A stretch of DNA of 64,000 nt from Malaciobacter molluscorum LMG 25693 (GTDB taxonomy: Bacteria; Campylobacterota; Campylobacteria; Campylobacterales; Arcobacteraceae), in NCBI RefSeq assembly GCF_003544935.1, contig NZ_CP032098.1, positions 2,480,001-2,544,000 of the forward strand, given 5' to 3'. The notes under the pieces were generated by a model that saw only the letters and a program-made list of their open reading frames with translations, did no database searches and was not told the origin of the DNA. Both the position numbers and the translations under genes were made by a program. This document shows positions 1 through 64,000 of this stretch, in pieces; positions within the stretch are counted from its first letter, which is position 1; each line of letters starts with the position of its first letter.

Positions 1-369
1 ACACTAATTCAACAAATGGTTAGAAATCTTTTTTTAAATATAAATATCATTCCTTGTGATATTGTAAGGGAAAAAGATGGTCTTGCACTAAGTAGTAGAA
101 ATGTTTATTTAAATAATGAGCAAAGACAAGAAGCACTAAAAATATCAAAATCTCTTACAAAAGCTGGTCAACTTATTGGTAAAAAAGAGTTTGACGTAAA
201 AACTATTAAAGCTACGATGAAAGAAGTAATGAACAGTTTAGATATTGAGTATATTGAAGTTGTTAATAAAGATTTTGAACCAATTGATACAATAGAATTA
301 AAAAATACAATAATTTTAGTAGTTGCAAGATTTGGTAATACAAGATTACTTGATAACCTTTGGGTTTAA
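1..369 (+). CDS. panC: Pantothenate synthetase, C-terminal part (5' end outside window)
   Basis: The frame is open from base 1, so these 122 codons are the tail of a gene that starts upstream; the ATG at base 16 is internal. PanC joins pantoate and beta-alanine with ATP, the last step of pantothenate (vitamin B5) synthesis, in the cytosol. The stretch IVREKDGLALSSRNVYL is the conserved PanC segment (VRE.DGLA.SSRN.YL) in the second half of the roughly 280-residue enzyme. The C-terminal small domain follows, with IEYIEVVNKDFEPID matching the family's beta-strand that ends in the strand-turn 'L.P.D' region. The stop lies 57 bases before rimO. Identification is firm; only the N-terminal ATP-binding half is missing, because of the window edge. 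Confidence 0.93.
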   Translation, partial: TLIQQMVRNLFLNINIIPCDIVREKDGLALSSRNVYLNNEQRQEALKISKSLTKAGQLIGKKEFDVKTIKATMKEVMNSLDIEYIEVVNKDFEPIDTIELKNTIILVVARFGNTRLLDNLWV

Positions 370-426
370 ATATTTGTTGATTTTTACATTTTATGATAAA
401 ATTGCGAAAAAAGTTATAGGAAGTAT

Positions 427-1770
427 ATGAAATTTTCCAAAGAAAAACCACAAAAAAGCCTACATTTAGTATCTTTAGGTTGTACAAAAAACCTAGTTGA
501 TTCAGAAGTAATGCTTGGTAAATTAAGTGAATATAAACTTACAAATGATAATGAAAATGCTGATGTTATCATTGTAAATACATGTGGATTTATTGATAGT
601 GCAAAAGAAGAGAGTATTAATACAATATTAAATTTACATGAGCAAAGAAAAAAAGATTCAGTATTAGTTATGGCTGGATGTTTAAGTGAAAGATATAAAG
701 AAGACTTACAAAAAGAGTTACCTGAAATTGATGTTTTTACTGGGGTTGGAGATTATGATAGAATTGATGAGTTAGTTCAACAAAAACAATCAAATTTTAA
801 AAATGAAGTATTTTTGGCAAATGATACAAATGAAAGAGTAATTACTGGATCAAACTATCACGCTTACGTAAAATTAAGTGAAGGATGTAATCAAGCATGT
901 TCTTTCTGTGCAATTCCTAGTTTTAAAGGAAAACTTCATTCAAGAACTTTAGAATCACTTGTAAAAGAGGTTAAATCACTTGTATCTAAAGGTTATGTAG
1001 ATTTCTCTTTTGTTTCACAGGACTCTTCATCTTTTTTAAGAGATTTAGGTCATAAAGATGGTTTAATTGATTTAATTAATGAAATTGAAAATATAGAGGG
1101 AATAAAAACAGCTAGAATTTTATATCTATATCCATCTACTACTTCATTAGAGTTAATAGATAAAATTGCAGACTCAAAAGTTTTTGTAAATTATTTTGAT
1201 ATGCCTTTACAACATATAAGTGAATCAATGTTAAAAATTATGAAACGAGGAAAAGGTGTAGAAAAATTAAGAGAATTAATGTCTCACATGAAATCTAAAC
1301 CAAACTCTTTTGTAAGAACTACATTTATTGTAGGTCATCCAGGGGAAAAACAAGAAGATTTTGAAAAGCTATGCAAATATGTTGAAGAGTTTAAATTTGA
1401 TAGAGCAAATGTATTCTCTTATTCTGATGAAGAAGGAACAACTGCATACGAGAATGAAAATAAAATAGAACAAGAAACAATAGATAATAGAGCAGAAGCT
1501 TTAGGTGAAATTATTGCAGATACTACAATTTCATCATTAGAAGAAGAAATTGGAAAAACATTTGAAGTGTATGTAGATAATGAAAGTGATGAGCATGAAT
1601 ATCTATTAAGTGCGAGGAAAACTATTTGGGCTCCAGAAATTGATGGAGAAATTTATATAAATGATAATGAACTTGAAGAACAAATTGAGTTTGGTAAAAT
1701 GTATAAAGTAAAAGCAACAGAACTTGTTGGTGATAAAATATTAGCTACAATTATTGAAAAATGCAACTAA
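427..1770 (+). CDS. rimO: Ribosomal protein S12 methylthiotransferase RimO
   Basis: A radical SAM methylthiotransferase that adds a methylthio group to an aspartate of ribosomal protein S12. The 447-residue length is normal. The N-terminal UPF0004 domain supplies three cluster cysteines (SLGCTKN near residue 19, NTCGF near 52, AGCLSE near 86). The radical SAM motif CNQACSFC lies near residues 156-163, with the RimO-typical following sequence IPSFKGKLHSR. A TRAM-like domain closes the protein. The N-terminal LVSLGCTKNLVDSE favours RimO over the tRNA enzyme MiaB. AGGAAG lies just upstream of the ATG, and a TATGAT hexamer near 392 is a plausible -10. Its 3' end overlaps tilS by 10 bases, so the two are probably translationally coupled. 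Confidence 0.95.
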   Translation: MKFSKEKPQKSLHLVSLGCTKNLVDSEVMLGKLSEYKLTNDNENADVIIVNTCGFIDSAKEESINTILNLHEQRKKDSVLVMAGCLSERYKEDLQKELPEIDVFTGVGDYDRIDELVQQKQSNFKNEVFLANDTNERVITGSNYHAYVKLSEGCNQACSFCAIPSFKGKLHSRTLESLVKEVKSLVSKGYVDFSFVSQDSSSFLRDLGHKDGLIDLINEIENIEGIKTARILYLYPSTTSLELIDKIADSKVFVNYFDMPLQHISESMLKIMKRGKGVEKLRELMSHMKSKPNSFVRTTFIVGHPGEKQEDFEKLCKYVEEFKFDRANVFSYSDEEGTTAYENENKIEQETIDNRAEALGEIIADTTISSLEEEIGKTFEVYVDNESDEHEYLLSARKTIWAPEIDGEIYINDNELEEQIEFGKMYKVKATELVGDKILATIIEKCN

Positions 1771-2732
1771 ACTTAGAAGAATTAACATCTAGCAAAAACT
1801 TACTAGCTTTTTCTGCTGGTGTTGATTCAACTGCACTATTTTTTCTACTTAAAGAAAATAACATCTCTTTTGATATTGCAATTGTAAACTATAATTTAAG
1901 AGAGCAATCAAAACAAGAAGTTGAATATGCTAAATATTTAGCGAATAAATTCAATAAAAAAATCTATTTAAAAGAAGTTAATCTATCTGGAAGTAATTTT
2001 GAAAAAAGAGCAAGAGATATTAGATATAACTTCTTTGAAGAGATAATTAATAAAAATAATTACAATACTTTAATCACTGCACATCAATTAAATGATAAAC
2101 TAGAATGGTTTTTGATGCAGTTATCAAAGGGTGCTGGACTTAGTGAACTACTTGGTTTACAAAAGATTCAAAATAAATCTACATATAAAATATTTAGACC
2201 TATTTTAGATATTTCAAAAGAAGAGCTTGAAGGTTTTTTAGTAGAGAATAAAATAGATTACTTTGTTGATAAGTCAAACTTTGAAGAAAAATATAAAAGA
2301 AACTATTTTAGACATAATTTTTCAAATCAATTTCTAAGTGAGTTTAAAGATGGTATTAAAAATAGTTTTGAATATTTACAAGAGGATTTAAACTCATTAA
2401 ATATCAATTTTATAGAAATATTCAAAGAAAAAGAACTATCAATTTTTGAAAAAGTAGATGATAATAATATTAATATAAAAGTAATAGACAAACATCTAAA
2501 AAAAATAGGTATTTTAATATCAAAAGCACAAAGAGAAGAAATAATAAAACAAAAAGAGTCTGTTATTTCAAATAAAATTACAGTTTGCTTAATAGATAAA
2601 TATATATGGATTTGTCCTTATATTAAAGAGCCTATGAAAAAAGAATTTAAAGAGTATTGCAGAAAAAACAAAATTCCCAAATTATGTAGAAGTTATATTT
2701 ATAAAGAAAATATTAAAATAGATATTTTTTAA
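1761..2732 (+). CDS. tilS: tRNA(Ile)-lysidine synthase TilS
   Basis: Modifies the wobble cytidine of the CAU-anticodon tRNA-Ile to lysidine, so that the tRNA reads AUA instead of AUG; essential in most bacteria. The PP-loop ATP site is AFSAGVDSTALFF near residues 17-29. It has the SAGVDS variant of the usual SGGxDS loop. Further family blocks are NYNLREQS, the KRARDIRYNFF segment and TAHQLNDKLEWFLMQLSKG, in the order expected for the N-terminal domain. At 323 residues it is of the compact type, with a reduced C-terminal region. It starts inside the end of rimO and has little room for its own ribosome site. The stop at 2732 abuts the end of the convergent flagellar gene with no clear terminator between. 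Confidence 0.92.
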   Translation: MQLNLEELTSSKNLLAFSAGVDSTALFFLLKENNISFDIAIVNYNLREQSKQEVEYAKYLANKFNKKIYLKEVNLSGSNFEKRARDIRYNFFEEIINKNNYNTLITAHQLNDKLEWFLMQLSKGAGLSELLGLQKIQNKSTYKIFRPILDISKEELEGFLVENKIDYFVDKSNFEEKYKRNYFRHNFSNQFLSEFKDGIKNSFEYLQEDLNSLNINFIEIFKEKELSIFEKVDDNNINIKVIDKHLKKIGILISKAQREEIIKQKESVISNKITVCLIDKYIWICPYIKEPMKKEFKEYCRKNKIPKLCRSYIYKENIKIDIF

Positions 2733-3005
2733 TTACTTATTTTTAGCGAACTCTTTTAATTTAACAAGTTTATCTAACTCTTTTTTTATAATTTCCTTAT
2801 ACTCTTTTAAAAACTTTATATTTTTAAAAAAGAGTTCTGATAAGTCTTGTAAATCTTTTAATTCTAGGTCAAAATCAGTAATTTCATTTGAAAAAAGATA
2901 TTTATTATTCCAAACAACAAGTTGTTGTGCTTTATTATAAGAATCAAGTGAGTCAATATACCTTAACTCACTTAACGCTTCTAAAGACCAGTTTCGTCTT
3001 TCCAT
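2733..3005 (-). CDS. Small helical protein downstream of fliS, possible FliT-type chaperone
   Basis: I do not recognise a family by sequence. The 90-residue product is predominantly helical and charged, with no signal peptide or membrane segment. The N-terminus reads MERRNWSLEALSELRYIDS, and a Lys/Glu-rich helix ends the protein. Its ATG lies 25 bases inside the end of fliS, so it is translationally coupled to it. In many bacteria fliD, fliS and fliT lie together, with FliT acting as a small helical export chaperone for the filament cap FliD. Position, size and composition suit that role, but no FliT-specific residue can be pointed to. Treat the function as an inference from context. Confidence 0.7.
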   Translation of the reverse strand: MERRNWSLEALSELRYIDSLDSYNKAQQLVVWNNKYLFSNEITDFDLELKDLQDLSELFFKNIKFLKEYKEIIKKELDKLVKLKEFAKNK

Positions 3006-3337
3006 GCGTCAATTAAACCTTGAGTTACTTTCATAACCTGGTTTACAGAATTTATGTTATCATCAATTCCTGCAGAAAATAGTGTCTCAATTTGATATAG
3101 GTAAAGACCATCAAGATAATATGCAACATCTCCACCATCAAAATCTAGAACATTTCTTAACTCATCAAAAATAGCAATAGACTTATTTATATAATTAAAT
3201 TTTTGTTCAATATTTTCATTTTCCATAGCATTCTTTACAAAAGATAAGTATTTTAATAATCCTTCATATAACTTTAATATAAGTACATATGGATCATCAG
3301 ATACTGCATTTTGTTGTTGGTATGCTTCAATTCCCAT
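2981..3337 (-). CDS. fliS: Flagellar export chaperone FliS
   Basis: FliS binds the C-terminus of flagellin in the cytosol, prevents its polymerisation and delivers it to the flagellar export gate. The 118-residue length is typical. The start MGIEAYQQQNAVSDDPYVLILKLYEG matches the FliS pattern Y....v...sP..Li..LYeg. The segment KFNYINKSIAIFDELRNVLDFDGGDVAYYLDGLYLY matches the central helices. GGAG lies a few bases upstream of the ATG. A terminator-like hairpin separates it from fliD, so it may have its own promoter in the gap 3338-3411. The next gene overlaps its stop. Confidence 0.93.
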   Translation of the reverse strand: MGIEAYQQQNAVSDDPYVLILKLYEGLLKYLSFVKNAMENENIEQKFNYINKSIAIFDELRNVLDFDGGDVAYYLDGLYLYQIETLFSAGIDDNINSVNQVMKVTQGLIDAWKDETGL

Positions 3338-3411
3338 TAAATAACTCCAAAAGTTCTAGTTCTTAAAGACTTTAGTATAATATATCTTAACTTAAAATTA
3401 GTTATGAAAAG

Positions 3412-3439
3412 TAGAAGCCAAAAATCATTTTGGCTTCTA
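3412..3439 (-). terminator. Hairpin terminator after fliD
   Basis: Perfect 12-bp inverted repeat (TAGAAGCCAAAA / TTTTGGCTTCTA) with a four-base loop, starting at the fliD stop codon. Read on the minus strand the stem is followed by ACTTTTC. This is a good intrinsic terminator and separates fliD from fliS transcriptionally. Confidence 0.75.
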
Positions 3440-4798
3440 ATTACCTGCTTTTGATTGAGCAATCATAAGTTGTAGTCCAGAGAAAGAACTCTCCATTTTT
3501 GTTATTATTGCAGTATATTCAGCAAATTGAGAAGCCATAGTACTATATTTAGTATCTAATTTTGATATTGCTTTTTCTTTTTCATCATTTAATGTTTCTT
3601 CTCTCTTTTTCAAGTATTTTTCATAAGAATCATAAATACCATCTGTTCTAGTTTGGTCATTCATATACTCAACTAACTGTGTTCCAAGACCTTTACTCTC
3701 TGCTTTACCTATAAATAAATCATATACTTCATCAAAGTTTTCATCAAAAGCTTTTTGTAGTTTTGCAGAATCAAATTTTAATTCAAATGTATTAGTATCC
3801 ATTTCAAAACCAAAGTTAAATAAAGAAACTTTATCTTCATCACTACCTTGTCCAAAAGATCCTAAAACTATATTTTGTATGCCATCAAGTAAACTTCTAA
3901 TAGATGATTTATCAGATATTGGTGTCTCAGGATTTGTAAGTTCTTCTTGCACCATTTTTACAAATTCATTATATTTATCAACAAAATTCTGAATTCCATC
4001 CATCATTCCATTTACATCATCAGTAACCGATAAACTTGAACTACCAATTGATGTTGCAGTAATTTTTAAACCACCAGAAATAGTAAAAGTATTTGAAGAA
4101 GATTCATATTCAACTCCATCAACAACTGCTTTCATATTTTTCGCTACTAAGGTATGATTTGCACTATCATTATATCCTAAACTTGCACCAGCATCTCCTG
4201 ATATTGTTAAAGCATTATCTGTACCAGTATTTGTACTTTTAATAACAATTCTATATGTGCCACTTCCAACCTCTTCAATTGAAGCAGAAACTCCTTTAAC
4301 CTTATTTATCTCAGCTAATACTTGATCATAAGTTTTTCCATTTGTATCAATATTTACAGCATCACCACTTCCAACAGCTATACTTAAAGTACCTAAATCT
4401 ACTTTACCCTCTTTTCTAGTAGTTTCATCAAAAGTATTTGATTGAAAAACATCTCTTTGAGCAAGTCCTTTTATATCTACTGTTGTAGTTCCTGTACCAA
4501 GTTTAGAAACATCTGCTGCATCAAAGACAACTGAAGAACCTGTCTGACTTGCTGATTTTTGTTGAAGAGCATTTATTCCTGATGTAGTAAATAAATCGAA
4601 GTTTTTTATTGCTTCTAAAAGAGCATTATACTTCTCCATTATTTCATCTTTTTTTTCATTCTCTTTTTTAAGATTTTCCAAATCTCTTTCTAAAGGTTCA
4701 ACTTGTCCTTTTCTATCTGCTGCTTTTAATTTATCAATCAGCTCTTGATTTAATGTATTTGATTTGCCTGTTCCAAGACCTAAGATTCCATCAGCCAT
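3437..4798 (-). CDS. fliD: Flagellar hook-associated protein 2 (filament cap) FliD
   Basis: FliD forms the cap at the filament tip that folds and inserts flagellin; it is exported through the flagellar type III apparatus. The 453-residue protein starts MADGILGLGTGKSNTLNQELIDKLKAADRK, as FliD proteins of this phylum do. It has an N-terminal coiled coil (about 35-70), a Ser/Thr/Gly-rich central domain (about 90-260) and a C-terminal coiled coil ending IITKMESSFSGLQLMIAQSKAGN. Exposed, variable centre and conserved heptad ends are the family architecture. AAAGGAG precedes the ATG. It lies 15 bases downstream of flgK, so flgK-fliD is an operon. Confidence 0.93.
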   Translation of the reverse strand: MADGILGLGTGKSNTLNQELIDKLKAADRKGQVEPLERDLENLKKENEKKDEIMEKYNALLEAIKNFDLFTTSGINALQQKSASQTGSSVVFDAADVSKLGTGTTTVDIKGLAQRDVFQSNTFDETTRKEGKVDLGTLSIAVGSGDAVNIDTNGKTYDQVLAEINKVKGVSASIEEVGSGTYRIVIKSTNTGTDNALTISGDAGASLGYNDSANHTLVAKNMKAVVDGVEYESSSNTFTISGGLKITATSIGSSSLSVTDDVNGMMDGIQNFVDKYNEFVKMVQEELTNPETPISDKSSIRSLLDGIQNIVLGSFGQGSDEDKVSLFNFGFEMDTNTFELKFDSAKLQKAFDENFDEVYDLFIGKAESKGLGTQLVEYMNDQTRTDGIYDSYEKYLKKREETLNDEKEKAISKLDTKYSTMASQFAEYTAIITKMESSFSGLQLMIAQSKAGN

Positions 4799-4813
4799 AA
4801 TAAACTCCTTTTA

Positions 4814-6667
4814 TTATCTTCTCATACCTAATAAAGTTTGTAGCATTTCATCTACGACTGTAACTATTTTTGCATTTGCAGTATATGCTGCTTGAAATTT
4901 GATAAGATCTAACATCTCTTCATCTTTATCAACTTTTACCACTTCATCATAACTACTTTGAACTGATTGCTTAACTGCTTTTTGAGTAATTAATTCTGTA
5001 TTTGCTGTTTCTTTATCTGAAGAAACAGAAACTCTTAAATCTTGATAATATTCTGAAAATGATGAAGCTTTTTTACCAGGATTATCTTGTCCACGACCTT
5101 CAAATGATATATTTTCATTCCAACCAATAGAATCCAAATAATCCAAATCTTCTTGAGTTAAATTATTTAAAGCATCTTCATTAAATTCCAAAGTATCTAC
5201 TGTTCCACCTGAAAAAAGATTAATAGATCGGATATTACTTTGATCACCTGTATAATTATCAGTTGATGTTTCACCACTTACATATCTATCATCACCTATT
5301 TTCACATATTTATCTGTAATATCACTTAATGTTTGAGCAAGTGCATCTAATTTATTTTTATATGCAGCATATTTATTATTAGGAGAATTTGTTGTTAAAT
5401 TCTCTGATTGTGCTTTTAAAATACCTGAAGAGAGATTAATTGGTGCATCAGCTGAATAGATTTGAACACTATTTTCTCCATCATTACTTTGATACTCGTC
5501 CCTATATACAGTGCTTTTATTTGTAATTGTACTTGGATCACTTGCATTTGTTTGTTCTGTAACTAATATTCTACCAGCGAATTTTCCTTTTTCCCCTGGT
5601 GTATTTGATTCAATTAATAAATAATTATCTTTAGAATCATCTGTAACTTTAGAACCATCTGGTAATTCTTCATATGTTCCATTATAAGCAGTTACTTTTT
5701 TTGATAGTTCTGGATCACTATTTATTTTAAATGCTAAGGCTCTTACATAATTTGTTTCATCAACAACTAAATCAGGTGTTCCATCACCATTAGTATCTAA
5801 GGATTCTCCATAACGAACACTTACTTCATCTTTATTATTTAATTTATAAGTAATAGTATCTTGATTATCAAATGTAACTCCATTTAAAACAGAACTTGTT
5901 TTACCATCACTATTTACATATCTATCTTGTTGTGGAGAATATGTATCTTTTACTGAAATATCCCTTACTACAGTATTATTCCCAATTGCTACAACATTAC
6001 CAATTTTTAAAGTATATGTACCATTAACAACTTCTGAACTAATATCTACATATTTAGATAATTTGAGTTCTAATTCATCACGTTTATCTAATAAATCATT
6101 TGAAGCAACATTTGTTTTTGCAAGTTGTTCATTTACTTTTCCAATCTCTTTTAAGATTTGATTAATATCATTAACATTCTCTTTCATAGAATCTTTTGTT
6201 AATTCTTCAGCCTTTTGAATGTCAGAATAGATAGATTTCATACCATTTACAAGTATTTTTGCATATTCTGCTACTGTATGCTTATATATTTCAGAACTTG
6301 GATCATTTCTTAAATTCTGTATAGCTTTGAGATATGCATTTAAATCTTTTGAAAGACCACTTTCATCTGTCTCTTTAAAGATTGTTTCAATATCTCCAAG
6401 CATTTGACCTTTTTCATTAAAATACGCTTCTTTTGTTGTAGCTCTTAATAAGTTTTGGGACATATAACTTGATGTAATTCTATAAGCACTACTTGCACTT
6501 ACACCTCTACCATAATATCTAGAATCATTATGAGGCAACTCTGATTGATTAATTACTCTTCTTTTGTATCCAGGAGTATGCTCATTAGCTATATTATTAG
6601 AAATATTCTCAACTGCAGCTTTTGCAGCGGCTAAACCAGTTTGGGCTACATTCAAAGAATTTAGCAT
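4814..6667 (-). CDS. flgK: Flagellar hook-associated protein 1 FlgK
   Basis: FlgK forms the first hook-filament junction ring. The N-terminus MLNSLNVAQTGLAAAKAAVE followed by NISNNIANEHTPGYKR is the flagellar rod/hook family signature (SNNIAN..TPGY). The C-terminus MLDLIKFQAAYTANAKIVTVVDEMLQTLLGM is the matching D0 helix (fQ.aY.Ana.vi...demlq.ll). The long middle part is Asp/Asn/Thr-rich and includes GESLDTNGDGTPDLVVDETN, which resembles a calcium-binding loop. The 617-residue length is normal. AAAGGAG lies seven bases before the ATG. It heads the flgK-fliD operon, and a possible sigma-28 promoter lies in the gap to flgH. Confidence 0.95.
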   Translation of the reverse strand: MLNSLNVAQTGLAAAKAAVENISNNIANEHTPGYKRRVINQSELPHNDSRYYGRGVSASSAYRITSSYMSQNLLRATTKEAYFNEKGQMLGDIETIFKETDESGLSKDLNAYLKAIQNLRNDPSSEIYKHTVAEYAKILVNGMKSIYSDIQKAEELTKDSMKENVNDINQILKEIGKVNEQLAKTNVASNDLLDKRDELELKLSKYVDISSEVVNGTYTLKIGNVVAIGNNTVVRDISVKDTYSPQQDRYVNSDGKTSSVLNGVTFDNQDTITYKLNNKDEVSVRYGESLDTNGDGTPDLVVDETNYVRALAFKINSDPELSKKVTAYNGTYEELPDGSKVTDDSKDNYLLIESNTPGEKGKFAGRILVTEQTNASDPSTITNKSTVYRDEYQSNDGENSVQIYSADAPINLSSGILKAQSENLTTNSPNNKYAAYKNKLDALAQTLSDITDKYVKIGDDRYVSGETSTDNYTGDQSNIRSINLFSGGTVDTLEFNEDALNNLTQEDLDYLDSIGWNENISFEGRGQDNPGKKASSFSEYYQDLRVSVSSDKETANTELITQKAVKQSVQSSYDEVVKVDKDEEMLDLIKFQAAYTANAKIVTVVDEMLQTLLGMRR

Positions 6668-6697
6668 AATAGACTCCTTTTGTAATACAATTACTAA

Positions 6698-6723
6698 TTA
6701 TCGCATTACAATTCTTAAATTTA
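6698..6723 (-). promoter_or_regulatory. Possible sigma-28 (FliA) promoter for flgK-fliD
   Basis: On the minus strand a TAAA at 6723-6720 is followed after 16 bases by CGATAA at 6703-6698. The following leader is about 30 bases, with AAAGGAG before flgK. Sigma-28 promoters of Campylobacter relatives use TAAA and CGATWT-like boxes at about this distance, and flgK/fliD are late genes. The match is short and AT-rich, so this is tentative. Confidence 0.35.
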
Positions 6724-6725
6724 GA

Positions 6726-7442
6726 TTAAAATGGCCATATTTTTTGTAATAACTTTGTTCCCCATGGAGTATGCATTACATCTTTTTCTTCTCCATTTTT
6801 GACATATAATATTTTTAAATTAGCAATTTGGGAAGAAGAAATACTATTATCTGGTGTAATATCATAAGGTCTAATTACTCCTGAAATAATTAATTCTTGT
6901 TTTTGTCCATCAATTAATAATTGCTTATTACCTTTTATATAATAATTACCATTTTGATAAGTTTGTTCTATTATAGCAGAAATAGTAGTAGAAAAAGATT
7001 CATCTAGAGTTGTCTTTGCTTCACCATTATTGGTACTATTATTTGTTGAACCAAAACTTACACCAGCAACTTTATTAAATTTATTTGCAATATTCCCAAC
7101 TGTTCCACCAAGAACATTACCTGTCATTGGAGTTAAAAGACCTCCACCTAAATTTGTTTTATCTTCTCTTGTTAATTCTCTTTTATTTTTGGTATCAGAA
7201 GATAAAGATTCATCAATTCTTATTTGAATAATATCTCCAATTTGCAAATCTTTTTTATCTGCAAATAAAGAAGGCCCCTTTCTTGTATACAAAGAACCCT
7301 TTTTTCTTACAACCTGTTGAGCAGGAGGTTTAGGAAGTTGCATTTGAGGTTTAGTAAAATCTAGTTTTTCTTCTGTTGCAATACAACCTGACAAAAGTAT
7401 TGAAACTATAAAACTTATAATTATTAAATTAATTATTTTCAT
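6726..7442 (-). CDS. flgH: Flagellar L-ring protein FlgH (lipoprotein)
   Basis: FlgH builds the outer-membrane L ring through which the flagellar rod turns. The 238-residue product begins with a lipoprotein signal whose lipobox is LLSGC, so Cys near residue 20 is the lipidated residue. Family blocks are SLYTRKGPSLFADKKDLQIGDIIQIRIDESLSS (L-ring N-terminal consensus), the GG-rich stretch, and the C-terminal VSGVIRPYDITPDNSISSSQIANLKILY (cut here: ISGVIRP and SQIANL are diagnostic). Its ATG lies 14 bases inside the upstream gene. The end lies close to the flgK promoter region. Confidence 0.94.
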   Translation of the reverse strand: MKIINLIIISFIVSILLSGCIATEEKLDFTKPQMQLPKPPAQQVVRKKGSLYTRKGPSLFADKKDLQIGDIIQIRIDESLSSDTKNKRELTREDKTNLGGGLLTPMTGNVLGGTVGNIANKFNKVAGVSFGSTNNSTNNGEAKTTLDESFSTTISAIIEQTYQNGNYYIKGNKQLLIDGQKQELIISGVIRPYDITPDNSISSSQIANLKILYVKNGEEKDVMHTPWGTKLLQKIWPF

Positions 7443-7860
7443 CGTATTTGCTCTCTACAACATATTTTAAGTCAATTGCTATTTTTATATCATCAATCGT
7501 TCTTTTTACTAAGGCCATAGTGCCATATCTTACAACTAAAGCATCAATATTAGTATTTGGATCACAAACAATCACAATTTTATTAGCAATAATTTTTACA
7601 TTACGTACATTTAATTGTCCAACTAAATCAACTGCATTTTCAACTTCTCTATAAATTATCTTTTCTATTTTATTTTTTTTATTCTCTTTAGCAGCCTGTT
7701 GTGTTTGTTGCATTTCATTTAATTGTTCTTGCTTTGCATCTTGTGCAAATTTATCACTCATATGAAAATAGTAAGCTATAAACATAAATATCACAGCAAT
7801 AATTGATATTACTTTTATTATCAATCTTTTCTTTGATGTTCTTTTCACTGCTATTATCAT
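7429..7860 (-). CDS. Unknown single-pass membrane protein in the flagellar operon
   Basis: I do not recognise the family. The 143-residue protein has a basic start (MIIAVKRTSKKRLIIK), one membrane helix (about 17-32, IISIIAVIFMFIAYYF-like) and a Gln/Lys-rich coiled stretch (about 40-66). It ends in a small alpha/beta domain with LVGQLNVRNVKIIANKIVIV and TMALVKRTIDDIKIAIDLKY. The arrangement predicts an inner-membrane anchor with a periplasmic domain. It overlaps flgH by 14 bases and follows fliL by 15, so it is embedded in the flagellar operon. A part in stator, export or L/P-ring assembly is plausible but not shown by any motif. Confidence 0.75.
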   Translation of the reverse strand: MIIAVKRTSKKRLIIKVISIIAVIFMFIAYYFHMSDKFAQDAKQEQLNEMQQTQQAAKENKKNKIEKIIYREVENAVDLVGQLNVRNVKIIANKIVIVCDPNTNIDALVVRYGTMALVKRTIDDIKIAIDLKYVVESKYDENN

Positions 7861-7875
7861 ATTTATTCCTCTAAA

Positions 7876-8397
7876 CTATTTAATTACAAAAGTTGTAAAG
7901 TAAAGATTTTTTATACTATCTTTTTTTATATCATCATTTGATGCAGTAACTTCATTAATTATAGAATTAATATCATCAATTAATTCTTCTTTTAAAAGAG
8001 CTTTCCCTCCTACTGTAAGTAATTCTTCTGAACTTCTTGCACTAATTTGAGAAATAACAATATCAACTATCTCTGGTTTATGATCTTCAACAATTTTTTC
8101 AATAGTCGGTTCTATACTTTTTACAGTAAAAGATAATTTCATAAGTTTTTCTCTTCCTCTTGAATTAGTAATATTTAAAACTAAATCATTAATAGAAGCT
8201 TTATAACTATCTTGTGAAGTTGACCCTTCTTTTTGCTCTTGAGTATTTTCTTGATTATTTTTTGATGAAGAATCTTTTGTCATCATAAAATAACCCATTC
8301 CACCTACAGCAAGTAATAAGACAACAATTAAAACGATCAATACAATCATTAATCCTTTTCCACCACTTTTTACAACACTGTTTTCTTCTTCTGCCAT
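7876..8397 (-). CDS. fliL: Flagellar basal body-associated protein FliL
   Basis: FliL is an inner-membrane protein that surrounds the stator units and supports torque. The 173-residue product has a short cytoplasmic start, one membrane helix (about 16-37, LMIVLIVLIVVLLLAVGGMG), a low-complexity Gln/Ser/Asn linker (about 41-65) and a periplasmic domain. The domain carries the FliL pattern INDLVLNITNSRGREKLMKL and ends IKNLYFTTFVIK, matching the family's V..vlf..fv.q end. AAAGGATAGG lies before the ATG. It sits between the MotE-like gene and the unknown membrane gene in one transcription unit. Confidence 0.92.
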   Translation of the reverse strand: MAEEENSVVKSGGKGLMIVLIVLIVVLLLAVGGMGYFMMTKDSSSKNNQENTQEQKEGSTSQDSYKASINDLVLNITNSRGREKLMKLSFTVKSIEPTIEKIVEDHKPEIVDIVISQISARSSEELLTVGGKALLKEELIDDINSIINEVTASNDDIKKDSIKNLYFTTFVIK

Positions 8398-8401
8398 AAA
8401 C

Positions 8402-8893
8402 CTATCCTTTTGTATTATTTTTAGTATAGTTTTTTAACATTAATGTTAATTGTGAAGCATTTTTTATAGTTAAAAATTTCATTATTAGAGTAACTTTTTT
8501 CTCTTTAAGTTTCAAGATAATGTCAAATACATCTTGAAGATTGCCTTCATCTATCATTTTATTAAATATTTCTGCAGTAACTTTTGGTTTCATATTATTA
8601 TATATTTTTGCAGTTTTTGATTGAACTTCACCTTTAATATCTTGTAATATTACTTGATTATCGTCTCTTATTCTTTTTATTTCTTGTTTTTCTTTTTCTA
8701 TTTTAGATAATAAATCTTCAAGCTCTTTTTTTCTTTGTTTATATTCTGTCTCTTTTTTATTATAAAAATCATTTAACTCTTTTTTTAGTTCTCTTATTTC
8801 AATTTTTTGTTTTATAAAATTTGAACTATTTTGTTCTGCTCCAAATAATAAAATTGTAAAAAAACAAAAAATAAAGAATATTTTAGCCAACAT
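8402..8893 (-). CDS. MotE-type flagellar stator chaperone
   Basis: The 163-residue protein has a signal peptide (MLAKIFFIFCFFTILLFGAEQ), a long coiled coil (about 28-90, rich in Lys/Glu) and a C-terminal helical domain. That domain (PKVTAEIFNKMIDEGNLQDVFDIILKLKEKK) resembles the MgtE N-terminal-like module. This layout is that of the MotE family of Campylobacterota, a periplasmic chaperone-like protein for the stator protein MotB. It lies four bases from fliL, itself a stator partner, which supports the call. The start has GGGG very close to the ATG. The family assignment is from architecture plus context, not a diagnostic catalytic motif. Confidence 0.78.
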   Translation of the reverse strand: MLAKIFFIFCFFTILLFGAEQNSSNFIKQKIEIRELKKELNDFYNKKETEYKQRKKELEDLLSKIEKEKQEIKRIRDDNQVILQDIKGEVQSKTAKIYNNMKPKVTAEIFNKMIDEGNLQDVFDIILKLKEKKVTLIMKFLTIKNASQLTLMLKNYTKNNTKG

Positions 8894-8901
8894 TTCCCCT
8901 T

Positions 8902-9306
8902 CTAACCTCTAATATATTTACTTTGCATATACTCACTTGCAGCTTCTTCTTCTGCTGCTAAAAGTGCTTTCATCTTTTCTTTTTTTTCTTCTTGTAAAAT
9001 ATAATTATATTGTTCACTCTCTTTTTGTAACTCTACAAGTTCATTTACAACAACTTCATGTTTTTTCTCTAAATTTCTTTTTTTTGCATTTAATTTGCTC
9101 ATATGTAATTTCATCGTATTTTTATGTATTTGCAATATTGTGAAATCAGAGATTGCCCCATAAGGTTGAACTCCTGTAGTATTTATTTTTGCTTGTGTTA
9201 CAGCAAGTTCAGTTTCAATAGCATTAATTTGACCTAATAATTGGCCTTTTTCCATAAGCTTTCTATCTATTTGTGTTTTTTTCAGTTGATATAATTTTTC
9301 TATCAT
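8902..9306 (-). CDS. fliJ: FliJ-like flagellar export coiled-coil protein
   Basis: A 134-residue, almost entirely coiled-coil protein, starting MIEKLYQLKKTQIDRKLMEK. FliJ is the stalk of the flagellar export ATPase FliI and links it to the export gate. FliJ proteins are about 140-150 residues and defined mainly by this coiled coil, so the assignment rests on length, composition and its place next to fliQ. The frame also allows a TTG start at 9318. I prefer the ATG at 9306 because it lies one base after the fliQ stop and has GGGAAA just upstream; the TTG would overlap fliQ. Confidence 0.75.
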   Translation of the reverse strand: MIEKLYQLKKTQIDRKLMEKGQLLGQINAIETELAVTQAKINTTGVQPYGAISDFTILQIHKNTMKLHMSKLNAKKRNLEKKHEVVVNELVELQKESEQYNYILQEEKKEKMKALLAAEEEAASEYMQSKYIRG

Positions 9307-9307
9307 T

Positions 9308-9574
9308 TTATTTCCCAAAAACTAACATTATATCCCATAAATCATGAGCATAAGTTACAATATGATCACCCATCCAAGGTAATGAAATCAATACAAAAAT
9401 AGAAACAAATATAACTTTAGGAACAAAGGATAAAGAAGCATCTGAAACTTGTGTTACAGCTTGAAATATTGATATTAATAGACCAATAACCATACTTACT
9501 ATAAGAGAAGGCATTCCTAATATCAAAATAATTTTTACTGTATTTTCAGCAATCCCAATTAAATCCATTTCCAT
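9308..9574 (-). CDS. fliQ: Flagellar type III export protein FliQ
   Basis: FliQ is one of the small membrane subunits of the FliPQR export gate. The 88-residue product has two membrane helices (about 15-37 and 52-72). The conserved IAENTVKIILILGMPSLIVSMVIGL matches FliQ, and the VSDASLSFVPKV part matches its inter-helix loop (q..t..f.pk). Length is exactly typical. It lies four bases after the acidic-protein gene and one base before fliJ. fliP and fliR are not in this window. Confidence 0.93.
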   Translation of the reverse strand: MEMDLIGIAENTVKIILILGMPSLIVSMVIGLLISIFQAVTQVSDASLSFVPKVIFVSIFVLISLPWMGDHIVTYAHDLWDIMLVFGK

Positions 9575-9577
9575 ATA

Positions 9578-10939
9578 TTAATCTTTTATTTTTATTGTAA
9601 TCTCCAAAGTTTTATTATTTAGTAATTTTTGTACTAAAGCAACAATATCTTGAGTATTAGAACTATTTAAATTCAATGTTTCAGTATTACTTGAAGTATT
9701 ATTAAAACTTGGCTTTATTTCTTCAATATTTGGTAAAGAGGTCGTTGGCTTTATATCTTCATTTAATCCCTCTAATGCAGATAAAACATCATTTTCATTT
9801 AAACTATCTAATTCAGAAAACTCATTATTTGCCATCTCTTCTCCTTTTGAAACTATTGTCTCTTTTATATTTTCTATTTCTTTTTTACTTATTATATCAT
9901 TATTTTCTTCATTATTCTTTTCGTCAGGAAGATTCATTAAATCATCTAAGTCAGATAGATCATCTTCTGAAGCATTTTCTTCATCTAAAGCATTTAATAA
10001 TTCATCTTGTATATCTTCTGAACTTTGTTCTTTAATTTCTGTATTATCTTCATCTGTATATCCATCAATATCCATATTTAACAAATCATCTAAATCTGTT
10101 AAATCTTCTTCTTTATCAATATTATCAATTAATTTATCATCTGATACATTTAATAAATCATCCAAATCAGACATATCCTGAATCTTTTCATTATCATAAG
10201 CTTCTTCATCTAAATTATCAGGCATATTCATTAAATCATTTTTTGATGAATCATTATTTTGTTTTTCTAAATTTTCTAGACTATTAAAAAAATCATCATC
10301 AGTTTCATCTTCATCATATTTTTTTGAAGCTTCAATTTCAGCATAAGTTAAAGGTCTATCATTTTCATTTATATATTCATCAAAATAATCTTTTGATGAT
10401 GTTGCAATATCACTATCTTGCATTTTAGGAGTTTGATCAAAAAAGTCATTCATTTCATCATTTGAATCAATATGAGTTAAAAGTGAACTCAATTCATCAT
10501 CAAGAGGTTCAAAATCATCATCACTACCTTCATAAGCTTCATCTACAATATTTCTAATAGACTCTTCGACTTCATCATCAACAATATCTTTATTAGAAGT
10601 TGAAGAATCAATTTTGTTTATAATATGTGTAGTTAATTCTTCTAAAGAATCAACTGACATATCACCAATTCCATGGTCTAAAAGATATTCTTGTTCAATT
10701 CCATCTTTTGGTCTTAAAAATTTAAATTTTGAATTTATTGATTTTTTCTTTATAATTTTTGAATCATCTATTAAATAAATATCTTCAGGGTTCTCTTCTA
10801 TTGCATCTTTTAATTCATCTATATTATCTAATTGGATGATAGAACTACTTTCATCTAATCTAAACTTAATATTGGCATGTTCTAGAAGATTATTTATTTC
10901 TTCATTAAAGTCTGAGTTTCCATAGATATAAATATTCAA
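9578..10939 (-). CDS. Acidic, disordered protein with DLDDLL repeats, flagellar operon
   Basis: Not recognised. The product of about 453 residues has a small N-terminal alpha/beta-looking domain (about 1-60) and then a long, strongly acidic low-complexity region. That region contains repeated short motifs: DLDDLLNVSDD, DLDDLLNMDIDG, DLDDLMNLPDE, and weaker NDLMNMP and DELLNAL copies. A final helix reads DIVALVQKLLNNKTLEITIKIKD. No signal peptide or membrane segment is visible, so it is probably cytosolic. It starts the minus-strand flagellar run (fliQ follows after three bases). No ATG is available: TTG codons occur at 10945 and 10939. I chose 10939 because AGGG ends six bases upstream, a normal spacing, whereas it would directly touch the TTG at 10945. 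Confidence 0.7.
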   Translation of the reverse strand: MNIYIYGNSDFNEEINNLLEHANIKFRLDESSSIIQLDNIDELKDAIEENPEDIYLIDDSKIIKKKSINSKFKFLRPKDGIEQEYLLDHGIGDMSVDSLEELTTHIINKIDSSTSNKDIVDDEVEESIRNIVDEAYEGSDDDFEPLDDELSSLLTHIDSNDEMNDFFDQTPKMQDSDIATSSKDYFDEYINENDRPLTYAEIEASKKYDEDETDDDFFNSLENLEKQNNDSSKNDLMNMPDNLDEEAYDNEKIQDMSDLDDLLNVSDDKLIDNIDKEEDLTDLDDLLNMDIDGYTDEDNTEIKEQSSEDIQDELLNALDEENASEDDLSDLDDLMNLPDEKNNEENNDIISKKEIENIKETIVSKGEEMANNEFSELDSLNENDVLSALEGLNEDIKPTTSLPNIEEIKPSFNNTSSNTETLNLNSSNTQDIVALVQKLLNNKTLEITIKIKD

Positions 10940-11031
10940 ATACAACCCTAAAATAATTTTTGTATAGATTATACCTACATTTTATAAAATTTTAGATAAA
11001 ATTAATTGAAATTGAATAAGGGTATATTTCT

Positions 11032-12087
11032 TTGAAAAACATCATTGCTATTTTACTATTTTTAACATCAACAATTTTTGCACAAACAATAAAAGATATT
11101 TCTAATGTTGTTGGGATTAGAGATAATCAATTAATCGGTTATGGTCTAGTTGTAGGACTTGCAGGAACAGGAGATAAAAGCCAATTTACAATGCAATCTT
11201 TGCAAAACTTACTTAGAAACTCTTATATAAAAATTCCTACTTCATCAATAAAATCAAAAAATATCGCTGCTGTTATGGTAACTTCTAAATTACCAGCTTT
11301 TTCAAGACAAGGTGATAAAATAAAAATCAAAGTTTCAGCAATTGGAGATGCAAAATCAATTGATCATGGACAACTTCTTTTAACTCAATTAAAAGGAGTA
11401 GATGGAAATGTCTATGCATTAGCACAAGGGACAATTATTGCTGATTTAAATAACTTAACAACTGGTTTTATATATGATGGAGCAACTATTGAAAATGAAG
11501 TTGATTATGATTTAAAAGATGAAAGTATGATCACATTAAGTTTAAAAACAAGTAGTGCTAAACATGCTTTTGCAATTGAAAATAAAATAAATAAAAGATT
11601 TGGGAAAAAATTAGCAATAGCAGAAGATACAAGAACAATTAATGTAAAAAAACCAAAAGATATGTCAATGGTTAAATTTTTATCTATTGTTCAAAACATA
11701 AAACTTGATGATTCATTTAAGAAAAAGATCATTATTGATATAAATAGAGAAATGATTATTGCAGGTGCTGATATAACAATTGATCCTGTAACAATTTCAA
11801 GAGATAATTTTACTATAAGAGTAAAAAAATCTCCTTTATCAGAGGAAGAATGGAATGATAATGCTAAAAATAGAGGTGTAGATATAGGAGATGATGTAAA
11901 AATTGGAAATAAACCTATTGTTAATATAGATAATGCATTAATTAATACAAAAAGTGCTCCAACAGTTTCAGACTTAATGAGAGCAATGAAAATCATGAAA
12001 TTACCAATTACAGATATAATTGAAACCATAAAACTAATTAAAGATTTAGGTTCAATTGATGCTGAAGTTGAAATAAGAGGACAATAA
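11032..12087 (+). CDS. flgI: Flagellar P-ring protein FlgI
   Basis: FlgI forms the periplasmic P ring around the rod. The 351-residue product starts from a TTG codon with AAGGG upstream and has a Sec signal peptide ending near FAQTIKD. Diagnostic blocks are NQLIGYGLVVGLAGTGDKS (NqLvGyGLVvGL.GTGD), KNIAAVMVTSKLPAFSRQGDKI (NvAaV.vta.LPpF...G..id) and TVSDLMRAMKIMKLPITDIIETIK near the end. Length is normal. It is transcribed divergently from the minus-strand flagellar genes across an 86-base AT-rich spacer. It overlaps fliM by one base (TAATG). Confidence 0.95.
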   Translation: MKNIIAILLFLTSTIFAQTIKDISNVVGIRDNQLIGYGLVVGLAGTGDKSQFTMQSLQNLLRNSYIKIPTSSIKSKNIAAVMVTSKLPAFSRQGDKIKIKVSAIGDAKSIDHGQLLLTQLKGVDGNVYALAQGTIIADLNNLTTGFIYDGATIENEVDYDLKDESMITLSLKTSSAKHAFAIENKINKRFGKKLAIAEDTRTINVKKPKDMSMVKFLSIVQNIKLDDSFKKKIIIDINREMIIAGADITIDPVTISRDNFTIRVKKSPLSEEEWNDNAKNRGVDIGDDVKIGNKPIVNIDNALINTKSAPTVSDLMRAMKIMKLPITDIIETIKLIKDLGSIDAEVEIRGQ

Positions 12088-13184
12088 TGGCTGAGTTTTT
12101 AAGTCAAGATGAAATTGATGCTTTATTAGATATTGCCGAACAGGGTGAAGATATCGACACAACTGTCGAAGAAAAGCCAATATCTAAAGAAAAAAACTAT
12201 TCAATATATGATTTTAAAAAGCCAAATAGAATCTCTAATGAGCAATTTAAAGCATTCTCAACACTTCATGATAAGATGTTAAGAGATTTAATTACAGACC
12301 TTTCAGCAATGCTTAGAAAGATTGTAGATATAAAATTATACTCTATTGAGCAGATGACATATGGGGAGTTTATCCTTTCTATTCCACAATTAACTTCATT
12401 AAATACATTATCAATTAGACCTTTAGAAGGAAGAATCGTAATTGAATGCAACCCTGGAATTTCTCATAAAATTATTGCCGAGCTTTTAGGAAGTGGTGCT
12501 GTTGCAGCAAGTGATAATTTGGATAGAGAATTAACAGAAATAGAAGTTGAAATATTTGATCATTTCTATAGAATGTTTGTAAAACATATGTATAGAGCTT
12601 GGGATGAAGTTACTACTTTAAATTTCAAAATCGAATCAAGAGATACAAATGCAAATGCTATTCAAATTATTTCAGACCATGAAATTGTATTATTAGTTGT
12701 GCTTGAAATAACAATTGATGAAGAGTCAGGATTTTTATCAATTTGTTATCCTATCTCATATATTGAACAACTTTTAAATAAAATTGTTGAAAGAATTTTT
12801 TCAGAGGGTAAAAATAGAAAAATAAGTAGAAGAAGAGATATTACTACACTTATTTCTGGTGCAAAGATGCATGTAGAAGCAATTATGGCAGAAACTGAAA
12901 TGTATGTAGAAGATATATTAAATATAAAAAAAGGTGATGTAATAGTATTTAATAAAAATGCAACTTCATCTTCTTCAAAAGTTTATATTAATAGAAAAGA
13001 AAAGTTTGTGGGATTATCTGGTTTGTCAAATAATAGAAAAGCTGTTCAAATTGAGTCTAATATTGATCATGAAAAACAAGAAACACTTGAAATATTAAGA
13101 ATTATGAGAGAAGATAGAGAACAAAAAGCAAAAGAGACAAATGCAAATATCAAACGTCTTCTTGCAGAAAAAGGTGTATATTAA
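12087..13184 (+). CDS. fliM: Flagellar motor switch protein FliM
   Basis: FliM is part of the cytoplasmic C ring and binds phosphorylated CheY to reverse rotation. The 365-residue protein starts MAEFLSQDEIDALLDIAEQG, the conserved CheY-binding N-terminal peptide (LSQDEIDALL). The middle domain includes the family segment TSLNTLSIRPLEGRIVIECNPG, and the C-terminal SpoA-type domain spans about 250-325 (KKGDVIVFNKNATSSSSKVYINRKEKF as its strand region). It is translationally coupled to flgI. A bidirectional terminator hairpin overlaps its stop codon. Confidence 0.95.
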   Translation: MAEFLSQDEIDALLDIAEQGEDIDTTVEEKPISKEKNYSIYDFKKPNRISNEQFKAFSTLHDKMLRDLITDLSAMLRKIVDIKLYSIEQMTYGEFILSIPQLTSLNTLSIRPLEGRIVIECNPGISHKIIAELLGSGAVAASDNLDRELTEIEVEIFDHFYRMFVKHMYRAWDEVTTLNFKIESRDTNANAIQIISDHEIVLLVVLEITIDEESGFLSICYPISYIEQLLNKIVERIFSEGKNRKISRRRDITTLISGAKMHVEAIMAETEMYVEDILNIKKGDVIVFNKNATSSSSKVYINRKEKFVGLSGLSNNRKAVQIESNIDHEKQETLEILRIMREDREQKAKETNANIKRLLAEKGVY

Positions 13185-13210
13185 GAAGTAAAGTAAAAAT
13201 TACTTCTTAA
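13181..13210. terminator. Bidirectional terminator between fliM and pyrC
   Basis: Perfect 11-bp inverted repeat TTAAGAAGTAA / TTACTTCTTAA with an eight-base A-rich loop, located between two convergent stop codons. Both directions have AT-rich tails, although no long pure T run follows. Confidence 0.65.
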
Positions 13211-13211
13211 T

Positions 13212-14234
13212 CTATTTAATACTTTCTATACTCCAAGCTATACTTTCTTTTGCATACATTGGAACTACGTTTTCATTTTTATATTCATAAATTTCTGGAA
13301 CTAAAAACTCTTTTTTAACTAAAGTAACTTTTTTTTCTATTGCTTTAAAATTATAAATTCTTTGAGCATTTAAACTAACAAAAGCATTCAAATTTTCCAG
13401 CTTTTTATATCTATCAAAAAGTTCTACTAGAACTTGAAGTGCGATAGGAGAAGTAAATACACCAGCGGCACAACCACAACACTCTTTTTTATGTTTTGGA
13501 TGAGGAGCACTATCACTTCCAAACATAAGCTTAGGATGAGCATTTAAAGCAGCATTAAGTAATGCACTTCTATCTTCATATCTTTTTGCAATAGGTTTAC
13601 AAAATAGATGTGGTTTCAATGCACCACCTGCAAGATCATCAAGAGTAATTAAAAGATGATGTAAAGTAACAGTTGCATATAAATTATTATATTTATCCAA
13701 CAACTCAACAGCATCTTTTGTAGTAATATGTTCCATTATTATTTTCAAATTAGGGAAAGCCAATGCTAATGATTCATAAATTGGCATAAACTCTTTTTCT
13801 CTATCCATTACAAAACCATTAGTTTCACCATGAACACATAAAGGAATATTTAATTCACTCATGATTTCTAGTGTTGGTCGAAGTGTTTCTATATCCATTG
13901 AAGAAACACCATTTTCTGAATTTGTTGTAATTCCAGCTGGGTATAACTTTATACCTATAATCTCATCTTTTATATCATTTAAAAATTCATATGTATAATC
14001 ATTTTTAAAAAATAGAGTCATAAAAGGCTCAAAATTATCATCTCCACACGCTTCTTTTATTCTATCTTTATAAGATAATAAAGACTCTTTAGTAGTAACT
14101 GGTGGCACTAAATTTGGCATAATTAGTGCTCCAGCAAAAGTATTAGAAGTTTTTGGAGCAACAAGTTTCAACATATCTTCATCTCTTAAATGAAGATGCA
14201 TATCTAAAGCGGAATTAATTTCAAAAATTTGCAT
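13212..14234 (-). CDS. pyrC: Dihydroorotase PyrC
   Basis: Converts carbamoyl-aspartate to dihydroorotate in pyrimidine synthesis. The 340-residue length is that of the class II homodimeric enzyme. Zinc ligands are visible: [10 protein letters not shown] near residue 11, the lysine in [16 protein letters not shown] (carboxylated in the family), LCVHGE, IMEHITT and the catalytic Asp in [10 protein letters not shown]. It lies two bases after a glnK gene and follows amtB-glnK on the same strand, so it is probably read from the nitrogen-responsive promoter. That is an unusual but biologically sensible link, since pyrimidine synthesis consumes nitrogen. Confidence 0.95.
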
Positions 14235-14236
14235 TT

Positions 14237-14593
<357 letters not shown>

Positions 14594-14662
14594 TTAGTTA
14601 TATTTTAACAAAATTTGTTTAAATTAATATTATCTTAAGCGCTAAGGACATTTATTATATAT

Positions 14663-15850
14663 TTAAAATGCTCTTTTAAATTCAGGATATGCTTCAAGAC
14701 CACACTCTTCTACATCTAATCCTTGCATCTCTTCATCATGACTTGCTCTTAACGGAATAATTTTATTAATAATAAATAATAATAAATATGATGAAATAAA
14801 AGCAAAAATCCCCACTATAAAAATACCTTTAATTTGTCCCAATAATGTAATATTAGAACCATTACTTGCAAAAATGCCAACAGCAAGTGTTCCCCAAATT
14901 CCATTTACTAAATGAACAGACAAAGCCCCAACTGGATCATCAATTTTTAATCTATCAAAAAATGAAACAGCAAAAACAACTAATGCTCCGCCAATTGCAC
15001 CAATTAATATAGGAGTATAAATACCATATAAATCAGGACCTGCAGTTATTGAGACTAAACCTCCTAATGCACCATTTAAAATCATAGTTAAATCCAATTT
15101 TTTATATTTTAAATACATTAAAATAGATACCATAATTGCACCAGATAAACCTGCTGTATTTGTATTTAATATTGTTAAAGCAACAGCATTTGCATTTTCT
15201 TTACTAGCTATTGAACCTACACTTCCACCATTAAATCCAAACCAACCAATCCATAGAATTAATGCACCTAATGTAACTAAAGGAATATTTGAAGCAGGGA
15301 TTACTCTTATTGCTCCATCTTTTGTATATCTTCCATTTCTTGCTCCAATAATTAATATAGCAGCAAGTAAAGCCCATCCGCCAGTACTATGAATTACCGT
15401 AGAACCAGCTAAATCATACATATTTAATTCTAAAAGTGTTCCTTTTAAAAAATTAGTTCCCCATGAAATATTTACGATTAAAGGATATATTATCGCAGCC
15501 ATTATTACTGTAAATATTGTTAAAGGAATTACTTTTGCTCTTTCACTAACTCCTCCACTCATAATATTTACAACTTTTCCAACAAATGCCATTTGAAATA
15601 AAAATGCTGCCCATTTACTCATATGATCATTCCCAAAATCACCAAATGCTATAGAATAACCAATTAATAAAAAAGCCATTGAAGCTACACAATAAATTAA
15701 TGTATTGATAGTTAATACTGCAGTTACATTTTTGGTTCTTACAAGTCCTGCTTCCAACATAGCAAAACCTGGTACCATAAAAATAATTAACACCATTGCA
15801 AAAAGTGCAAAGAGTGTATCAATTATATAAGAAATTGAACTTACTTCCAT
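14663..15850 (-). CDS. amtB: Ammonium transporter, copy 1
   Basis: An Amt/Mep/Rh channel that moves ammonium across the inner membrane. The 395-residue protein has the usual 11 membrane helices. The first block is VPGFAMLEAGLVRTKN. The two pore histidines sit in STVIHSTGGWALLA and ALSVHLVNGIWGTLAVG. The Amt hallmark DLAGSTVIHSTGG is present. Compared with copy 2 it is shorter and quite divergent in the N-terminal third, so it is an old duplication. Its promoter region carries one copy of the TGTATAT-N3-ATATACA dyad. Downstream come glnK and pyrC. Confidence 0.95.
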   Translation of the reverse strand: MEVSSISYIIDTLFALFAMVLIIFMVPGFAMLEAGLVRTKNVTAVLTINTLIYCVASMAFLLIGYSIAFGDFGNDHMSKWAAFLFQMAFVGKVVNIMSGGVSERAKVIPLTIFTVIMAAIIYPLIVNISWGTNFLKGTLLELNMYDLAGSTVIHSTGGWALLAAILIIGARNGRYTKDGAIRVIPASNIPLVTLGALILWIGWFGFNGGSVGSIASKENANAVALTILNTNTAGLSGAIMVSILMYLKYKKLDLTMILNGALGGLVSITAGPDLYGIYTPILIGAIGGALVVFAVSFFDRLKIDDPVGALSVHLVNGIWGTLAVGIFASNGSNITLLGQIKGIFIVGIFAFISSYLLLFIINKIIPLRASHDEEMQGLDVEECGLEAYPEFKRAF

Positions 15851-15919
15851 ATAATTATCCCTCCATATATTTATGAGGATAATTATATAGTTTATTTTGT
15901 TTGATTTAGAATCTATCTT

Positions 15920-15936
15920 TGTATATTAAATATACA
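15920..15936. promoter_or_regulatory. 17-bp dyad operator, nitrogen island, copy A
   Basis: TGTATAT-TAA-ATATACA, a perfect 7+3+7 dyad lying 70 bases before the amtB copy 1 start. The same half-sites occur twice more, before the other amtB and glnD operons. The regulator is unknown. Confidence 0.65.
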
Positions 15937-15945
15937 ATTGTTTAT

Positions 15946-15967
15946 AAAGAGGTATTACTACCCCTTT
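15946..15967 (-). terminator. Hairpin after glnK copy 2
   Basis: Inverted repeat AAAGAGGTA / TACCCCTTT (one G-U pair) with loop TTAC, one base beyond the glnK copy 2 stop. It probably ends the amtB2-glnK2 transcript just before the operator and promoter of amtB copy 1. Confidence 0.5.
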
Positions 15968-15968
15968 T

Positions 15969-16322
<354 letters not shown>

Positions 16323-16329
16323 TTAATAA

Positions 16330-17544
16330 TTATGATCTTTTGAATTCAGGATAAGCTTCTAAACCTGTTTCGTGAATATCTAATCCATTTACTTCAGTCT
16401 CTTCATCAACTCTTAATCCCATAACCATATCAAGGATTTTCCATACAATAAATGATGATACAAAAACAAAGATACCAATAACAACTACACCCTTAAGTTG
16501 TGCAAAGAATGTTACTTCAGGGTTAAAAATACCTACAGCTAATGTTCCCCAAATACCTGCAACTAAATGAACAGATAAAGCACCAACAGGATCATCAATT
16601 TTTAATTTATCCCAGAATGGAACTGCAACAACAACTAAAGCACCACCAACAATACCTTCAATAAAAGCAACAATCATTCCTAAATCAGGTCCAGCAGTAC
16701 AAGAAACTAACCCAGCTAAAGCACCATTTAATACCATTGTTAAATCAACTTTTTTATAAATAAGTTGAGTTAAAATAGCAGCAGCAACAGCACCAGCAGC
16801 AGCAGCCATATTTGTATCAACAACAACCATTGCGATTCCATCAATATCTGCTTTAGAACCTAATGCTAATTGAGAACCACCATTAAATCCAAACCATCCC
16901 ATCCATAAAATAAATGTACCAAGAGTAGCTAATGTTAAGTTTGAACCTGGAATTGGTCTTACTTGTCCATCTTTACCATATTTACCTTTTCTTGCTCCTA
17001 AAATAAGTACCCCAGCAAGTGCAGCCCATCCACCAACAGAGTGAACAATTGTAGAACCAGCAAAATCAGAAAATCCAGCTATTACTCCACCTAAATAAGT
17101 TTCACCCCATGTCCAGTGACCTTGAATTGGATAAATTACACCACTTAACACTACTGTAAAGATTAAAAAAGGCCATAATTTCATTCTTTCTGCAATTGTA
17201 CCTGAAATAACAGATGCAGAGGTTGCAACAAATACTACTTGGAAGAAGAAATCTGCCATCACAGGATACCCCATTGCTTCATTTGTTTTCCCAGATAACA
17301 TTGCTCCACTTCCAATAAAAGCTGAACCATCACCATACATAAAGTTATAACCAACAAAATAAAACATTATACAAGAAATAGCAAATAATGCTATATTTTT
17401 AGTTAATATAGTTGCATTATTTTTTGTTCTTGTTAATCCAGCTTCTAACATAGCGAAACCTGCCGCCATCCACATAACAAGAATTCCTGCAAATACAAAT
17501 AGGAATCCATCTAATATATATTTTACATCAGCAAAATTTTCCAT
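16330..17544 (-). CDS. amtB: Ammonium transporter, copy 2
   Basis: A 404-residue Amt channel with 11 predicted membrane helices. It has AGFAMLEAGLTRTKNNAT, FAGSTIVHSVGGWAALAGVL and GALSVHLVAGIWGTLAVGIF, giving both pore histidines. The N-terminus lacks an obvious cleaved signal. AAGGAGAC-like sequence (on the minus strand) precedes the ATG. It is the first gene of the amtB2-glnK2 operon. Its upstream region of about 235 bases is shared with the divergent glnD operon and carries two copies of the nitrogen-island dyad. Confidence 0.95.
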   Translation of the reverse strand: MENFADVKYILDGFLFVFAGILVMWMAAGFAMLEAGLTRTKNNATILTKNIALFAISCIMFYFVGYNFMYGDGSAFIGSGAMLSGKTNEAMGYPVMADFFFQVVFVATSASVISGTIAERMKLWPFLIFTVVLSGVIYPIQGHWTWGETYLGGVIAGFSDFAGSTIVHSVGGWAALAGVLILGARKGKYGKDGQVRPIPGSNLTLATLGTFILWMGWFGFNGGSQLALGSKADIDGIAMVVVDTNMAAAAGAVAAAILTQLIYKKVDLTMVLNGALAGLVSCTAGPDLGMIVAFIEGIVGGALVVVAVPFWDKLKIDDPVGALSVHLVAGIWGTLAVGIFNPEVTFFAQLKGVVVIGIFVFVSSFIVWKILDMVMGLRVDEETEVNGLDIHETGLEAYPEFKRS

Positions 17545-17608
17545 AAGTCTCCTTTGGTTTATCTGCTTTCAGTATAAAATATTTAGAAAATTTTGTAAAC
17601 ATATTTTA

Positions 17609-17625
17609 TGTATATTTTATATACA
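17609..17625. promoter_or_regulatory. 17-bp dyad operator, nitrogen island, copy B
   Basis: TGTATAT-TTT-ATATACA, a perfect 7+3+7 dyad 65 bases upstream of the amtB copy 2 start, in the divergent amtB2/glnD-operon promoter region. Confidence 0.65.
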
Positions 17626-17705
17626 GTTTATATATAGCTATTGATTATAATTAAATCTCATAATTTTCTTATTTTTATTTAATTATTTTGTACTTTATAT
17701 ACAAA

Positions 17706-17722
17706 TGTATATTTTATATACA
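17706..17722. promoter_or_regulatory. 17-bp dyad operator, nitrogen island, copy C
   Basis: TGTATAT-TTT-ATATACA, identical in sequence to copy B and 97 bases from it. An extra half-site ATATACA lies at 17697-17703. The dyad is about 30 bases upstream of the -10 of the plus-strand glnD operon, so it could act on that promoter. Confidence 0.65.
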
Positions 17723-17752
17723 GTATTTTATTAATAAATATACTTATTTTGA

Positions 17753-17758
17753 TATAAT
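17753..17758 (+). promoter_or_regulatory. -10 element for the glnD operon
   Basis: A perfect TATAAT in GATATAATTAGCAG, 21 bases before the ATG of the first gene, with AAAGGAG between. No clear -35 is seen, as is usual for housekeeping promoters in this phylum. Confidence 0.5.
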
Positions 17759-17779
17759 TAGCAGATTAAAGGAGCTTGC

Positions 17780-18640
17780 ATGAGAGAGTTTTTAGAACTA
17801 TATGAAGAGAATAGTGAAAAAATTGAATATTATTTACAAGAAAGTTTGAAAAATATTGGAAGGCTTTCACCTCATAAAAACTATAATTTTATACAATTGT
17901 TTAATTTATTTCCATCATTAGAACTTGTTTACATTGTAAATAAAGACTCAAAAGTGCAAATTTCACCAGATGTATATAAACATAAAACTGATAATAAAGG
18001 TAAAGATAAAGATAGATCACATTTACTTTCAAAACTAGAATTAAAAGATAATTATATCGCATTGTCAAAACCTTATATAAGTAGTGCAACAAGAAATAAT
18101 TGTATTACCGTTTCTATTAAAGAAGGTGATGAAATTATTTTTTTAGATTTTAGACTTGATATATTATTAGAAAAACTAAATTTAATTGAACTACATAAAC
18201 CTTTTCATAGTATAACAAAAGCTTTTTATTTATTTGTTGGTTTTACTATGATTGCATTAGCGACTATAACAATTCTATTTTCATTATATGATTTTGGAAT
18301 ATATCTTTTTAAAAATCAAGATATTAAACTTGAACTAATGTTCAAACCAATCATTGCGTTAACTCTTGGAATTGCAATATTTGATTTAGCTAAAACTATT
18401 TTAGAACAAGAAGTATTTTTCAAGTCTTATGCAAAGAATTCAAGAGTAGAAACAAAAATGATTACAAAATTTTTAATTACAATTATTATTGCTTTATCAA
18501 TTGAAGCCTTAATTGTGGTATTTAAAATAGCAATTGCAGATTATGATAAAATGATTAATGCACTTTATTTAATTGCGGGAGTTTCATTAATATTAATAGC
18601 ATTATCAATTTTTATATACTTTACGAAGAAGAAAAAATAA
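17780..18640 (+). CDS. PDC/Cache-like sensor domain plus four membrane helices, glnD operon
   Basis: The 286-residue protein has an N-terminal soluble domain (about 1-145). It looks like a PDC/Cache ligand-binding fold: SLELVYIVNKDSKVQISPDVY, then DRSHLLSKLEL, YIALSKPYISSATRNNCITVS and a final strand. It is followed by four membrane helices (about 152-174, 186-206, 226-247, 258-279) and a Lys-rich tail. No helix precedes the sensor-like domain, which is odd because Cache domains normally face the periplasm between two helices. Here it would be cytosolic if the N-terminus stays inside. It is the first gene of a three-gene operon with the NtrC-like gene and glnD, which suggests a role in nitrogen or amino-acid sensing. 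Function unproven. Confidence 0.7.
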   Translation: MREFLELYEENSEKIEYYLQESLKNIGRLSPHKNYNFIQLFNLFPSLELVYIVNKDSKVQISPDVYKHKTDNKGKDKDRSHLLSKLELKDNYIALSKPYISSATRNNCITVSIKEGDEIIFLDFRLDILLEKLNLIELHKPFHSITKAFYLFVGFTMIALATITILFSLYDFGIYLFKNQDIKLELMFKPIIALTLGIAIFDLAKTILEQEVFFKSYAKNSRVETKMITKFLITIIIALSIEALIVVFKIAIADYDKMINALYLIAGVSLILIALSIFIYFTKKKK

Positions 18641-18650
18641 AGGAGAATAG

Positions 18651-19403
18651 ATGGAAGATTTTATTGCAGTATCACCTAATTCAAAAGAAATATTAAACTC
18701 AGCTAAACTTTTACAATCAGTAAATATTCATGCTTTAATTTTTGGAGAAATAGGTGTAGGAAAAAAGACTTTAGCTAAATATATTGTACCAGAAGCAAGA
18801 CTTTTTTCTCCTCAAGAATTACAAAAAGATATTATTGATGGTGTATTATCATTAAATAAAGAATCTATAATTATTGATAAAATAGAACATATTACAAATG
18901 TAGATTTATTATTATCATGGATTGAAGAGAATGAAATCAGAGTAATTGCCACAACAGAAGCTTTATCTTTAAACAATAAATTAAATGATATATTCTCTAT
19001 TACATTAAGTATTCCTCCTTTATCTCAAAGAGAAGATGATTTAAAACTTTTAACTCAAAAATTCTCAAATGAAGCAAGTCAAGTATTAAGAAGCGAAAAA
19101 ATTGTTCCATCAAAATTAATGTTAAATACTAGTAAAAATGCTCATAGTTTAAGGAAATCAATCTATTTTTCTTATTTATTTGAAACAATTGGAGAAGATG
19201 AAATTCTTATGTTTTTAGAAAATTATATGCTAACAAATCTAAAAGGGGAAAATTCATATAAAGATTTTGTATATTTATTTGAAGTTCCGTTATTAAAAGC
19301 TGCAAAGAAAAAGTACAAATCACAAGTACAAATGGCTAAACATTTAGGATTAAATAGAATAACATTAAGAAAAAAACTTGATATTCATAAAGAGTTATTA
19401 TAA
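18651..19403 (+). CDS. Degenerate NtrC-family protein with Fis-type HTH
   Basis: The 250-residue protein resembles a sigma-54 activator reduced to its AAA+ and DNA-binding parts. Walker A is GEIGVGKKTLA near residues 32-42. A Walker B-like SIIIDKIEHI follows. IPPLSQREDDLKLLTQKF matches the family's L.PLReR.eDI..L...F. The C-terminal helix-turn-helix QMAKHLGLNRITLRKKL is of the Fis/NtrC type. Missing are a receiver domain, the GAFTGA loop that contacts sigma-54, and a clear arginine-finger segment. It therefore probably cannot drive sigma-54 open-complex formation and may act as a DNA-binding repressor or anti-activator. It ends in TAATG overlap with glnD, so it is coupled to it. Confidence 0.8.
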   Translation: MEDFIAVSPNSKEILNSAKLLQSVNIHALIFGEIGVGKKTLAKYIVPEARLFSPQELQKDIIDGVLSLNKESIIIDKIEHITNVDLLLSWIEENEIRVIATTEALSLNNKLNDIFSITLSIPPLSQREDDLKLLTQKFSNEASQVLRSEKIVPSKLMLNTSKNAHSLRKSIYFSYLFETIGEDEILMFLENYMLTNLKGENSYKDFVYLFEVPLLKAAKKKYKSQVQMAKHLGLNRITLRKKLDIHKELL

Positions 19404-21946
19404 TGCAAACACTAAAAGATGTCAATCTAGAAGTAGAAGAACTTATTTCAAATAATGCAAGTAATTTTGAAATATCAAAGCTATTTAGAAACCATATAAA
19501 AGAGTATAAAAAATCTATTGATACAATTTTAGATACAACTGGTGGAAAAGATTTTTTTGTAAAAAATACTAAACATATTGATGAATTTCTAATTTTATTA
19601 TATAAATATATACTAAGAAAATATTTTGGTTCATATCAACCAATGAGTACATCAATTCCAATTACTTTAGTTGCATTGGGAAGTTATGGAAGAGAACAAT
19701 TATGTATTTATTCTGATATAGATTTAATGATACTTTATGAAGATATAAAAGGTTACAACCTAAAAGAAATGATGGAAGAGTTTATTACTTTAGCATGGGA
19801 TTGTGGATTAAAACTTGGTTCTAGAGTACATGAATTAAAAGAAATAGAAGATGCCGTAAAAGAAGACATAACTATAAAAACTGCAATAATTGAATCAAGA
19901 GTAATATATGGTTCAAAACATCTTTGGTTTGCATATGAAAATGCTTTAAATAATATCAGAAAAACAGATATAAAAGAATTTGTCACTCAAAAATTGGAAG
20001 AACACAAACAAAGATTATTAAAAAATCCTTTAAAAATGGAACCAAATGTAAAAGATGGTTATGGAGGTCTTAGAGAATCAAATATGATTTTTTGGATGTC
20101 ATATATTCTTTATGGAGCAAAAAATACAAAAGATTTAATAGGAAAAGAGATAAGTGAAGAAGAGCATAAGACATATAGAAGTGCTTTAGAATATATATTT
20201 CAAATAAGAAATGCTTTACATAATATATCAAAAAAGAAACTTGATATGGTAAATTTAGATGTATTACCTGAACTTAGTACAAAATTAGGTTTTATAAATA
20301 CTCCAAGATATACAAAAGAGAGACAATGTATGTCAAAACTTTTAGGTTCTCTTCATACTATTCACTTTTTTTCAACTACAATGGTAAAAAAATTCACAAG
20401 AGTTTTATTAAAAGATAAACCAAATATAAAACTAATAAAAAAATCAAGATTAAAGAAAAATATATATTTATATGAAGGTAAAATTTATACATCTTTTAAA
20501 AGAAAACCTATTACATTAAATGCTTTATTAAAAGAGTTAATAAATCTACCAAATAATATAACTTCTTTTGATATGTCATATATCTATTTTGCAAGTAAAA
20601 CAAAAATTCCAAGAAAACAAAGTAAAGAATTGAAAAAAAATATAAAAGCTATTTTATTTAAAGATAATTTACATCCAATTATAAAACTTTTATATAATTC
20701 AAGTCTATTTAAAACAGTATTACCTATTACAAAAAAAATAATAAACCAACCACAATTTGATGGATACCATCAACAACCAGTGGATATTCACTCAATTAGA
20801 ACATTAAAAAAAGTAGAAAATATTGAAGATGAGTTTGTAAGAGATATTTATGAATCATTTAATAATATAGAAAAATCAATTGTAAAAATGGCAGCTTTAT
20901 TACATGATGTAGGAAAAGGAAGAACAGCAGATCATCATATTGCAGGAGAAAAGTTATTTAAAAATTTTGCATCATCTTTAGAATTAGATGAATCTCATAT
21001 TCAAATAGCAGCACATTTAATTAGATACCATAATATGATGAGTGCATATTCTAAAAATGAAGATATATACTCAGAAAGAATAATCTTAGCATTTACAGGA
21101 CTTATTAAAACTGAACAAATGTTAAAAATGCTTTATGTTGTTACTTATGCTGATATTTCAGCTGTGGGAGAAGGCATTTATAATAGTTCAATATCATCAC
21201 TATTAAAAGAGTTATATTTGCAATCACTTCCTGCATTTGAAAATCAAGACTTAGTAAAAGAGAGTTCAAGAAGAATTGCAAAAATAAATGCAATTAAAAA
21301 TCTAAAAAGGTATAAAGATCTACCATATATAACTAAGAAAAAGATATCTTATATATCATCTAATCAAATATTCTTAAGACTTAAAGCTGATGATATTTTA
21401 GACATAGCTATTAAAGCAAAAGATGTAAATGATTATATTTATAAAATTACAAATGATCAACGATTAGTAATAAGAATTATTAGAAAAGATCCTTTAAATT
21501 TAGGATTTTTACTTGGAAATCTAGAATTTTTAAATATTTTTAGTATGGACATATATAAATTATATGACGAAAAAAAAGCTTTTGAAATTACTTTTAGTGA
21601 AAAAGTTGAAGATGATGATATAACTTATATAAAAAGTATTATTGAAAACTCTTTTGATATGACAAAAAAACAAAAAGTTAAAAAACCAATAATTAAAAAA
21701 TCACAAATTGAAGCAAATTGTAATCATAGCCCATATTTAGCCTCATTACAGATTAGAGCAAAAGATCAAAAAGGACTATTTGCTTATGTTGCCAAAATAT
21801 TTGATGATTTTAATATTGAAATAGAGAGTGCAAAACTTGCAACAACAAAAGGTTATACAAGAGACTTAATTTTAATAGAAAAAGATGGTGATTTTTGTGG
21901 GAAACAAGAAGAAATTATCAATCTAATTTGTCAAGAAGAGAATTAA
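19403..21946 (+). CDS. glnD: PII uridylyltransferase/uridylyl-removing enzyme GlnD
   Basis: GlnD uridylylates PII when glutamine is low and removes UMP when it is high. The nucleotidyltransferase motif is LGSYGREQLCIYSDIDLMILYED near residues 90-112 (GS.gR.EL...SDiDl). The linking domain has KDGYGGLRE. The HD hydrolase domain has AALLHDVGKGR near residue 500 followed by HHIAGE. C-terminal ACT domains include LQIRAKDQKGLFAYVAKIFDDFNIEIESAKLAT. Length 847 is normal. Both PII proteins in this island keep the target tyrosine. Its stop overlaps the convergent lipase gene's stop: the four bases TTAA serve both. Confidence 0.94.
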   Translation: MQTLKDVNLEVEELISNNASNFEISKLFRNHIKEYKKSIDTILDTTGGKDFFVKNTKHIDEFLILLYKYILRKYFGSYQPMSTSIPITLVALGSYGREQLCIYSDIDLMILYEDIKGYNLKEMMEEFITLAWDCGLKLGSRVHELKEIEDAVKEDITIKTAIIESRVIYGSKHLWFAYENALNNIRKTDIKEFVTQKLEEHKQRLLKNPLKMEPNVKDGYGGLRESNMIFWMSYILYGAKNTKDLIGKEISEEEHKTYRSALEYIFQIRNALHNISKKKLDMVNLDVLPELSTKLGFINTPRYTKERQCMSKLLGSLHTIHFFSTTMVKKFTRVLLKDKPNIKLIKKSRLKKNIYLYEGKIYTSFKRKPITLNALLKELINLPNNITSFDMSYIYFASKTKIPRKQSKELKKNIKAILFKDNLHPIIKLLYNSSLFKTVLPITKKIINQPQFDGYHQQPVDIHSIRTLKKVENIEDEFVRDIYESFNNIEKSIVKMAALLHDVGKGRTADHHIAGEKLFKNFASSLELDESHIQIAAHLIRYHNMMSAYSKNEDIYSERIILAFTGLIKTEQMLKMLYVVTYADISAVGEGIYNSSISSLLKELYLQSLPAFENQDLVKESSRRIAKINAIKNLKRYKDLPYITKKKISYISSNQIFLRLKADDILDIAIKAKDVNDYIYKITNDQRLVIRIIRKDPLNLGFLLGNLEFLNIFSMDIYKLYDEKKAFEITFSEKVEDDDITYIKSIIENSFDMTKKQKVKKPIIKKSQIEANCNHSPYLASLQIRAKDQKGLFAYVAKIFDDFNIEIESAKLATTKGYTRDLILIEKDGDFCGKQEEIINLICQEEN

Positions 21947-24582
21947 CTTCTAGTAAATTCTTTACCGTCAGTAGAGTAAATAACTCTTTTGCCATATAGT
22001 TCAAAACTAGTTTTCTTTTCATTAGAAGGTTTATTCACAAAATTACCAAATTGTGAAGAGTGATGCAAATAATTGTCTTTTAACTTTTTGTATGTTTCAT
22101 TATCTTGAGTTTTTAAAACTTCATGTTTTTTAAGTGCTTTATATGTTTTTGTTAAAATCTCATCTTCTGCAAATGTATATTTATTAAAGCTTCCAAGAGG
22201 AACAACCTCAAATTCATCTTTTTTATTACTTTGAGTTTTTGAATCTTTATATATAGCTTTATCATACATTAGTTTCATTGTTACATGTTCATATTTATTT
22301 GATACTTTGGGTCTATACATATACAAGTGTAAATGATATTGCCAATTTGAAGAATTACCCCAAATATCTTCTCTTTGATTTAAGTTATATACATTTTTTA
22401 TATAATAATAAAAACCTTCTTTTTCTGGTTTTTCTTTTAATTTATCAATATCTTTTTTTGAATCTTTTTGTATTAATTCATTATTTTTTAGCCAGTTATA
22501 TTTATTATTCCATTTTTCTATATTTTTCTCTAAATATTCTGGTATTTTTTTATTTTCTATTATAAAATCACCAAGATAAACTAATTCATTTTCTTCATTA
22601 TATCCCCCTCCTACATCTGCATGAGCTCCAGGAACATAAAACTCTTCAAATCTTGGGCCACCATCTTTTCTTTTCTCTGTACTATCTTTATAATAATGTT
22701 TATTTATATCTAGAAAAATAGAGTATGCTTCAAAGTTATATCTAAATTCATCATCTGCCATTAGATGAACTACATGTCCTACTTTTTTATTATTATCATT
22801 TTCAAAGAAATTAATATTTAAATCATCAGAATCATTTGATTGAATAACTCCATAATGAGTTACAGTATCATATATTCCTACAAATCTAAAAGAGATTGAA
22901 TCTACTATAAGTTCTTTTTCTTTATAAAAAGGATTATAAACTTTATTATAATCACTATTATGTGGATTAATATACTCTATATCAGTTCGAAGTGGATTAA
23001 ATATAGTTTTATTACCTATTCTTACATATCCATTACTTCCAAAAAGTTCATAGAATATATCTTTATTATTTTTTGGTCTTACTGTGTAATCTCTTTTTGT
23101 ATTTTTTAATAAGGTTGTATTTTTTAATAAAGTACAAATAAAATGTCTTGCACTTGTAGAACCTCTACTAAATCCAAATACATCTAAAACTAATTCATCC
23201 ATATGAGTTATTGAAGCTTTTCTTAATTGTTCTGCTATTTTTATACAAGAATATAAGCAATGTGCTATTACTCCACTCTCTCCTGTTCCTAAACCTAATC
23301 CCCAAACAGAATCATCTTCATAATCTTTTTGTATAAAAGGATTAAATGTTCCAGAACCACTTTCATAAAGTTTAAATCTTGTATTTGGAAGGTTATCTAC
23401 ATTTTTCTTTACATCATCACCATCATATAATTCATATAATCTACTAACATTTGTTTCACCATTTGTAAAACTACTTTCTTTATCATCATCAGGAAGTATC
23501 TTTTCAATTATGTATTCTGAAATAGTTTTCTCTTTAGCATCTTTTTTACTGTTTTTTACATCAAGTAAATACTCAAATACTTTTTTAGCGTCTTTTGCTT
23601 TTTTACTATTTAGAATTTCATCATCACTTAAACTAAGATTTGATTTATTATCAAAGTATCTTAATTTTTTTGAAGCATTATTCATTTGATTTATAATTAT
23701 TTTTTTTGTTTCATTTGTGAACTCTGGGTTATCTGTTGAGAGGATGTATTCTTGAATACTTCCTTTTTTTCTACCTTTTAATCTTGGTTTACCAAATTCA
23801 TCATTTTCATTTAATTCATTTTCTATATCTTTTGCAGGTTCTTTTAAAAACTCTACAAAGTTTCTATAAAAGTCTATATTATATATATTATTTTTTGTAC
23901 CATCAAAAAATACTCCATATTCTACTATTACTTCAGGCAAATAAGAAGCTATTATTTTATCTTCATAACAAATCTCTTCTAACTCTTTTTCTTTTGAATT
24001 CTCTTTTATATTATATACATAGGGCATTGATATTATTATATAAGGTTGTCTATCTTTATTTATTTTTAAGTTCTTACTCTCTTCTTGTTTTAGAATTTCT
24101 TGGCAACTATTTTTAGTAAAAGTTAAAAAAGAGGTACTTTTTTTATCAAGATTTTCTTTTAAGTTATCATTTAATACTTTTTTATAGGCATGATGATACT
24201 TTTTTGCTTTTAACACACTTCCATATGATTTACAGTTATAAAGTTTTACAGTACAAAGAGTTATTAGTTTTTTATCAACTATTTGTTCTGTTACTCCTTT
24301 TAATTTATCATAAGTTAATACTTTATTATTCTCTTTTATCTCTTGTTCTACAGCTTTTACTAAATAAGAACTATATCTATTTTTTGTTTCATTTAAAATT
24401 GTTTGTTTATCATCAGTCGAGGCTATTAATTCTTTTATATCTTCATTTGAGATTATAATATAAGCTATTCTTGTTTTTATATCATCTTCTATTGGTTTAT
24501 TATCTTGTGTACAATATTCATTTACATGTGCTACTTCACCTACTTTATGAAAGGCATTTCCTATAGTTATATCATTACTCAT
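21943..24582 (-). CDS. Probable type VI secretion lipase effector, Tle1/DUF2235 type
   Basis: The 879-residue protein carries a DUF2235 alpha/beta-hydrolase domain like that of Tle1 antibacterial phospholipases. The segment VEYGVFFDGTKNNIYN opens the domain. The nucleophile elbow is VFGFSRGSTSARHF (GxSxG, Ser near 470). The acid is probably in FVGIYDTVTHYG (near 571), and the histidine in VPGAHADVGGGYN (near 652). The first 230 residues are an unassigned charged N-terminal region, possibly for loading or delivery. There is no signal peptide, which fits secretion by a type VI machine. No VgrG, PAAR or Hcp gene is adjacent. Two upstream Sel1 proteins with signal peptides are likely immunity proteins; the nearer overlaps its start by eight bases. 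Confidence 0.82.
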   Translation of the reverse strand: MSNDITIGNAFHKVGEVAHVNEYCTQDNKPIEDDIKTRIAYIIISNEDIKELIASTDDKQTILNETKNRYSSYLVKAVEQEIKENNKVLTYDKLKGVTEQIVDKKLITLCTVKLYNCKSYGSVLKAKKYHHAYKKVLNDNLKENLDKKSTSFLTFTKNSCQEILKQEESKNLKINKDRQPYIIISMPYVYNIKENSKEKELEEICYEDKIIASYLPEVIVEYGVFFDGTKNNIYNIDFYRNFVEFLKEPAKDIENELNENDEFGKPRLKGRKKGSIQEYILSTDNPEFTNETKKIIINQMNNASKKLRYFDNKSNLSLSDDEILNSKKAKDAKKVFEYLLDVKNSKKDAKEKTISEYIIEKILPDDDKESSFTNGETNVSRLYELYDGDDVKKNVDNLPNTRFKLYESGSGTFNPFIQKDYEDDSVWGLGLGTGESGVIAHCLYSCIKIAEQLRKASITHMDELVLDVFGFSRGSTSARHFICTLLKNTTLLKNTKRDYTVRPKNNKDIFYELFGSNGYVRIGNKTIFNPLRTDIEYINPHNSDYNKVYNPFYKEKELIVDSISFRFVGIYDTVTHYGVIQSNDSDDLNINFFENDNNKKVGHVVHLMADDEFRYNFEAYSIFLDINKHYYKDSTEKRKDGGPRFEEFYVPGAHADVGGGYNEENELVYLGDFIIENKKIPEYLEKNIEKWNNKYNWLKNNELIQKDSKKDIDKLKEKPEKEGFYYYIKNVYNLNQREDIWGNSSNWQYHLHLYMYRPKVSNKYEHVTMKLMYDKAIYKDSKTQSNKKDEFEVVPLGSFNKYTFAEDEILTKTYKALKKHEVLKTQDNETYKKLKDNYLHHSSQFGNFVNKPSNEKKTSFELYGKRVIYSTDGKEFTRS

Positions 24583-25678
24583 ATGATACTCCTAATTCTT
24601 TTAGTCTTCTTTTTGCCATAGTTTTTACTTCTGTATTTAGTGCTTTTTTATACCAATAAATTGCTTTTTCTTTATTATTTAATTTTGTTTCATATAAAAA
24701 TCCAAGATTTTGGATAGCCCTTGCATCTCCTAATTTTATACCTTTTTTATACCAATAAATTGCTTTATCATAATCTTTTATGTTATTTTTATAGATTATT
24801 CCAAGACTTAAAGCACAATCTATACAACTAAGTTCATTAAATCCTCTTTTATACCAATAAATTGCTTTATCATAATCTTTTAATATATCTGAATATAAAA
24901 GACCTAATTTTTGCATAGAGCCACTATAATTAAGATTAGAACCTCTTAAATACCATTCTTTAGCTTTTTTATAATCTTTTTTATCTTCTTCATAGTATTC
25001 TCCAATAGCTGCAGCACATAATCCATATTCCATCTCATAACATTTTTTATAATATTTTATTCCTTTTTCTTTATCTTGCATATCTTTATTTAATTGGTAA
25101 AAAGTTCCTAATTCGTAATATCCTCTTGGCTCACCTAATTCTCCAACTTTTTTAAATGTTTCTATTGCTTCATTATATTTTTTTTGGTCTATATACATCA
25201 ATCCAATTGATAATAGTGAGTTTAAATCTCCTGTTTCATATGATTTCATAAACCATTTATATGCTTCATCATATTTAAAGTTTTTATAGTAATATACACC
25301 TAAATTATGTGCAGCTTTTCCATGCCCTGCATTTGCTGCTACTTTATAGTTTTTAACTGCTTTTTTGTAATCATGTAAAAAACTTGAATATAAACTGCCA
25401 AGTTGTGCGTATGATTCTATACTTCCTTTTTCTTTCCCTTTATTAAAGTAATTTATTGCTTCATCAAAATTACCTTGTCTTGCATAGTATATACCTGCAC
25501 AACTATATCCTTGTATTTCACCCTCTTCTATTAGTTTCTTATATTTTTTTATATCTTCTTTTGTATATGTTATTTTTATACATTTATTTATATCATATTT
25601 ACTTTTTTTTAACTCTTGAGCATTTAATATTATTATTGATAAGGTTATTAGTATTATTAGTTTTTTTATTGATTGCAT
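24575..25678 (-). CDS. Periplasmic Sel1-repeat protein, probable immunity protein (copy 2)
   Basis: The 367-residue protein has a Sec signal peptide (MQSIKKLIILITLSIIILNA) and then about nine Sel1-like repeats of about 36 residues (patterns such as A..Lg.lY....kdy.kAi.WYkka). Its end overlaps the lipase start, so both are made from one message. A periplasmic solenoid encoded next to a periplasm-acting lipase effector fits an immunity protein that shields against self or kin intoxication; this is inference. Its first about 160 residues are almost identical to copy 1 apart from a small patch near 107-118. The remainder differs, although both end LGVSYE. Confidence 0.85.
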   Translation of the reverse strand: MQSIKKLIILITLSIIILNAQELKKSKYDINKCIKITYTKEDIKKYKKLIEEGEIQGYSCAGIYYARQGNFDEAINYFNKGKEKGSIESYAQLGSLYSSFLHDYKKAVKNYKVAANAGHGKAAHNLGVYYYKNFKYDEAYKWFMKSYETGDLNSLLSIGLMYIDQKKYNEAIETFKKVGELGEPRGYYELGTFYQLNKDMQDKEKGIKYYKKCYEMEYGLCAAAIGEYYEEDKKDYKKAKEWYLRGSNLNYSGSMQKLGLLYSDILKDYDKAIYWYKRGFNELSCIDCALSLGIIYKNNIKDYDKAIYWYKKGIKLGDARAIQNLGFLYETKLNNKEKAIYWYKKALNTEVKTMAKRRLKELGVSYE

Positions 25679-25752
25679 TTATAATTCCTGTTTACTATTT
25701 TGTCGTTACCTACTTTATGAAAGGCATTTCCTATAGTTATATCATTACTCAT
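25666..25752 (-). pseudogene. Remnant of a lipase-effector start between the Sel1 genes
   Basis: An ATG at 25752 begins MSNDITIGNAFHKVG, the same 15 residues as the start of the lipase effector gene, and at the DNA level the match is continuous. It then diverges (NDKIVNRNYKCNQ) and stops after 28 codons, overlapping the next Sel1 start. Its position relative to Sel1 copy 1 (overlapping the stop) is the same as that of the intact effector to Sel1 copy 2. It marks the junction of a tandem duplication that copied the immunity gene and the first few dozen bases of the effector. Confidence 0.85.
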
Positions 25753-26845
25753 ATGATACTCCTAAATCATTTAGTTTATTAATAGCTTTTTTATGACCTA
25801 GTTTAGCAGCTTTTTTATACCATTCAATCGCTTTTTTTTCATCTTTATATGTATAATTATAAATATATCCTAAATTATTTGCAGCTTTTCCACTTCCTAA
25901 TTGATATCCTATTTTATACCATTTTTCAGCTTTTTTATAATCTTTTAAATTTACTTGATACGTATATCCTATATCAGTTGCACATCCTGAATAATTAAAC
26001 TTTTTATAACATTTCTTATACCAATAAATTGCCTTATCATAATCTTTTAATATTTCTGCATACAAAAATCCTAATCTATTTATTGACTCTTCATTTTTTA
26101 GTTCAAACCCTTTCTTATACCACTCTTCTGCTTTTTTATAATCTTTTTTATACTCTTCATAATATGTACCAATTCCTCCTGCACATAATCCATATCCCAT
26201 TTCATAACATTTTTTTAAATATTTTATTCCTTCTTTATCTTTTCTTCTATCTTTATTTTTTATGAAAAAAATCCCTAAACTACGATATCCCTCTGGCTCA
26301 CCCAATTCTCCAACTTTTTTAAAAGTATCTATTGCTTCATCATATTTTTTTTGGTCTTCATACATCAATCCAATTGATAATAGTGAGTTTAAATCTCCTG
26401 TTTCATATGATTTCATAAACCATTTATATGCTTCATCATATTTAAAGTTTTTATAGTAATATACACCTAAATTATGTGCAGCTTTTCCATGCCCTGCTTC
26501 TGCTGCAGTTTTATAATTCTCTATGGCTTTTTTATAATCATGTAAAAAACTTGAATATAAACTGCCAAGTTGTGCGTATGATTCTATACTTCCTTTTTCT
26601 TTCCCTTTATTAAAGTAATTTATTGCTTCATCAAAATTACCTTGTCTTGCATAGTATATACCTGCACAACTATATCCTTGTATTTCACCCTCTTCTATTA
26701 GTTTCTTATATTTTTTTATATCTTCTTTTGTATATGTTATTTTTATACATTTATTTATATCATATTTACTTTTTTTTAACTCTTGAGCATTTAGTATTAT
26801 TATTGATAAGGTTATTAGTATTATTAGTTTTTTTATTGATTGCAT
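25745..26845 (-). CDS. Periplasmic Sel1-repeat protein, probable immunity protein (copy 1)
   Basis: The 366-residue protein has the same signal peptide and N-terminal repeats as copy 2. Differences begin in a short patch (AIENYKTAAEAG versus AVKNYKVAANAG), and the repeats from about residue 162 onward are divergent. It is the first gene of this transcription unit, with an AT-rich 147-base leader region upstream. Retained duplicates with a conserved half and a variable half are typical of immunity families that adapt to different effector variants. No membrane segments appear beyond the signal. The exact partner is unproven. Confidence 0.85.
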   Translation of the reverse strand: MQSIKKLIILITLSIIILNAQELKKSKYDINKCIKITYTKEDIKKYKKLIEEGEIQGYSCAGIYYARQGNFDEAINYFNKGKEKGSIESYAQLGSLYSSFLHDYKKAIENYKTAAEAGHGKAAHNLGVYYYKNFKYDEAYKWFMKSYETGDLNSLLSIGLMYEDQKKYDEAIDTFKKVGELGEPEGYRSLGIFFIKNKDRRKDKEGIKYLKKCYEMGYGLCAGGIGTYYEEYKKDYKKAEEWYKKGFELKNEESINRLGFLYAEILKDYDKAIYWYKKCYKKFNYSGCATDIGYTYQVNLKDYKKAEKWYKIGYQLGSGKAANNLGYIYNYTYKDEKKAIEWYKKAAKLGHKKAINKLNDLGVSYE

Positions 26846-26992
26846 TTATATATCCTAAAATAATTTATATTATTATATAATTATTTATTTTAATAATAGA
26901 TTATTTAATGTGTTAATCAGTATAAAATCAATTTTTAGATAAAATATCTATCTTACCTATGAGCAAAAAAATCAAATAAAACAAGGAATTAA

Positions 26993-28483
26993 ATGTATCA
27001 AACCATTAAAAAAGATTGGTTTTCTAATATTAGAGCAGATTTATTATCTGGAATAGTTGTAGCGCTTGCACTAATTCCAGAAGCAATTGCATTTTCAATT
27101 ATTGCAGGGGTTGATCCAAAAGTCGGATTATATGCATCATTTTGCATTGCTGTTGTTATCTCATTTGTTGGAGGAAGACCAGGAATGATTAGTGCTGCAA
27201 CTGGAGCAATGGCTTTAGTTATGGTAGATTTAGTAAAAGATTATGGTCTTCAATATTTACTTGCAGCTACACTTTTAACTGGTATATTTCAAATAGTTTT
27301 ATCATACATTGGTATTCATAAATTAATGAGTTTTGTTGCAAGAGCAGTTGTTATTGGTTTTGTGAATGCACTTGCAATACTTATTTTTATGGCACAACTT
27401 CCAGAACTTACAAATGTAACTTGGCATGTATATGCACTAACTATTGTAGGATTAGGAATAATTTATCTTTTTCCTTATGTTCCTAAAATTGGTAAAATAC
27501 TACCTTCACCTTTAGTAAATATTGTTGTTCTTACTATATTTGTATATATTATGGGACTTGATGTAAGAACAGTTGGTGATATGGGACAATTACCAGATGC
27601 TTTACCTGTATTTTTTATCCCTGATATACCTTTTAATCTTGAAACATTAAAAATCATTTTACCTTATTCAAGTGCCTTAGCAATTGTTGGTTTATTAGAG
27701 TCTTTTATGACAACTACAATTATTGATGAGTTAACAGATACAAAAGGTGATAAGAAAAAAGAGGCAAGAGGACAAGGTATAGCAAATATTGCTACTAGCT
27801 TTTTAGGTGGTATGGCAGGTTGTGCCATGATTGGACAATCAATAATAAACATAAAATCAGGAGGAAGAGGAAGATTATCTACTTTCACTGCTGGATTTTT
27901 ACTTTTAATTATGGTTGTATTTTTAAGCGACATAATTTCACAAATACCAATGGCTGCTTTAGTTGCAGTTATGATTATGGTTTCAATTGGGACATTTGAT
28001 TGGGCTTCAATAAAAGGATTAAAAAAACTTCCAATATCTACAAATATTGTAATGCTTACTACAGTTTGTGTTACAGTTTATACTCATAATTTAGCACATG
28101 GTGTAATATCAGGTGTTTTACTAGCATCACTATTTTTTGCAAACAAAATTTCACACTTTATGTATTGTGAAACATCTTATGATAAACAAAATGAAATAAA
28201 AACTTATAAATTTGTTGGACAAGTTTTTTTCAATAGTTCAGACAAATTTTACGAAACATTTAATTTTAAAGAAGTATTAGATAAAGTAATTATAGATTTA
28301 TCTAAAGCACACTTTTGGGATGTATCTGCTGTTTATGCTTTGGATAAAGCCGTAATCAAATTCAAAAGAGAAGGTTGCGATGTAGAAGTAGTTGGTAAAA
28401 ATGAAGCCAGTAAAACTATTATTGATAGATTTGGTATTCATGATAAACCAGAAGAAATAGATAAAGTAATGGGAGGCCACTAA
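26993..28483 (+). CDS. SulP-family anion transporter with STAS domain
   Basis: The 496-residue protein has the SulP N-terminal signature (RADLLSGIVVALALIPEAIAFSIIAGVDPKVGLYASF) and 10-14 membrane segments up to about residue 385. It ends in a cytoplasmic STAS domain (about 405-496, with DKVIIDLSKAHFWDVSAVYALDKAV). SulP proteins carry sulfate, bicarbonate or other anions; the substrate cannot be read from the sequence. AAGGAATTAA precedes the ATG. A universal stress protein gene follows after one base, so the pair is co-transcribed and possibly co-regulated. Confidence 0.9.
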   Translation: MYQTIKKDWFSNIRADLLSGIVVALALIPEAIAFSIIAGVDPKVGLYASFCIAVVISFVGGRPGMISAATGAMALVMVDLVKDYGLQYLLAATLLTGIFQIVLSYIGIHKLMSFVARAVVIGFVNALAILIFMAQLPELTNVTWHVYALTIVGLGIIYLFPYVPKIGKILPSPLVNIVVLTIFVYIMGLDVRTVGDMGQLPDALPVFFIPDIPFNLETLKIILPYSSALAIVGLLESFMTTTIIDELTDTKGDKKKEARGQGIANIATSFLGGMAGCAMIGQSIINIKSGGRGRLSTFTAGFLLLIMVVFLSDIISQIPMAALVAVMIMVSIGTFDWASIKGLKKLPISTNIVMLTTVCVTVYTHNLAHGVISGVLLASLFFANKISHFMYCETSYDKQNEIKTYKFVGQVFFNSSDKFYETFNFKEVLDKVIIDLSKAHFWDVSAVYALDKAVIKFKREGCDVEVVGKNEASKTIIDRFGIHDKPEEIDKVMGGH

Positions 28484-28484
28484 A

Positions 28485-29324
28485 ATGGGTTATATTTTAT
28501 GTTGTGTTGATGGTAAAAACTTTTCATATGATGCTTGTGATTATGCAGTTTTAATTGCAAATAATATGAATCTTCCTTTAAAATTCTTAAATGTTGTAGA
28601 AAGAACTTATAGTGTTACAAGCATTGATTTATCAGGTAGTTTAGTACTTGGTGAAAGAGAAGAGATGATAGAAGAGTTAGCCAAAGAAGAAGAAAAAGAG
28701 TGTAGAAAAGTAAAAAAAGAAGGTAAAGAGCTACTTAATGAATTAAAATTAAGAGCCATAAAAACTTGTAAAAATGAAGTTTCTATATCTCAAATTCATG
28801 GAGAGATAATAGAAAATATTTCTGAATATGAAGATGAAATTGAAGTATTGGTAATTGGAATAACAAGTCATGAAGAACATAAAATTGGTGAAAATGTAAA
28901 AGAGATAATTAGATCAATTCATAAACCTGTTTTATTAGTAAATAGTAAATTTGAAGAACCTAAAAAGATGCTAATTGCATATAATGGTTCCACTGAATCA
29001 AAAAAATTATTAGAACAAACTTCAAATAATCCTCTATTTAAAGATATTAAAAGAGATATTGTTAATCTAAATACAAATGAGACTGAAGGATTAAAACTTC
29101 TTAATGAAGCAAGAGAACTTTATGCTAAGAAGAATTATGAAGTAAACACAACTATTTTAAATGGAACAAGTGAAAATTTATTGATTGAATATTTCAATGA
29201 AAATAATTGTGATATTTTAACAATGGGTGCATTTGGACACTCAAGAATTAAAGAGTTTATTTTTGGAAGTTTTACATCAAAGATAATAACAAAAATGAAG
29301 AAACCTATTTTACTTTTTAGATAA
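28485..29324 (+). CDS. Tandem universal stress protein (UspA family)
   Basis: A 279-residue cytosolic protein with two Usp domains (about 1-155 and 160-279). The second ends with GAFGHSRIKEFIFGSFTS, the ATP-binding pattern G-x2-G-x9-G-S/T. The first has a degenerate version (VIGITSHEEHKIGENV). A long charged helix (about 65-95) interrupts domain one. It is directly coupled to the SulP transporter gene. A nucleotide-binding Usp next to a transporter often acts as a regulatory partner; here that is an inference. Confidence 0.88.
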   Translation: MGYILCCVDGKNFSYDACDYAVLIANNMNLPLKFLNVVERTYSVTSIDLSGSLVLGEREEMIEELAKEEEKECRKVKKEGKELLNELKLRAIKTCKNEVSISQIHGEIIENISEYEDEIEVLVIGITSHEEHKIGENVKEIIRSIHKPVLLVNSKFEEPKKMLIAYNGSTESKKLLEQTSNNPLFKDIKRDIVNLNTNETEGLKLLNEARELYAKKNYEVNTTILNGTSENLLIEYFNENNCDILTMGAFGHSRIKEFIFGSFTSKIITKMKKPILLFR

Positions 29325-29352
29325 AGAAGAAGAATTTATTTTCTTCTTCTTT
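29323..29352. terminator. Bidirectional terminator between usp and rarD
   Basis: Perfect 12-bp inverted repeat AAAGAAGAAGAA / TTCTTCTTCTTT with a six-base loop between convergent genes. The plus-strand side is followed by TTTTTT. It overlaps both stop regions. Confidence 0.75.
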
Positions 29353-30214
29353 TTTTTACTGCATCATATGAAAAAATTACAAGTGCTATCCAAATTAATA
29401 TAAATGTAATAAACTTATTTATATTTATCTCTTCATTATATAGAAATACTGCAACAAAAAAAGCAACAGTTGGTCCACTATATTGTAAAAAACCTAACGT
29501 TGTTAAATCAAGCCTAATTGCTGCACTATTAAACCACAATAGAGGCAATACCGTTACTAATCCACTTAAAGATAGAACAAACATATTATAAGAGTCTAAA
29601 GTATTAAATACACTTGTAGAATTTTCATATAAAACATACAAATAAAATGCCGCAAAAGGAAGCATAATAATAGTTTCTATAAATAATCCAGGCAATGATG
29701 CTATTTCAACTTTTTTTCTTACCATTCCATAAAAACCAAAAGAAAAAGCTAATCCTAGTGCAATTAAAGGGATATTTCCAATTGTTATCAATTGATAACA
29801 AATTGCAATAAATGCTAGAAAAATAGCTACTTTTTGAAGTTTATTTATCTTTTCATTAAATATAAAAAATCCAAGGGCTACACTAACTAATGGTGTAATA
29901 AAATATCCTAAACTTGCCTCAACTATTTTATTAACTGAAATTGCATATATAAAAGTAAACCAATTAAAAGATATAAGTAATGAAGCAATAATTAAATACT
30001 TCATTTTTCTCATACTCTTAAAAATTGGCTTTAAAGTATTGAACTGATTACTAATAAATAATAAACAAATTAAAACAACAACTGAAAAAATTATTCTTGC
30101 TGCCAAGATTTCAAAAGGGGGAACCATCATTACTTGTTTATAATAAATAGGAACTAATCCCCAAAAGAAAAATGCACAAAGTGCGTATATTAAACCTATT
30201 TTTCTTTCATTCAA
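29336..30214 (-). CDS. rarD: RarD-type EamA-family permease
   Basis: A 292-residue integral membrane protein with ten predicted helices in two EamA halves. The start ERKIGLIYALCAFFFWGLVPIYYKQ matches RarD (kG...al.ay..WG..P.yyk), as does LGYFITPLVSVALGFFIFNEK and the second-half LGFLQYSGPTVAFFVAVFLYNE. RarD proteins are drug/metabolite exporters whose natural substrate is mostly unknown. It is monocistronic. Identification at family level is firm; the substrate is not known. Confidence 0.88.
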   Translation of the reverse strand: MNERKIGLIYALCAFFFWGLVPIYYKQVMMVPPFEILAARIIFSVVVLICLLFISNQFNTLKPIFKSMRKMKYLIIASLLISFNWFTFIYAISVNKIVEASLGYFITPLVSVALGFFIFNEKINKLQKVAIFLAFIAICYQLITIGNIPLIALGLAFSFGFYGMVRKKVEIASLPGLFIETIIMLPFAAFYLYVLYENSTSVFNTLDSYNMFVLSLSGLVTVLPLLWFNSAAIRLDLTTLGFLQYSGPTVAFFVAVFLYNEEININKFITFILIWIALVIFSYDAVKKRRRK

Positions 30215-30304
30215 AATATAACTCTTTTTTATTTTTTGTAATTATATTTCGTTATTACTTTACTTTAGGTAAGTATTGATAGTAAATTACTAAATTAAAA
30301 TATT

Positions 30305-30538
30305 TTAGTTTTTTAATAATGTTGCAATTTCTTGTGCAGTTAATAGTTTTCCTGTACTTTTTATAACTCCATCAACTACTAAAGCAGGGGTACTCATAAC
30401 TGAATATTCCATAATTTTTTGCATATCTTCAACTTTTTCTATTTGTGCAAATAGTTTTTCATCTGCTACTGCTGTTTTTGTATTTTCAAAAAGAGCTTTA
30501 CATTTAGAACAACCTGTTCCTAAAATTTCAATTTTCAT
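30305..30538 (-). CDS. Small thioredoxin-fold protein (CxxC), arsenic island
   Basis: A 77-residue thioredoxin/glutaredoxin-like protein of the small 'redox-active disulfide' type. It has the active-site GCSKCK near residue 9, the cis-proline MSTPALVVDG near residue 53, and a short final helix. It lies 10 bases after the permease gene and is the last gene of the arsB-arsC-permease unit. These small thioredoxins often neighbour DUF318 permeases. It could supply reducing power for the LMW-type arsenate reductase encoded in the same operon, which needs a thioredoxin partner; that is inference. Confidence 0.88.
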   Translation of the reverse strand: MKIEILGTGCSKCKALFENTKTAVADEKLFAQIEKVEDMQKIMEYSVMSTPALVVDGVIKSTGKLLTAQEIATLLKN

Positions 30539-30548
30539 TTTTTATCCT

Positions 30549-31508
30549 TTATAAAATTGTATTAAATATATATCCAATAATAATAATTCCACTACCTATT
30601 ATTAGAAAAAATGTTGCTATTAACTTTGTGTGCAATAATCTTTTTAAAATCATCGCTTCAGGTAAAGATAAGGCTGTAACTGCCATCATAAAAGATAGTG
30701 CACTACCTAATAACATTCCTTTTGAAGTCAAAACTTCAACCAAAGGCATAACTCCAGCTGCGCTTGCATACATTGGAATACCTAAAACTACTGATAAAGG
30801 AACTGCATACCAAGCATCTCCACCAGTATATTTAGCAATAAAATCTGTAGGAATATATCCATGAATAAATGCACCAACAGCAACACCTAAAACTACATAT
30901 AAATATATTTTTTTAAATATATCCATTGTATAAGAAAATGCTTCTTTTGCTCTTTCTTTGTTATTCATAGTTATTGAAGGATTTTCACAACACCCATCAA
31001 TTGGTTGAATATCAAGAAGAATATATTTTTCCATTTTTAATTTCCCAATTACAAATCCACCAATAATAGAAACTAATAATCCAAATCCTATATAAATAGC
31101 AGTAATTTTCCATCCAAACAATGAAAATAACATTGCAATTGCAATTTCATTATTTAAAGGTGCTGATATTAAAAAAGAAAAAGTCACTCCTAATGGAATT
31201 CTAGCTTGCAAAAATCCTAAAAAAAGAGGAATTGCACTACAAGTACAAAAAGGAGTAATTATTCCAAATATACTTGCCAATATATTTCCAGTAAACTCTG
31301 ATTTTCCCTGTAAATATGCTCTAACTTTTTCCAAATTAAACCATGTTCTTAAATATGATACTACAAATATTATTCCTATAAGTAAAATAAATATTTTTAT
31401 AGTATCAAATATAAAAAAATGCAAAGCTTGTGAGAGATGTTCTGCTTTATCTAATTTCATTAGATTATAAACTAAATAATCTACAAACTTTTCCCAATAA
31501 TTAAACAT
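30549..31508 (-). CDS. Permease of the ArsP/DUF318 family
   Basis: A 319-residue protein with about eight membrane helices. The signature GIITPFCTCSAIPLFLGFLQARIPLGVTFSFLISAPL (shown by TPFCTCSAIP near residue 86) is typical of the DUF318 permeases that include ArsP. In Campylobacter ArsP exports trivalent organoarsenicals, and its length (about 316) is nearly the same. A cytoplasmic loop (about 168-195) holds a Cys pair in DGCCENP. It overlaps arsC by eight bases within the arsenic operon, which supports an ArsP role, but divalent-metal permease is possible. Confidence 0.83.
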   Translation of the reverse strand: MFNYWEKFVDYLVYNLMKLDKAEHLSQALHFFIFDTIKIFILLIGIIFVVSYLRTWFNLEKVRAYLQGKSEFTGNILASIFGIITPFCTCSAIPLFLGFLQARIPLGVTFSFLISAPLNNEIAIAMLFSLFGWKITAIYIGFGLLVSIIGGFVIGKLKMEKYILLDIQPIDGCCENPSITMNNKERAKEAFSYTMDIFKKIYLYVVLGVAVGAFIHGYIPTDFIAKYTGGDAWYAVPLSVVLGIPMYASAAGVMPLVEVLTSKGMLLGSALSFMMAVTALSLPEAMILKRLLHTKLIATFFLIIGSGIIIIGYIFNTIL

Positions 31509-31902
31509 TTAAAACTTCTTTTATTTTTGGTAATAAAACTCTTTCTATTTCATCATAGATTTGCTCAAATGCTTCATAACCTTTACCATCAGGATCTTCA
31601 AATCCAATGTGAATCTTTTTTATAGGTTTAGGAAACACAGGACAAGTTTCATTTGCATGATCACAAACAGTTACTACTAAATCATAATCATTTTCTATTA
31701 CTGTATCTAATGTTTTACTATGATATGAACTCTTCCAAATATTTTTGCTTTCTAGAAGTTTTTTTGCATTGAGATTTACTTTTCCGCTTGCTTTAACACC
31801 ACTTGAGTGAGCTTCAACTCCATCAAGTTTAGCATTTATTAAAGCTTCAGCGATAATACTTCTACATGAATTTCCTGTGCATAAAATTAATACTTTTTTC
31901 AT
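31501..31902 (-). CDS. arsC: Arsenate reductase, thioredoxin-coupled LMW phosphatase type
   Basis: Reduces arsenate to arsenite, which is then exported. The 133-residue protein starts MKKVLILCTGNSCRSIIAEAL, giving the P-loop CTGNSCRS (C-x5-R). The redox cysteines of this class are in VVTVCDHANETCPVFP near residues 79-90. The acid KKIHIGFEDPDG follows. Key residues all present. It lies 12 bases after arsB and overlaps the permease gene. Confidence 0.93.
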   Translation of the reverse strand: MKKVLILCTGNSCRSIIAEALINAKLDGVEAHSSGVKASGKVNLNAKKLLESKNIWKSSYHSKTLDTVIENDYDLVVTVCDHANETCPVFPKPIKKIHIGFEDPDGKGYEAFEQIYDEIERVLLPKIKEVLNV

Positions 31903-31914
31903 CTTAATTCCTTT

Positions 31915-33168
31915 TTATATTAACGTTAATAAAACTATAAATAACACTGGTGGTGTTACAAATAAACCAAATTTCGTATATTGCCAAAATCCAATATGCA
32001 CACCTTTCTTACTTAATACATGCAACCATAATAGCGTAGCTAAACTACCAAATGGAGTCATTTTAGGTCCTAAGTTACATCCAATTATATTTGCATAGGC
32101 TAAAATATCATGAGGAACATCTTTTAAAGCTATATCCATTATCATAACTGTCGGCATATTGTTCATAATTGCACTTAAAAATGCAGATATAAATCCAGTT
32201 GAAATAACTGCAATAAAATCACCTTTTGTTGTTAAATGCATTAATACATTTGATAAATAATCAGTTAAACCTGCATTTTTTAAACCATAAACAACAATAT
32301 AAAGTCCTATACTAAACCAAACAACTTGCCAAGGTGCATTTTTTATTGTAAGCCATGCTTTTGCATTTTTTGTATAACTTGCGATTGCTAAAAAAATAAT
32401 AGCTCCACTTAATGCAAATAAACTTACAGGTAAATCAAAATAATCACCTACAAAATATCCAATTAATAATATTAATAAAAAGAACCAAGAAAATTTAAAA
32501 AGTGTTTTACTTTTTAACACCTCATCAGGATCTTTTAATAAATTAATATCAATATTTTTTGGAATATCTTTACCTAGAATTAACCATAATACAAAAATAG
32601 AAATAAGTGTACTTACAATATATGGTAATATCATATTTGATAAATATTCAAAAAAACCAATATTAAAATAGTTTGCAGTTACAATATTTGTAAGATTTGA
32701 AAATACAAAAGGCAAAGATGCACTATCACTTATAAATCCACCTGCTAAAATAAAAGCTAAGATAGTTTTTGTATTTAACTTTAATATTTTCATCTTTGCT
32801 AAAATAATTGGTGTTAAAATAAGTGCAGCACCATCATTTGCAAAAATTGCAGATACAAATGAACCTAGAAGTAGTGAATAAATAAACATCTTAATTCCAC
32901 TTCCATTTGATAGTTTTGCCATTTTTATTGCACACCATTCGAAAAAACCAATTTCATCTAAAACCATAGATAAAATTATAATTCCTATAAATGCTAATGT
33001 TGCATCCCAAACAATATTTGTAACATCAAGTACATCATTAAGATTTACAACTTTCAAAATTAAAGCAACAATTGCACCTATAATTGCAGTAGTACCTATT
33101 TGTAGGCCTTTTGGTTGCCATATTACAAATATTAAAGTTATTATAAAAATACCACTTGCTAAAAACAT
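31915..33168 (-). CDS. arsB: Arsenite efflux permease ArsB
   Basis: Exports arsenite across the inner membrane. About 417 residues with about 12 helices. It has WDATLAFIGIIILSMVLDEIGFFEWCAIKMAKLS (family core near WDATLAF), LGSFVSAIFANDGAALILTPI and NNMPTVMIMDIAL, which match ArsB. The frame has two ATGs at 33174 and 33168. AAAGG at 33179-33175 directly touches the first but is six bases from the second, so I prefer 33168. It is the first gene of arsB-arsC-permease-thioredoxin, and an ArsR operator lies immediately upstream. Confidence 0.93.
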   Translation of the reverse strand: MFLASGIFIITLIFVIWQPKGLQIGTTAIIGAIVALILKVVNLNDVLDVTNIVWDATLAFIGIIILSMVLDEIGFFEWCAIKMAKLSNGSGIKMFIYSLLLGSFVSAIFANDGAALILTPIILAKMKILKLNTKTILAFILAGGFISDSASLPFVFSNLTNIVTANYFNIGFFEYLSNMILPYIVSTLISIFVLWLILGKDIPKNIDINLLKDPDEVLKSKTLFKFSWFFLLILLIGYFVGDYFDLPVSLFALSGAIIFLAIASYTKNAKAWLTIKNAPWQVVWFSIGLYIVVYGLKNAGLTDYLSNVLMHLTTKGDFIAVISTGFISAFLSAIMNNMPTVMIMDIALKDVPHDILAYANIIGCNLGPKMTPFGSLATLLWLHVLSKKGVHIGFWQYTKFGLFVTPPVLFIVLLTLI

Positions 33169-33185
33169 TCCCATCCTTTATTTAA

Positions 33186-33209
33186 ATATATCAAGATATA
33201 TTGATATAT
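33186..33209. promoter_or_regulatory. ArsR operator upstream of arsB
   Basis: Perfect dyad ATATATCAA-N6-TTGATATAT, ending 17 bases before the preferred arsB start. The whole 24-base block, spacer included, is identical to the core of the dyad in front of arsR (read on the opposite strand). That places both arsenic operons under the same regulator. Confidence 0.75.
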
Positions 33210-33226
33210 AAATCAAAAAAAAAGAG

Positions 33227-33580
33227 TTAATAACCCTCTTTTTCTTCAATCTCATCTTTTAAAACATATATATATGCATCAACCTCTAATTCATCATATC
33301 TTTCAACAGTTACTTGATGTCTTATAAATTCATTTCCTTCAAATTCATCAAGATAATCCCAATTATTAATTAAATTACTTGAATAAAATAAAAAGCCATG
33401 AATTGTATCTTTTTTTGAATCTAATCTTATTCCCGGATAGCCCATACTAGCACTCCATCCTGCATCAATAAGTTTTCCTTTAACTGTTGCAGGTACAAAT
33501 TTACCTACAATATTTTCTAAAACATATGCATTTGGGCAATTTGGCATAAGTGTTCCATAAACAAAAAGTGTTTCTGTCAT
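33227..33580 (-). CDS. Gamma-glutamylcyclotransferase-like protein coupled to arsR
   Basis: A 117-residue protein of the GGCT/AIG2-like fold. The start LFVYGTLMPNCPNAYVLE is the YGTL motif that binds the gamma-glutamyl group. GYPGIRLD is the second block, and the acid is in YLDEFEGNEF (D.EGY/E-type, catalytic Glu). It starts in TAATG overlap with arsR. Such enzymes act on gamma-glutamyl amines or glutathione-derived peptides. Coupling to an arsenic regulator suggests a thiol-related stress role, but the substrate is unknown. Confidence 0.85.
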   Translation of the reverse strand: MTETLFVYGTLMPNCPNAYVLENIVGKFVPATVKGKLIDAGWSASMGYPGIRLDSKKDTIHGFLFYSSNLINNWDYLDEFEGNEFIRHQVTVERYDELEVDAYIYVLKDEIEEKEGY

Positions 33581-33897
33581 TAAATATTTTCCTTATTACA
33601 ACTTTTATTAAGAGTTGGTAGATTTATATCTAAAAACATTATCTCTTTTATACACGACATTCTAAATTCATCAAGTGGATTTCTTATACTATAATAAGCC
33701 CATCTTCCTTGCCTTTCAACTCTTAGAAATCCTGCTTCTTTTAATATTTTTAAATGTCTTGATAATCTTGATTGTATCATTTCAAAAGAGTTTTCTAAAT
33801 CACATACACAACAAGAACCATGAATATTAATAAACTTTAATATTTTTACCCTTGTCTCATCATTTAAAGAAGATACTGTTTTTAAGAATATATCCAT
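33580..33897 (-). CDS. arsR: ArsR-family arsenical-responsive repressor
   Basis: A 105-residue winged-helix repressor. The metalloid-binding cysteines are in HGSCCVCDLENSF near residues 27-34 (CVCDL motif) on the recognition-helix side. The DNA-binding helix is QSRLSRHLKILKEAGFLRVERQGRWAYYSI (from SRLSRHL). It dissociates from DNA on binding As(III). The dyad at 33941-33970 lies 43 bases upstream and the same core precedes arsB, which indicates autoregulation plus control of the efflux operon. Confidence 0.95.
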   Translation of the reverse strand: MDIFLKTVSSLNDETRVKILKFINIHGSCCVCDLENSFEMIQSRLSRHLKILKEAGFLRVERQGRWAYYSIRNPLDEFRMSCIKEIMFLDINLPTLNKSCNKENI

Positions 33898-33940
33898 AAT
33901 CTCTCTTTTTTATGTTTTAAGGAATTATATCATAATTTTA

Positions 33941-33970
33941 TACATATATCAATATATCTTGATATATGTA
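33941..33970. promoter_or_regulatory. ArsR operator upstream of arsR
   Basis: Perfect 12+6+12 dyad, TACATATATCAA-N6-TTGATATATGTA. Its inner 24 bases are identical to the dyad in front of arsB. It lies between the arsR start and the end of the TonB receptor gene. Confidence 0.75.
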
Positions 33971-33980
33971 TATTAATATT

Positions 33981-36071
33981 TTAAAATTTTCTTTTAAAAT
34001 TAAATGTTATTTTTCTTGGTTCACCAGAATAAATTCTATAATCATTTGTTCCAGATTCATAATATTTTTTATCTGTAATATTTTCTACATTTAATGCAAG
34101 TTCCCAATCTTTTAAAGAATAGTGAAGTCCCATATCATATCTAGTATAAGAAGGTAATTCAACTCTTGTTGTTTCAGATGAACTTGTATATGTTTCATCC
34201 CTATATACAACTCCAGCTGTAACTCCAAGTGTTCCATCATATATTTTTTTAGGAATATTATATCTAGTAAATAAATATGCTGTTGATTTTGGACTATTTT
34301 TAGGAGTATTCCCCATATCTTTTCCACTTATATATTCAGTCTCATTATATGCATATCCAGTCTTAAACTGCCAGTTTGCAGTAGGTAACCATTGAATTTC
34401 TGCTTCAAAACCTTTACTTTCAACCTCTCCTTTTAATTCATAATATCCACCAGGATTACTCTCTGCAACATTTTCTTTATCTATTTTATAAAAAGATAAA
34501 ATTGTATTTAATTTTTCAGTAATATTTATTTTTGTTCCAATTTCAAATTGTTCTGATTTTTCAGAATCTAAAGAGTTACCTGTTTTATCAACCCTTTCTG
34601 CTGAATTTGGATCATAACTTTGAGCATAACTTCCATAAATTGAGAATATATCATTGATATTATAAACGGCACCAATAGATCCCACATAATCAGTTGATAA
34701 TTTATTCATATCATCAACACAATTACCTCTTAAACATTCAAAATCTATCTTTGTTCTATCTACTCTTAAAGAACCAACTAATATTAACTTATCTGTTACA
34801 TCAATTTTATCTTGAATATAAAGACCCGCACTATAAGATTTTGTCTCTCTTCTATTACCTTTTTTATCTATTGCATTGCCACCTAAAATAGGATTATATA
34901 TACTCAAATCTGGTTTTACATTCCCTCCATAGACTTTTCTAACGTAATCAGTTCTTTTGTATGCACCTGATAAACCAAATAACATATTATGATTCATATC
35001 TAAAAATCTTGTATTATATTTTAAATTTGTATCAAAACTATGCCAATCTCTTTCATTATATTGATGTCTATTTCTTCTTGTTAATGTAGCATCTTTAATA
35101 TTTGTGCTATTATTAACTTTTCTATTTTCATATAATTTTCTATCATCTTCATGAAAAACACTTCTCCATAAAAACTTATAAGATAGATTACTATTAATAT
35201 AATGATCTAAACTTACATCAAATGCAGTACCTTTATCATTATCATAATCATTCTTTTCTTGATAAATAGTTTCAAGAGATGCCACATTATTTATATTATG
35301 ATTCGCAGCTGCAAGTCCATCATCTGCACTTCCTTTTTCATTTCCATATTCCATTGCAACCAATAAAGATGTATTATCATTTATATTCCATAAAAGACTA
35401 GGATAGATATATAGATTTTTAAAATCTACATCTTTTCTATATGAATCTATTTTTTCTCCTACAACTATAAATCTATAAAAAAGATCATCATTTATTGGCC
35501 CTGTTGAATCAAATGTTGTAGTTATTCCATTATCTTCGCCAAATTTTGAACTATTACTCATATAAGTTTGAAAAGAAGTATCAATTGAAAAACTTTGTTT
35601 AGATTGAGGTAGTTTTGTTTGAATATTTATTAAACCACTTGGTTGCATTGCCCCATACAGTACGGATGCAGGACCTTTTACAACTTCAATTCTTTCTACA
35701 TTTGCAGTTGAAGGAGATCCCATTCTACTAATTAATCCTGACATTCCATTTACTTGTATATTTTGTAAATTTGTTTGAAAACCTCTTATCATTATTGCAT
35801 CTGCATTTTTACCAACTTTTGTTACACCTGTTGTATAATCATATGTATCTTCAATTCTTTGAGCTTGTAAATCATCTATTAATGTTCCTTTAGTTACAGA
35901 TACAGAGTAGGGGGTCTCTTTATCTTTGAATTCACCTTTCATACTACTTGAAGAATACTCTTCAAAATAGGATTCTTGTGCTCCAATTACTAAAACACTA
36001 TCTAATTCTTCTGCAAAAATTGTTGCATTATTTAGTAAAAATAAAAATGCAAACATATACCTCTTTTTCAT
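33981..36071 (-). CDS. TonB-dependent siderophore receptor
   Basis: A 696-residue outer-membrane receptor. It has a signal peptide (cut near FAEELDS), a plug domain with KETPYSVSVTKGTLID, IMIRGFQTNLQNIQVNG and VERIEVVKGPASVLYG (plug consensus), and then a 22-strand barrel. It ends ...KITFNFKRKF, with a final aromatic residue typical of outer-membrane barrels. The plug pattern is that of ferric-siderophore receptors; the ligand cannot be read. A Fur-box-like site lies about 65-83 bases upstream, fitting iron repression. It is monocistronic, and its end lies next to the arsR operator. Confidence 0.92.
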   Translation of the reverse strand: MKKRYMFAFLFLLNNATIFAEELDSVLVIGAQESYFEEYSSSSMKGEFKDKETPYSVSVTKGTLIDDLQAQRIEDTYDYTTGVTKVGKNADAIMIRGFQTNLQNIQVNGMSGLISRMGSPSTANVERIEVVKGPASVLYGAMQPSGLINIQTKLPQSKQSFSIDTSFQTYMSNSSKFGEDNGITTTFDSTGPINDDLFYRFIVVGEKIDSYRKDVDFKNLYIYPSLLWNINDNTSLLVAMEYGNEKGSADDGLAAANHNINNVASLETIYQEKNDYDNDKGTAFDVSLDHYINSNLSYKFLWRSVFHEDDRKLYENRKVNNSTNIKDATLTRRNRHQYNERDWHSFDTNLKYNTRFLDMNHNMLFGLSGAYKRTDYVRKVYGGNVKPDLSIYNPILGGNAIDKKGNRRETKSYSAGLYIQDKIDVTDKLILVGSLRVDRTKIDFECLRGNCVDDMNKLSTDYVGSIGAVYNINDIFSIYGSYAQSYDPNSAERVDKTGNSLDSEKSEQFEIGTKINITEKLNTILSFYKIDKENVAESNPGGYYELKGEVESKGFEAEIQWLPTANWQFKTGYAYNETEYISGKDMGNTPKNSPKSTAYLFTRYNIPKKIYDGTLGVTAGVVYRDETYTSSSETTRVELPSYTRYDMGLHYSLKDWELALNVENITDKKYYESGTNDYRIYSGEPRKITFNFKRKF

Positions 36072-36125
36072 TATTTTTCCTTGTGTGAATTTAAAAAGTG
36101 CAGAAGTATATGTAAAAAAAAGTTA

Positions 36126-36164
36126 ATAGTTTCTTAATAAAGATTATCATTATTAAGAAACTAT
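36126..36164 (-). promoter_or_regulatory. Hairpin after lrgB that contains a Fur-box-like site
   Basis: A perfect 15-bp inverted repeat (ATAGTTTCTTAATAA / TTATTAAGAAACTAT, nine-base loop) followed on the minus strand by TTAACTTTTTTTT, as an intrinsic terminator would be. Bases 36154-36136 on the minus strand read AATAATGATAATCTTTATT, matching 16 of 19 positions of the Fur box GATAATGATAATCATTATC. The element lies between lrgB and the TonB receptor start and may serve both roles. Confidence 0.6.
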
Positions 36165-36184
36165 TTATAATAAATTATAATTAT

Positions 36185-36898
36185 TTATTTAAAAAAAGAA
36201 ATCATAATAGGAAGAAATATTGCCGTAAAAATACCACTTAAACCCATTGCTAAAGCGGAGAAAGCAGCTGCTTTCTCCCCTATTTCTATTGCCCTTGCCG
36301 TTCCTATTCCATGAGATATTAAACCAAGAGCAAAACCTTTGGAAGTTTCATGTTTTATTTTTACAAGTTTAAAAATAATTGTTCCTAAAAGTGCACCTAT
36401 TATTCCTGTAATAATTACAAAACCAACAGCTAATGATGGTATTGCTCCTATTTGTTTAGAAGTTATAATTGCAATAGGAGCAGTAATAGATTTTGTTGTC
36501 ATAGATAAAATAGTTTGTAAATTTGCATCCAATGACCATAATAATACAACAGCTATCACTATTGAAAATACACCTGCAACTACCAAAGTTATAACAATTG
36601 GTATAAATAATGACTTTATATATTTTAAATTATTAAATAAAGGCAATGCTAATGCAACTGTCGCAGGGCCTAAAAAGAAATGAATTATTTTAACAGAATC
36701 AAAATACTCTTTATAAGAAGTGCCTGTAATTAAAATAGCACCCATAATTATTACATATGCAATTATTATTGGTTGTAATAATGTATTTTTATTAGTTTTT
36801 TCATATATAATAATTCCTATTTTAAATGATGCCATTGTTAAAATAAGCCATGTTAGAGGAGTAGTAGTTATATAATTCTGAAGTGCATCAAAGTTCAT
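36185..36898 (-). CDS. lrgB: LrgB/CidB-family membrane protein
   Basis: A 237-residue protein with about seven membrane helices. The family blocks are FFLGPATVALALPLFNN, SMTTKSITAPIAI and ALGLISHGIGTARAIEIGE (GtaRA motif). LrgAB proteins were described as holin-like modulators of autolysis; related proteins such as PlsY-unrelated YohK and plant PLGG1 transport glycolate or pyruvate. It overlaps lrgA by 11 bases. Transport of a small carboxylate would suit the neighbouring carboxylate-handling genes, but that is inference. Confidence 0.9.
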   Translation of the reverse strand: MNFDALQNYITTTPLTWLILTMASFKIGIIIYEKTNKNTLLQPIIIAYVIIMGAILITGTSYKEYFDSVKIIHFFLGPATVALALPLFNNLKYIKSLFIPIVITLVVAGVFSIVIAVVLLWSLDANLQTILSMTTKSITAPIAIITSKQIGAIPSLAVGFVIITGIIGALLGTIIFKLVKIKHETSKGFALGLISHGIGTARAIEIGEKAAAFSALAMGLSGIFTAIFLPIMISFFK

Positions 36899-37241
36899 TT
36901 TTAGCCTTTTTATCAGTTAAATAATCCATTAATTTCGCACTAAATATTAATGCAATAATTGTACCTAATAATAAAGAAATAAGAATAGCCCAAAACTCTT
37001 TTTTTAATATATCAACTTGAGTTATTATTCCCATAGCAGCAGGGATAAATAGCATTGGTAAATATCTTAAATGTATAAAAACCGCATTATCTAAACTTTT
37101 AAAACTACTTTTTCTTATCATCAAAAATATTAACAATAAAATCATTCCAATAACTGGTCCTGGAACAAGTAAAGAAAAAAGTTTTGATATACATTCTCCA
37201 ATAAATTGGAAAAATAGTAATACAATAATTCCTTTTAACAT
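36888..37241 (-). CDS. lrgA: LrgA/CidA-family membrane protein
   Basis: A 117-residue protein with four membrane helices. LFSLLVPGPVIGMILLLIFL matches the LrgA consensus (lpipGsviGmllLf), followed by LRYLPMLFIPAAMGII. It pairs with LrgB in the membrane. Its promoter faces a YheO-type regulator gene across a 110-base spacer with two direct repeats. The start is an ATG preceded by AAGGATG-like sequence. Confidence 0.9.
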   Translation of the reverse strand: MLKGIIVLLFFQFIGECISKLFSLLVPGPVIGMILLLIFLMIRKSSFKSLDNAVFIHLRYLPMLFIPAAMGIITQVDILKKEFWAILISLLLGTIIALIFSAKLMDYLTDKKAKNEL

Positions 37242-37276
37242 TTTACATCCTTAAAAAAAATAAAATTATAGAGTTT

Positions 37277-37320
37277 TATAGACTTTTTGTCAATTAGTTT
37301 ATATTATATAGACTTTTTGT
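37277..37320. promoter_or_regulatory. Direct repeats in the lrgA/regulator divergent promoter
   Basis: TATAGACTTTTTGT occurs at 37277-37290 and again at 37307-37320, 30 bases apart. The spacing of about three helical turns puts both on one face of the DNA. They are a candidate binding site for the adjacent YheO-type regulator. The 10-base core GACTTTTTGT occurs again at 39250-39259, upstream of the symporter gene. Confidence 0.5.
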
Positions 37321-37351
37321 ATTTTAAGCTTTTATTATTGTATGATTAAAT

Positions 37352-37960
37352 ATGAATAAAAAATTAATACCTTATATTACTATTTGTGATGCAATTGCAA
37401 AACTATTTTATCCAAATGTTGAAGTTGTTTTACACGATGTAAAAGAAGAAAGATTAGTACATATTTCAAATACTTTCTCCAAAAGAGAAATTGGAGATAA
37501 AATGATAAATGATGTTAAAGACTTCAAAACATTAACAACTGACATTATAGGACCATATGAAAAAATAAACTTTGATGGAAAAAAATTAAAAACTGTATCT
37601 TCTATTGTTAGAGATGAAAATAATGAAATAATAGGAATCATGTGTATTAACTTTGATATACAAATATTTGAGAATATTTTTGATTCTTTAAAATCATTTT
37701 TAAATATTGAAGATAAAAACAAATCTCCAAATCTACTATTTTCTCAAGATTGGAAAAGTCATACAAATAAATTAATAAAAGAGTTTTTAGAATTAAAAGA
37801 AAAAAAAATAGAAGAACTTAAAATAAAACAGAAAAAAGAGTTAATACTATTTTTAAATAATAAAGGAATTTTTTCAATAAGAAATGTAGTTTCATACTTA
37901 TGTAAAACATTAAGTATATCAAGAGCCACAATATATAAATGGTTAAAACAAGAGAATTAA
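37352..37960 (+). CDS. YheO/DauR-type transcriptional regulator (PAS + HTH)
   Basis: A 202-residue regulator. The N-terminal YheO-like PAS domain has KLFYPNVEVVLHDVKEERLVHISN and IIGIMCINFDIQIFENI. The C-terminal HTH_22-type DNA-binding domain reads IRNVVSYLCKTLSISRATIYKWLK. DauR-type proteins respond to amino acids or related metabolites. It is divergent from lrgAB and convergent with the dicarboxylate symporter. It may control either or both; shared repeat cores in both upstream regions support this weakly. Confidence 0.88.
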   Translation: MNKKLIPYITICDAIAKLFYPNVEVVLHDVKEERLVHISNTFSKREIGDKMINDVKDFKTLTTDIIGPYEKINFDGKKLKTVSSIVRDENNEIIGIMCINFDIQIFENIFDSLKSFLNIEDKNKSPNLLFSQDWKSHTNKLIKEFLELKEKKIEELKIKQKKELILFLNNKGIFSIRNVVSYLCKTLSISRATIYKWLKQEN

Positions 37961-37971
37961 TTCTCTTGTTT
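37946..37971. terminator. Bidirectional terminator, regulator/symporter
   Basis: A perfect palindrome AAACAAGAGAAT-TA-ATTCTCTTGTTT covering the two convergent stop codons. It can act as a terminator for both genes. Confidence 0.65.
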
Positions 37972-39196
37972 AACTATTATAAACTTTTTCATCTAATTCA
38001 TTCTCACTTTTTGCAACAAAAACTGAAACCATAGCATCACCTGTTACATTTACTGTAGTTCTTGCCATATCCAATATTCTATCAATTCCTGCAATAATCG
38101 CGACACCTTCTAAAGGTAAATTAACAGAAGTTAATACTAAAGTAAGCATAATCAATCCAGCACCAGGAACTCCCGCTGTTCCAATTGATGCAAGTGTTGA
38201 AGTTAAAACTATTGTTAGCATATTAGAAAATGTTAAATCAACACCAAATGCTTGTGCAACAAACATTGCACATACACCTTGATAAATTGCAGTTCCATCC
38301 ATATTAATTGTTGCACCTAAAGGTAAAACAAAACTTGAAATTGATTTTGAAGCTCCTAAATTATTTACAACATTTGATGTTGTAACAGGAAGAGTCCCTG
38401 AACTACTTGTTGTAGTAAAAGCAATCATTTGAGCAGGAATAATACCTTTAAAGAATTTAATCATACTCAATTTAGAAATAAATTTAATTGATAATCCATA
38501 TGTAAATATCATATGTAAAAGTGAAGCAATATAAACACATAAAATCACTTTTAATAGACTATATAAAACATCTATCCCATATGATGCACTAACCCAAGCC
38601 ATTAAACCAAAAATACCAATCGGTGCAAAAGATATTACAATATCAGTCATTTTGAACATTACTTCAGAAAATGAACTAAAAAAATCTTTTAATGGTTTTG
38701 ATTTATCTTTAGCAAGATTTATTGATAAGCCTAAAATAATTGCAAAAAAGATAATTTGTAAAATATTACCTTGAGCTAAACTACTAATAGGATTAGTTGT
38801 AATTATATTTAATAAAGTATCAATTAACGATGGCGCTGTTTTTGCAATAACAGTCTCTTCATTTGTTAACTCTATTCCTACCCCTGGTTGAAAAATATAC
38901 CCAAAAGCTAATCCAATTGTTATAGCAACTGCAGTTGTTGCTAAATAAATGAAAAAAGTTTTTAAACCTACTCTTTTCATTTTTGATAGATCATCCATAG
39001 ATGTAATCCCACTTACTAATGTCACAAAAATAAGAGGCACAATTAACATCTTAATTAGATTTAAAAATAGTGTTCCTAAAGGTTTTAGGTAAATTGCAAA
39101 ATCTTTAAAGATAAGTCCTGTAATTAAACCAAGAACTAATCCTAAAAATATCTTTTGCCATAAAGGCACTTTTTTATATAAAGCCCACATTCTCAC
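37970..39196 (-). CDS. Dicarboxylate/amino acid:cation symporter (GltP/DctA family)
   Basis: A 408-residue DAACS transporter for acidic amino acids or C4-dicarboxylates coupled to Na+ or H+. Diagnostic blocks are FTTTSSSGTLPVTT (HP1 serine-rich loop, SSSGTLP), LPLGATINMDGTAIYQG (NMDGT motif) and GVPGAGLIML (HP2 GxPGAG). Length and about eight helices with two re-entrant loops are normal. It lies next to the two-component system, asparaginase, dcuA and aspA, so aspartate/glutamate uptake is a sensible role. The substrate is not determined. Confidence 0.92.
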   Translation of the reverse strand: MRMWALYKKVPLWQKIFLGLVLGLITGLIFKDFAIYLKPLGTLFLNLIKMLIVPLIFVTLVSGITSMDDLSKMKRVGLKTFFIYLATTAVAITIGLAFGYIFQPGVGIELTNEETVIAKTAPSLIDTLLNIITTNPISSLAQGNILQIIFFAIILGLSINLAKDKSKPLKDFFSSFSEVMFKMTDIVISFAPIGIFGLMAWVSASYGIDVLYSLLKVILCVYIASLLHMIFTYGLSIKFISKLSMIKFFKGIIPAQMIAFTTTSSSGTLPVTTSNVVNNLGASKSISSFVLPLGATINMDGTAIYQGVCAMFVAQAFGVDLTFSNMLTIVLTSTLASIGTAGVPGAGLIMLTLVLTSVNLPLEGVAIIAGIDRILDMARTTVNVTGDAMVSVFVAKSENELDEKVYNS

Positions 39197-39273
39197 TCCT
39201 TAAAATTTAGCTAATCTTTTATTCTAGAAAAACAAAATGATATAAAGTGGACTTTTTGTAAAAATTCAGAAAA

Positions 39274-39927
39274 TTATTCAATCTCTGATGCATCAATAGA
39301 ATAACCTAATCCTTTTACAATCTTAATAGATTTTTCAGGTATCTTTTTTCTTATTCTTTTTACTAAAGCCCTAATATTACCTAAAGATGTTGGTTCACCT
39401 TCCCATACATACTCTTCAATTTCATCAAAACTAAATACTCTATGTACATCTTTTGCCAGTAATTCTAGAAATAAAATCTCTTTTTTTGCAAGTTTTACTT
39501 CTTTCCCATCTTTTGTTAAACAATGTTTTGTATAATCAAAGACAAAATTATCACCTAAATTTAACACTTTTGTTTCATACTTACATAGTTTTTTTATTTT
39601 ATGTATTAACTCATACATAAAAAATGGTTTTTTCAAAAAATCGTCACATCCTATTTCATATGATGTTTGAATTTTATCTAGTTCATGATTAGAACTAATA
39701 ATTATTACAGGAATATCTTTATGATACAATCTAATTGATTCTAAAATAGAAATTCCATCCAAAGAAGGAACATTTATATCCAAAATAAAACATTGATAAC
39801 CATTTACTAATGCTTCTAGAGCATCTTCCCCATCATAAAATGTATCAACTTTATACCCCTCTTTTTCTAACGCACTAGAGATTAAATTACATAATCTTTC
39901 GTTATCTTCAAGCACTAATATCTTCAT
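39274..39927 (-). CDS. OmpR-family response regulator
   Basis: A 217-residue regulator. The receiver domain starts MKILVLEDNERLCNLIS (acidic pair ED) with phospho-acceptor Asp in FILDINVPSLDG near residue 51 and Lys in DDFLKKPF near 100. A winged-helix DNA-binding domain follows (FSFDEIEEYVWEG, LVKRIRKKIPEKSIKIVKGLGYSI). It overlaps the sensor kinase gene by 20 bases and is translated after it. The surrounding aspartate and fumarate genes are likely targets, by analogy with RacRS of Campylobacter, but orthology is not shown here. Confidence 0.93.
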   Translation of the reverse strand: MKILVLEDNERLCNLISSALEKEGYKVDTFYDGEDALEALVNGYQCFILDINVPSLDGISILESIRLYHKDIPVIIISSNHELDKIQTSYEIGCDDFLKKPFFMYELIHKIKKLCKYETKVLNLGDNFVFDYTKHCLTKDGKEVKLAKKEILFLELLAKDVHRVFSFDEIEEYVWEGEPTSLGNIRALVKRIRKKIPEKSIKIVKGLGYSIDASEIE

Positions 39928-42127
39928 GATTCAATTCCAATTTTATACTAAATTTTGCACCCATATCTGTATTTATAACACTTATAACTCCACCCATTTT
40001 ATCTTCAATAATAAGTTTTGCCATATACAAGCCAATCCCATGTCCTGATTCTTTTGTTGTATAATAAGGTTCAAATACATTATTTATATGCTCTTTTGAG
40101 ATTCCTCCACCATTATCTTCTATTTCAATTAATACATAATTATCTACATTTTTGATATTTATATTGATAACTCCTTTTTTTATGTTATTAGCTTTTTTAT
40201 TTTTTATTATCGCATCTTTTGCATTATTTACTACATTTAAAAGAGTTTGCATTAACTCATTTTTATATCCCAATATATTTAAATTACAATTTTTTGCAAC
40301 ATTTATATTTACTCTTATATAATTATATTTAATATTATGTCTTACAATTTCCATCATTCTAACTACAGATTCATATATATCAAATACTATTTTTTGATTA
40401 GATGGTCTTATAAAATCTTGAAAATCATTTATAGTTTCTGTCATATAACGAACTTGAAACATAATATCATTTACATATTGTGAATTTTCTTCATCTTCTT
40501 GTGTTCCATTTTTATAAATTTGTTCTTGTGCTATTGTTGCAATTTCTACTAATGGACTTTTCCATTGGTGTGCAATCGAAGAAAATATTTCACCAATTTC
40601 TGCTAATTTTGATTGTTGCACAATAAATTCTTGATGCTTCATTTTTTCTTTTAAAGCAGCTTTTTCTTTCGTAACATCAGTAAACACAGTAACTGTACCA
40701 CTAGTTTTAAAAATATTCTCTGTATATTCTGTTTGATTTATCATAAAAATATATTCTTCATCTTTATCAGATTTAAATATTATTTCATTTTTTCCTGCTA
40801 AATTTTTTATCATTTTTAATAAATTGTTTACATTATCATTTTCTATAAAATCTTTTAATTTTCTCCCCTTCTCATCCATTGTAAATAGTTCTAAGAACTC
40901 TTTAAATTTTAAATTCGAATCAACAATATATCCATTTTGATCTTGCCATAAAATTGGACTTTGAACAGAATTTAATAAAACTTTATCAAATTCCATTCTT
41001 TGTTTTAATTTTTTTGCATTTCTTATTCTATGGTATAAATTATTTAAAAGTCCTAATGTTAAAAATAGTAAAAAAGGAGAAAGAATAAATACAAAATCTA
41101 TGAATTTTCTATATTTATCAAAAAAAGATACAGGAGCATTTACATATACAAATTCTTTATGCAAAATTTCAGGAGATAAAAAAAACTCTTTTGCTTTTTT
41201 ATAATCAAATACATAACTGTAAGACAAATCTGTTTCAATAATAGGAGAAATTGAAGGATCTTTTAAAATTTTCATTATAACTTTTGCAGAATTTCTTCCT
41301 AATTGTTTAATATTTACTAATTTCCCACCAAATGCACCTGAATGAATAAATAAGTCATCAGTAATAAATACCGGTAATTTTACATTTTCAATAAAAGATG
41401 CTATTTCATAATTTTTATTTAATTTTCCCGTACTATCATTATAGAATCTAATAAAAAATATTGCTTCGTTTTTTCTAAATTTTGAAAATTTTTTCTTTAA
41501 ATCTTCAAAAGATATACTTCTTATATATTCAACTTTATATTTATTTCCTATTTCTTTAATTGCTTCTTTTATATAAGGTTCTGAATCATCGCCATTTGCA
41601 CTTTTATCATTTATTATATAAAGTTTTTTAATATCAGGCATAATTATTGGAATCATTTTTATAGTCTCCGGAATTGCCCTTCTTTCCATCATTCCTGAGA
41701 CTTTATTCTCTAAACCAAATTTTTTTACATATTCTCTTGAAAACTGTTCAAGTCCAATAAAATAAATTGGTTGTCCATTTGTACATAAATCTTTATAATA
41801 TTTTAAAACAAACTCATATGCAAAAGGATCAATAGCTACAACTAAATCATATTTATGTTTTGAAAGTTGAAGTAAATATAACTCTTTTAGTTTGTTATAA
41901 TATTTTTGGGAAGATATTCTTTTAGAATCCATATACAAAACATTACTATCAATATTTGTTTTATAAAATACCTCTTCCATACCCTTTATAATTTTATCAC
42001 TCCAATCAAAACCTTTATGATAAGAATTTATAATTAGTACATTTTTTACACCATTTGCATATAAGTTCATAGAAAAAAAAACAATAGTAAAAATAAGAAG
42101 AAACTTTTTAATAGATAATCTTTGCAT
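39908..42127 (-). CDS. Hybrid-type sensor histidine kinase with substrate-binding periplasmic domain
   Basis: A 739-residue membrane kinase. After a signal/anchor helix (about 7-24) comes a large periplasmic domain (about 28-325) of the ABC substrate-binding type (NVLIINSYHKGFDWSDKIIKG). A membrane helix follows (about 341-364), then a PAS domain (about 378-490). The HisKA box has the phospho-His in SIAHQWKSPLVE near residue 525. The HATPase domain has the N box NVVNNAKDAI, G1 EIEDNGGGIS and G2 GHGIGLYMAKLI. No receiver is attached, so phosphate passes to the overlapping response regulator. The periplasmic domain suggests sensing of a small solute. Confidence 0.92.
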   Translation of the reverse strand: MQRLSIKKFLLIFTIVFFSMNLYANGVKNVLIINSYHKGFDWSDKIIKGMEEVFYKTNIDSNVLYMDSKRISSQKYYNKLKELYLLQLSKHKYDLVVAIDPFAYEFVLKYYKDLCTNGQPIYFIGLEQFSREYVKKFGLENKVSGMMERRAIPETIKMIPIIMPDIKKLYIINDKSANGDDSEPYIKEAIKEIGNKYKVEYIRSISFEDLKKKFSKFRKNEAIFFIRFYNDSTGKLNKNYEIASFIENVKLPVFITDDLFIHSGAFGGKLVNIKQLGRNSAKVIMKILKDPSISPIIETDLSYSYVFDYKKAKEFFLSPEILHKEFVYVNAPVSFFDKYRKFIDFVFILSPFLLFLTLGLLNNLYHRIRNAKKLKQRMEFDKVLLNSVQSPILWQDQNGYIVDSNLKFKEFLELFTMDEKGRKLKDFIENDNVNNLLKMIKNLAGKNEIIFKSDKDEEYIFMINQTEYTENIFKTSGTVTVFTDVTKEKAALKEKMKHQEFIVQQSKLAEIGEIFSSIAHQWKSPLVEIATIAQEQIYKNGTQEDEENSQYVNDIMFQVRYMTETINDFQDFIRPSNQKIVFDIYESVVRMMEIVRHNIKYNYIRVNINVAKNCNLNILGYKNELMQTLLNVVNNAKDAIIKNKKANNIKKGVININIKNVDNYVLIEIEDNGGGISKEHINNVFEPYYTTKESGHGIGLYMAKLIIEDKMGGVISVINTDMGAKFSIKLELNHEDISA

Positions 42128-42196
42128 TATAAAAACCTTATAAATATTATAAATATGATTATAACATTTATAAGTTATTTTAGATTTAGAATAGAA

Positions 42197-42225
42197 GCAA
42201 AAAGAGATAAAATATCTCTTTTTGC
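42197..42225 (-). terminator. Terminator after asparaginase gene
   Basis: Perfect 13-bp inverted repeat GCAAAAAGAGATA / TATCTCTTTTTGC with a three-base loop, seven bases after the asparaginase stop. The T-rich strand continues TTCTATTC. Confidence 0.75.
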
Positions 42226-42232
42226 AAATATA

Positions 42233-43312
<1,080 letters not shown>

Positions 43313-43320
43313 TTATTATG

Positions 43321-43351
43321 AATTTTGTGCAAGATGAGCTTGCACAAAATT
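43321..43351 (-). terminator. Terminator or attenuator between dcuA and asparaginase gene
   Basis: Perfect 13-bp inverted repeat AATTTTGTGCAAG / CTTGCACAAAATT with a five-base loop, seven bases after the dcuA stop. The stem is long, but the tail is only weakly T-rich (CATAATAATC), so partial read-through is possible. Confidence 0.65.
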
Positions 43352-43358
43352 TGACTTA

Positions 43359-44660
43359 TTAGATAATTACACCTGCAAACATGAATCCAAAGATTACACT
43401 TAATGCAATTGCTATAACACCAGGTATCATAAATGGGTGATTAAATACAAGATTACCAATTCTTGTAGAACCTGTATCATCCATTTCTACTGCTGCTAAT
43501 AATGTAGGGTAAGTTGGTAATACAAATAATGCACTTACTGCTGCAAATGATGCAATTGCAGTTGTTGGATCAACTCCTAGTGCTAATGCTGCTGGCATTA
43601 ATGCTTTTGTTGTTGCACCTTGAGAATATAACAACATACTAGCAAAGAATAATGTTACAGCTAACATCCATGGATATTGATTTAATAAATCACTTGCAAA
43701 ACCTTTAATTTCATTGATATGTGCACCAACGAAAGTAGTTCCTAACCATGCAACACCAAGTACACAAATACAAGCACTCATACCTGATTTGAATGTTGAT
43801 GCACTAATAACTTTACTTGTATCAACTTTACAAAATAAAGATATAATAGTTGCACAAGCTAACATAAATACCATAATTGCTTCATTTCTTGGTAAAGAAG
43901 GGTCAACAATTACTCCAACTTTTTTACTAATTAATGTAGCATATGTTACAACTGAAAGAATAGTTACACAAAAAATTGCAACTGATAATTTTGCACCTTT
44001 TTTAATTTCAACTTTAGTCTCACCTCTTAGTTTAACAAGACCTTTAGATAATCTTTCTTGATAAACAGGATCATCTTTTAATTCTTTTCCCATAAAGTTA
44101 CTAAAGAATGCTGTAATCATACAAGCAACATAAGTAGTAGGAATAACAATCGCTAATAATTGAATATAACCAACACCTAGTGGTTCTAAAATTCCACTAA
44201 AGAAAACAACTGCTGCTGAAATAGGAGAAGCTGTTATGGCAATTTGTGATGCAACAACTGCAATACTTAAAGGTCTTGATGGTCTAATTCCTTGCTCTTT
44301 TGCAACTTCAGCGATAACTGGAAGTGTAGAATAAGCAGTGTGACCTGTACCTGCAAGTAAAGTCATAAAATATGTAACAGTTGGTGCTAAATATGTAATT
44401 TGTTTAGGATTTTTTCTTAAAATATCCTCTGCAATTTTAACCATATAATCTAAACCACCTGCAACTTGCATTGCTGCGATTGCTGCAATAACTGACATGA
44501 TAATCAAAATAACATCGATTGGAATACTTCCTGGTTCAAGTCCAAATCCTAGACATAAAACAAGAACACCAAGTCCACCCGCATAACCGATTCCAATACC
44601 ACCCATTCTTGCTCCTAAGAATATGGCGGCTAAAACTACTATTATTTCTAAAACTAACAT
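43359..44660 (-). CDS. dcuA: Anaerobic C4-dicarboxylate antiporter DcuA
   Basis: Exchanges aspartate or fumarate for succinate across the inner membrane. The 433-residue length matches DcuA. The blocks LEPGSIPIDVILIIMSVIAAIAAMQVAGGLDYMV, LLAGTGHTAYSTLPVIAEVAKE and ASQIAITASPISAAVV are typical of the family. AAGGAGGATGTT lies upstream of the ATG. It follows aspA by 42 bases, the common aspA-dcuA arrangement. Confidence 0.94.
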   Translation of the reverse strand: MLVLEIIVVLAAIFLGARMGGIGIGYAGGLGVLVLCLGFGLEPGSIPIDVILIIMSVIAAIAAMQVAGGLDYMVKIAEDILRKNPKQITYLAPTVTYFMTLLAGTGHTAYSTLPVIAEVAKEQGIRPSRPLSIAVVASQIAITASPISAAVVFFSGILEPLGVGYIQLLAIVIPTTYVACMITAFFSNFMGKELKDDPVYQERLSKGLVKLRGETKVEIKKGAKLSVAIFCVTILSVVTYATLISKKVGVIVDPSLPRNEAIMVFMLACATIISLFCKVDTSKVISASTFKSGMSACICVLGVAWLGTTFVGAHINEIKGFASDLLNQYPWMLAVTLFFASMLLYSQGATTKALMPAALALGVDPTTAIASFAAVSALFVLPTYPTLLAAVEMDDTGSTRIGNLVFNHPFMIPGVIAIALSVIFGFMFAGVII

Positions 44661-44702
44661 AACATCCTCCTTAAATTAATATGTTTTATTACGTTATCTA
44701 AC

Positions 44703-46103
44703 CTATTTTCTCTCTCTTGGTTTGATCATATTTTCTGGTTTAATAATATCGTCTAATTCTTCTTTAGTTAATAATTTTTTCTCTAATACGATGTCATAAA
44801 CTGATCTTCCTGAATCTAGTGCTTCTTTTGCAACATTTGTTGAGTTTTCATATCCAATATATGGATTTAAAGCTGTAACTAGACCAATACTATGTAATAC
44901 TAAATCTTTACATCTTTCTTCATTTGCAGTAATACCAACAACACATTTTTCAGCTAATGTTTCAAATGCATTTTTCATCATGTTGATTGAGTTGAATAAG
45001 TTGTAAGCAATTACTGGTTCAAATACGTTTAATTGTAATTGTCCACCTTCACTTGCCATAGTAATAGTAACATCTGTACCAATTACTTGGAATGCAACTT
45101 GGTTAACAACTTCAGGGATAACTGGATTAACTTTACCTGGCATAATTGATGAACCTGGTTGCATTGCTGGTAAATTAATTTCATTAAATCCTGTTCTTGG
45201 TCCTGAACTTAAAAGTCTTAAGTCATTACAAATTTTAGAAATTTTAGTTGCAACTCTTTTTAATACTCCAGAAATTTGTACATAAGCACCTGTATCTTGA
45301 GTAGCTTCAACTAAGTCTTTTGCAGTTACAAAAGGTCTTCCTGTTACTTCTTGTAATCTTAATTCTACTTCATGTGCATATGCTGGATGAGAGTTAATTC
45401 CTGTACCAATAGCAGTTGCACCTAAGTTCATTTCTCTTACTAATTGTTGTGCATCAACTAATCTTTGAATATCTTCTTCAATCATAGTAGCAAATGAATG
45501 AAACTCTTGTCCTAAAGTCATTGGAACTGCATCTTGTAATTGAGTTCTACCCATTTTTACAACATCTTTAAATTCATCCGCTTTATTAGAGAATGCTTTT
45601 CTTAAAATATTCATAGAATCAATTAATTCATAAATTTTTTCAAATAATGCAATTCTAAATGCAGTTGGATATGAATCATTTGTTGATTGTGATTTATTTA
45701 CATCATTATTTGGGTGTAAATATTGATATTCACCTTTTTCATGTCCTAAAATTTCAAGTGCTCTATTTGCAATAACTTCATTTGCATTCATGTTAATAGA
45801 AGTTCCTGCTCCACCTTGAATCATATCTACTACGAATTGATCATGTAATGAACCTGCAATAATTTCGTCACAAGCTGAACAAATTGCATTTTTTTTATTT
45901 TCTTCTAATGTTCCTAAATTATAATTAGCTAAAGCTGTTGCTTTTTTAACTTTTGCTAATGATTCAATAAATGTAGGAAATTGAGATAATAAAACACCTG
46001 TAATATGGAAATTTTCTTGTGCTCTTGCAGTTTGAACTCCATAATATACTTCGTTTGGTATTTCTTTGTCACCAATTAGGTCATGTTCCATTCTAGTTTT
46101 CAT
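44703..46103 (-). CDS. aspA: Aspartate ammonia-lyase AspA
   Basis: Converts aspartate to fumarate and ammonia. The 466-residue protein has the fumarase/aspartase signature GSSIMPGKVNPVIPE near residue 320 (SS loop), the TRMEHDLIGDKEIPNEVYYGVQT start, and the conserved TNDSYPTAFR and GRTQLQDAVPMTLGQE blocks. GAAGGA precedes the ATG. It is the first gene of aspA-dcuA-ansB. Fumarate produced here feeds the fumarate reductase encoded just upstream on the same strand. Confidence 0.95.
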   Translation of the reverse strand: MKTRMEHDLIGDKEIPNEVYYGVQTARAQENFHITGVLLSQFPTFIESLAKVKKATALANYNLGTLEENKKNAICSACDEIIAGSLHDQFVVDMIQGGAGTSINMNANEVIANRALEILGHEKGEYQYLHPNNDVNKSQSTNDSYPTAFRIALFEKIYELIDSMNILRKAFSNKADEFKDVVKMGRTQLQDAVPMTLGQEFHSFATMIEEDIQRLVDAQQLVREMNLGATAIGTGINSHPAYAHEVELRLQEVTGRPFVTAKDLVEATQDTGAYVQISGVLKRVATKISKICNDLRLLSSGPRTGFNEINLPAMQPGSSIMPGKVNPVIPEVVNQVAFQVIGTDVTITMASEGGQLQLNVFEPVIAYNLFNSINMMKNAFETLAEKCVVGITANEERCKDLVLHSIGLVTALNPYIGYENSTNVAKEALDSGRSVYDIVLEKKLLTKEELDDIIKPENMIKPRERK

Positions 46104-46327
46104 AATTAATCCTTCAAAAATATTTTATTTGTTTAAAACCAAAATCTTAAATATAATTTAAATAAAGATTTTAATTTTTTACTTAAAGAAATTCTATTCC
46201 TGTAAAGTGAACTAAAAGTTACTTTTTGAATAATTATTCACTTTTTCTAATTTTTTTTTGATTTTTTATAATATTTATTTGTATTACTTATGTATAATAT
46301 ATATAAGGTAAAATTTGAGCAATAAAA

Positions 46328-46357
46328 AAGCCCTAGAAGGATGTAAAACTAGGGCTT
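46328..46357 (-). terminator. Second hairpin, related to the frdB terminator
   Basis: Stem AAGCCCTAG / CTAGGGCTT with a 12-base loop. On the minus strand it is followed by TTTTTATTG, a good terminator tail. It has the same architecture as the hairpin at 46500-46534, and the following 30 bases resemble the frdB end. Confidence 0.7.
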
Positions 46358-46499
46358 CTTTGGTTGTTTTATACTTTTTTATAGTATTAGATTTTTAAAA
46401 GTTTAGTAATATATTTTGAAATAATGTTTGAATTTTTACCTTCCTACCAAAAAGAGTATCATTCAAAACCATTTACATTGCGCTTTTTTTTCTAATAAC

Positions 46500-46534
46500 A
46501 AAAGCTCTAGGGGGATGGGGGATCTAGAGCTTTT
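46500..46534 (-). terminator. Terminator after frdB
   Basis: Stem AAAAGCTCTAG / CTAGAGCTTTT around a 13-base G-rich (plus) or C-rich (minus) loop, 15 bases after the frdB stop. The minus-strand loop is ATCCCCCATCCCC. The tail TGTTATT is AT-rich. Confidence 0.75.
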
Positions 46535-46549
46535 AAGTTTTGGTTGCTT

Positions 46550-47269
46550 CTACTCTTTTATAGTAGCAAGTTTTCTTCGCATATAAGCAATTTTATTTTG
46601 TAAAGGAAGGTGTTTTGGACAAGTATCCTCACAACCAAGAAGAGTCATACATCCAAAGATTCCGTTATCATCTCCAACTAATTCATAATAATCTTCATCT
46701 GTTCTTTCATCATGTGGATCGCATTCGAATCTTGCAACTCTATTTAATCCAACTGCACCAACAAAATCTTCTCTAATTAATTTTGTACCACAAGCAGCTA
46801 CACAACATCCACACTCAATACATCTATCAAGTTCAAATACCTCATCAGCTACATCTGGATCAATTCTTTCTTCAAGATTAGCAATATCAGTCTCTTTTGA
46901 AGTATGAATCCAAGACTCAACTCTTTTACTCATACCATCCATCCATTCACCTGTATTTACAGATAAATCTTTAATTAGTTTGAATGTTGGTAAAGGTAAT
47001 AGAGTAATAACACTATCTAAATCTTTTGTTAAAGTTCTACAAGCAAGTTTTGGTCTACCATTAATCATCATGGCACAACTTCCACAAATACCTGCACGAC
47101 ATACAAAGTCAAAACTTAGACCTGCATCTAAAGTCTCTCTAATTTGTGTTAGAGCTAAATAGATTGTCATACTGTCTGTTTCTTCAATTGAATAATCTTT
47201 GAAATACGGTTTACTATCCCCACTTTGTGGGTCGTATCTTAATACTCTTATTGTTAATTGTCGTGCCAT
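46550..47269 (-). CDS. frdB: Fumarate reductase iron-sulfur subunit FrdB
   Basis: Carries three iron-sulfur clusters between the flavin and cytochrome subunits. The [2Fe-2S] ligands are [21 protein letters not shown]-type (CRAGICGSC near residue 58). The [4Fe-4S] ligands are [11 protein letters not shown] near residue 150, and the [3Fe-4S] ligands are in [16 protein letters not shown] near 204. The 239-residue length equals the Wolinella/Campylobacter subunit. It overlaps frdA by one base (TAATG) and ends the frdCAB operon. Confidence 0.95.
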
Positions 47270-49251
47270 TAGTTAACTCCTAATCTAATATTTTTTCTTT
47301 TATACTCATCTTGTAGAGGGAAAGGCATTAATGCATCTTGAATCTCATATCTGTCTTTACCTTCAGCTTCCATTTTTTCTCTTATTTCATCAACTTCAGC
47401 TTGTCTTTTTGCAGAATCTGGATGTTCAATAATCATACCTTTAGCACCATAACCTCTAAATGCTGGTGGTATTTCCATTGTCATAATATCTAGATCTTCA
47501 TATTCTACAGTTGGCATTGTATCACCATTTTTCCATGAAGTAAGAGTTCTTTTTAACCATTTAGCATCATCTCTTTTTGGATAATCTTCTCTTGTATGTG
47601 CACCTCTTGATTCTGTTCTATCTAATGCACCTTTAGCAACACAAAGTGCTACTTTAAGCATCATTGGAACTCTATAAGCTTCTTCAAGTTCTGGATTTGC
47701 ACTAAGTTGTTTATGTTTAATAGAAATATTTTTAGATCTTTTATATAAATCTTCTAATTCATTAACAGCTTTTTCTAATCCATTACCATCTCTAAAGATA
47801 CCAACATAATCTTGCATAATTTTTTTCATTCTGTTTTTGATTTTGAATACATCTTCATTACCATTTCTAGTAATCAATTCTTCCATATATGATTCTTTTT
47901 CTTTTACGAATTGCTCAATATATTTTGTTTCAATTTCAATTTCATTATCTTTACAAAAATCTGCAAAGTAGTTACCTACAATCATACCAGCAACAACTGT
48001 TTCAGAAACTGAGTTTCCTCCAAGTCTATTAAATCCATGCATATCCCAACAAGCAGCTTCACCACAAGAGAAAAGACCTTTTAATGTTGGAGACTCACCA
48101 GTTGGTTTTGTTCTAATACCACCCATTGAGTAGTGTTGCATTGGGTGAACTGGAGCCCATCCTTTTGCACCTTCATCAGCTGGATCAATACCTGCAAAGT
48201 ATTCACAAATTTCTTGTACATCTCTTAAGTTTCTTTCGATGTGTGCTCTACCTAAAATAGAAATATCTAACCATAGGTGTTTACCATATGGAGAATCAAC
48301 ACCTTTACCTTTTCTGATGTGTTCCATCATTCTTCTTGAAACAACGTCTCTTGAAGCAAGATCTTTTTTCTCTGGTTCATAATCTGGCATAAATCTATAA
48401 CCATCAACATCTCTTAGAACACCACCATCACCTCTACAACCTTCTGTTAATAAAATACCAGATGGGAAAAGTGGAGTTGGGTGGAATTGTACAGCTTCCA
48501 TATTACCAAGTTTTGCAACACCTGTTTCAAGAGCGATTGCAGTACCAATACCTTCACAAATTACAGCATTTGTTGTAATTTCATAAATTCTTCCATATCC
48601 ACCAGTTGCAATACATGTACCTTTAGAAACATAAGCTACTATATCACCAGAAATTAAATCTCTAACAATTGCACCATAACATCTATTGTCTTTATGAATA
48701 AGTCCAATTGCTTCTTTTCTATCTTCAATATTAACATTGTTTTTTAAAGCTTCATTTGCAACAGCAAATAACATTGTATGTCCAGTTGCATCAGCTGTAT
48801 AACATGTTCTCCATTTTTTAGTACCACCAAAGTCTCTTGAGTTAATAAGACCATGTTTATTTTCATCTTCATAAATGTTTGTTTTTTTAGTATTAATTAC
48901 TGCTTCGTGGTTACCTTTTCTAATTCTAGTCCAAGGCACACCCCATGCTGCTAATTCTCTAATTGCTTTTGGAGCAGTTGTAACGAACATTCTTGCAACT
49001 TCTTGATCACATCCCCAGTCAGAACCTTTTACTGTATCTGCAAAGTGTACATCCTCATTATCACCTTCAGACATTTTTGCATTTCCTAGTGAAGCCTGCA
49101 TACCACCTTGTGCAGCAGCACTATGTGATCTTTTTACTGGAACTAAACTTAAAACCGTAGTACTTAAACCTTTATCTGCTGCGGCAACTGCTGCTCTTAA
49201 ACCAGCTAATCCACCACCAATTACCAATGCGTCACAATATTTAATTTTCAT
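47269..49251 (-). CDS. frdA: Fumarate reductase flavoprotein subunit FrdA
   Basis: The catalytic subunit, reducing fumarate to succinate. The FAD-binding [17 protein letters not shown] lies near residue 12. The covalent FAD histidine is in [16 protein letters not shown] near residue 43. The active-site Arg/His region has [12 protein letters not shown] and MQHYSMGGI. The 660-residue length is that of the epsilon-proteobacterial menaquinol:fumarate reductase. It lies 11 bases after frdC. Confidence 0.96.
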
Positions 49252-49262
49252 AATAAAACCTT

Positions 49263-50033
49263 TTAATCTTTTAATATTTCTATAGTATTTGTATTTGGTT
49301 GATATTTTTCACCTGGTGCAATATTATGATCTAATCCAATTTTAATATACGCAGCTAAAGTAACAACACCTAAAGTCATAAATACATAACTTAAGATTTT
49401 TTTCATTTTCATTAAATTAGCTCTTGTTTGTTTTGGATTTTCACCATCAAACCATCCCCATTTCATAGCAGCTCTGTATAATCCAACAGAACCATGAATC
49501 TCAACACAGATTAATAATACAACATATAGTAACCACATATGATTTTCAACAACTCTATATGCAGAAGCAAATGGTCCAATATTTTGTGGTTGAGTAAACA
49601 TAATAAATAAGTGTACTAATCCAGCAAACATCATTATTAAACCACTAATCCATTGAAACATCCACATTGAAGTATCTTTATGATGCATCATTTTAGAATG
49701 TTCTCTAATTCTTATATATGCTCTATAACTAGTTGGAAATTTTCTAGCACCTAAAATTGCGTGAACAATAAATATAACTGTGATTGCAAATACAATTACA
49801 CTTACTACTGCTGGAATTCCACCTTCAAATAAGAACTCAAGTTCAAACATTTTTGTAACTGTATACATTACATCCTTACCTAACAAAATTGTTGAAACGA
49901 ACAACATATGTCCAATCATAAATAATGCCAGGATAACACCTGATGCTGTTAGCATAACATCTAATTTAGCAGGTGTTCTACTTTTTTTACCCTGAGGTGT
50001 AACCCCAGTGAATGCTTCAATAACATTTTCCAT
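49263..50033 (-). CDS. frdC: Fumarate reductase cytochrome b subunit FrdC
   Basis: Membrane anchor with two haems that takes electrons from menaquinol. The 256-residue product, the same length as Wolinella FrdC, has five membrane helices. Haem-ligand histidines are visible in [38 protein letters not shown] and [14 protein letters not shown] strong GGAGGT lies before the ATG. It starts the frdCAB operon, and an inverted repeat sits in its leader. Confidence 0.94.
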
Positions 50034-50051
50034 AAATTACCTCCATGTAAT

Positions 50052-50093
50052 CTTATAAAATACTTATTTTTTTTAATTAAGTAATTTTATAAG
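50052..50093 (-). repeat. Inverted repeat in the frdCAB leader
   Basis: Arms CTTATAAAATACTTA and TAAGTAATTTTATAAG, about 15 paired bases with one bulge and an 11-base T-rich spacer. It lies 19 bases upstream of the frdC start, just before the GGAGGT ribosome site. It could be an operator or an mRNA hairpin. Confidence 0.55.
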
Positions 50094-50240
50094 AAAAATA
50101 TGACATAAAAGGTACTTTTTATATAAAATAGAGTTTTTTTTAAAATTTTTATTCTAATATTTAAATTTTATTAATATTTAAGATATAAACGTGACTTTTT
50201 TAAGATTTTTTGTAATAAATAAGAAAAATAAGAAAATAAT

Positions 50241-50262
50241 AGTAAAGCTTAAAAGCTTTACT
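50241..50262 (-). terminator. Terminator after tkt
   Basis: Perfect 10-bp inverted repeat AGTAAAGCTT / AAGCTTTACT with loop AA, six bases after the tkt stop. The minus-strand tail reads ATTATTTTC. Confidence 0.7.
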
Positions 50263-50268
50263 AATTAA

Positions 50269-52179
50269 TTATAAATCGTTTTTGATTTTTTCTATTAAAG
50301 AATCAACAGTGAATCCAAATTCTTTAAATAATTCGTTTGCAGGAGCACTTGCACCAAATGTATCCATACCATATACAATATCTGCAAATTTATAGTACTC
50401 TAATCCTCTTGCAGCTTCAACTGCAAATACTTTTGTTTTTGTATCAATTACTTTTTGAATATACTCTTTATCTTGCTCTATAAATAAATCAAAACAAGGA
50501 ACAGAAACAACATTTGCAATAATTCCTTCTTTTTCTAATGCGCAAGCTGTTTTAATTGCAAGCATAACTTCACTACCACTTGCCATAATTGTAACTGTTG
50601 CATTTTCTCTTTGTTTTAATAAGTACCCACCATTTGATACTTCACCAAATGCTTTTTCATCTTTTAAAATTTCTAAGTTTTGTCTAGAACATACAAATGC
50701 AGTTGGAGCATTTAATTTAAACGCTGCTTTCCATGAATCAACATTTTCATTTGCATCAGCTGGTCTAAATACATAAAAATTTGGTAAAGCTCTAAATTGT
50801 GATAAATGTTCAATTGGTTGGTGAGTTGGTCCATCTTCACCAACACCAATAGAATCATGAGTCCAAATAAAGTGTTGAGGAATTGAAGCAAGTGCTGCAA
50901 TTCTTGCACTTGGTTTTAAATAATCAGAGAATACAAAGAAAGTTGCTGAATATACTCTAAATAATCCATATAAATTCATAGCATTTGAAATTGCTGCCAT
51001 TGCGTGTTCTTTAATACCAAAGTGAATATTTCTACCATTTGGAAAATCACCCATATCTTTTAATTCAGTTTTATTTGATGGAGCTAAGTCTGCACTTCCA
51101 CCTAAAAATCCAGGAATTGCTTTTGCTATTGCATTTAAAATTTTATGATTTGAACTTCTTGTTGCAACACTTTGTTCATTAGAAAAATCTGGATATTCAA
51201 TTGCATCAAAATTAGGATTTTGAAGTTCTTCAATTTTTGCTTTTGTTTCATCACTTAATGATTCATTCCAAGCATTTTCTGCTTCTGCACCTTTAATTAA
51301 TTTATCAAATGCACCTTTTATATCATAAGGAACTACAAATTTTTCATCAGGATTAAATCCAGCTTTCTGTTTTGAAGCTCTAATTTCATCTTCACCTAAT
51401 GGTGCTCCGTGAGTATGATGACTTCCTTCTAAAGTTGCTGCACCTTTTCCAATTGCAGTTTTTGCAATAATAAGTACAGGTTTAGTTGCTTCTTTTGCTT
51501 TTGTTAAAGCATTATCAATTTGAGTAAAATTATGCCCATCAATTTCAATTACTTCAAAATTAATTGCATCAAATCTTTTCTTAACATTTTCACTCCAAGC
51601 AATAGAAGTATCACCTTCAATTGTAATAGAGTTTGAGTCATAAATAATTACAAGATTATCTAAATTTAAATGTCCAGCAGTTGCACAAGCTTCATATGAA
51701 ATACCTTCTTGTAAATCACCATCACCACATAAACAGTAAACTTTATGATTAATTACATCTTTTCCTAAAAGATTTTGCGCATATTTTGAAGCCATTGCAA
51801 AACCTACAGAGTTTGCAATTCCTTGTCCTAAAGGTCCTGTTGTAATCTCTATACCATGAGTATGTCCATATTCTGGATGCCCTGGAGTTTTTGAATTATG
51901 TTGTCTGAAATTTTTAATATCAGATAAACTAACATCAAATCCCCATAAATGAAGTAATGAATAAACTAATCCAGTAGCATGACCACCACTAAATACTAAT
52001 CTATCTCTATTTAGCCATTTATCATTTGAAGGGTTTATATTTAAGTGAGAACTTAATACTGTAGCAATATCAGCCAATCCCATTGGTGCACCTGGGTGTC
52101 CTGAATTCGCTTTTTGAACCATATCAGCAGCTAAAAATCTAATTGTATTAGCTTGTTTTTGAAGTAATTCTTTAGACAT
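50269..52179 (-). CDS. tkt: Transketolase
   Basis: Thiamine-diphosphate enzyme that transfers two-carbon units in the pentose phosphate pathway. The 636-residue protein has GHPGAPMGLADIATVL near residue 25, the ThDP/Mg site GDGDLQEGISYEACATAGHLNLDNLVIIYDSN (GDG...N motif near residue 150), the catalytic HTHGAPLG, the second domain GIKEHAMAAISNAM with its Glu, and DSIGVGEDGPTHQPIE. The C-terminal domain is complete. It is single, with terminators on both sides. Confidence 0.96.
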   Translation of the reverse strand: MSKELLQKQANTIRFLAADMVQKANSGHPGAPMGLADIATVLSSHLNINPSNDKWLNRDRLVFSGGHATGLVYSLLHLWGFDVSLSDIKNFRQHNSKTPGHPEYGHTHGIEITTGPLGQGIANSVGFAMASKYAQNLLGKDVINHKVYCLCGDGDLQEGISYEACATAGHLNLDNLVIIYDSNSITIEGDTSIAWSENVKKRFDAINFEVIEIDGHNFTQIDNALTKAKEATKPVLIIAKTAIGKGAATLEGSHHTHGAPLGEDEIRASKQKAGFNPDEKFVVPYDIKGAFDKLIKGAEAENAWNESLSDETKAKIEELQNPNFDAIEYPDFSNEQSVATRSSNHKILNAIAKAIPGFLGGSADLAPSNKTELKDMGDFPNGRNIHFGIKEHAMAAISNAMNLYGLFRVYSATFFVFSDYLKPSARIAALASIPQHFIWTHDSIGVGEDGPTHQPIEHLSQFRALPNFYVFRPADANENVDSWKAAFKLNAPTAFVCSRQNLEILKDEKAFGEVSNGGYLLKQRENATVTIMASGSEVMLAIKTACALEKEGIIANVVSVPCFDLFIEQDKEYIQKVIDTKTKVFAVEAARGLEYYKFADIVYGMDTFGASAPANELFKEFGFTVDSLIEKIKNDL

Positions 52180-52268
52180 AATTTTCCTATTTTATTGAAG
52201 TTAAATTTAATTTTAAGGCGATTATATCTAAAAAGGTTTAAAAAAAATATGAAAGGTTTAAAAGAGTT

Positions 52269-52293
52269 AAAAGAGAAGTAAAACTTCTCTTTT
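52269..52293 (-). terminator. Terminator after the giant adhesin
   Basis: Perfect 10-bp inverted repeat AAAAGAGAAG / CTTCTCTTTT with a five-base loop, two bases after the adhesin stop, with a T-rich minus-strand tail (AACTCTTTTA). Confidence 0.75.
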
Positions 52294-52294
52294 A

Positions 52295-55200
52295 TTAAAT
52301 ATCTGGATCAACAGAAACATCTTCATCTATTAATACTTTAATATTTGATGTTCCAGAAGTTGTTCCTTCAAATACATTAAATGTTGTTCCATCATCATCA
52401 GTAAATTGTCCACTTGATTTCCAGTTATCACTTCCACCTTCTAGTGTAACTCTATCTCCACTATCATCACCAAAGATTTTAAGAATATTTTCATTATCTG
52501 TTAAATTTTCAATCGCTTCTTCATCTATTACCAAATTATCTTTTATATCATTTGTTAAATCAATAGCTTCAATATTATGAACTTCTGATAAATCTGTACT
52601 TGCATTAATAGTATTAATACCAGAAATATCTATACTTTCATCATCATCTAAGATTAATAGTGTATCTTCACCTTCTCCTCCATCAACTTTATCTCCTGCA
52701 TGGAATACTATATCATCATCACCTTTACCTGCATCTATTGTTGCATTGCTTCCATGTGAATCAAATTTTTCATCAGCATCAGTTCCTGTCATATGATTAT
52801 GTGAATCTACATCAACTTCTAATTTCGCATTAGTTGATACAGTGTTTGTATCATCACTTTCAGATTCTGTTGAAGTTACACTTGCTTTCATTGAATTTAT
52901 ATCAGTTGAGTCTAATTTTTCATTTGAAACAAAAGTAAACTCTTCCTCTTTCCCACTTTCAACAGGTAATTCTACTACTCCATTAGTTACAGGATATTCT
53001 ACTCCAGAACTATCTTTTATAGAAGTTACAGAATCAGGAATATCTTCTAATCTAACTTTTGATAATTCTTCACTTCCATCAAGATCAGTTAATGCTGCTG
53101 CTAATGTAATTGTATAGCTATAGACTGTAGTTGAAACAGAATGATTAGAAATATTGGTATTATTAAATACATCAGCATTTCCTTTAATTACTGTATCACC
53201 AACTTTTATATTTTCAAAATTTAAGATTTTATTTTGAATATTATCTACATTATTATAATAATCTTCAACAGAGTAACCTTTTAGATGTATAGAATCATTA
53301 CCAGTTCCTCCATCAATTGTCGCCCAACCTAAATCTCCAACTCTATGTCCAATACTTATATAGTCATCCCCATCACCTAAATTAATTGATCCATAATTAA
53401 CATCATCACCAATATTAACTACATCATCACCATCATAAGTATTTAATCCATTCCATCCTTTATAATCATTGTGAATATTTATATAGTTATCTTCATCATC
53501 AAATGATTTTGAATATGAGTTATGTACTTTATAATCGTATTCATTTGTTGCTAAAGTAGTACCATTTTCAGAAATACTAAAACTTAAAGTTGGTGCACTT
53601 GCAGTAGTATCAATATCATTAACAATATTAATATTTACATCAAGTTTTGCAGAATCTCCATCTTCATCACTTACATTTACACTAAAGTTTTCATGATCTC
53701 CTACCATACTATTTCTTTCTCCACCAAAAGTATAATCTCCAGTTTCAAAATTGAATTCTAGTATTCCACCAGATTTAGTATGTATAACTATAATATTATT
53801 TGATGCTTCTGATGCAGTATGTGTAACACCATCAACTACAATTGAATCTACAGTTATATTTCCATCTCCACCTGTAATATTATCAAGAACATTACCTTCA
53901 ACTTTTTCATAAACATTTTCTACAAGTTTATCTTTTAAATCATTTTCATCTTCAATAATTGTTACATTTGTTTTAACATTACCAACTTTTTGTGCAATCA
54001 TGTCTAGATATGTGCTATCTGTTATATTTTTACCAATCCCTATTACATTTAGCTCTTTTACATGATCTTCTAAGAAATCTTTCCATTTATCTAAATAAGG
54101 TTTATCAATAATATTCCAAGGATCATCTTGGCAACCATCATAATTTTCTACATTAGGTTTTCCATCAGAAATATAATATACTGTTGCTTTTTCTCCATTT
54201 ACAGGTGGAACATAATCAGAATAAGTCTCTTTTAATGCATCCTCATAATTTGTACCACCACTTGCATTTAAATTATTTAAAATATTTAATGCATCCTCTG
54301 GACTATACCAACCACCTTCAGATCCCTCACCATCTACATCATCTGCTCTTCCTGCAAATGTTGTTAAATTGATTTTTACATTAGAATATTTTTGATATGT
54401 ATCTATCATATTTTCTAATGCTTCTTTTGCAAGTGCTAATCTAGTTGTCCATGAACCATCTTCAAGTCTCACTTTATCATTCATACTTCCAGAAACATCT
54501 AAAACAATTATGATATTTTCATGTCCTTTTTCAGTATTTGCATCATAGTTTAATGTTTGAGACTCATCTTCGGCATACACTAAAGAATCACTATCACTAG
54601 TCTCTTTATAGTTATCTCCATTTTCATTATCTCTTGATTCAGTTGCCCTTGCTGTAATACCTATATCTATATTTTCTGTTCCTTTAGGTACTGTCATTTT
54701 AAGTGTTTCACTCACACTTTTTGTACCTTCTGGTAGATTTACAGTCCATGTACCATCATGATTATTTGTTAATGTATAATCAGGATTTGAGCAAGTAAGT
54801 TTTGCATCTTCAGGAACATTTGTTATTGTAACTGTTAAACTTTCACTTCCATCAAGATCAGTTAATGCTGCATTAATATCAACATCATATTCTACTTCAG
54901 TTCTTGTTTCAGGTGGTGTTGTTGGAACTTCTACATCACCTTTTGTAGTACCATCAGCAAAAACAATTCCTTCTACATTATTTACAGTTAATATTTTACC
55001 TGTTTGTTTATCTCTAATTTGACAATCGATATTATCATGACCTTGTTCAGGACCATTATAATTTAATATCTCATAGTTAGAAGCAGACTTTCCTAAATAA
55101 AGTACATCAGTTCCAGGACCACCTGCCACTGCACCTCCATTTATATCCCCTTTAATAACTATAAGATCATCACCTGCACCTGAATTAATATTAGTGCCAC

Positions 55201-58200
55201 CATAGATATTATCATAAGTTATTACATCATCACCACTTGTAGTATCTTTATTCTCATTATTCAATGCATCTTCAATAGAGAATGTTTTATTACCAATTTT
55301 GATTATATCTAATGTTCCACTTTCTTGATTTCCACCTGCATTCTCCGCATTATTGTGATTTTCAGAATTTCCAGGAGCATTTTGATCTCCATTCCCATAA
55401 CCATTATTTCCACCCTTACTATCTACTGGAACTGTTTTTTCAACTCCTCCACTTATATTAATACTTGCTTCTGGTGCATCTGCAACTGCATCAATTTTTA
55501 TATCTGTTTTATACTCTGTATCATTAAAGTTTCCATCTTTATCACCAACTTGGAATTTAAGATCAACGTCTTCATCACTATTTTCTTTTGGTACATAAAC
55601 TACATTTCCTGCTGCTACATCTGCTAAAGATACAACTTGTCCTTCATGAATTGGAACTCTTGTATCCTCTGTGGCAACATGTTTATTACCATACTTATCA
55701 ATTATTATCTCACCTTTATGTACAATTAAATATAGTGTTCCTTCACTTGGCAATTCTGTTATTTTAAACTGTTTTACCGCTTCTCCATACTCACCAAAGT
55801 CAGTTTCATCAAAAGTATAAACTTCATCCTCTTTAATTGTTACAGAATCATCTGTTGAAGAAACAACATCATTAAAAGAGTCACTTAAATCAAAAGTATC
55901 ACTAGTTCCATTTACTTTTTCATAATTTCCACCAATTATCTCTTTTACATGAACATCTACATTACTTACATCAGGAATATCTTTTGCATTAACAGTAACA
56001 GTTCCTCTTCCTGTTGCATTTATTTCTACTTCATATTCTTTTCCATTTATTTCTACAATAGCTTTTGCTTTTCCTTGAGGAGGATAATTTTCATCAATTT
56101 GAATAGTAAAGGTAATTTTTCCTTCTGTTGTACTTACACTATCCACTTCTGGATCTATTACTTCTCTATATGTTACTTTATTAATTAAATAATCATCATC
56201 ATATCCTGGTGCACTAAATTCAGCTTTATCAAAGGCCATTGGATTGCCATCTTTTCCAGGAAATTCAAAAGTATATGCTAAATCTACTCTATCAGAACCA
56301 CCTTGCGCTGGAACTTCTTTTAATAAATTACCGTTCATATCATAATATCTAACTACGGCATCTTCATCAGTTCCTCCACCAGATACAGTTGCATAACCAA
56401 TAGGTTTTCCATCTTTTGAAAATGTAATTTTTGCTGTTTCTTGATTATTTCTCCAAGCAAATGATACATCTAAGGAATCTACGTCTTTTGTAAAATCAAA
56501 TACAATTTTTTCACTTTTACCATTATATCCATGACCTAATTCTGAACTTGCACCTGAACCTGAAGTATTACCTTTTACCCCAAATCCATCATGATCTGTT
56601 CCAGAAACAACAGCCAATTCTCCTTTATGTCCATATACATTATATGCACTTACAGTAACATCAGTATTTTCTCCTAAATTTGTATTTACATCTATAACTT
56701 TTGGCGTTGATACAGTTGCTGTTACAGTTACATTTACAGGAGTAACTGTATCATTTACAGTTACAGTTGCTGTATCAGTTGTATCAAGGTCCTCAAAATC
56801 TCCTCCTTGTGCACCAGTAATACTTACTTGATAAGTTTCACTATCTTTATATACATCATCATCTTGTACATCAAATTCTGTTGATTGTACTACAGTTCCA
56901 GGTACATAATCTGGACCAAAAGTTATTGTTGCTCCATTTGAAAGTGTTATTGTTAACTCTGTTTTAGGTGTATAATCTAAACTTGCTCCAATTGTTGCTT
57001 TTCCTGAACCCTCATCAACAGTCAAATCATTTAATGTTACTTTTGTTGTATCAGGTGTATCTTCTGTTACTACTGTTGTTGCTGTTGCACTTGTATCTAG
57101 GTCTTCATAACCTCCACCAGTAGTTCCTGTGATTGATACGTCCTCTGTTGTTCCATCTGTTTCACCATATACATCATCATGACTTGCTACTGTTACACTT
57201 CCACTTGTTTCTCCAGCTTTAATTGTAATCTCTGCTCCATTACTTAATTTGATTACTAAATCTGTCTTTGGTGGATTAGCTACACTTGCTGTATATGTTA
57301 TATCTTCACCTGCTTCTACTTCTTTTGTGGCTGTAAGATTTACTTTTGTTGTATCAGGTGTATCTTCTGTTACTACTGTTGTTGCTGTTGCACTTGTATC
57401 TAGGTCTTCATAACCTCCACCAGTAGTTCCTGTGATTGATACGTCCTCTGTTGTTCCATCTGTTTCACCATATACATCATCATGACTTGCTACTGTTACA
57501 CTTCCACTTGTTTCTCCAGCTTTAATTGTAATCTCTGCTCCATTACTTAATTTGATTACTAAATCTGTCTTTGGTGGATTAGCTACACTTGCTGTATATG
57601 TTATATCTTCACCTGCTTCTACTTCTTTTGTGGCTGTAAGATTTACTTTTGTTGTATCAGGTGTATCTTCTGTTACTACTGTTGTTGCTGTTGCACTTGT
57701 ATCTAGGTCTTCATAACCTCCACCAGTAGTTCCTGTGATTGATACGTCCTCTGTTGTTCCATCTGTTTCACCATATACATCATCATGACTTGCTACTGTT
57801 ACACTTCCACTTGTTTCTCCAGCTTTAATTGTAATCTCTGCTCCATTACTTAATTTGATTACTAAATCTGTCTTTGGTGGATTAGCTACACTTGCTGTAT
57901 ATGTTATATCTTCACCTGCTTCTACTTCTTTTGTGGCTGTAAGATTTACTTTTGTTGTATCAGGTGTATCTTCTGTTACTACTGTTGTTGCTGTTGCACT
58001 TGTATCTAGGTCTTCATAACCTCCACCAGTAGTTCCTGTGATTGATACGTCCTCTGTTGTTCCATCTGTTTCACCATATACATCATCATGACTTGCTACT
58101 GTTACACTTCCACTTGTTTCTCCAGCTTTAATTGTAATCTCTGCTCCATTACTTAATTTGATTACTAAATCTGTCTTTGGTGGATTAGCTACACTTGCTG

Positions 58201-61200
58201 TATATGTTATATCTTCACCTGCTTCTACTTCTTTTGTGGCTGTAAGATTTACTTTTGTTGTATCAGGTGTATCTTCTGTTACTACTGTTGTTGCTGTTGC
58301 ACTTGTATCTAGGTCTTCATAACCTCCACCAGTAGTTCCTGTGATTGATACGTCCTCTGTTGTTCCATCTGTTTCACCATATACATCATCATGACTTGCT
58401 ACTGTTACACTTCCACTTGTTTCTCCAGCTTTAATTGTAATCTCTGCTCCATTACTTAATTTGATTACTAAATCTGTCTTTGGTGGATTAGCTACACTTG
58501 CTGTATATGTTATATCTTCACCTGCTTCTACTTCTTTTGTGGCTGTAAGATTTACTTTTGTTGTATCAGGTGTATCTTCTGTTACTACTGTTGTTGCTGT
58601 TGCACTTGTATCTAGGTCTTCATAACCTCCACCAGTAGTTCCTGTGATTGATACGTCCTCTGTTGTTCCATCTGTTTCACCATATACATCATCATGACTT
58701 GCTACTGTTACACTTCCACTTGTTTCTCCAGCTTTAATTGTAATCTCTGCTCCATTACTTAATTTGATTACTAAATCTGTCTTTGGTGGATTAGCTACAC
58801 TTGCTGTATATGTTATATCTTCACCTGCTTCTACTTCTTTTGTGGCTGTAAGATTTACTTTTGTTGTATCAGGTGTATCTTCTGTTACTACTGTTGTTGC
58901 TGTTGCACTTGTATCTAGGTCTTCATAACCTCCACCAGTAGTTCCTGTGATTGATACGTCCTCTGTTGTTCCATCTGTTTCACCATATACATCATCATGA
59001 CTTGCTACTGTTACACTTCCACTTGTTTCTCCAGCTTTAATTGTAATCTCTGCTCCATTACTTAATTTGATTACTAAATCTGTCTTTGGTGGATTAGCTA
59101 CACTTGCTGTATATGTTATATCTTCACCTGCTTCTACTTCTTTTGTGGCTGTAAGATTTACTTTTGTTGTATCAGGTGTATCTTCTGTTACTACTGTTGT
59201 TGCTGTTGCACTTGTATCTAGGTCTTCATAACCTCCACCAGTAGTTCCTGTGATTGATACGTCCTCTGTTGTTCCATCTGTTTCACCATATACATCATCA
59301 TGACTTGCTACTGTTACACTTCCACTTGTTTCTCCAGCTTTAATTGTAATCTCTGCTCCATTACTTAATTTGATTACTAAATCTGTCTTTGGTGGATTAG
59401 CTACACTTGCTGTATATGTTATATCTTCACCTGCTTCTACTTCTTTTGTGGCTGTAAGATTTACTTTTGTTGTATCAGGTGTATCTTCTGTTACTACTGT
59501 TGTTGCTGTTGCACTTGTATCTAGGTCTTCATAACCTCCACCAGTAGTTCCTGTGATTGATACGTCCTCTGTTGTTCCATCTGTTTCACCATATACATCA
59601 TCATGACTTGCTACTGTTACACTTCCACTTGTTTCTCCAGCTTTAATTGTAATCTCTGCTCCATTACTTAATTTGATTACTAAATCTGTCTTTGGTGGAT
59701 TAGCTACACTTGCTGTATATGTTATATCTTCACCTGCTTCTACTTCTTTTGTGGCTGTAAGATTTACTTTTGTTGTATCAGGTGTATCTTCTGTTACTAC
59801 TGTTGTTGCTGTTGCACTTGTATCTAGGTCTTCATAACCTCCACCAGTAGTTCCTGTGATTGATACGTCCTCTGTTGTTCCATCTGTTTCACCATATACA
59901 TCATCATGACTTGCTACTGTTACACTTCCACTTGTTTCTCCAGCTTTAATTGTAATCTCTGCTCCATTACTTAATTTGATTACTAAATCTGTCTTTGGTG
60001 GATTAGCTACACTTGCTGTATATGTTATATCTTCACCTGCTTCTACTTCTTTTGTGGCTGTAAGATTTACTTTTGTTGTATCAGGTGTATCTTCTGTTAC
60101 TACTGTTGTTGCTGTTGCACTTGTATCTAGGTCTTCATAACCTCCACCAGTAGTTCCTGTGATTGATACGTCCTCTGTTGTTCCATCTGTTTCACCATAT
60201 ACATCATCATGACTTGCTACTGTTACACTTCCACTTGTTTCTCCAGCTTTAATTGTAATCTCTGCTCCATTACTTAATTTGATTACTAAATCTGTCTTTG
60301 GTGGATTAGCTACACTTGCTGTATATGTTATATCTTCACCTGCTTCTACTTCTTTTGTGGCTGTAAGATTTACTTTTGTTGTATCAGGTGTATCTTCTGT
60401 TACTACTGTTGTTGCTGTTGCACTTGTATCTAGGTCTTCATAACCTCCACCAGTAGTTCCTGTGATTGATACGTCCTCTGTTGTTCCATCTGTTTCACCA
60501 TATACATCATCATGACTTGCTACTGTTACACTTCCACTTGTTTCTCCAGCTTTAATTGTAATCTCTGCTCCATTACTTAATTTGATTACTAAATCTGTCT
60601 TTGGTGGATTAGCTACACTTGCTGTATATGTTATATCTTCACCTGCTTCTACTTCTTTTGTGGCTGTAAGATTTACTTTTGTTGTATCAGGTGTATCTTC
60701 TGTTACTACTGTTGTTGCTGTTGCACTTGTATCTAGGTCTTCATAACCTCCACCAGTAGTTCCTGTGATTGATACGTCCTCTGTTGTTCCATCTGTTTCA
60801 CCATATACATCATCATGACTTGCTACTGTTACACTTCCACTTGTTTCTCCAGCTTTAATTGTAATCTCTGCTCCATTACTTAATTTGATTACTAAATCTG
60901 TCTTTGGTGGATTAGCTACACTTGCTGTATATGTTATATCTTCACCTGCTTCTACTTCTTTTGTGGCTGTAAGATTTACTTTTGTTGTATCAGGTGTATC
61001 TTCTGTTACTACTGTTGTTGCTGTTGCACTTGTATCTAGGTCTTCATAACCTCCACCAGTAGTTCCTGTGATTGATACGTCCTCTGTTGTTCCATCTGTT
61101 TCACCATATACATCATCATGACTTGCTACTGTTACACTTCCACTTGTTTCTCCAGCTTTAATTGTAATCTCTGCTCCATTACTTAATTTGATTACTAAAT

Positions 61201-64000
61201 CTGTCTTTGGTGGATTAGCTACACTTGCTGTATATGTTATATCTTCACCTGCTTCTACTTCTTTTGTGGCTGTAAGATTTACTTTTGTTGTATCAGGTGT
61301 ATCTTCTGTTACTACTGTTGTTGCTGTTGCACTTGTATCTAGGTCTTCATAACCTCCACCAGTAGTTCCTGTGATTGATACGTCCTCTGTTGTTCCATCT
61401 GTTTCACCATATACATCATCATGACTTGCTACTGTTACACTTCCACTTGTTTCTCCAGCTTTAATTGTAATCTCTGCTCCATTACTTAATTTGATTACTA
61501 AATCTGTCTTTGGTGGATTAGCTACACTTGCTGTATATGTTATATCTTCACCTGCTTCTACTTCTTTTGTGGCTGTAAGATTTACTTTTGTTGTATCAGG
61601 TGTATCTTCTGTTACTACTGTTGTTGCTGTTGCACTTGTATCTAGGTCTTCATAACCTCCACCAGTAGTTCCTGTGATTGATACGTCCTCTGTTGTTCCA
61701 TCTGTTTCACCATATACATCATCATGACTTGCTACTGTTACACTTCCACTTGTTTCTCCAGCTTTAATTGTAATCTCTGCTCCATTACTTAATTTGATTA
61801 CTAAATCTGTCTTTGGTGGATTAGCTACACTTGCTGTATATGTTATATCTTCACCTGCTTCTACTTCTTTTGTGGCTGTAAGATTTACTTTTGTTGTATC
61901 AGGTGTATCTTCTGTTACTACTGTTGTTGCTGTTGCACTTGTATCTAGGTCTTCATAACCTCCACCAGTAGTTCCTGTGATTGATACGTCCTCTGTTGTT
62001 CCATCTGTTTCACCATATACATCATCATGACTTGCTACTGTTACACTTCCACTTGTTTCTCCAGCTTTAATTGTAATCTCTGCTCCATTACTTAATTTGA
62101 TTACTAAATCTGTCTTTGGTGGATTAGCTACACTTGCTGTATATGTTATATCTTCACCTGCTTCTACTTCTTTTGTGGCTGTAAGATTTACTTTTGTTGT
62201 ATCAGGTGTATCTTCTGTTACTACTGTTGTTGCTGTTGCACTTGTATCTAGGTCTTCATAACCTCCACCAGTAGTTCCTGTGATTGATACGTCCTCTGTT
62301 GTTCCATCTGTTTCACCATATACATCATCATGACTTGCTACTGTTACACTTCCACTTGTTTCTCCAGCTTTAATTGTAATCTCTGCTCCATTACTTAATT
62401 TGATTACTAAATCTGTCTTTGGTGGATTAGCTACACTTGCTGTATATGTTATATCTTCACCTGCTTCTACTTCTTTTGTGGCTGTAAGATTTACTTTTGT
62501 TGTATCAGGTGTATCTTCTGTTACTACTGTTGTTGCTGTTGCACTTGTATCTAGGTCTTCATAACCTCCACCAGTAGTTCCTGTGATTGATACGTCCTCT
62601 GTTGTTCCATCTGTTTCACCATATACATCATCATGACTTGCTACTGTTACACTTCCACTTGTTTCTCCAGCTTTAATTGTAATCTCTGCTCCATTACTTA
62701 ATTTGATTACTAAATCTGTCTTTGGTGGATTAGCTACACTTGCTGTATATGTTATATCTTCACCTGCTTCTACTTCTTTTGTGGCTGTAAGATTTACTTT
62801 TGTTGTATCAGGTGTATCTTCTGTTACTACTGTTGTTGCTGTTGCACTTGTATCTAGGTCTTCATAACCTCCACCAGTAGTTCCTGTGATTGATACGTCC
62901 TCTGTTGTTCCATCTGTTTCACCATATACATCATCATGACTTGCTACTGTTACACTTCCACTTGTTTCTCCAGCTTTAATTGTAATCTCTGCTCCATTAC
63001 TTAATTTGATTACTAAATCTGTCTTTGGTGGATTAGCTACACTTGCTGTATATGTTATATCTTCACCTGCTTCTACTTCTTTTGTGGCTGTAAGATTTAC
63101 TTTTGTTGTATCAGGTGTATCTTCTGTTACTACTGTTGTTGCTGTTGCACTTGTATCTAGGTCTTCATAACCTCCACCAGTAGTTCCTGTGATTGATACG
63201 TCCTCTGTTGTTCCATCTGTTTCACCATATACATCATCATGACTTGCTACTGTTACACTTCCACTTGTTTCTCCAGCTTTAATTGTAATCTCTGCTCCAT
63301 TACTTAATTTGATTACTAAATCTGTCTTTGGTGGATTAGCTACACTTGCTGTATATGTTATATCTTCACCTGCTTCTACTTCTTTTGTGGCTGTAAGATT
63401 TACTTTTGTTGTATCAGGTGTATCTTCTGTTACTACTGTTGTTGCTGTTGCACTTGTATCTAGGTCTTCATAACCTCCACCAGTAGTTCCTGTGATTGAT
63501 ACGTCCTCTGTTGTTCCATCTGTTTCACCATATACATCATCATGACTTGCTACTGTTACACTTCCACTTGTTTCTCCAGCTTTAATTGTAATCTCTGCTC
63601 CATTACTTAATTTGATTACTAAATCTGTCTTTGGTGGATTAGCTACACTTGCTGTATATGTTATATCTTCACCTGCTTCTACTTCTTTTGTGGCTGTAAG
63701 ATTTACTTTTGTTGTATCAGGTGTATCTTCTGTTACTACTGTTGTTGCTGTTGCACTTGTATCTAGGTCTTCATAACCTCCACCAGTAGTTCCTGTGATT
63801 GATACGTCCTCTGTTGTTCCATCTGTTTCACCATATACATCATCATGACTTGCTACTGTTACACTTCCACTTGTTTCTCCAGCTTTAATTGTAATCTCTG
63901 CTCCATTACTTAATTTGATTACTAAATCTGTCTTTGGTGGATTAGCTACACTTGCTGTATATGTTATATCTTCACCTGCTTCTACTTCTTTTGTGGCTGT
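52295..64000 (-). CDS. Giant type I-secreted repeat adhesin (RTX/LapA-like), 5' end outside window
   Basis: The frame is open without a stop from base 64000 to the stop at 52295, so 3901 residues of a larger protein are seen. From the N-terminal side: at least 22 identical 101-residue repeats (57061-64000) and one divergent repeat (about 56747-57060). Next comes a lectin-like segment (about 56170-56700, with GYNGKSEKIVFDFTKDVDSL), and then a Gly/Asn-rich linker. Glycine/Asp repeats follow (about 55090-55240), with T1SS-143-like modules (AALTDLDGSE at about 54880 and 53100). A von Willebrand A domain lies at about 53905-54520, with MIDAS residues in VLDVSGSM, TTFAGRADD and ISDGKPN. RTX-like GDGDD repeats occur at about 53340-53470 and 52660-52790. 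The end is acidic, as in type I signals. Such proteins mediate biofilm or host attachment. The secretion genes are not in this window. Confidence 0.9.
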   Translation of the reverse strand, partial: TATKEVEAGEDITYTASVANPPKTDLVIKLSNGAEITIKAGETSGSVTVASHDDVYGETDGTTEDVSITGTTGGGYEDLDTSATATTVVTEDTPDTTKVNLTATKEVEAGEDITYTASVANPPKTDLVIKLSNGAEITIKAGETSGSVTVASHDDVYGETDGTTEDVSITGTTGGGYEDLDTSATATTVVTEDTPDTTKVNLTATKEVEAGEDITYTASVANPPKTDLVIKLSNGAEITIKAGETSGSVTVASHDDVYGETDGTTEDVSITGTTGGGYEDLDTSATATTVVTEDTPDTTKVNLTATKEVEAGEDITYTASVANPPKTDLVIKLSNGAEITIKAGETSGSVTVASHDDVYGETDGTTEDVSITGTTGGGYEDLDTSATATTVVTEDTPDTTKVNLTATKEVEAGEDITYTASVANPPKTDLVIKLSNGAEITIKAGETSGSVTVASHDDVYGETDGTTEDVSITGTTGGGYEDLDTSATATTVVTEDTPDTTKVNLTATKEVEAGEDITYTASVANPPKTDLVIKLSNGAEITIKAGETSGSVTVASHDDVYGETDGTTEDVSITGTTGGGYEDLDTSATATTVVTEDTPDTTKVNLTATKEVEAGEDITYTASVANPPKTDLVIKLSNGAEITIKAGETSGSVTVASHDDVYGETDGTTEDVSITGTTGGGYEDLDTSATATTVVTEDTPDTTKVNLTATKEVEAGEDITYTASVANPPKTDLVIKLSNGAEITIKAGETSGSVTVASHDDVYGETDGTTEDVSITGTTGGGYEDLDTSATATTVVTEDTPDTTKVNLTATKEVEAGEDITYTASVANPPKTDLVIKLSNGAEITIKAGETSGSVTVASHDDVYGETDGTTEDVSITGTTGGGYEDLDTSATATTVVTEDTPDTTKVNLTATKEVEAGEDITYTASVANPPKTDLVIKLSNGAEITIKAGETSGSVTVASHDDVYGETDGTTEDVSITGTTGGGYEDLDTSATATTVVTEDTPDTTKVNLTATKEVEAGEDITYTASVANPPKTDLVIKLSNGAEITIKAGETSGSVTVASHDDVYGETDGTTEDVSITGTTGGGYEDLDTSATATTVVTEDTPDTTKVNLTATKEVEAGEDITYTASVANPPKTDLVIKLSNGAEITIKAGETSGSVTVASHDDVYGETDGTTEDVSITGTTGGGYEDLDTSATATTVVTEDTPDTTKVNLTATKEVEAGEDITYTASVANPPKTDLVIKLSNGAEITIKAGETSGSVTVASHDDVYGETDGTTEDVSITGTTGGGYEDLDTSATATTVVTEDTPDTTKVNLTATKEVEAGEDITYTASVANPPKTDLVIKLSNGAEITIKAGETSGSVTVASHDDVYGETDGTTEDVSITGTTGGGYEDLDTSATATTVVTEDTPDTTKVNLTATKEVEAGEDITYTASVANPPKTDLVIKLSNGAEITIKAGETSGSVTVASHDDVYGETDGTTEDVSITGTTGGGYEDLDTSATATTVVTEDTPDTTKVNLTATKEVEAGEDITYTASVANPPKTDLVIKLSNGAEITIKAGETSGSVTVASHDDVYGETDGTTEDVSITGTTGGGYEDLDTSATATTVVTEDTPDTTKVNLTATKEVEAGEDITYTASVANPPKTDLVIKLSNGAEITIKAGETSGSVTVASHDDVYGETDGTTEDVSITGTTGGGYEDLDTSATATTVVTEDTPDTTKVNLTATKEVEAGEDITYTASVANPPKTDLVIKLSNGAEITIKAGETSGSVTVASHDDVYGETDGTTEDVSITGTTGGGYEDLDTSATATTVVTEDTPDTTKVNLTATKEVEAGEDITYTASVANPPKTDLVIKLSNGAEITIKAGETSGSVTVASHDDVYGETDGTTEDVSITGTTGGGYEDLDTSATATTVVTEDTPDTTKVNLTATKEVEAGEDITYTASVANPPKTDLVIKLSNGAEITIKAGETSGSVTVASHDDVYGETDGTTEDVSITGTTGGGYEDLDTSATATTVVTEDTPDTTKVNLTATKEVEAGEDITYTASVANPPKTDLVIKLSNGAEITIKAGETSGSVTVASHDDVYGETDGTTEDVSITGTTGGGYEDLDTSATATTVVTEDTPDTTKVNLTATKEVEAGEDITYTASVANPPKTDLVIKLSNGAEITIKAGETSGSVTVASHDDVYGETDGTTEDVSITGTTGGGYEDLDTSATATTVVTEDTPDTTKVNLTATKEVEAGEDITYTASVANPPKTDLVIKLSNGAEITIKAGETSGSVTVASHDDVYGETDGTTEDVSITGTTGGGYEDLDTSATATTVVTEDTPDTTKVTLNDLTVDEGSGKATIGASLDYTPKTELTITLSNGATITFGPDYVPGTVVQSTEFDVQDDDVYKDSETYQVSITGAQGGDFEDLDTTDTATVTVNDTVTPVNVTVTATVSTPKVIDVNTNLGENTDVTVSAYNVYGHKGELAVVSGTDHDGFGVKGNTSGSGASSELGHGYNGKSEKIVFDFTKDVDSLDVSFAWRNNQETAKITFSKDGKPIGYATVSGGGTDEDAVVRYYDMNGNLLKEVPAQGGSDRVDLAYTFEFPGKDGNPMAFDKAEFSAPGYDDDYLINKVTYREVIDPEVDSVSTTEGKITFTIQIDENYPPQGKAKAIVEINGKEYEVEINATGRGTVTVNAKDIPDVSNVDVHVKEIIGGNYEKVNGTSDTFDLSDSFNDVVSSTDDSVTIKEDEVYTFDETDFGEYGEAVKQFKITELPSEGTLYLIVHKGEIIIDKYGNKHVATEDTRVPIHEGQVVSLADVAAGNVVYVPKENSDEDVDLKFQVGDKDGNFNDTEYKTDIKIDAVADAPEASINISGGVEKTVPVDSKGGNNGYGNGDQNAPGNSENHNNAENAGGNQESGTLDIIKIGNKTFSIEDALNNENKDTTSGDDVITYDNIYGGTNINSGAGDDLIVIKGDINGGAVAGGPGTDVLYLGKSASNYEILNYNGPEQGHDNIDCQIRDKQTGKILTVNNVEGIVFADGTTKGDVEVPTTPPETRTEVEYDVDINAALTDLDGSESLTVTITNVPEDAKLTCSNPDYTLTNNHDGTWTVNLPEGTKSVSETLKMTVPKGTENIDIGITARATESRDNENGDNYKETSDSDSLVYAEDESQTLNYDANTEKGHENIIIVLDVSGSMNDKVRLEDGSWTTRLALAKEALENMIDTYQKYSNVKINLTTFAGRADDVDGEGSEGGWYSPEDALNILNNLNASGGTNYEDALKETYSDYVPPVNGEKATVYYISDGKPNVENYDGCQDDPWNIIDKPYLDKWKDFLEDHVKELNVIGIGKNITDSTYLDMIAQKVGNVKTNVTIIEDENDLKDKLVENVYEKVEGNVLDNITGGDGNITVDSIVVDGVTHTASEASNNIIVIHTKSGGILEFNFETGDYTFGGERNSMVGDHENFSVNVSDEDGDSAKLDVNINIVNDIDTTASAPTLSFSISENGTTLATNEYDYKVHNSYSKSFDDEDNYINIHNDYKGWNGLNTYDGDDVVNIGDDVNYGSINLGDGDDYISIGHRVGDLGWATIDGGTGNDSIHLKGYSVEDYYNNVDNIQNKILNFENIKVGDTVIKGNADVFNNTNISNHSVSTTVYSYTITLAAALTDLDGSEELSKVRLEDIPDSVTSIKDSSGVEYPVTNGVVELPVESGKEEEFTFVSNEKLDSTDINSMKASVTSTESESDDTNTVSTNAKLEVDVDSHNHMTGTDADEKFDSHGSNATIDAGKGDDDIVFHAGDKVDGGEGEDTLLILDDDESIDISGINTINASTDLSEVHNIEAIDLTNDIKDNLVIDEEAIENLTDNENILKIFGDDSGDRVTLEGGSDNWKSSGQFTDDDGTTFNVFEGTTSGTSNIKVLIDEDVSVDPDI
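57061..64000 (-). repeat. 303-bp tandem repeat array (22 full units plus a partial)
   Basis: The unit is 303 bases (101 codons). Units start at 57061, 57364, 57667, 57970 and so on to 63727, giving 22 complete copies and 274 bases of another that runs off the window. By reading them the copies appear identical base for base. The product has an Ig-like beta-sandwich composition with a DDVYGETDGTTEDVSITG segment and LDTSATATTVVTEDTPDTTK linkers. A hand count gives about 113 G/C in 303. No ATG, GTG or TTG occurs in the coding frame. Confidence 0.93.

Follow-up and report, generated by a model that had tools for sequence, protein, structure and literature searches.

A candidate ChePep-like adaptor with a probable nested C-terminal product, encoded beside fliQ in Arcobacteraceae

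The question raised by this locus is what a long, acidic and unannotated gene contributes to the flagellar operon in which it lies. In the window (the whole 64-kb stretch of DNA that we analyzed), an open minus-strand frame runs to a stop at 9578 next to fliQ, and the preliminary description of it proposed a disordered chain with repeated docking motifs that might act as a scaffold or spatial regulator of flagellar assembly. The reading that we favor, with a probability of about 0.57, is that the gene encodes a flagellar and chemotaxis adaptor of the Arcobacteraceae that resembles ChePep and is made as two products. The features on which the argument depends are these:

9578..10939, minus strand: long open reading frame, 453 aa, with receiver-like domain, acidic middle and C-module; TTG or GTG at the aligned start of 80 loci
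10583..10939, minus strand: predicted N-terminal receiver-like domain, residues 1-119, from conservation, AlphaFold2 and structure alignment
9836..10582, minus strand: acidic middle, variable in length, probably disordered, holding three DLDDL(L/M)N copies; from composition and homologue lengths
10148..10168, minus strand: DLDDLLN copy 1, not conserved in most homologues
10076..10096, minus strand: DLDDLLN copy 2
9932..9952, minus strand: DLDDLMN copy 3
9841..9846, minus strand: putative internal Shine-Dalgarno (SD) sequence AAGGAG, 5 bases 5' of the internal ATG, duplex energy -8.0
9578..9835, minus strand: nested short open reading frame, 85 aa, from the internal ATG, with C-box and C-tail (ChePep-like C-module); a separate gene in six genomes
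9308..9574, minus strand: fliQ, next gene downstream (Pfam Bac_export_3, 9.9e-25)
11032..12087, plus strand: flgI, divergent neighbor, followed by fliM at 12087

The frame is real, as first described, and its start is conserved: the gene-calling program had begun it at a TTG at 10945, which is missing from four of the five genus relatives read, and the TTG at 10939 is the start kept in homologues. At the aligned position across 80 loci (duplicates included) the codon is TTG in 77, GTG in three and ATG in none. The TTG had been taken as a sign of low-level expression; the codon itself stands, but it says little about expression level because flgI also starts mostly with TTG (47 of 52 scored loci, with six further loci unclear). 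The acidic gene and flgI (11032) form a divergent pair in which both TTG starts are conserved. Adjacency to fliQ and fliJ was likewise borne out, the latter by a weak Pfam match (0.021), and the gene sits in a run with fliQ, fliJ and fliL that diverges from flgI-fliM. The statement that it has no recognised family is correct for Pfam and NCBIfam, which assigned the acidic protein to none; N-domain homologues run individually gave just scattered sub-threshold matches to families, and an acidic fliQ-linked gene was named nowhere in the results of our literature searches. An Rfam scan of the 64-kb window gave no match, a promoter scan found 16 candidates against 18.1 expected, and no terminators were found. 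An unnamed gene of the same operon is a 143-aa ORF at 7429-7860 (minus strand), between the fliL and flgH genes; a stretch close to its start is hydrophobic, and it matches no Pfam family above the cut-off.

A profile of the N-terminal domain matched 32 of 60 relatives, all within the window's own family (f1, which we read as Arcobacteraceae). Across 248 genomes of the order it matched 21 f1 genomes and two others at E 0.008 and 0.0099; these two matches fall in ORFs whose translations read as protease-like and glycosyltransferase-like, and we took them as chance. The acidic-gene family thus turned up nowhere outside the window's own family, where it tracks FliM: among 37 f1 genomes, the gene is present in 32 of the 33 that are FliM-positive and in none of the four that are FliM-negative (G012, G024, G028 and G029). 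In G033, the sole FliM-positive genome without it, fliM is on a contig of 4015 bases whose end probably falls close to the expected beginning of the acidic gene. In 31 of the 32 genomes one contig carries both, the gene starting no more than 1.3 kb from the fliM match; in G032 the two lie on different contigs. The 42 homologue loci include Malaciobacter, Poseidonibacter, Halarcobacter, Aliarcobacter and Arcobacter; some records are named only Campylobacteraceae or Campylobacterales, and one (L182) is named Sulfurospirillum.

Comparison of these homologues gives a layout different from the more than 400 acidic residues first reported, with an acidic part of about 250 central residues flanked by conserved modules, namely residues 1-119 and the last 85. 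The AlphaFold2 model of residues 1-122 has a pLDDT of 85 and a pTM of 0.78, and when Foldseek candidates were aligned to it with VIA-align 2, 48 of the 50 entries listed were receivers or response regulators, by title or name, the other two of those 50 being mycobacterial complex I. The best of these matches reached Z 9.4, with 2.6 Å over 100 residues, where Z 7-8 is common for such models; a Foldseek search with the N-domain model gave no match at E <= 0.001 (best 0.1). The catalytic positions of a receiver were placed by the layout of CheY. Strand 1 is followed by Y6-G7 in place of the acidic pair, and strand 3 by Asp58, an almost invariant residue, as judged from conservation and the model. 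With that acidic pair missing, a phosphorylatable CheY-like receiver was rejected, and the domain, provided that it is a receiver at all, would be a pseudo-receiver. An analogy for how such a degenerate receiver could act is FrzS of Myxococcus, which belongs to a different family and whose pseudo-receiver reportedly controls polar placement without phosphorylation chemistry (PMC1974792).

The middle region is rich in acidic residues (D+E 36%, K+R 7%, 250 residues scored), and its length varies widely among homologues. Opposite it lies an antisense 108-aa ORF (9709-10035, plus strand), which looks like a shadow of the Asp and Glu codons. The three DLDDL(L/M)N copies begin at residues 258, 282 and 330 of the 453-aa form and exceed what shuffling produces (mean 0.0 in 20000 middle-region shuffles). 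Their conservation is another matter: in the middle regions of the 35 homologues longer than 230 aa from the 42-locus set (a first set of 30 loci was not counted in this way), the strict motif occurs in one and a loose version in six, two genus relatives among them. Thus the motifs described at the outset exist, but multivalent docking through them is unsupported as a conserved function because nearly all tested homologues lack the motif, and we rejected it.

The C-terminal module consists of a box, 'FSELDSLNENDVLSALEGL', a variable linker and a tail, 'LLNNKTLEITIKIKD', as defined by homologue conservation; its low-confidence model (pLDDT 65) places helices over the box and within the tail. 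The module opens with an ATG at 9835, preceded by AAAGGAGAAGAG. Among 56 distinct fused genes, the mean SD energy is -7.3 at this ATG and -3.7 at the long-form start, and for 178 other in-frame ATGs of the fused genes the mean is -1.3, with 2% at or below -5. The C-module ATG has an SD energy of -5 or lower in 51 of the 56 distinct fused genes with Met at the box, and it is the best-placed ATG by this measure in 49 of the 52 that have another in-frame ATG, four genes having none. The exceptions are L022, which has no SD, and L047, L049, L050 and L185, in which it is weaker (above -5); in two distinct fused genes, L030 and L189, the box is without a Met. Because the residues KGE largely force an SD sequence and the genome is AT-rich, the DNA signal alone is no proof of selection for initiation.

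A more telling observation comes from six distinct genomes (eight of the 80 loci: L028, the same genome as L193; L029, the same as L195; L194; L196; L197; L051), in which the N-part and the C-module are separate adjacent ORFs. Three of these pairs share one frame divided by a stop and three lie in different frames, and every split C-part has its own ATG and SD-like stretch. We consider this comparative evidence stronger than SD energy as an argument for the internal start. Since the module carries its own SD and ATG and is a separate gene in six genomes, the fused genes probably yield a long and a short product. In a FlgI tree with 18 outgroup rows, five of the six split lineages, those that could be placed, fall at the base of the family (L029 has no FlgI), and the fused genes form a main clade (97/93, 51 rows) and occur once more, apart from it, in L026, which is sister to the split L197. 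Several branches in this tree are long, and a further tree was built without outgroups. In the trees 'fused' is the default label; L023 is truncated where its contig ends, and its assignment depends on another contig fragment from that genome. The simplest reading of these comparisons is a two-gene ancestry followed by at least two fusions.

Is the module found in a protein of known function? ChePep has a receiver domain, and the locus directly upstream of gmk is presumably, from gene order, the ChePep locus (HP0322 'poly E-rich protein'; Cj1178c). We searched 248 genomes of the order with a C-module profile of 22 of 30 loci (those caught by pattern), built before the gmk loci were known and with the place not preselected. 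Besides 21 family genomes it picked up seven places elsewhere, with E 2.8e-4 to 8e-3 on the one-genome scale; two or three such matches are expected by chance. At six of these seven the match is an acidic ORF immediately preceding gmk, after which come tatA-like and argS-like ORFs (neighbors assigned by reading of translations); four of the six have receiver-like starts and two are truncated where the contig ends. The remaining match is to a chemoreceptor-like ORF.

Profile comparison supports this match. With hhalign and no realignment, the C-module aligned to gmk-linked C-termini with prob 83, E 8.7e-6 and score 30.6 over 74 columns; none of 60 column shuffles scored as high, three other profiles gave 9-13 and a reversed profile 18.0. 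A realigned comparison gave prob 86 and kept just 24 box columns, so that the box is the firm part; the tail alone reached prob 32 over 20 columns, again with none of 60 shuffles as high. A C-box pattern, written after the sequences were seen, is present in 33 of the 35 long window-gene homologues. Of the 26 gmk-linked tails from outside the family, 16 contain it (shuffle mean 0.04) and ten do not; none of the 32 from inside the family does. Among the gmk-linked genes, only in L121 and L076 was an ATG close to the box seen to follow a strong SD. For these comparisons a second C-profile comprised the window and 38 of the 42 loci. The gmk-linked set outside the family was taken without L127 in all profiles and counts, its N-profile without the N-truncated L075, L076, L120, L121 and L126 and the FliM-negative L136 and L138, and its C-profile without L122, L136 and L138. 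Inside the family the gmk-linked profiles used 27 of 32 sequences (without L097, L106, L140, L151 and L154), and the box count used all 32.

The N-terminal domain gives a different result. Sequence homology between the window N-domain and gmk-linked receivers was looked for by profile comparison and not found: hhalign gave prob 1.8-2.3 (two of 60 shuffles as high at 2.3) and 0.2 (46 of 60), and the KPFLP that is invariant in 19 gmk-linked rows is absent from the consensus of the window family. Nor does the acidic window gene lie directly upstream of gmk, a place held in its own genome by a different, ChePep-like gene (L199:1109-1900, GTG start, 263 aa) with a PFLP motif and no C-box. Such a gmk-linked ORF was found in 32 of the 35 family loci read (none at L139, L141 and L153), and its receiver matches gmk-linked receivers elsewhere in the order at E 1.3e-18. 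The gmk-linked gene, rather than the acidic fliQ-linked gene, is therefore the syntenic ChePep relative in this family. It shares its genomes with the acidic gene, and the two proteins have a short C-tail match (prob 53, 20 columns), but it is 254-292 aa long in 29 of 32 cases, is weakly acidic, keeps PFLP and lacks the C-box.

Judged through the gmk-linked ORFs, the acidic gene shares with ChePep an acidic middle, a C-module of box and tail, occurrence in Campylobacterota, a link to flagella and, if the fold prediction is right, a receiver-like N-domain. It differs in that a gmk-linked ChePep-like gene coexists with it and that its C-module may be synthesized by itself or has a gene of its own. 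We do not file it as ChePep because synteny fails and homology of the receiver sequence was not detected; the best reading from sequence comparison is that it works like ChePep more than that it is ChePep. Published work identifies HP0322 (PMC3561388) and CJJ81176_1193 of C. jejuni (PMC5438104, PMC9665402) as ChePep, describes the protein as confined to Campylobacterota, important for polar CheZ and, when lost, associated with frequent reversals (PMC11237671, PMC9665402, PMC7750401), and reports its polar localization and mutual dependence with CheZ (PMC5447363, PMC11237671). Since the tail of the acidic protein resembles that of ChePep, a role in the control of swimming is more probable than that of a featureless scaffold. 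The spatial regulator of the preliminary description may be close to correct, in keeping with the ChePep-like architecture and the tracking of FliM, but its motif argument fails. The N-domain, the conserved C-module with its internal start and the relation to ChePep had escaped that description.

We suggest that the two products act as follows. The weak TTG site would direct synthesis of the 453-aa protein, in which a flexible acidic tether joins a degenerate receiver to the C-terminal module, and the stronger in-frame internal site would yield the module alone, as an 85-aa protein. The module would bind a partner handled by ChePep, most likely the CheZ phosphatase or else a polar flagellar component; the receiver would position the tethered module, and the free module would compete with or saturate its binding, with the ratio of long to short product presumably set by the two sites. 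In Arcobacter the F3 chemosensory class was reportedly lost and a CheY-CheZ pair kept inside a flagellar locus (PMC9321776), and the acidic gene may supply a ChePep-like C-module, both tethered and free, to this retained pair. In another flagellar cluster of the window's own genome (L198:4012-5522), close to rod, fliF and fliG genes, a cheY-like gene adjoins an ORF of 367 aa that matches CheZ weakly; this candidate was not reported when it was scanned directly against Pfam at E <= 0.001. Because Pfam CheZ is weak in the order, matching 20 of 60 genomes with none above the cut-off, CheZ is of no use as a co-occurrence test. As a mode of expression, the arrangement has an analogue in SctQ/HrcQ/Spa33 of the T3SS sorting platform, where a single frame yields the complete protein as well as a C-terminal one that is initiated internally (PMC8553256, PMC4832279); we claim no sequence or domain relation to the acidic gene.

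How this arrangement arose can be outlined only tentatively, and the history that follows is less probable than the function just proposed. ChePep may have been disassembled when flagella and chemotaxis were remodeled in the Arcobacter lineage, leaving the receiver at gmk without the box and the C-module free-standing in the fliQ operon, with a new degenerate receiver ahead of it. The two would later have been fused at least twice, the module keeping its own start, to give tethered and free forms in a ratio set by the two initiation sites.

The alternatives differ in which of these elements they discard. A single long product, an acidic ChePep-like adaptor whose internal SD and ATG are incidental to a conserved 'KGExM' peptide, would explain why the SD survives synonymous recoding of the residues upstream of the ATG (mean energy -7.1, so that this control does not discriminate) and why Met or SD is missing from a few homologues. 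It fits poorly with the six genomes in which the C-part stands behind a stop or in another frame with its own ATG and SD-like stretch, with the basal position of those split lineages that could be placed, and with residues between the conserved Gly and Met that differ in kind and number; we consider it unlikely. We give equally little weight to a scaffold or export regulator of flagellar assembly, in which the acidic chain would dock proteins of the export apparatus or the C-ring, independently of chemotaxis. The run with fliQ, fliJ and fliL, the proximity to fliM and the co-occurrence with FliM all suit such a role, but context is a weak guide where Arcobacter flagellar loci reportedly mix genes of different assembly classes (PMC9321776), the DLDDLL motifs that would do the docking are not conserved, and the C-module match points to ChePep.

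Less probable still is that the C-box is a FliM/FliN-like EIDALL peptide competing for CheY or FlhG. The likeness between the start of FliM, MAEFLSQDEIDALL, and the start of the module, MANNEFSELDSLNENDVLSAL, is superficial, and the profile match of the box to FliM N-termini failed (hhalign prob 2.6, with nine of 60 shuffles as high), so a FliM-like identity is not supported.

The ChePep-like dual-product reading would account for an unannotated gene present in nearly every FliM-positive genome of the family. The regulator ChePep, through which CheZ is placed at the pole, is poorly understood, and lineages with the C-module separate or nested offer a natural dissection of a ChePep-like module. 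The surprise in the finding lies in the likely nesting of two products, which would be a flagellar parallel to the nested SctQ products of the injectisome.

A minor observation concerns the gmk-linked ORF in eight FliM-negative genomes. It is short in L097, L136 and L138 and was not found in L137, L139 and L141; it was also not found in the FliM-positive L135 and L153. It is kept in the FliM-negative L140 and L128, the latter genome being 88% complete. The gmk-linked ORF may decay on loss of flagella.
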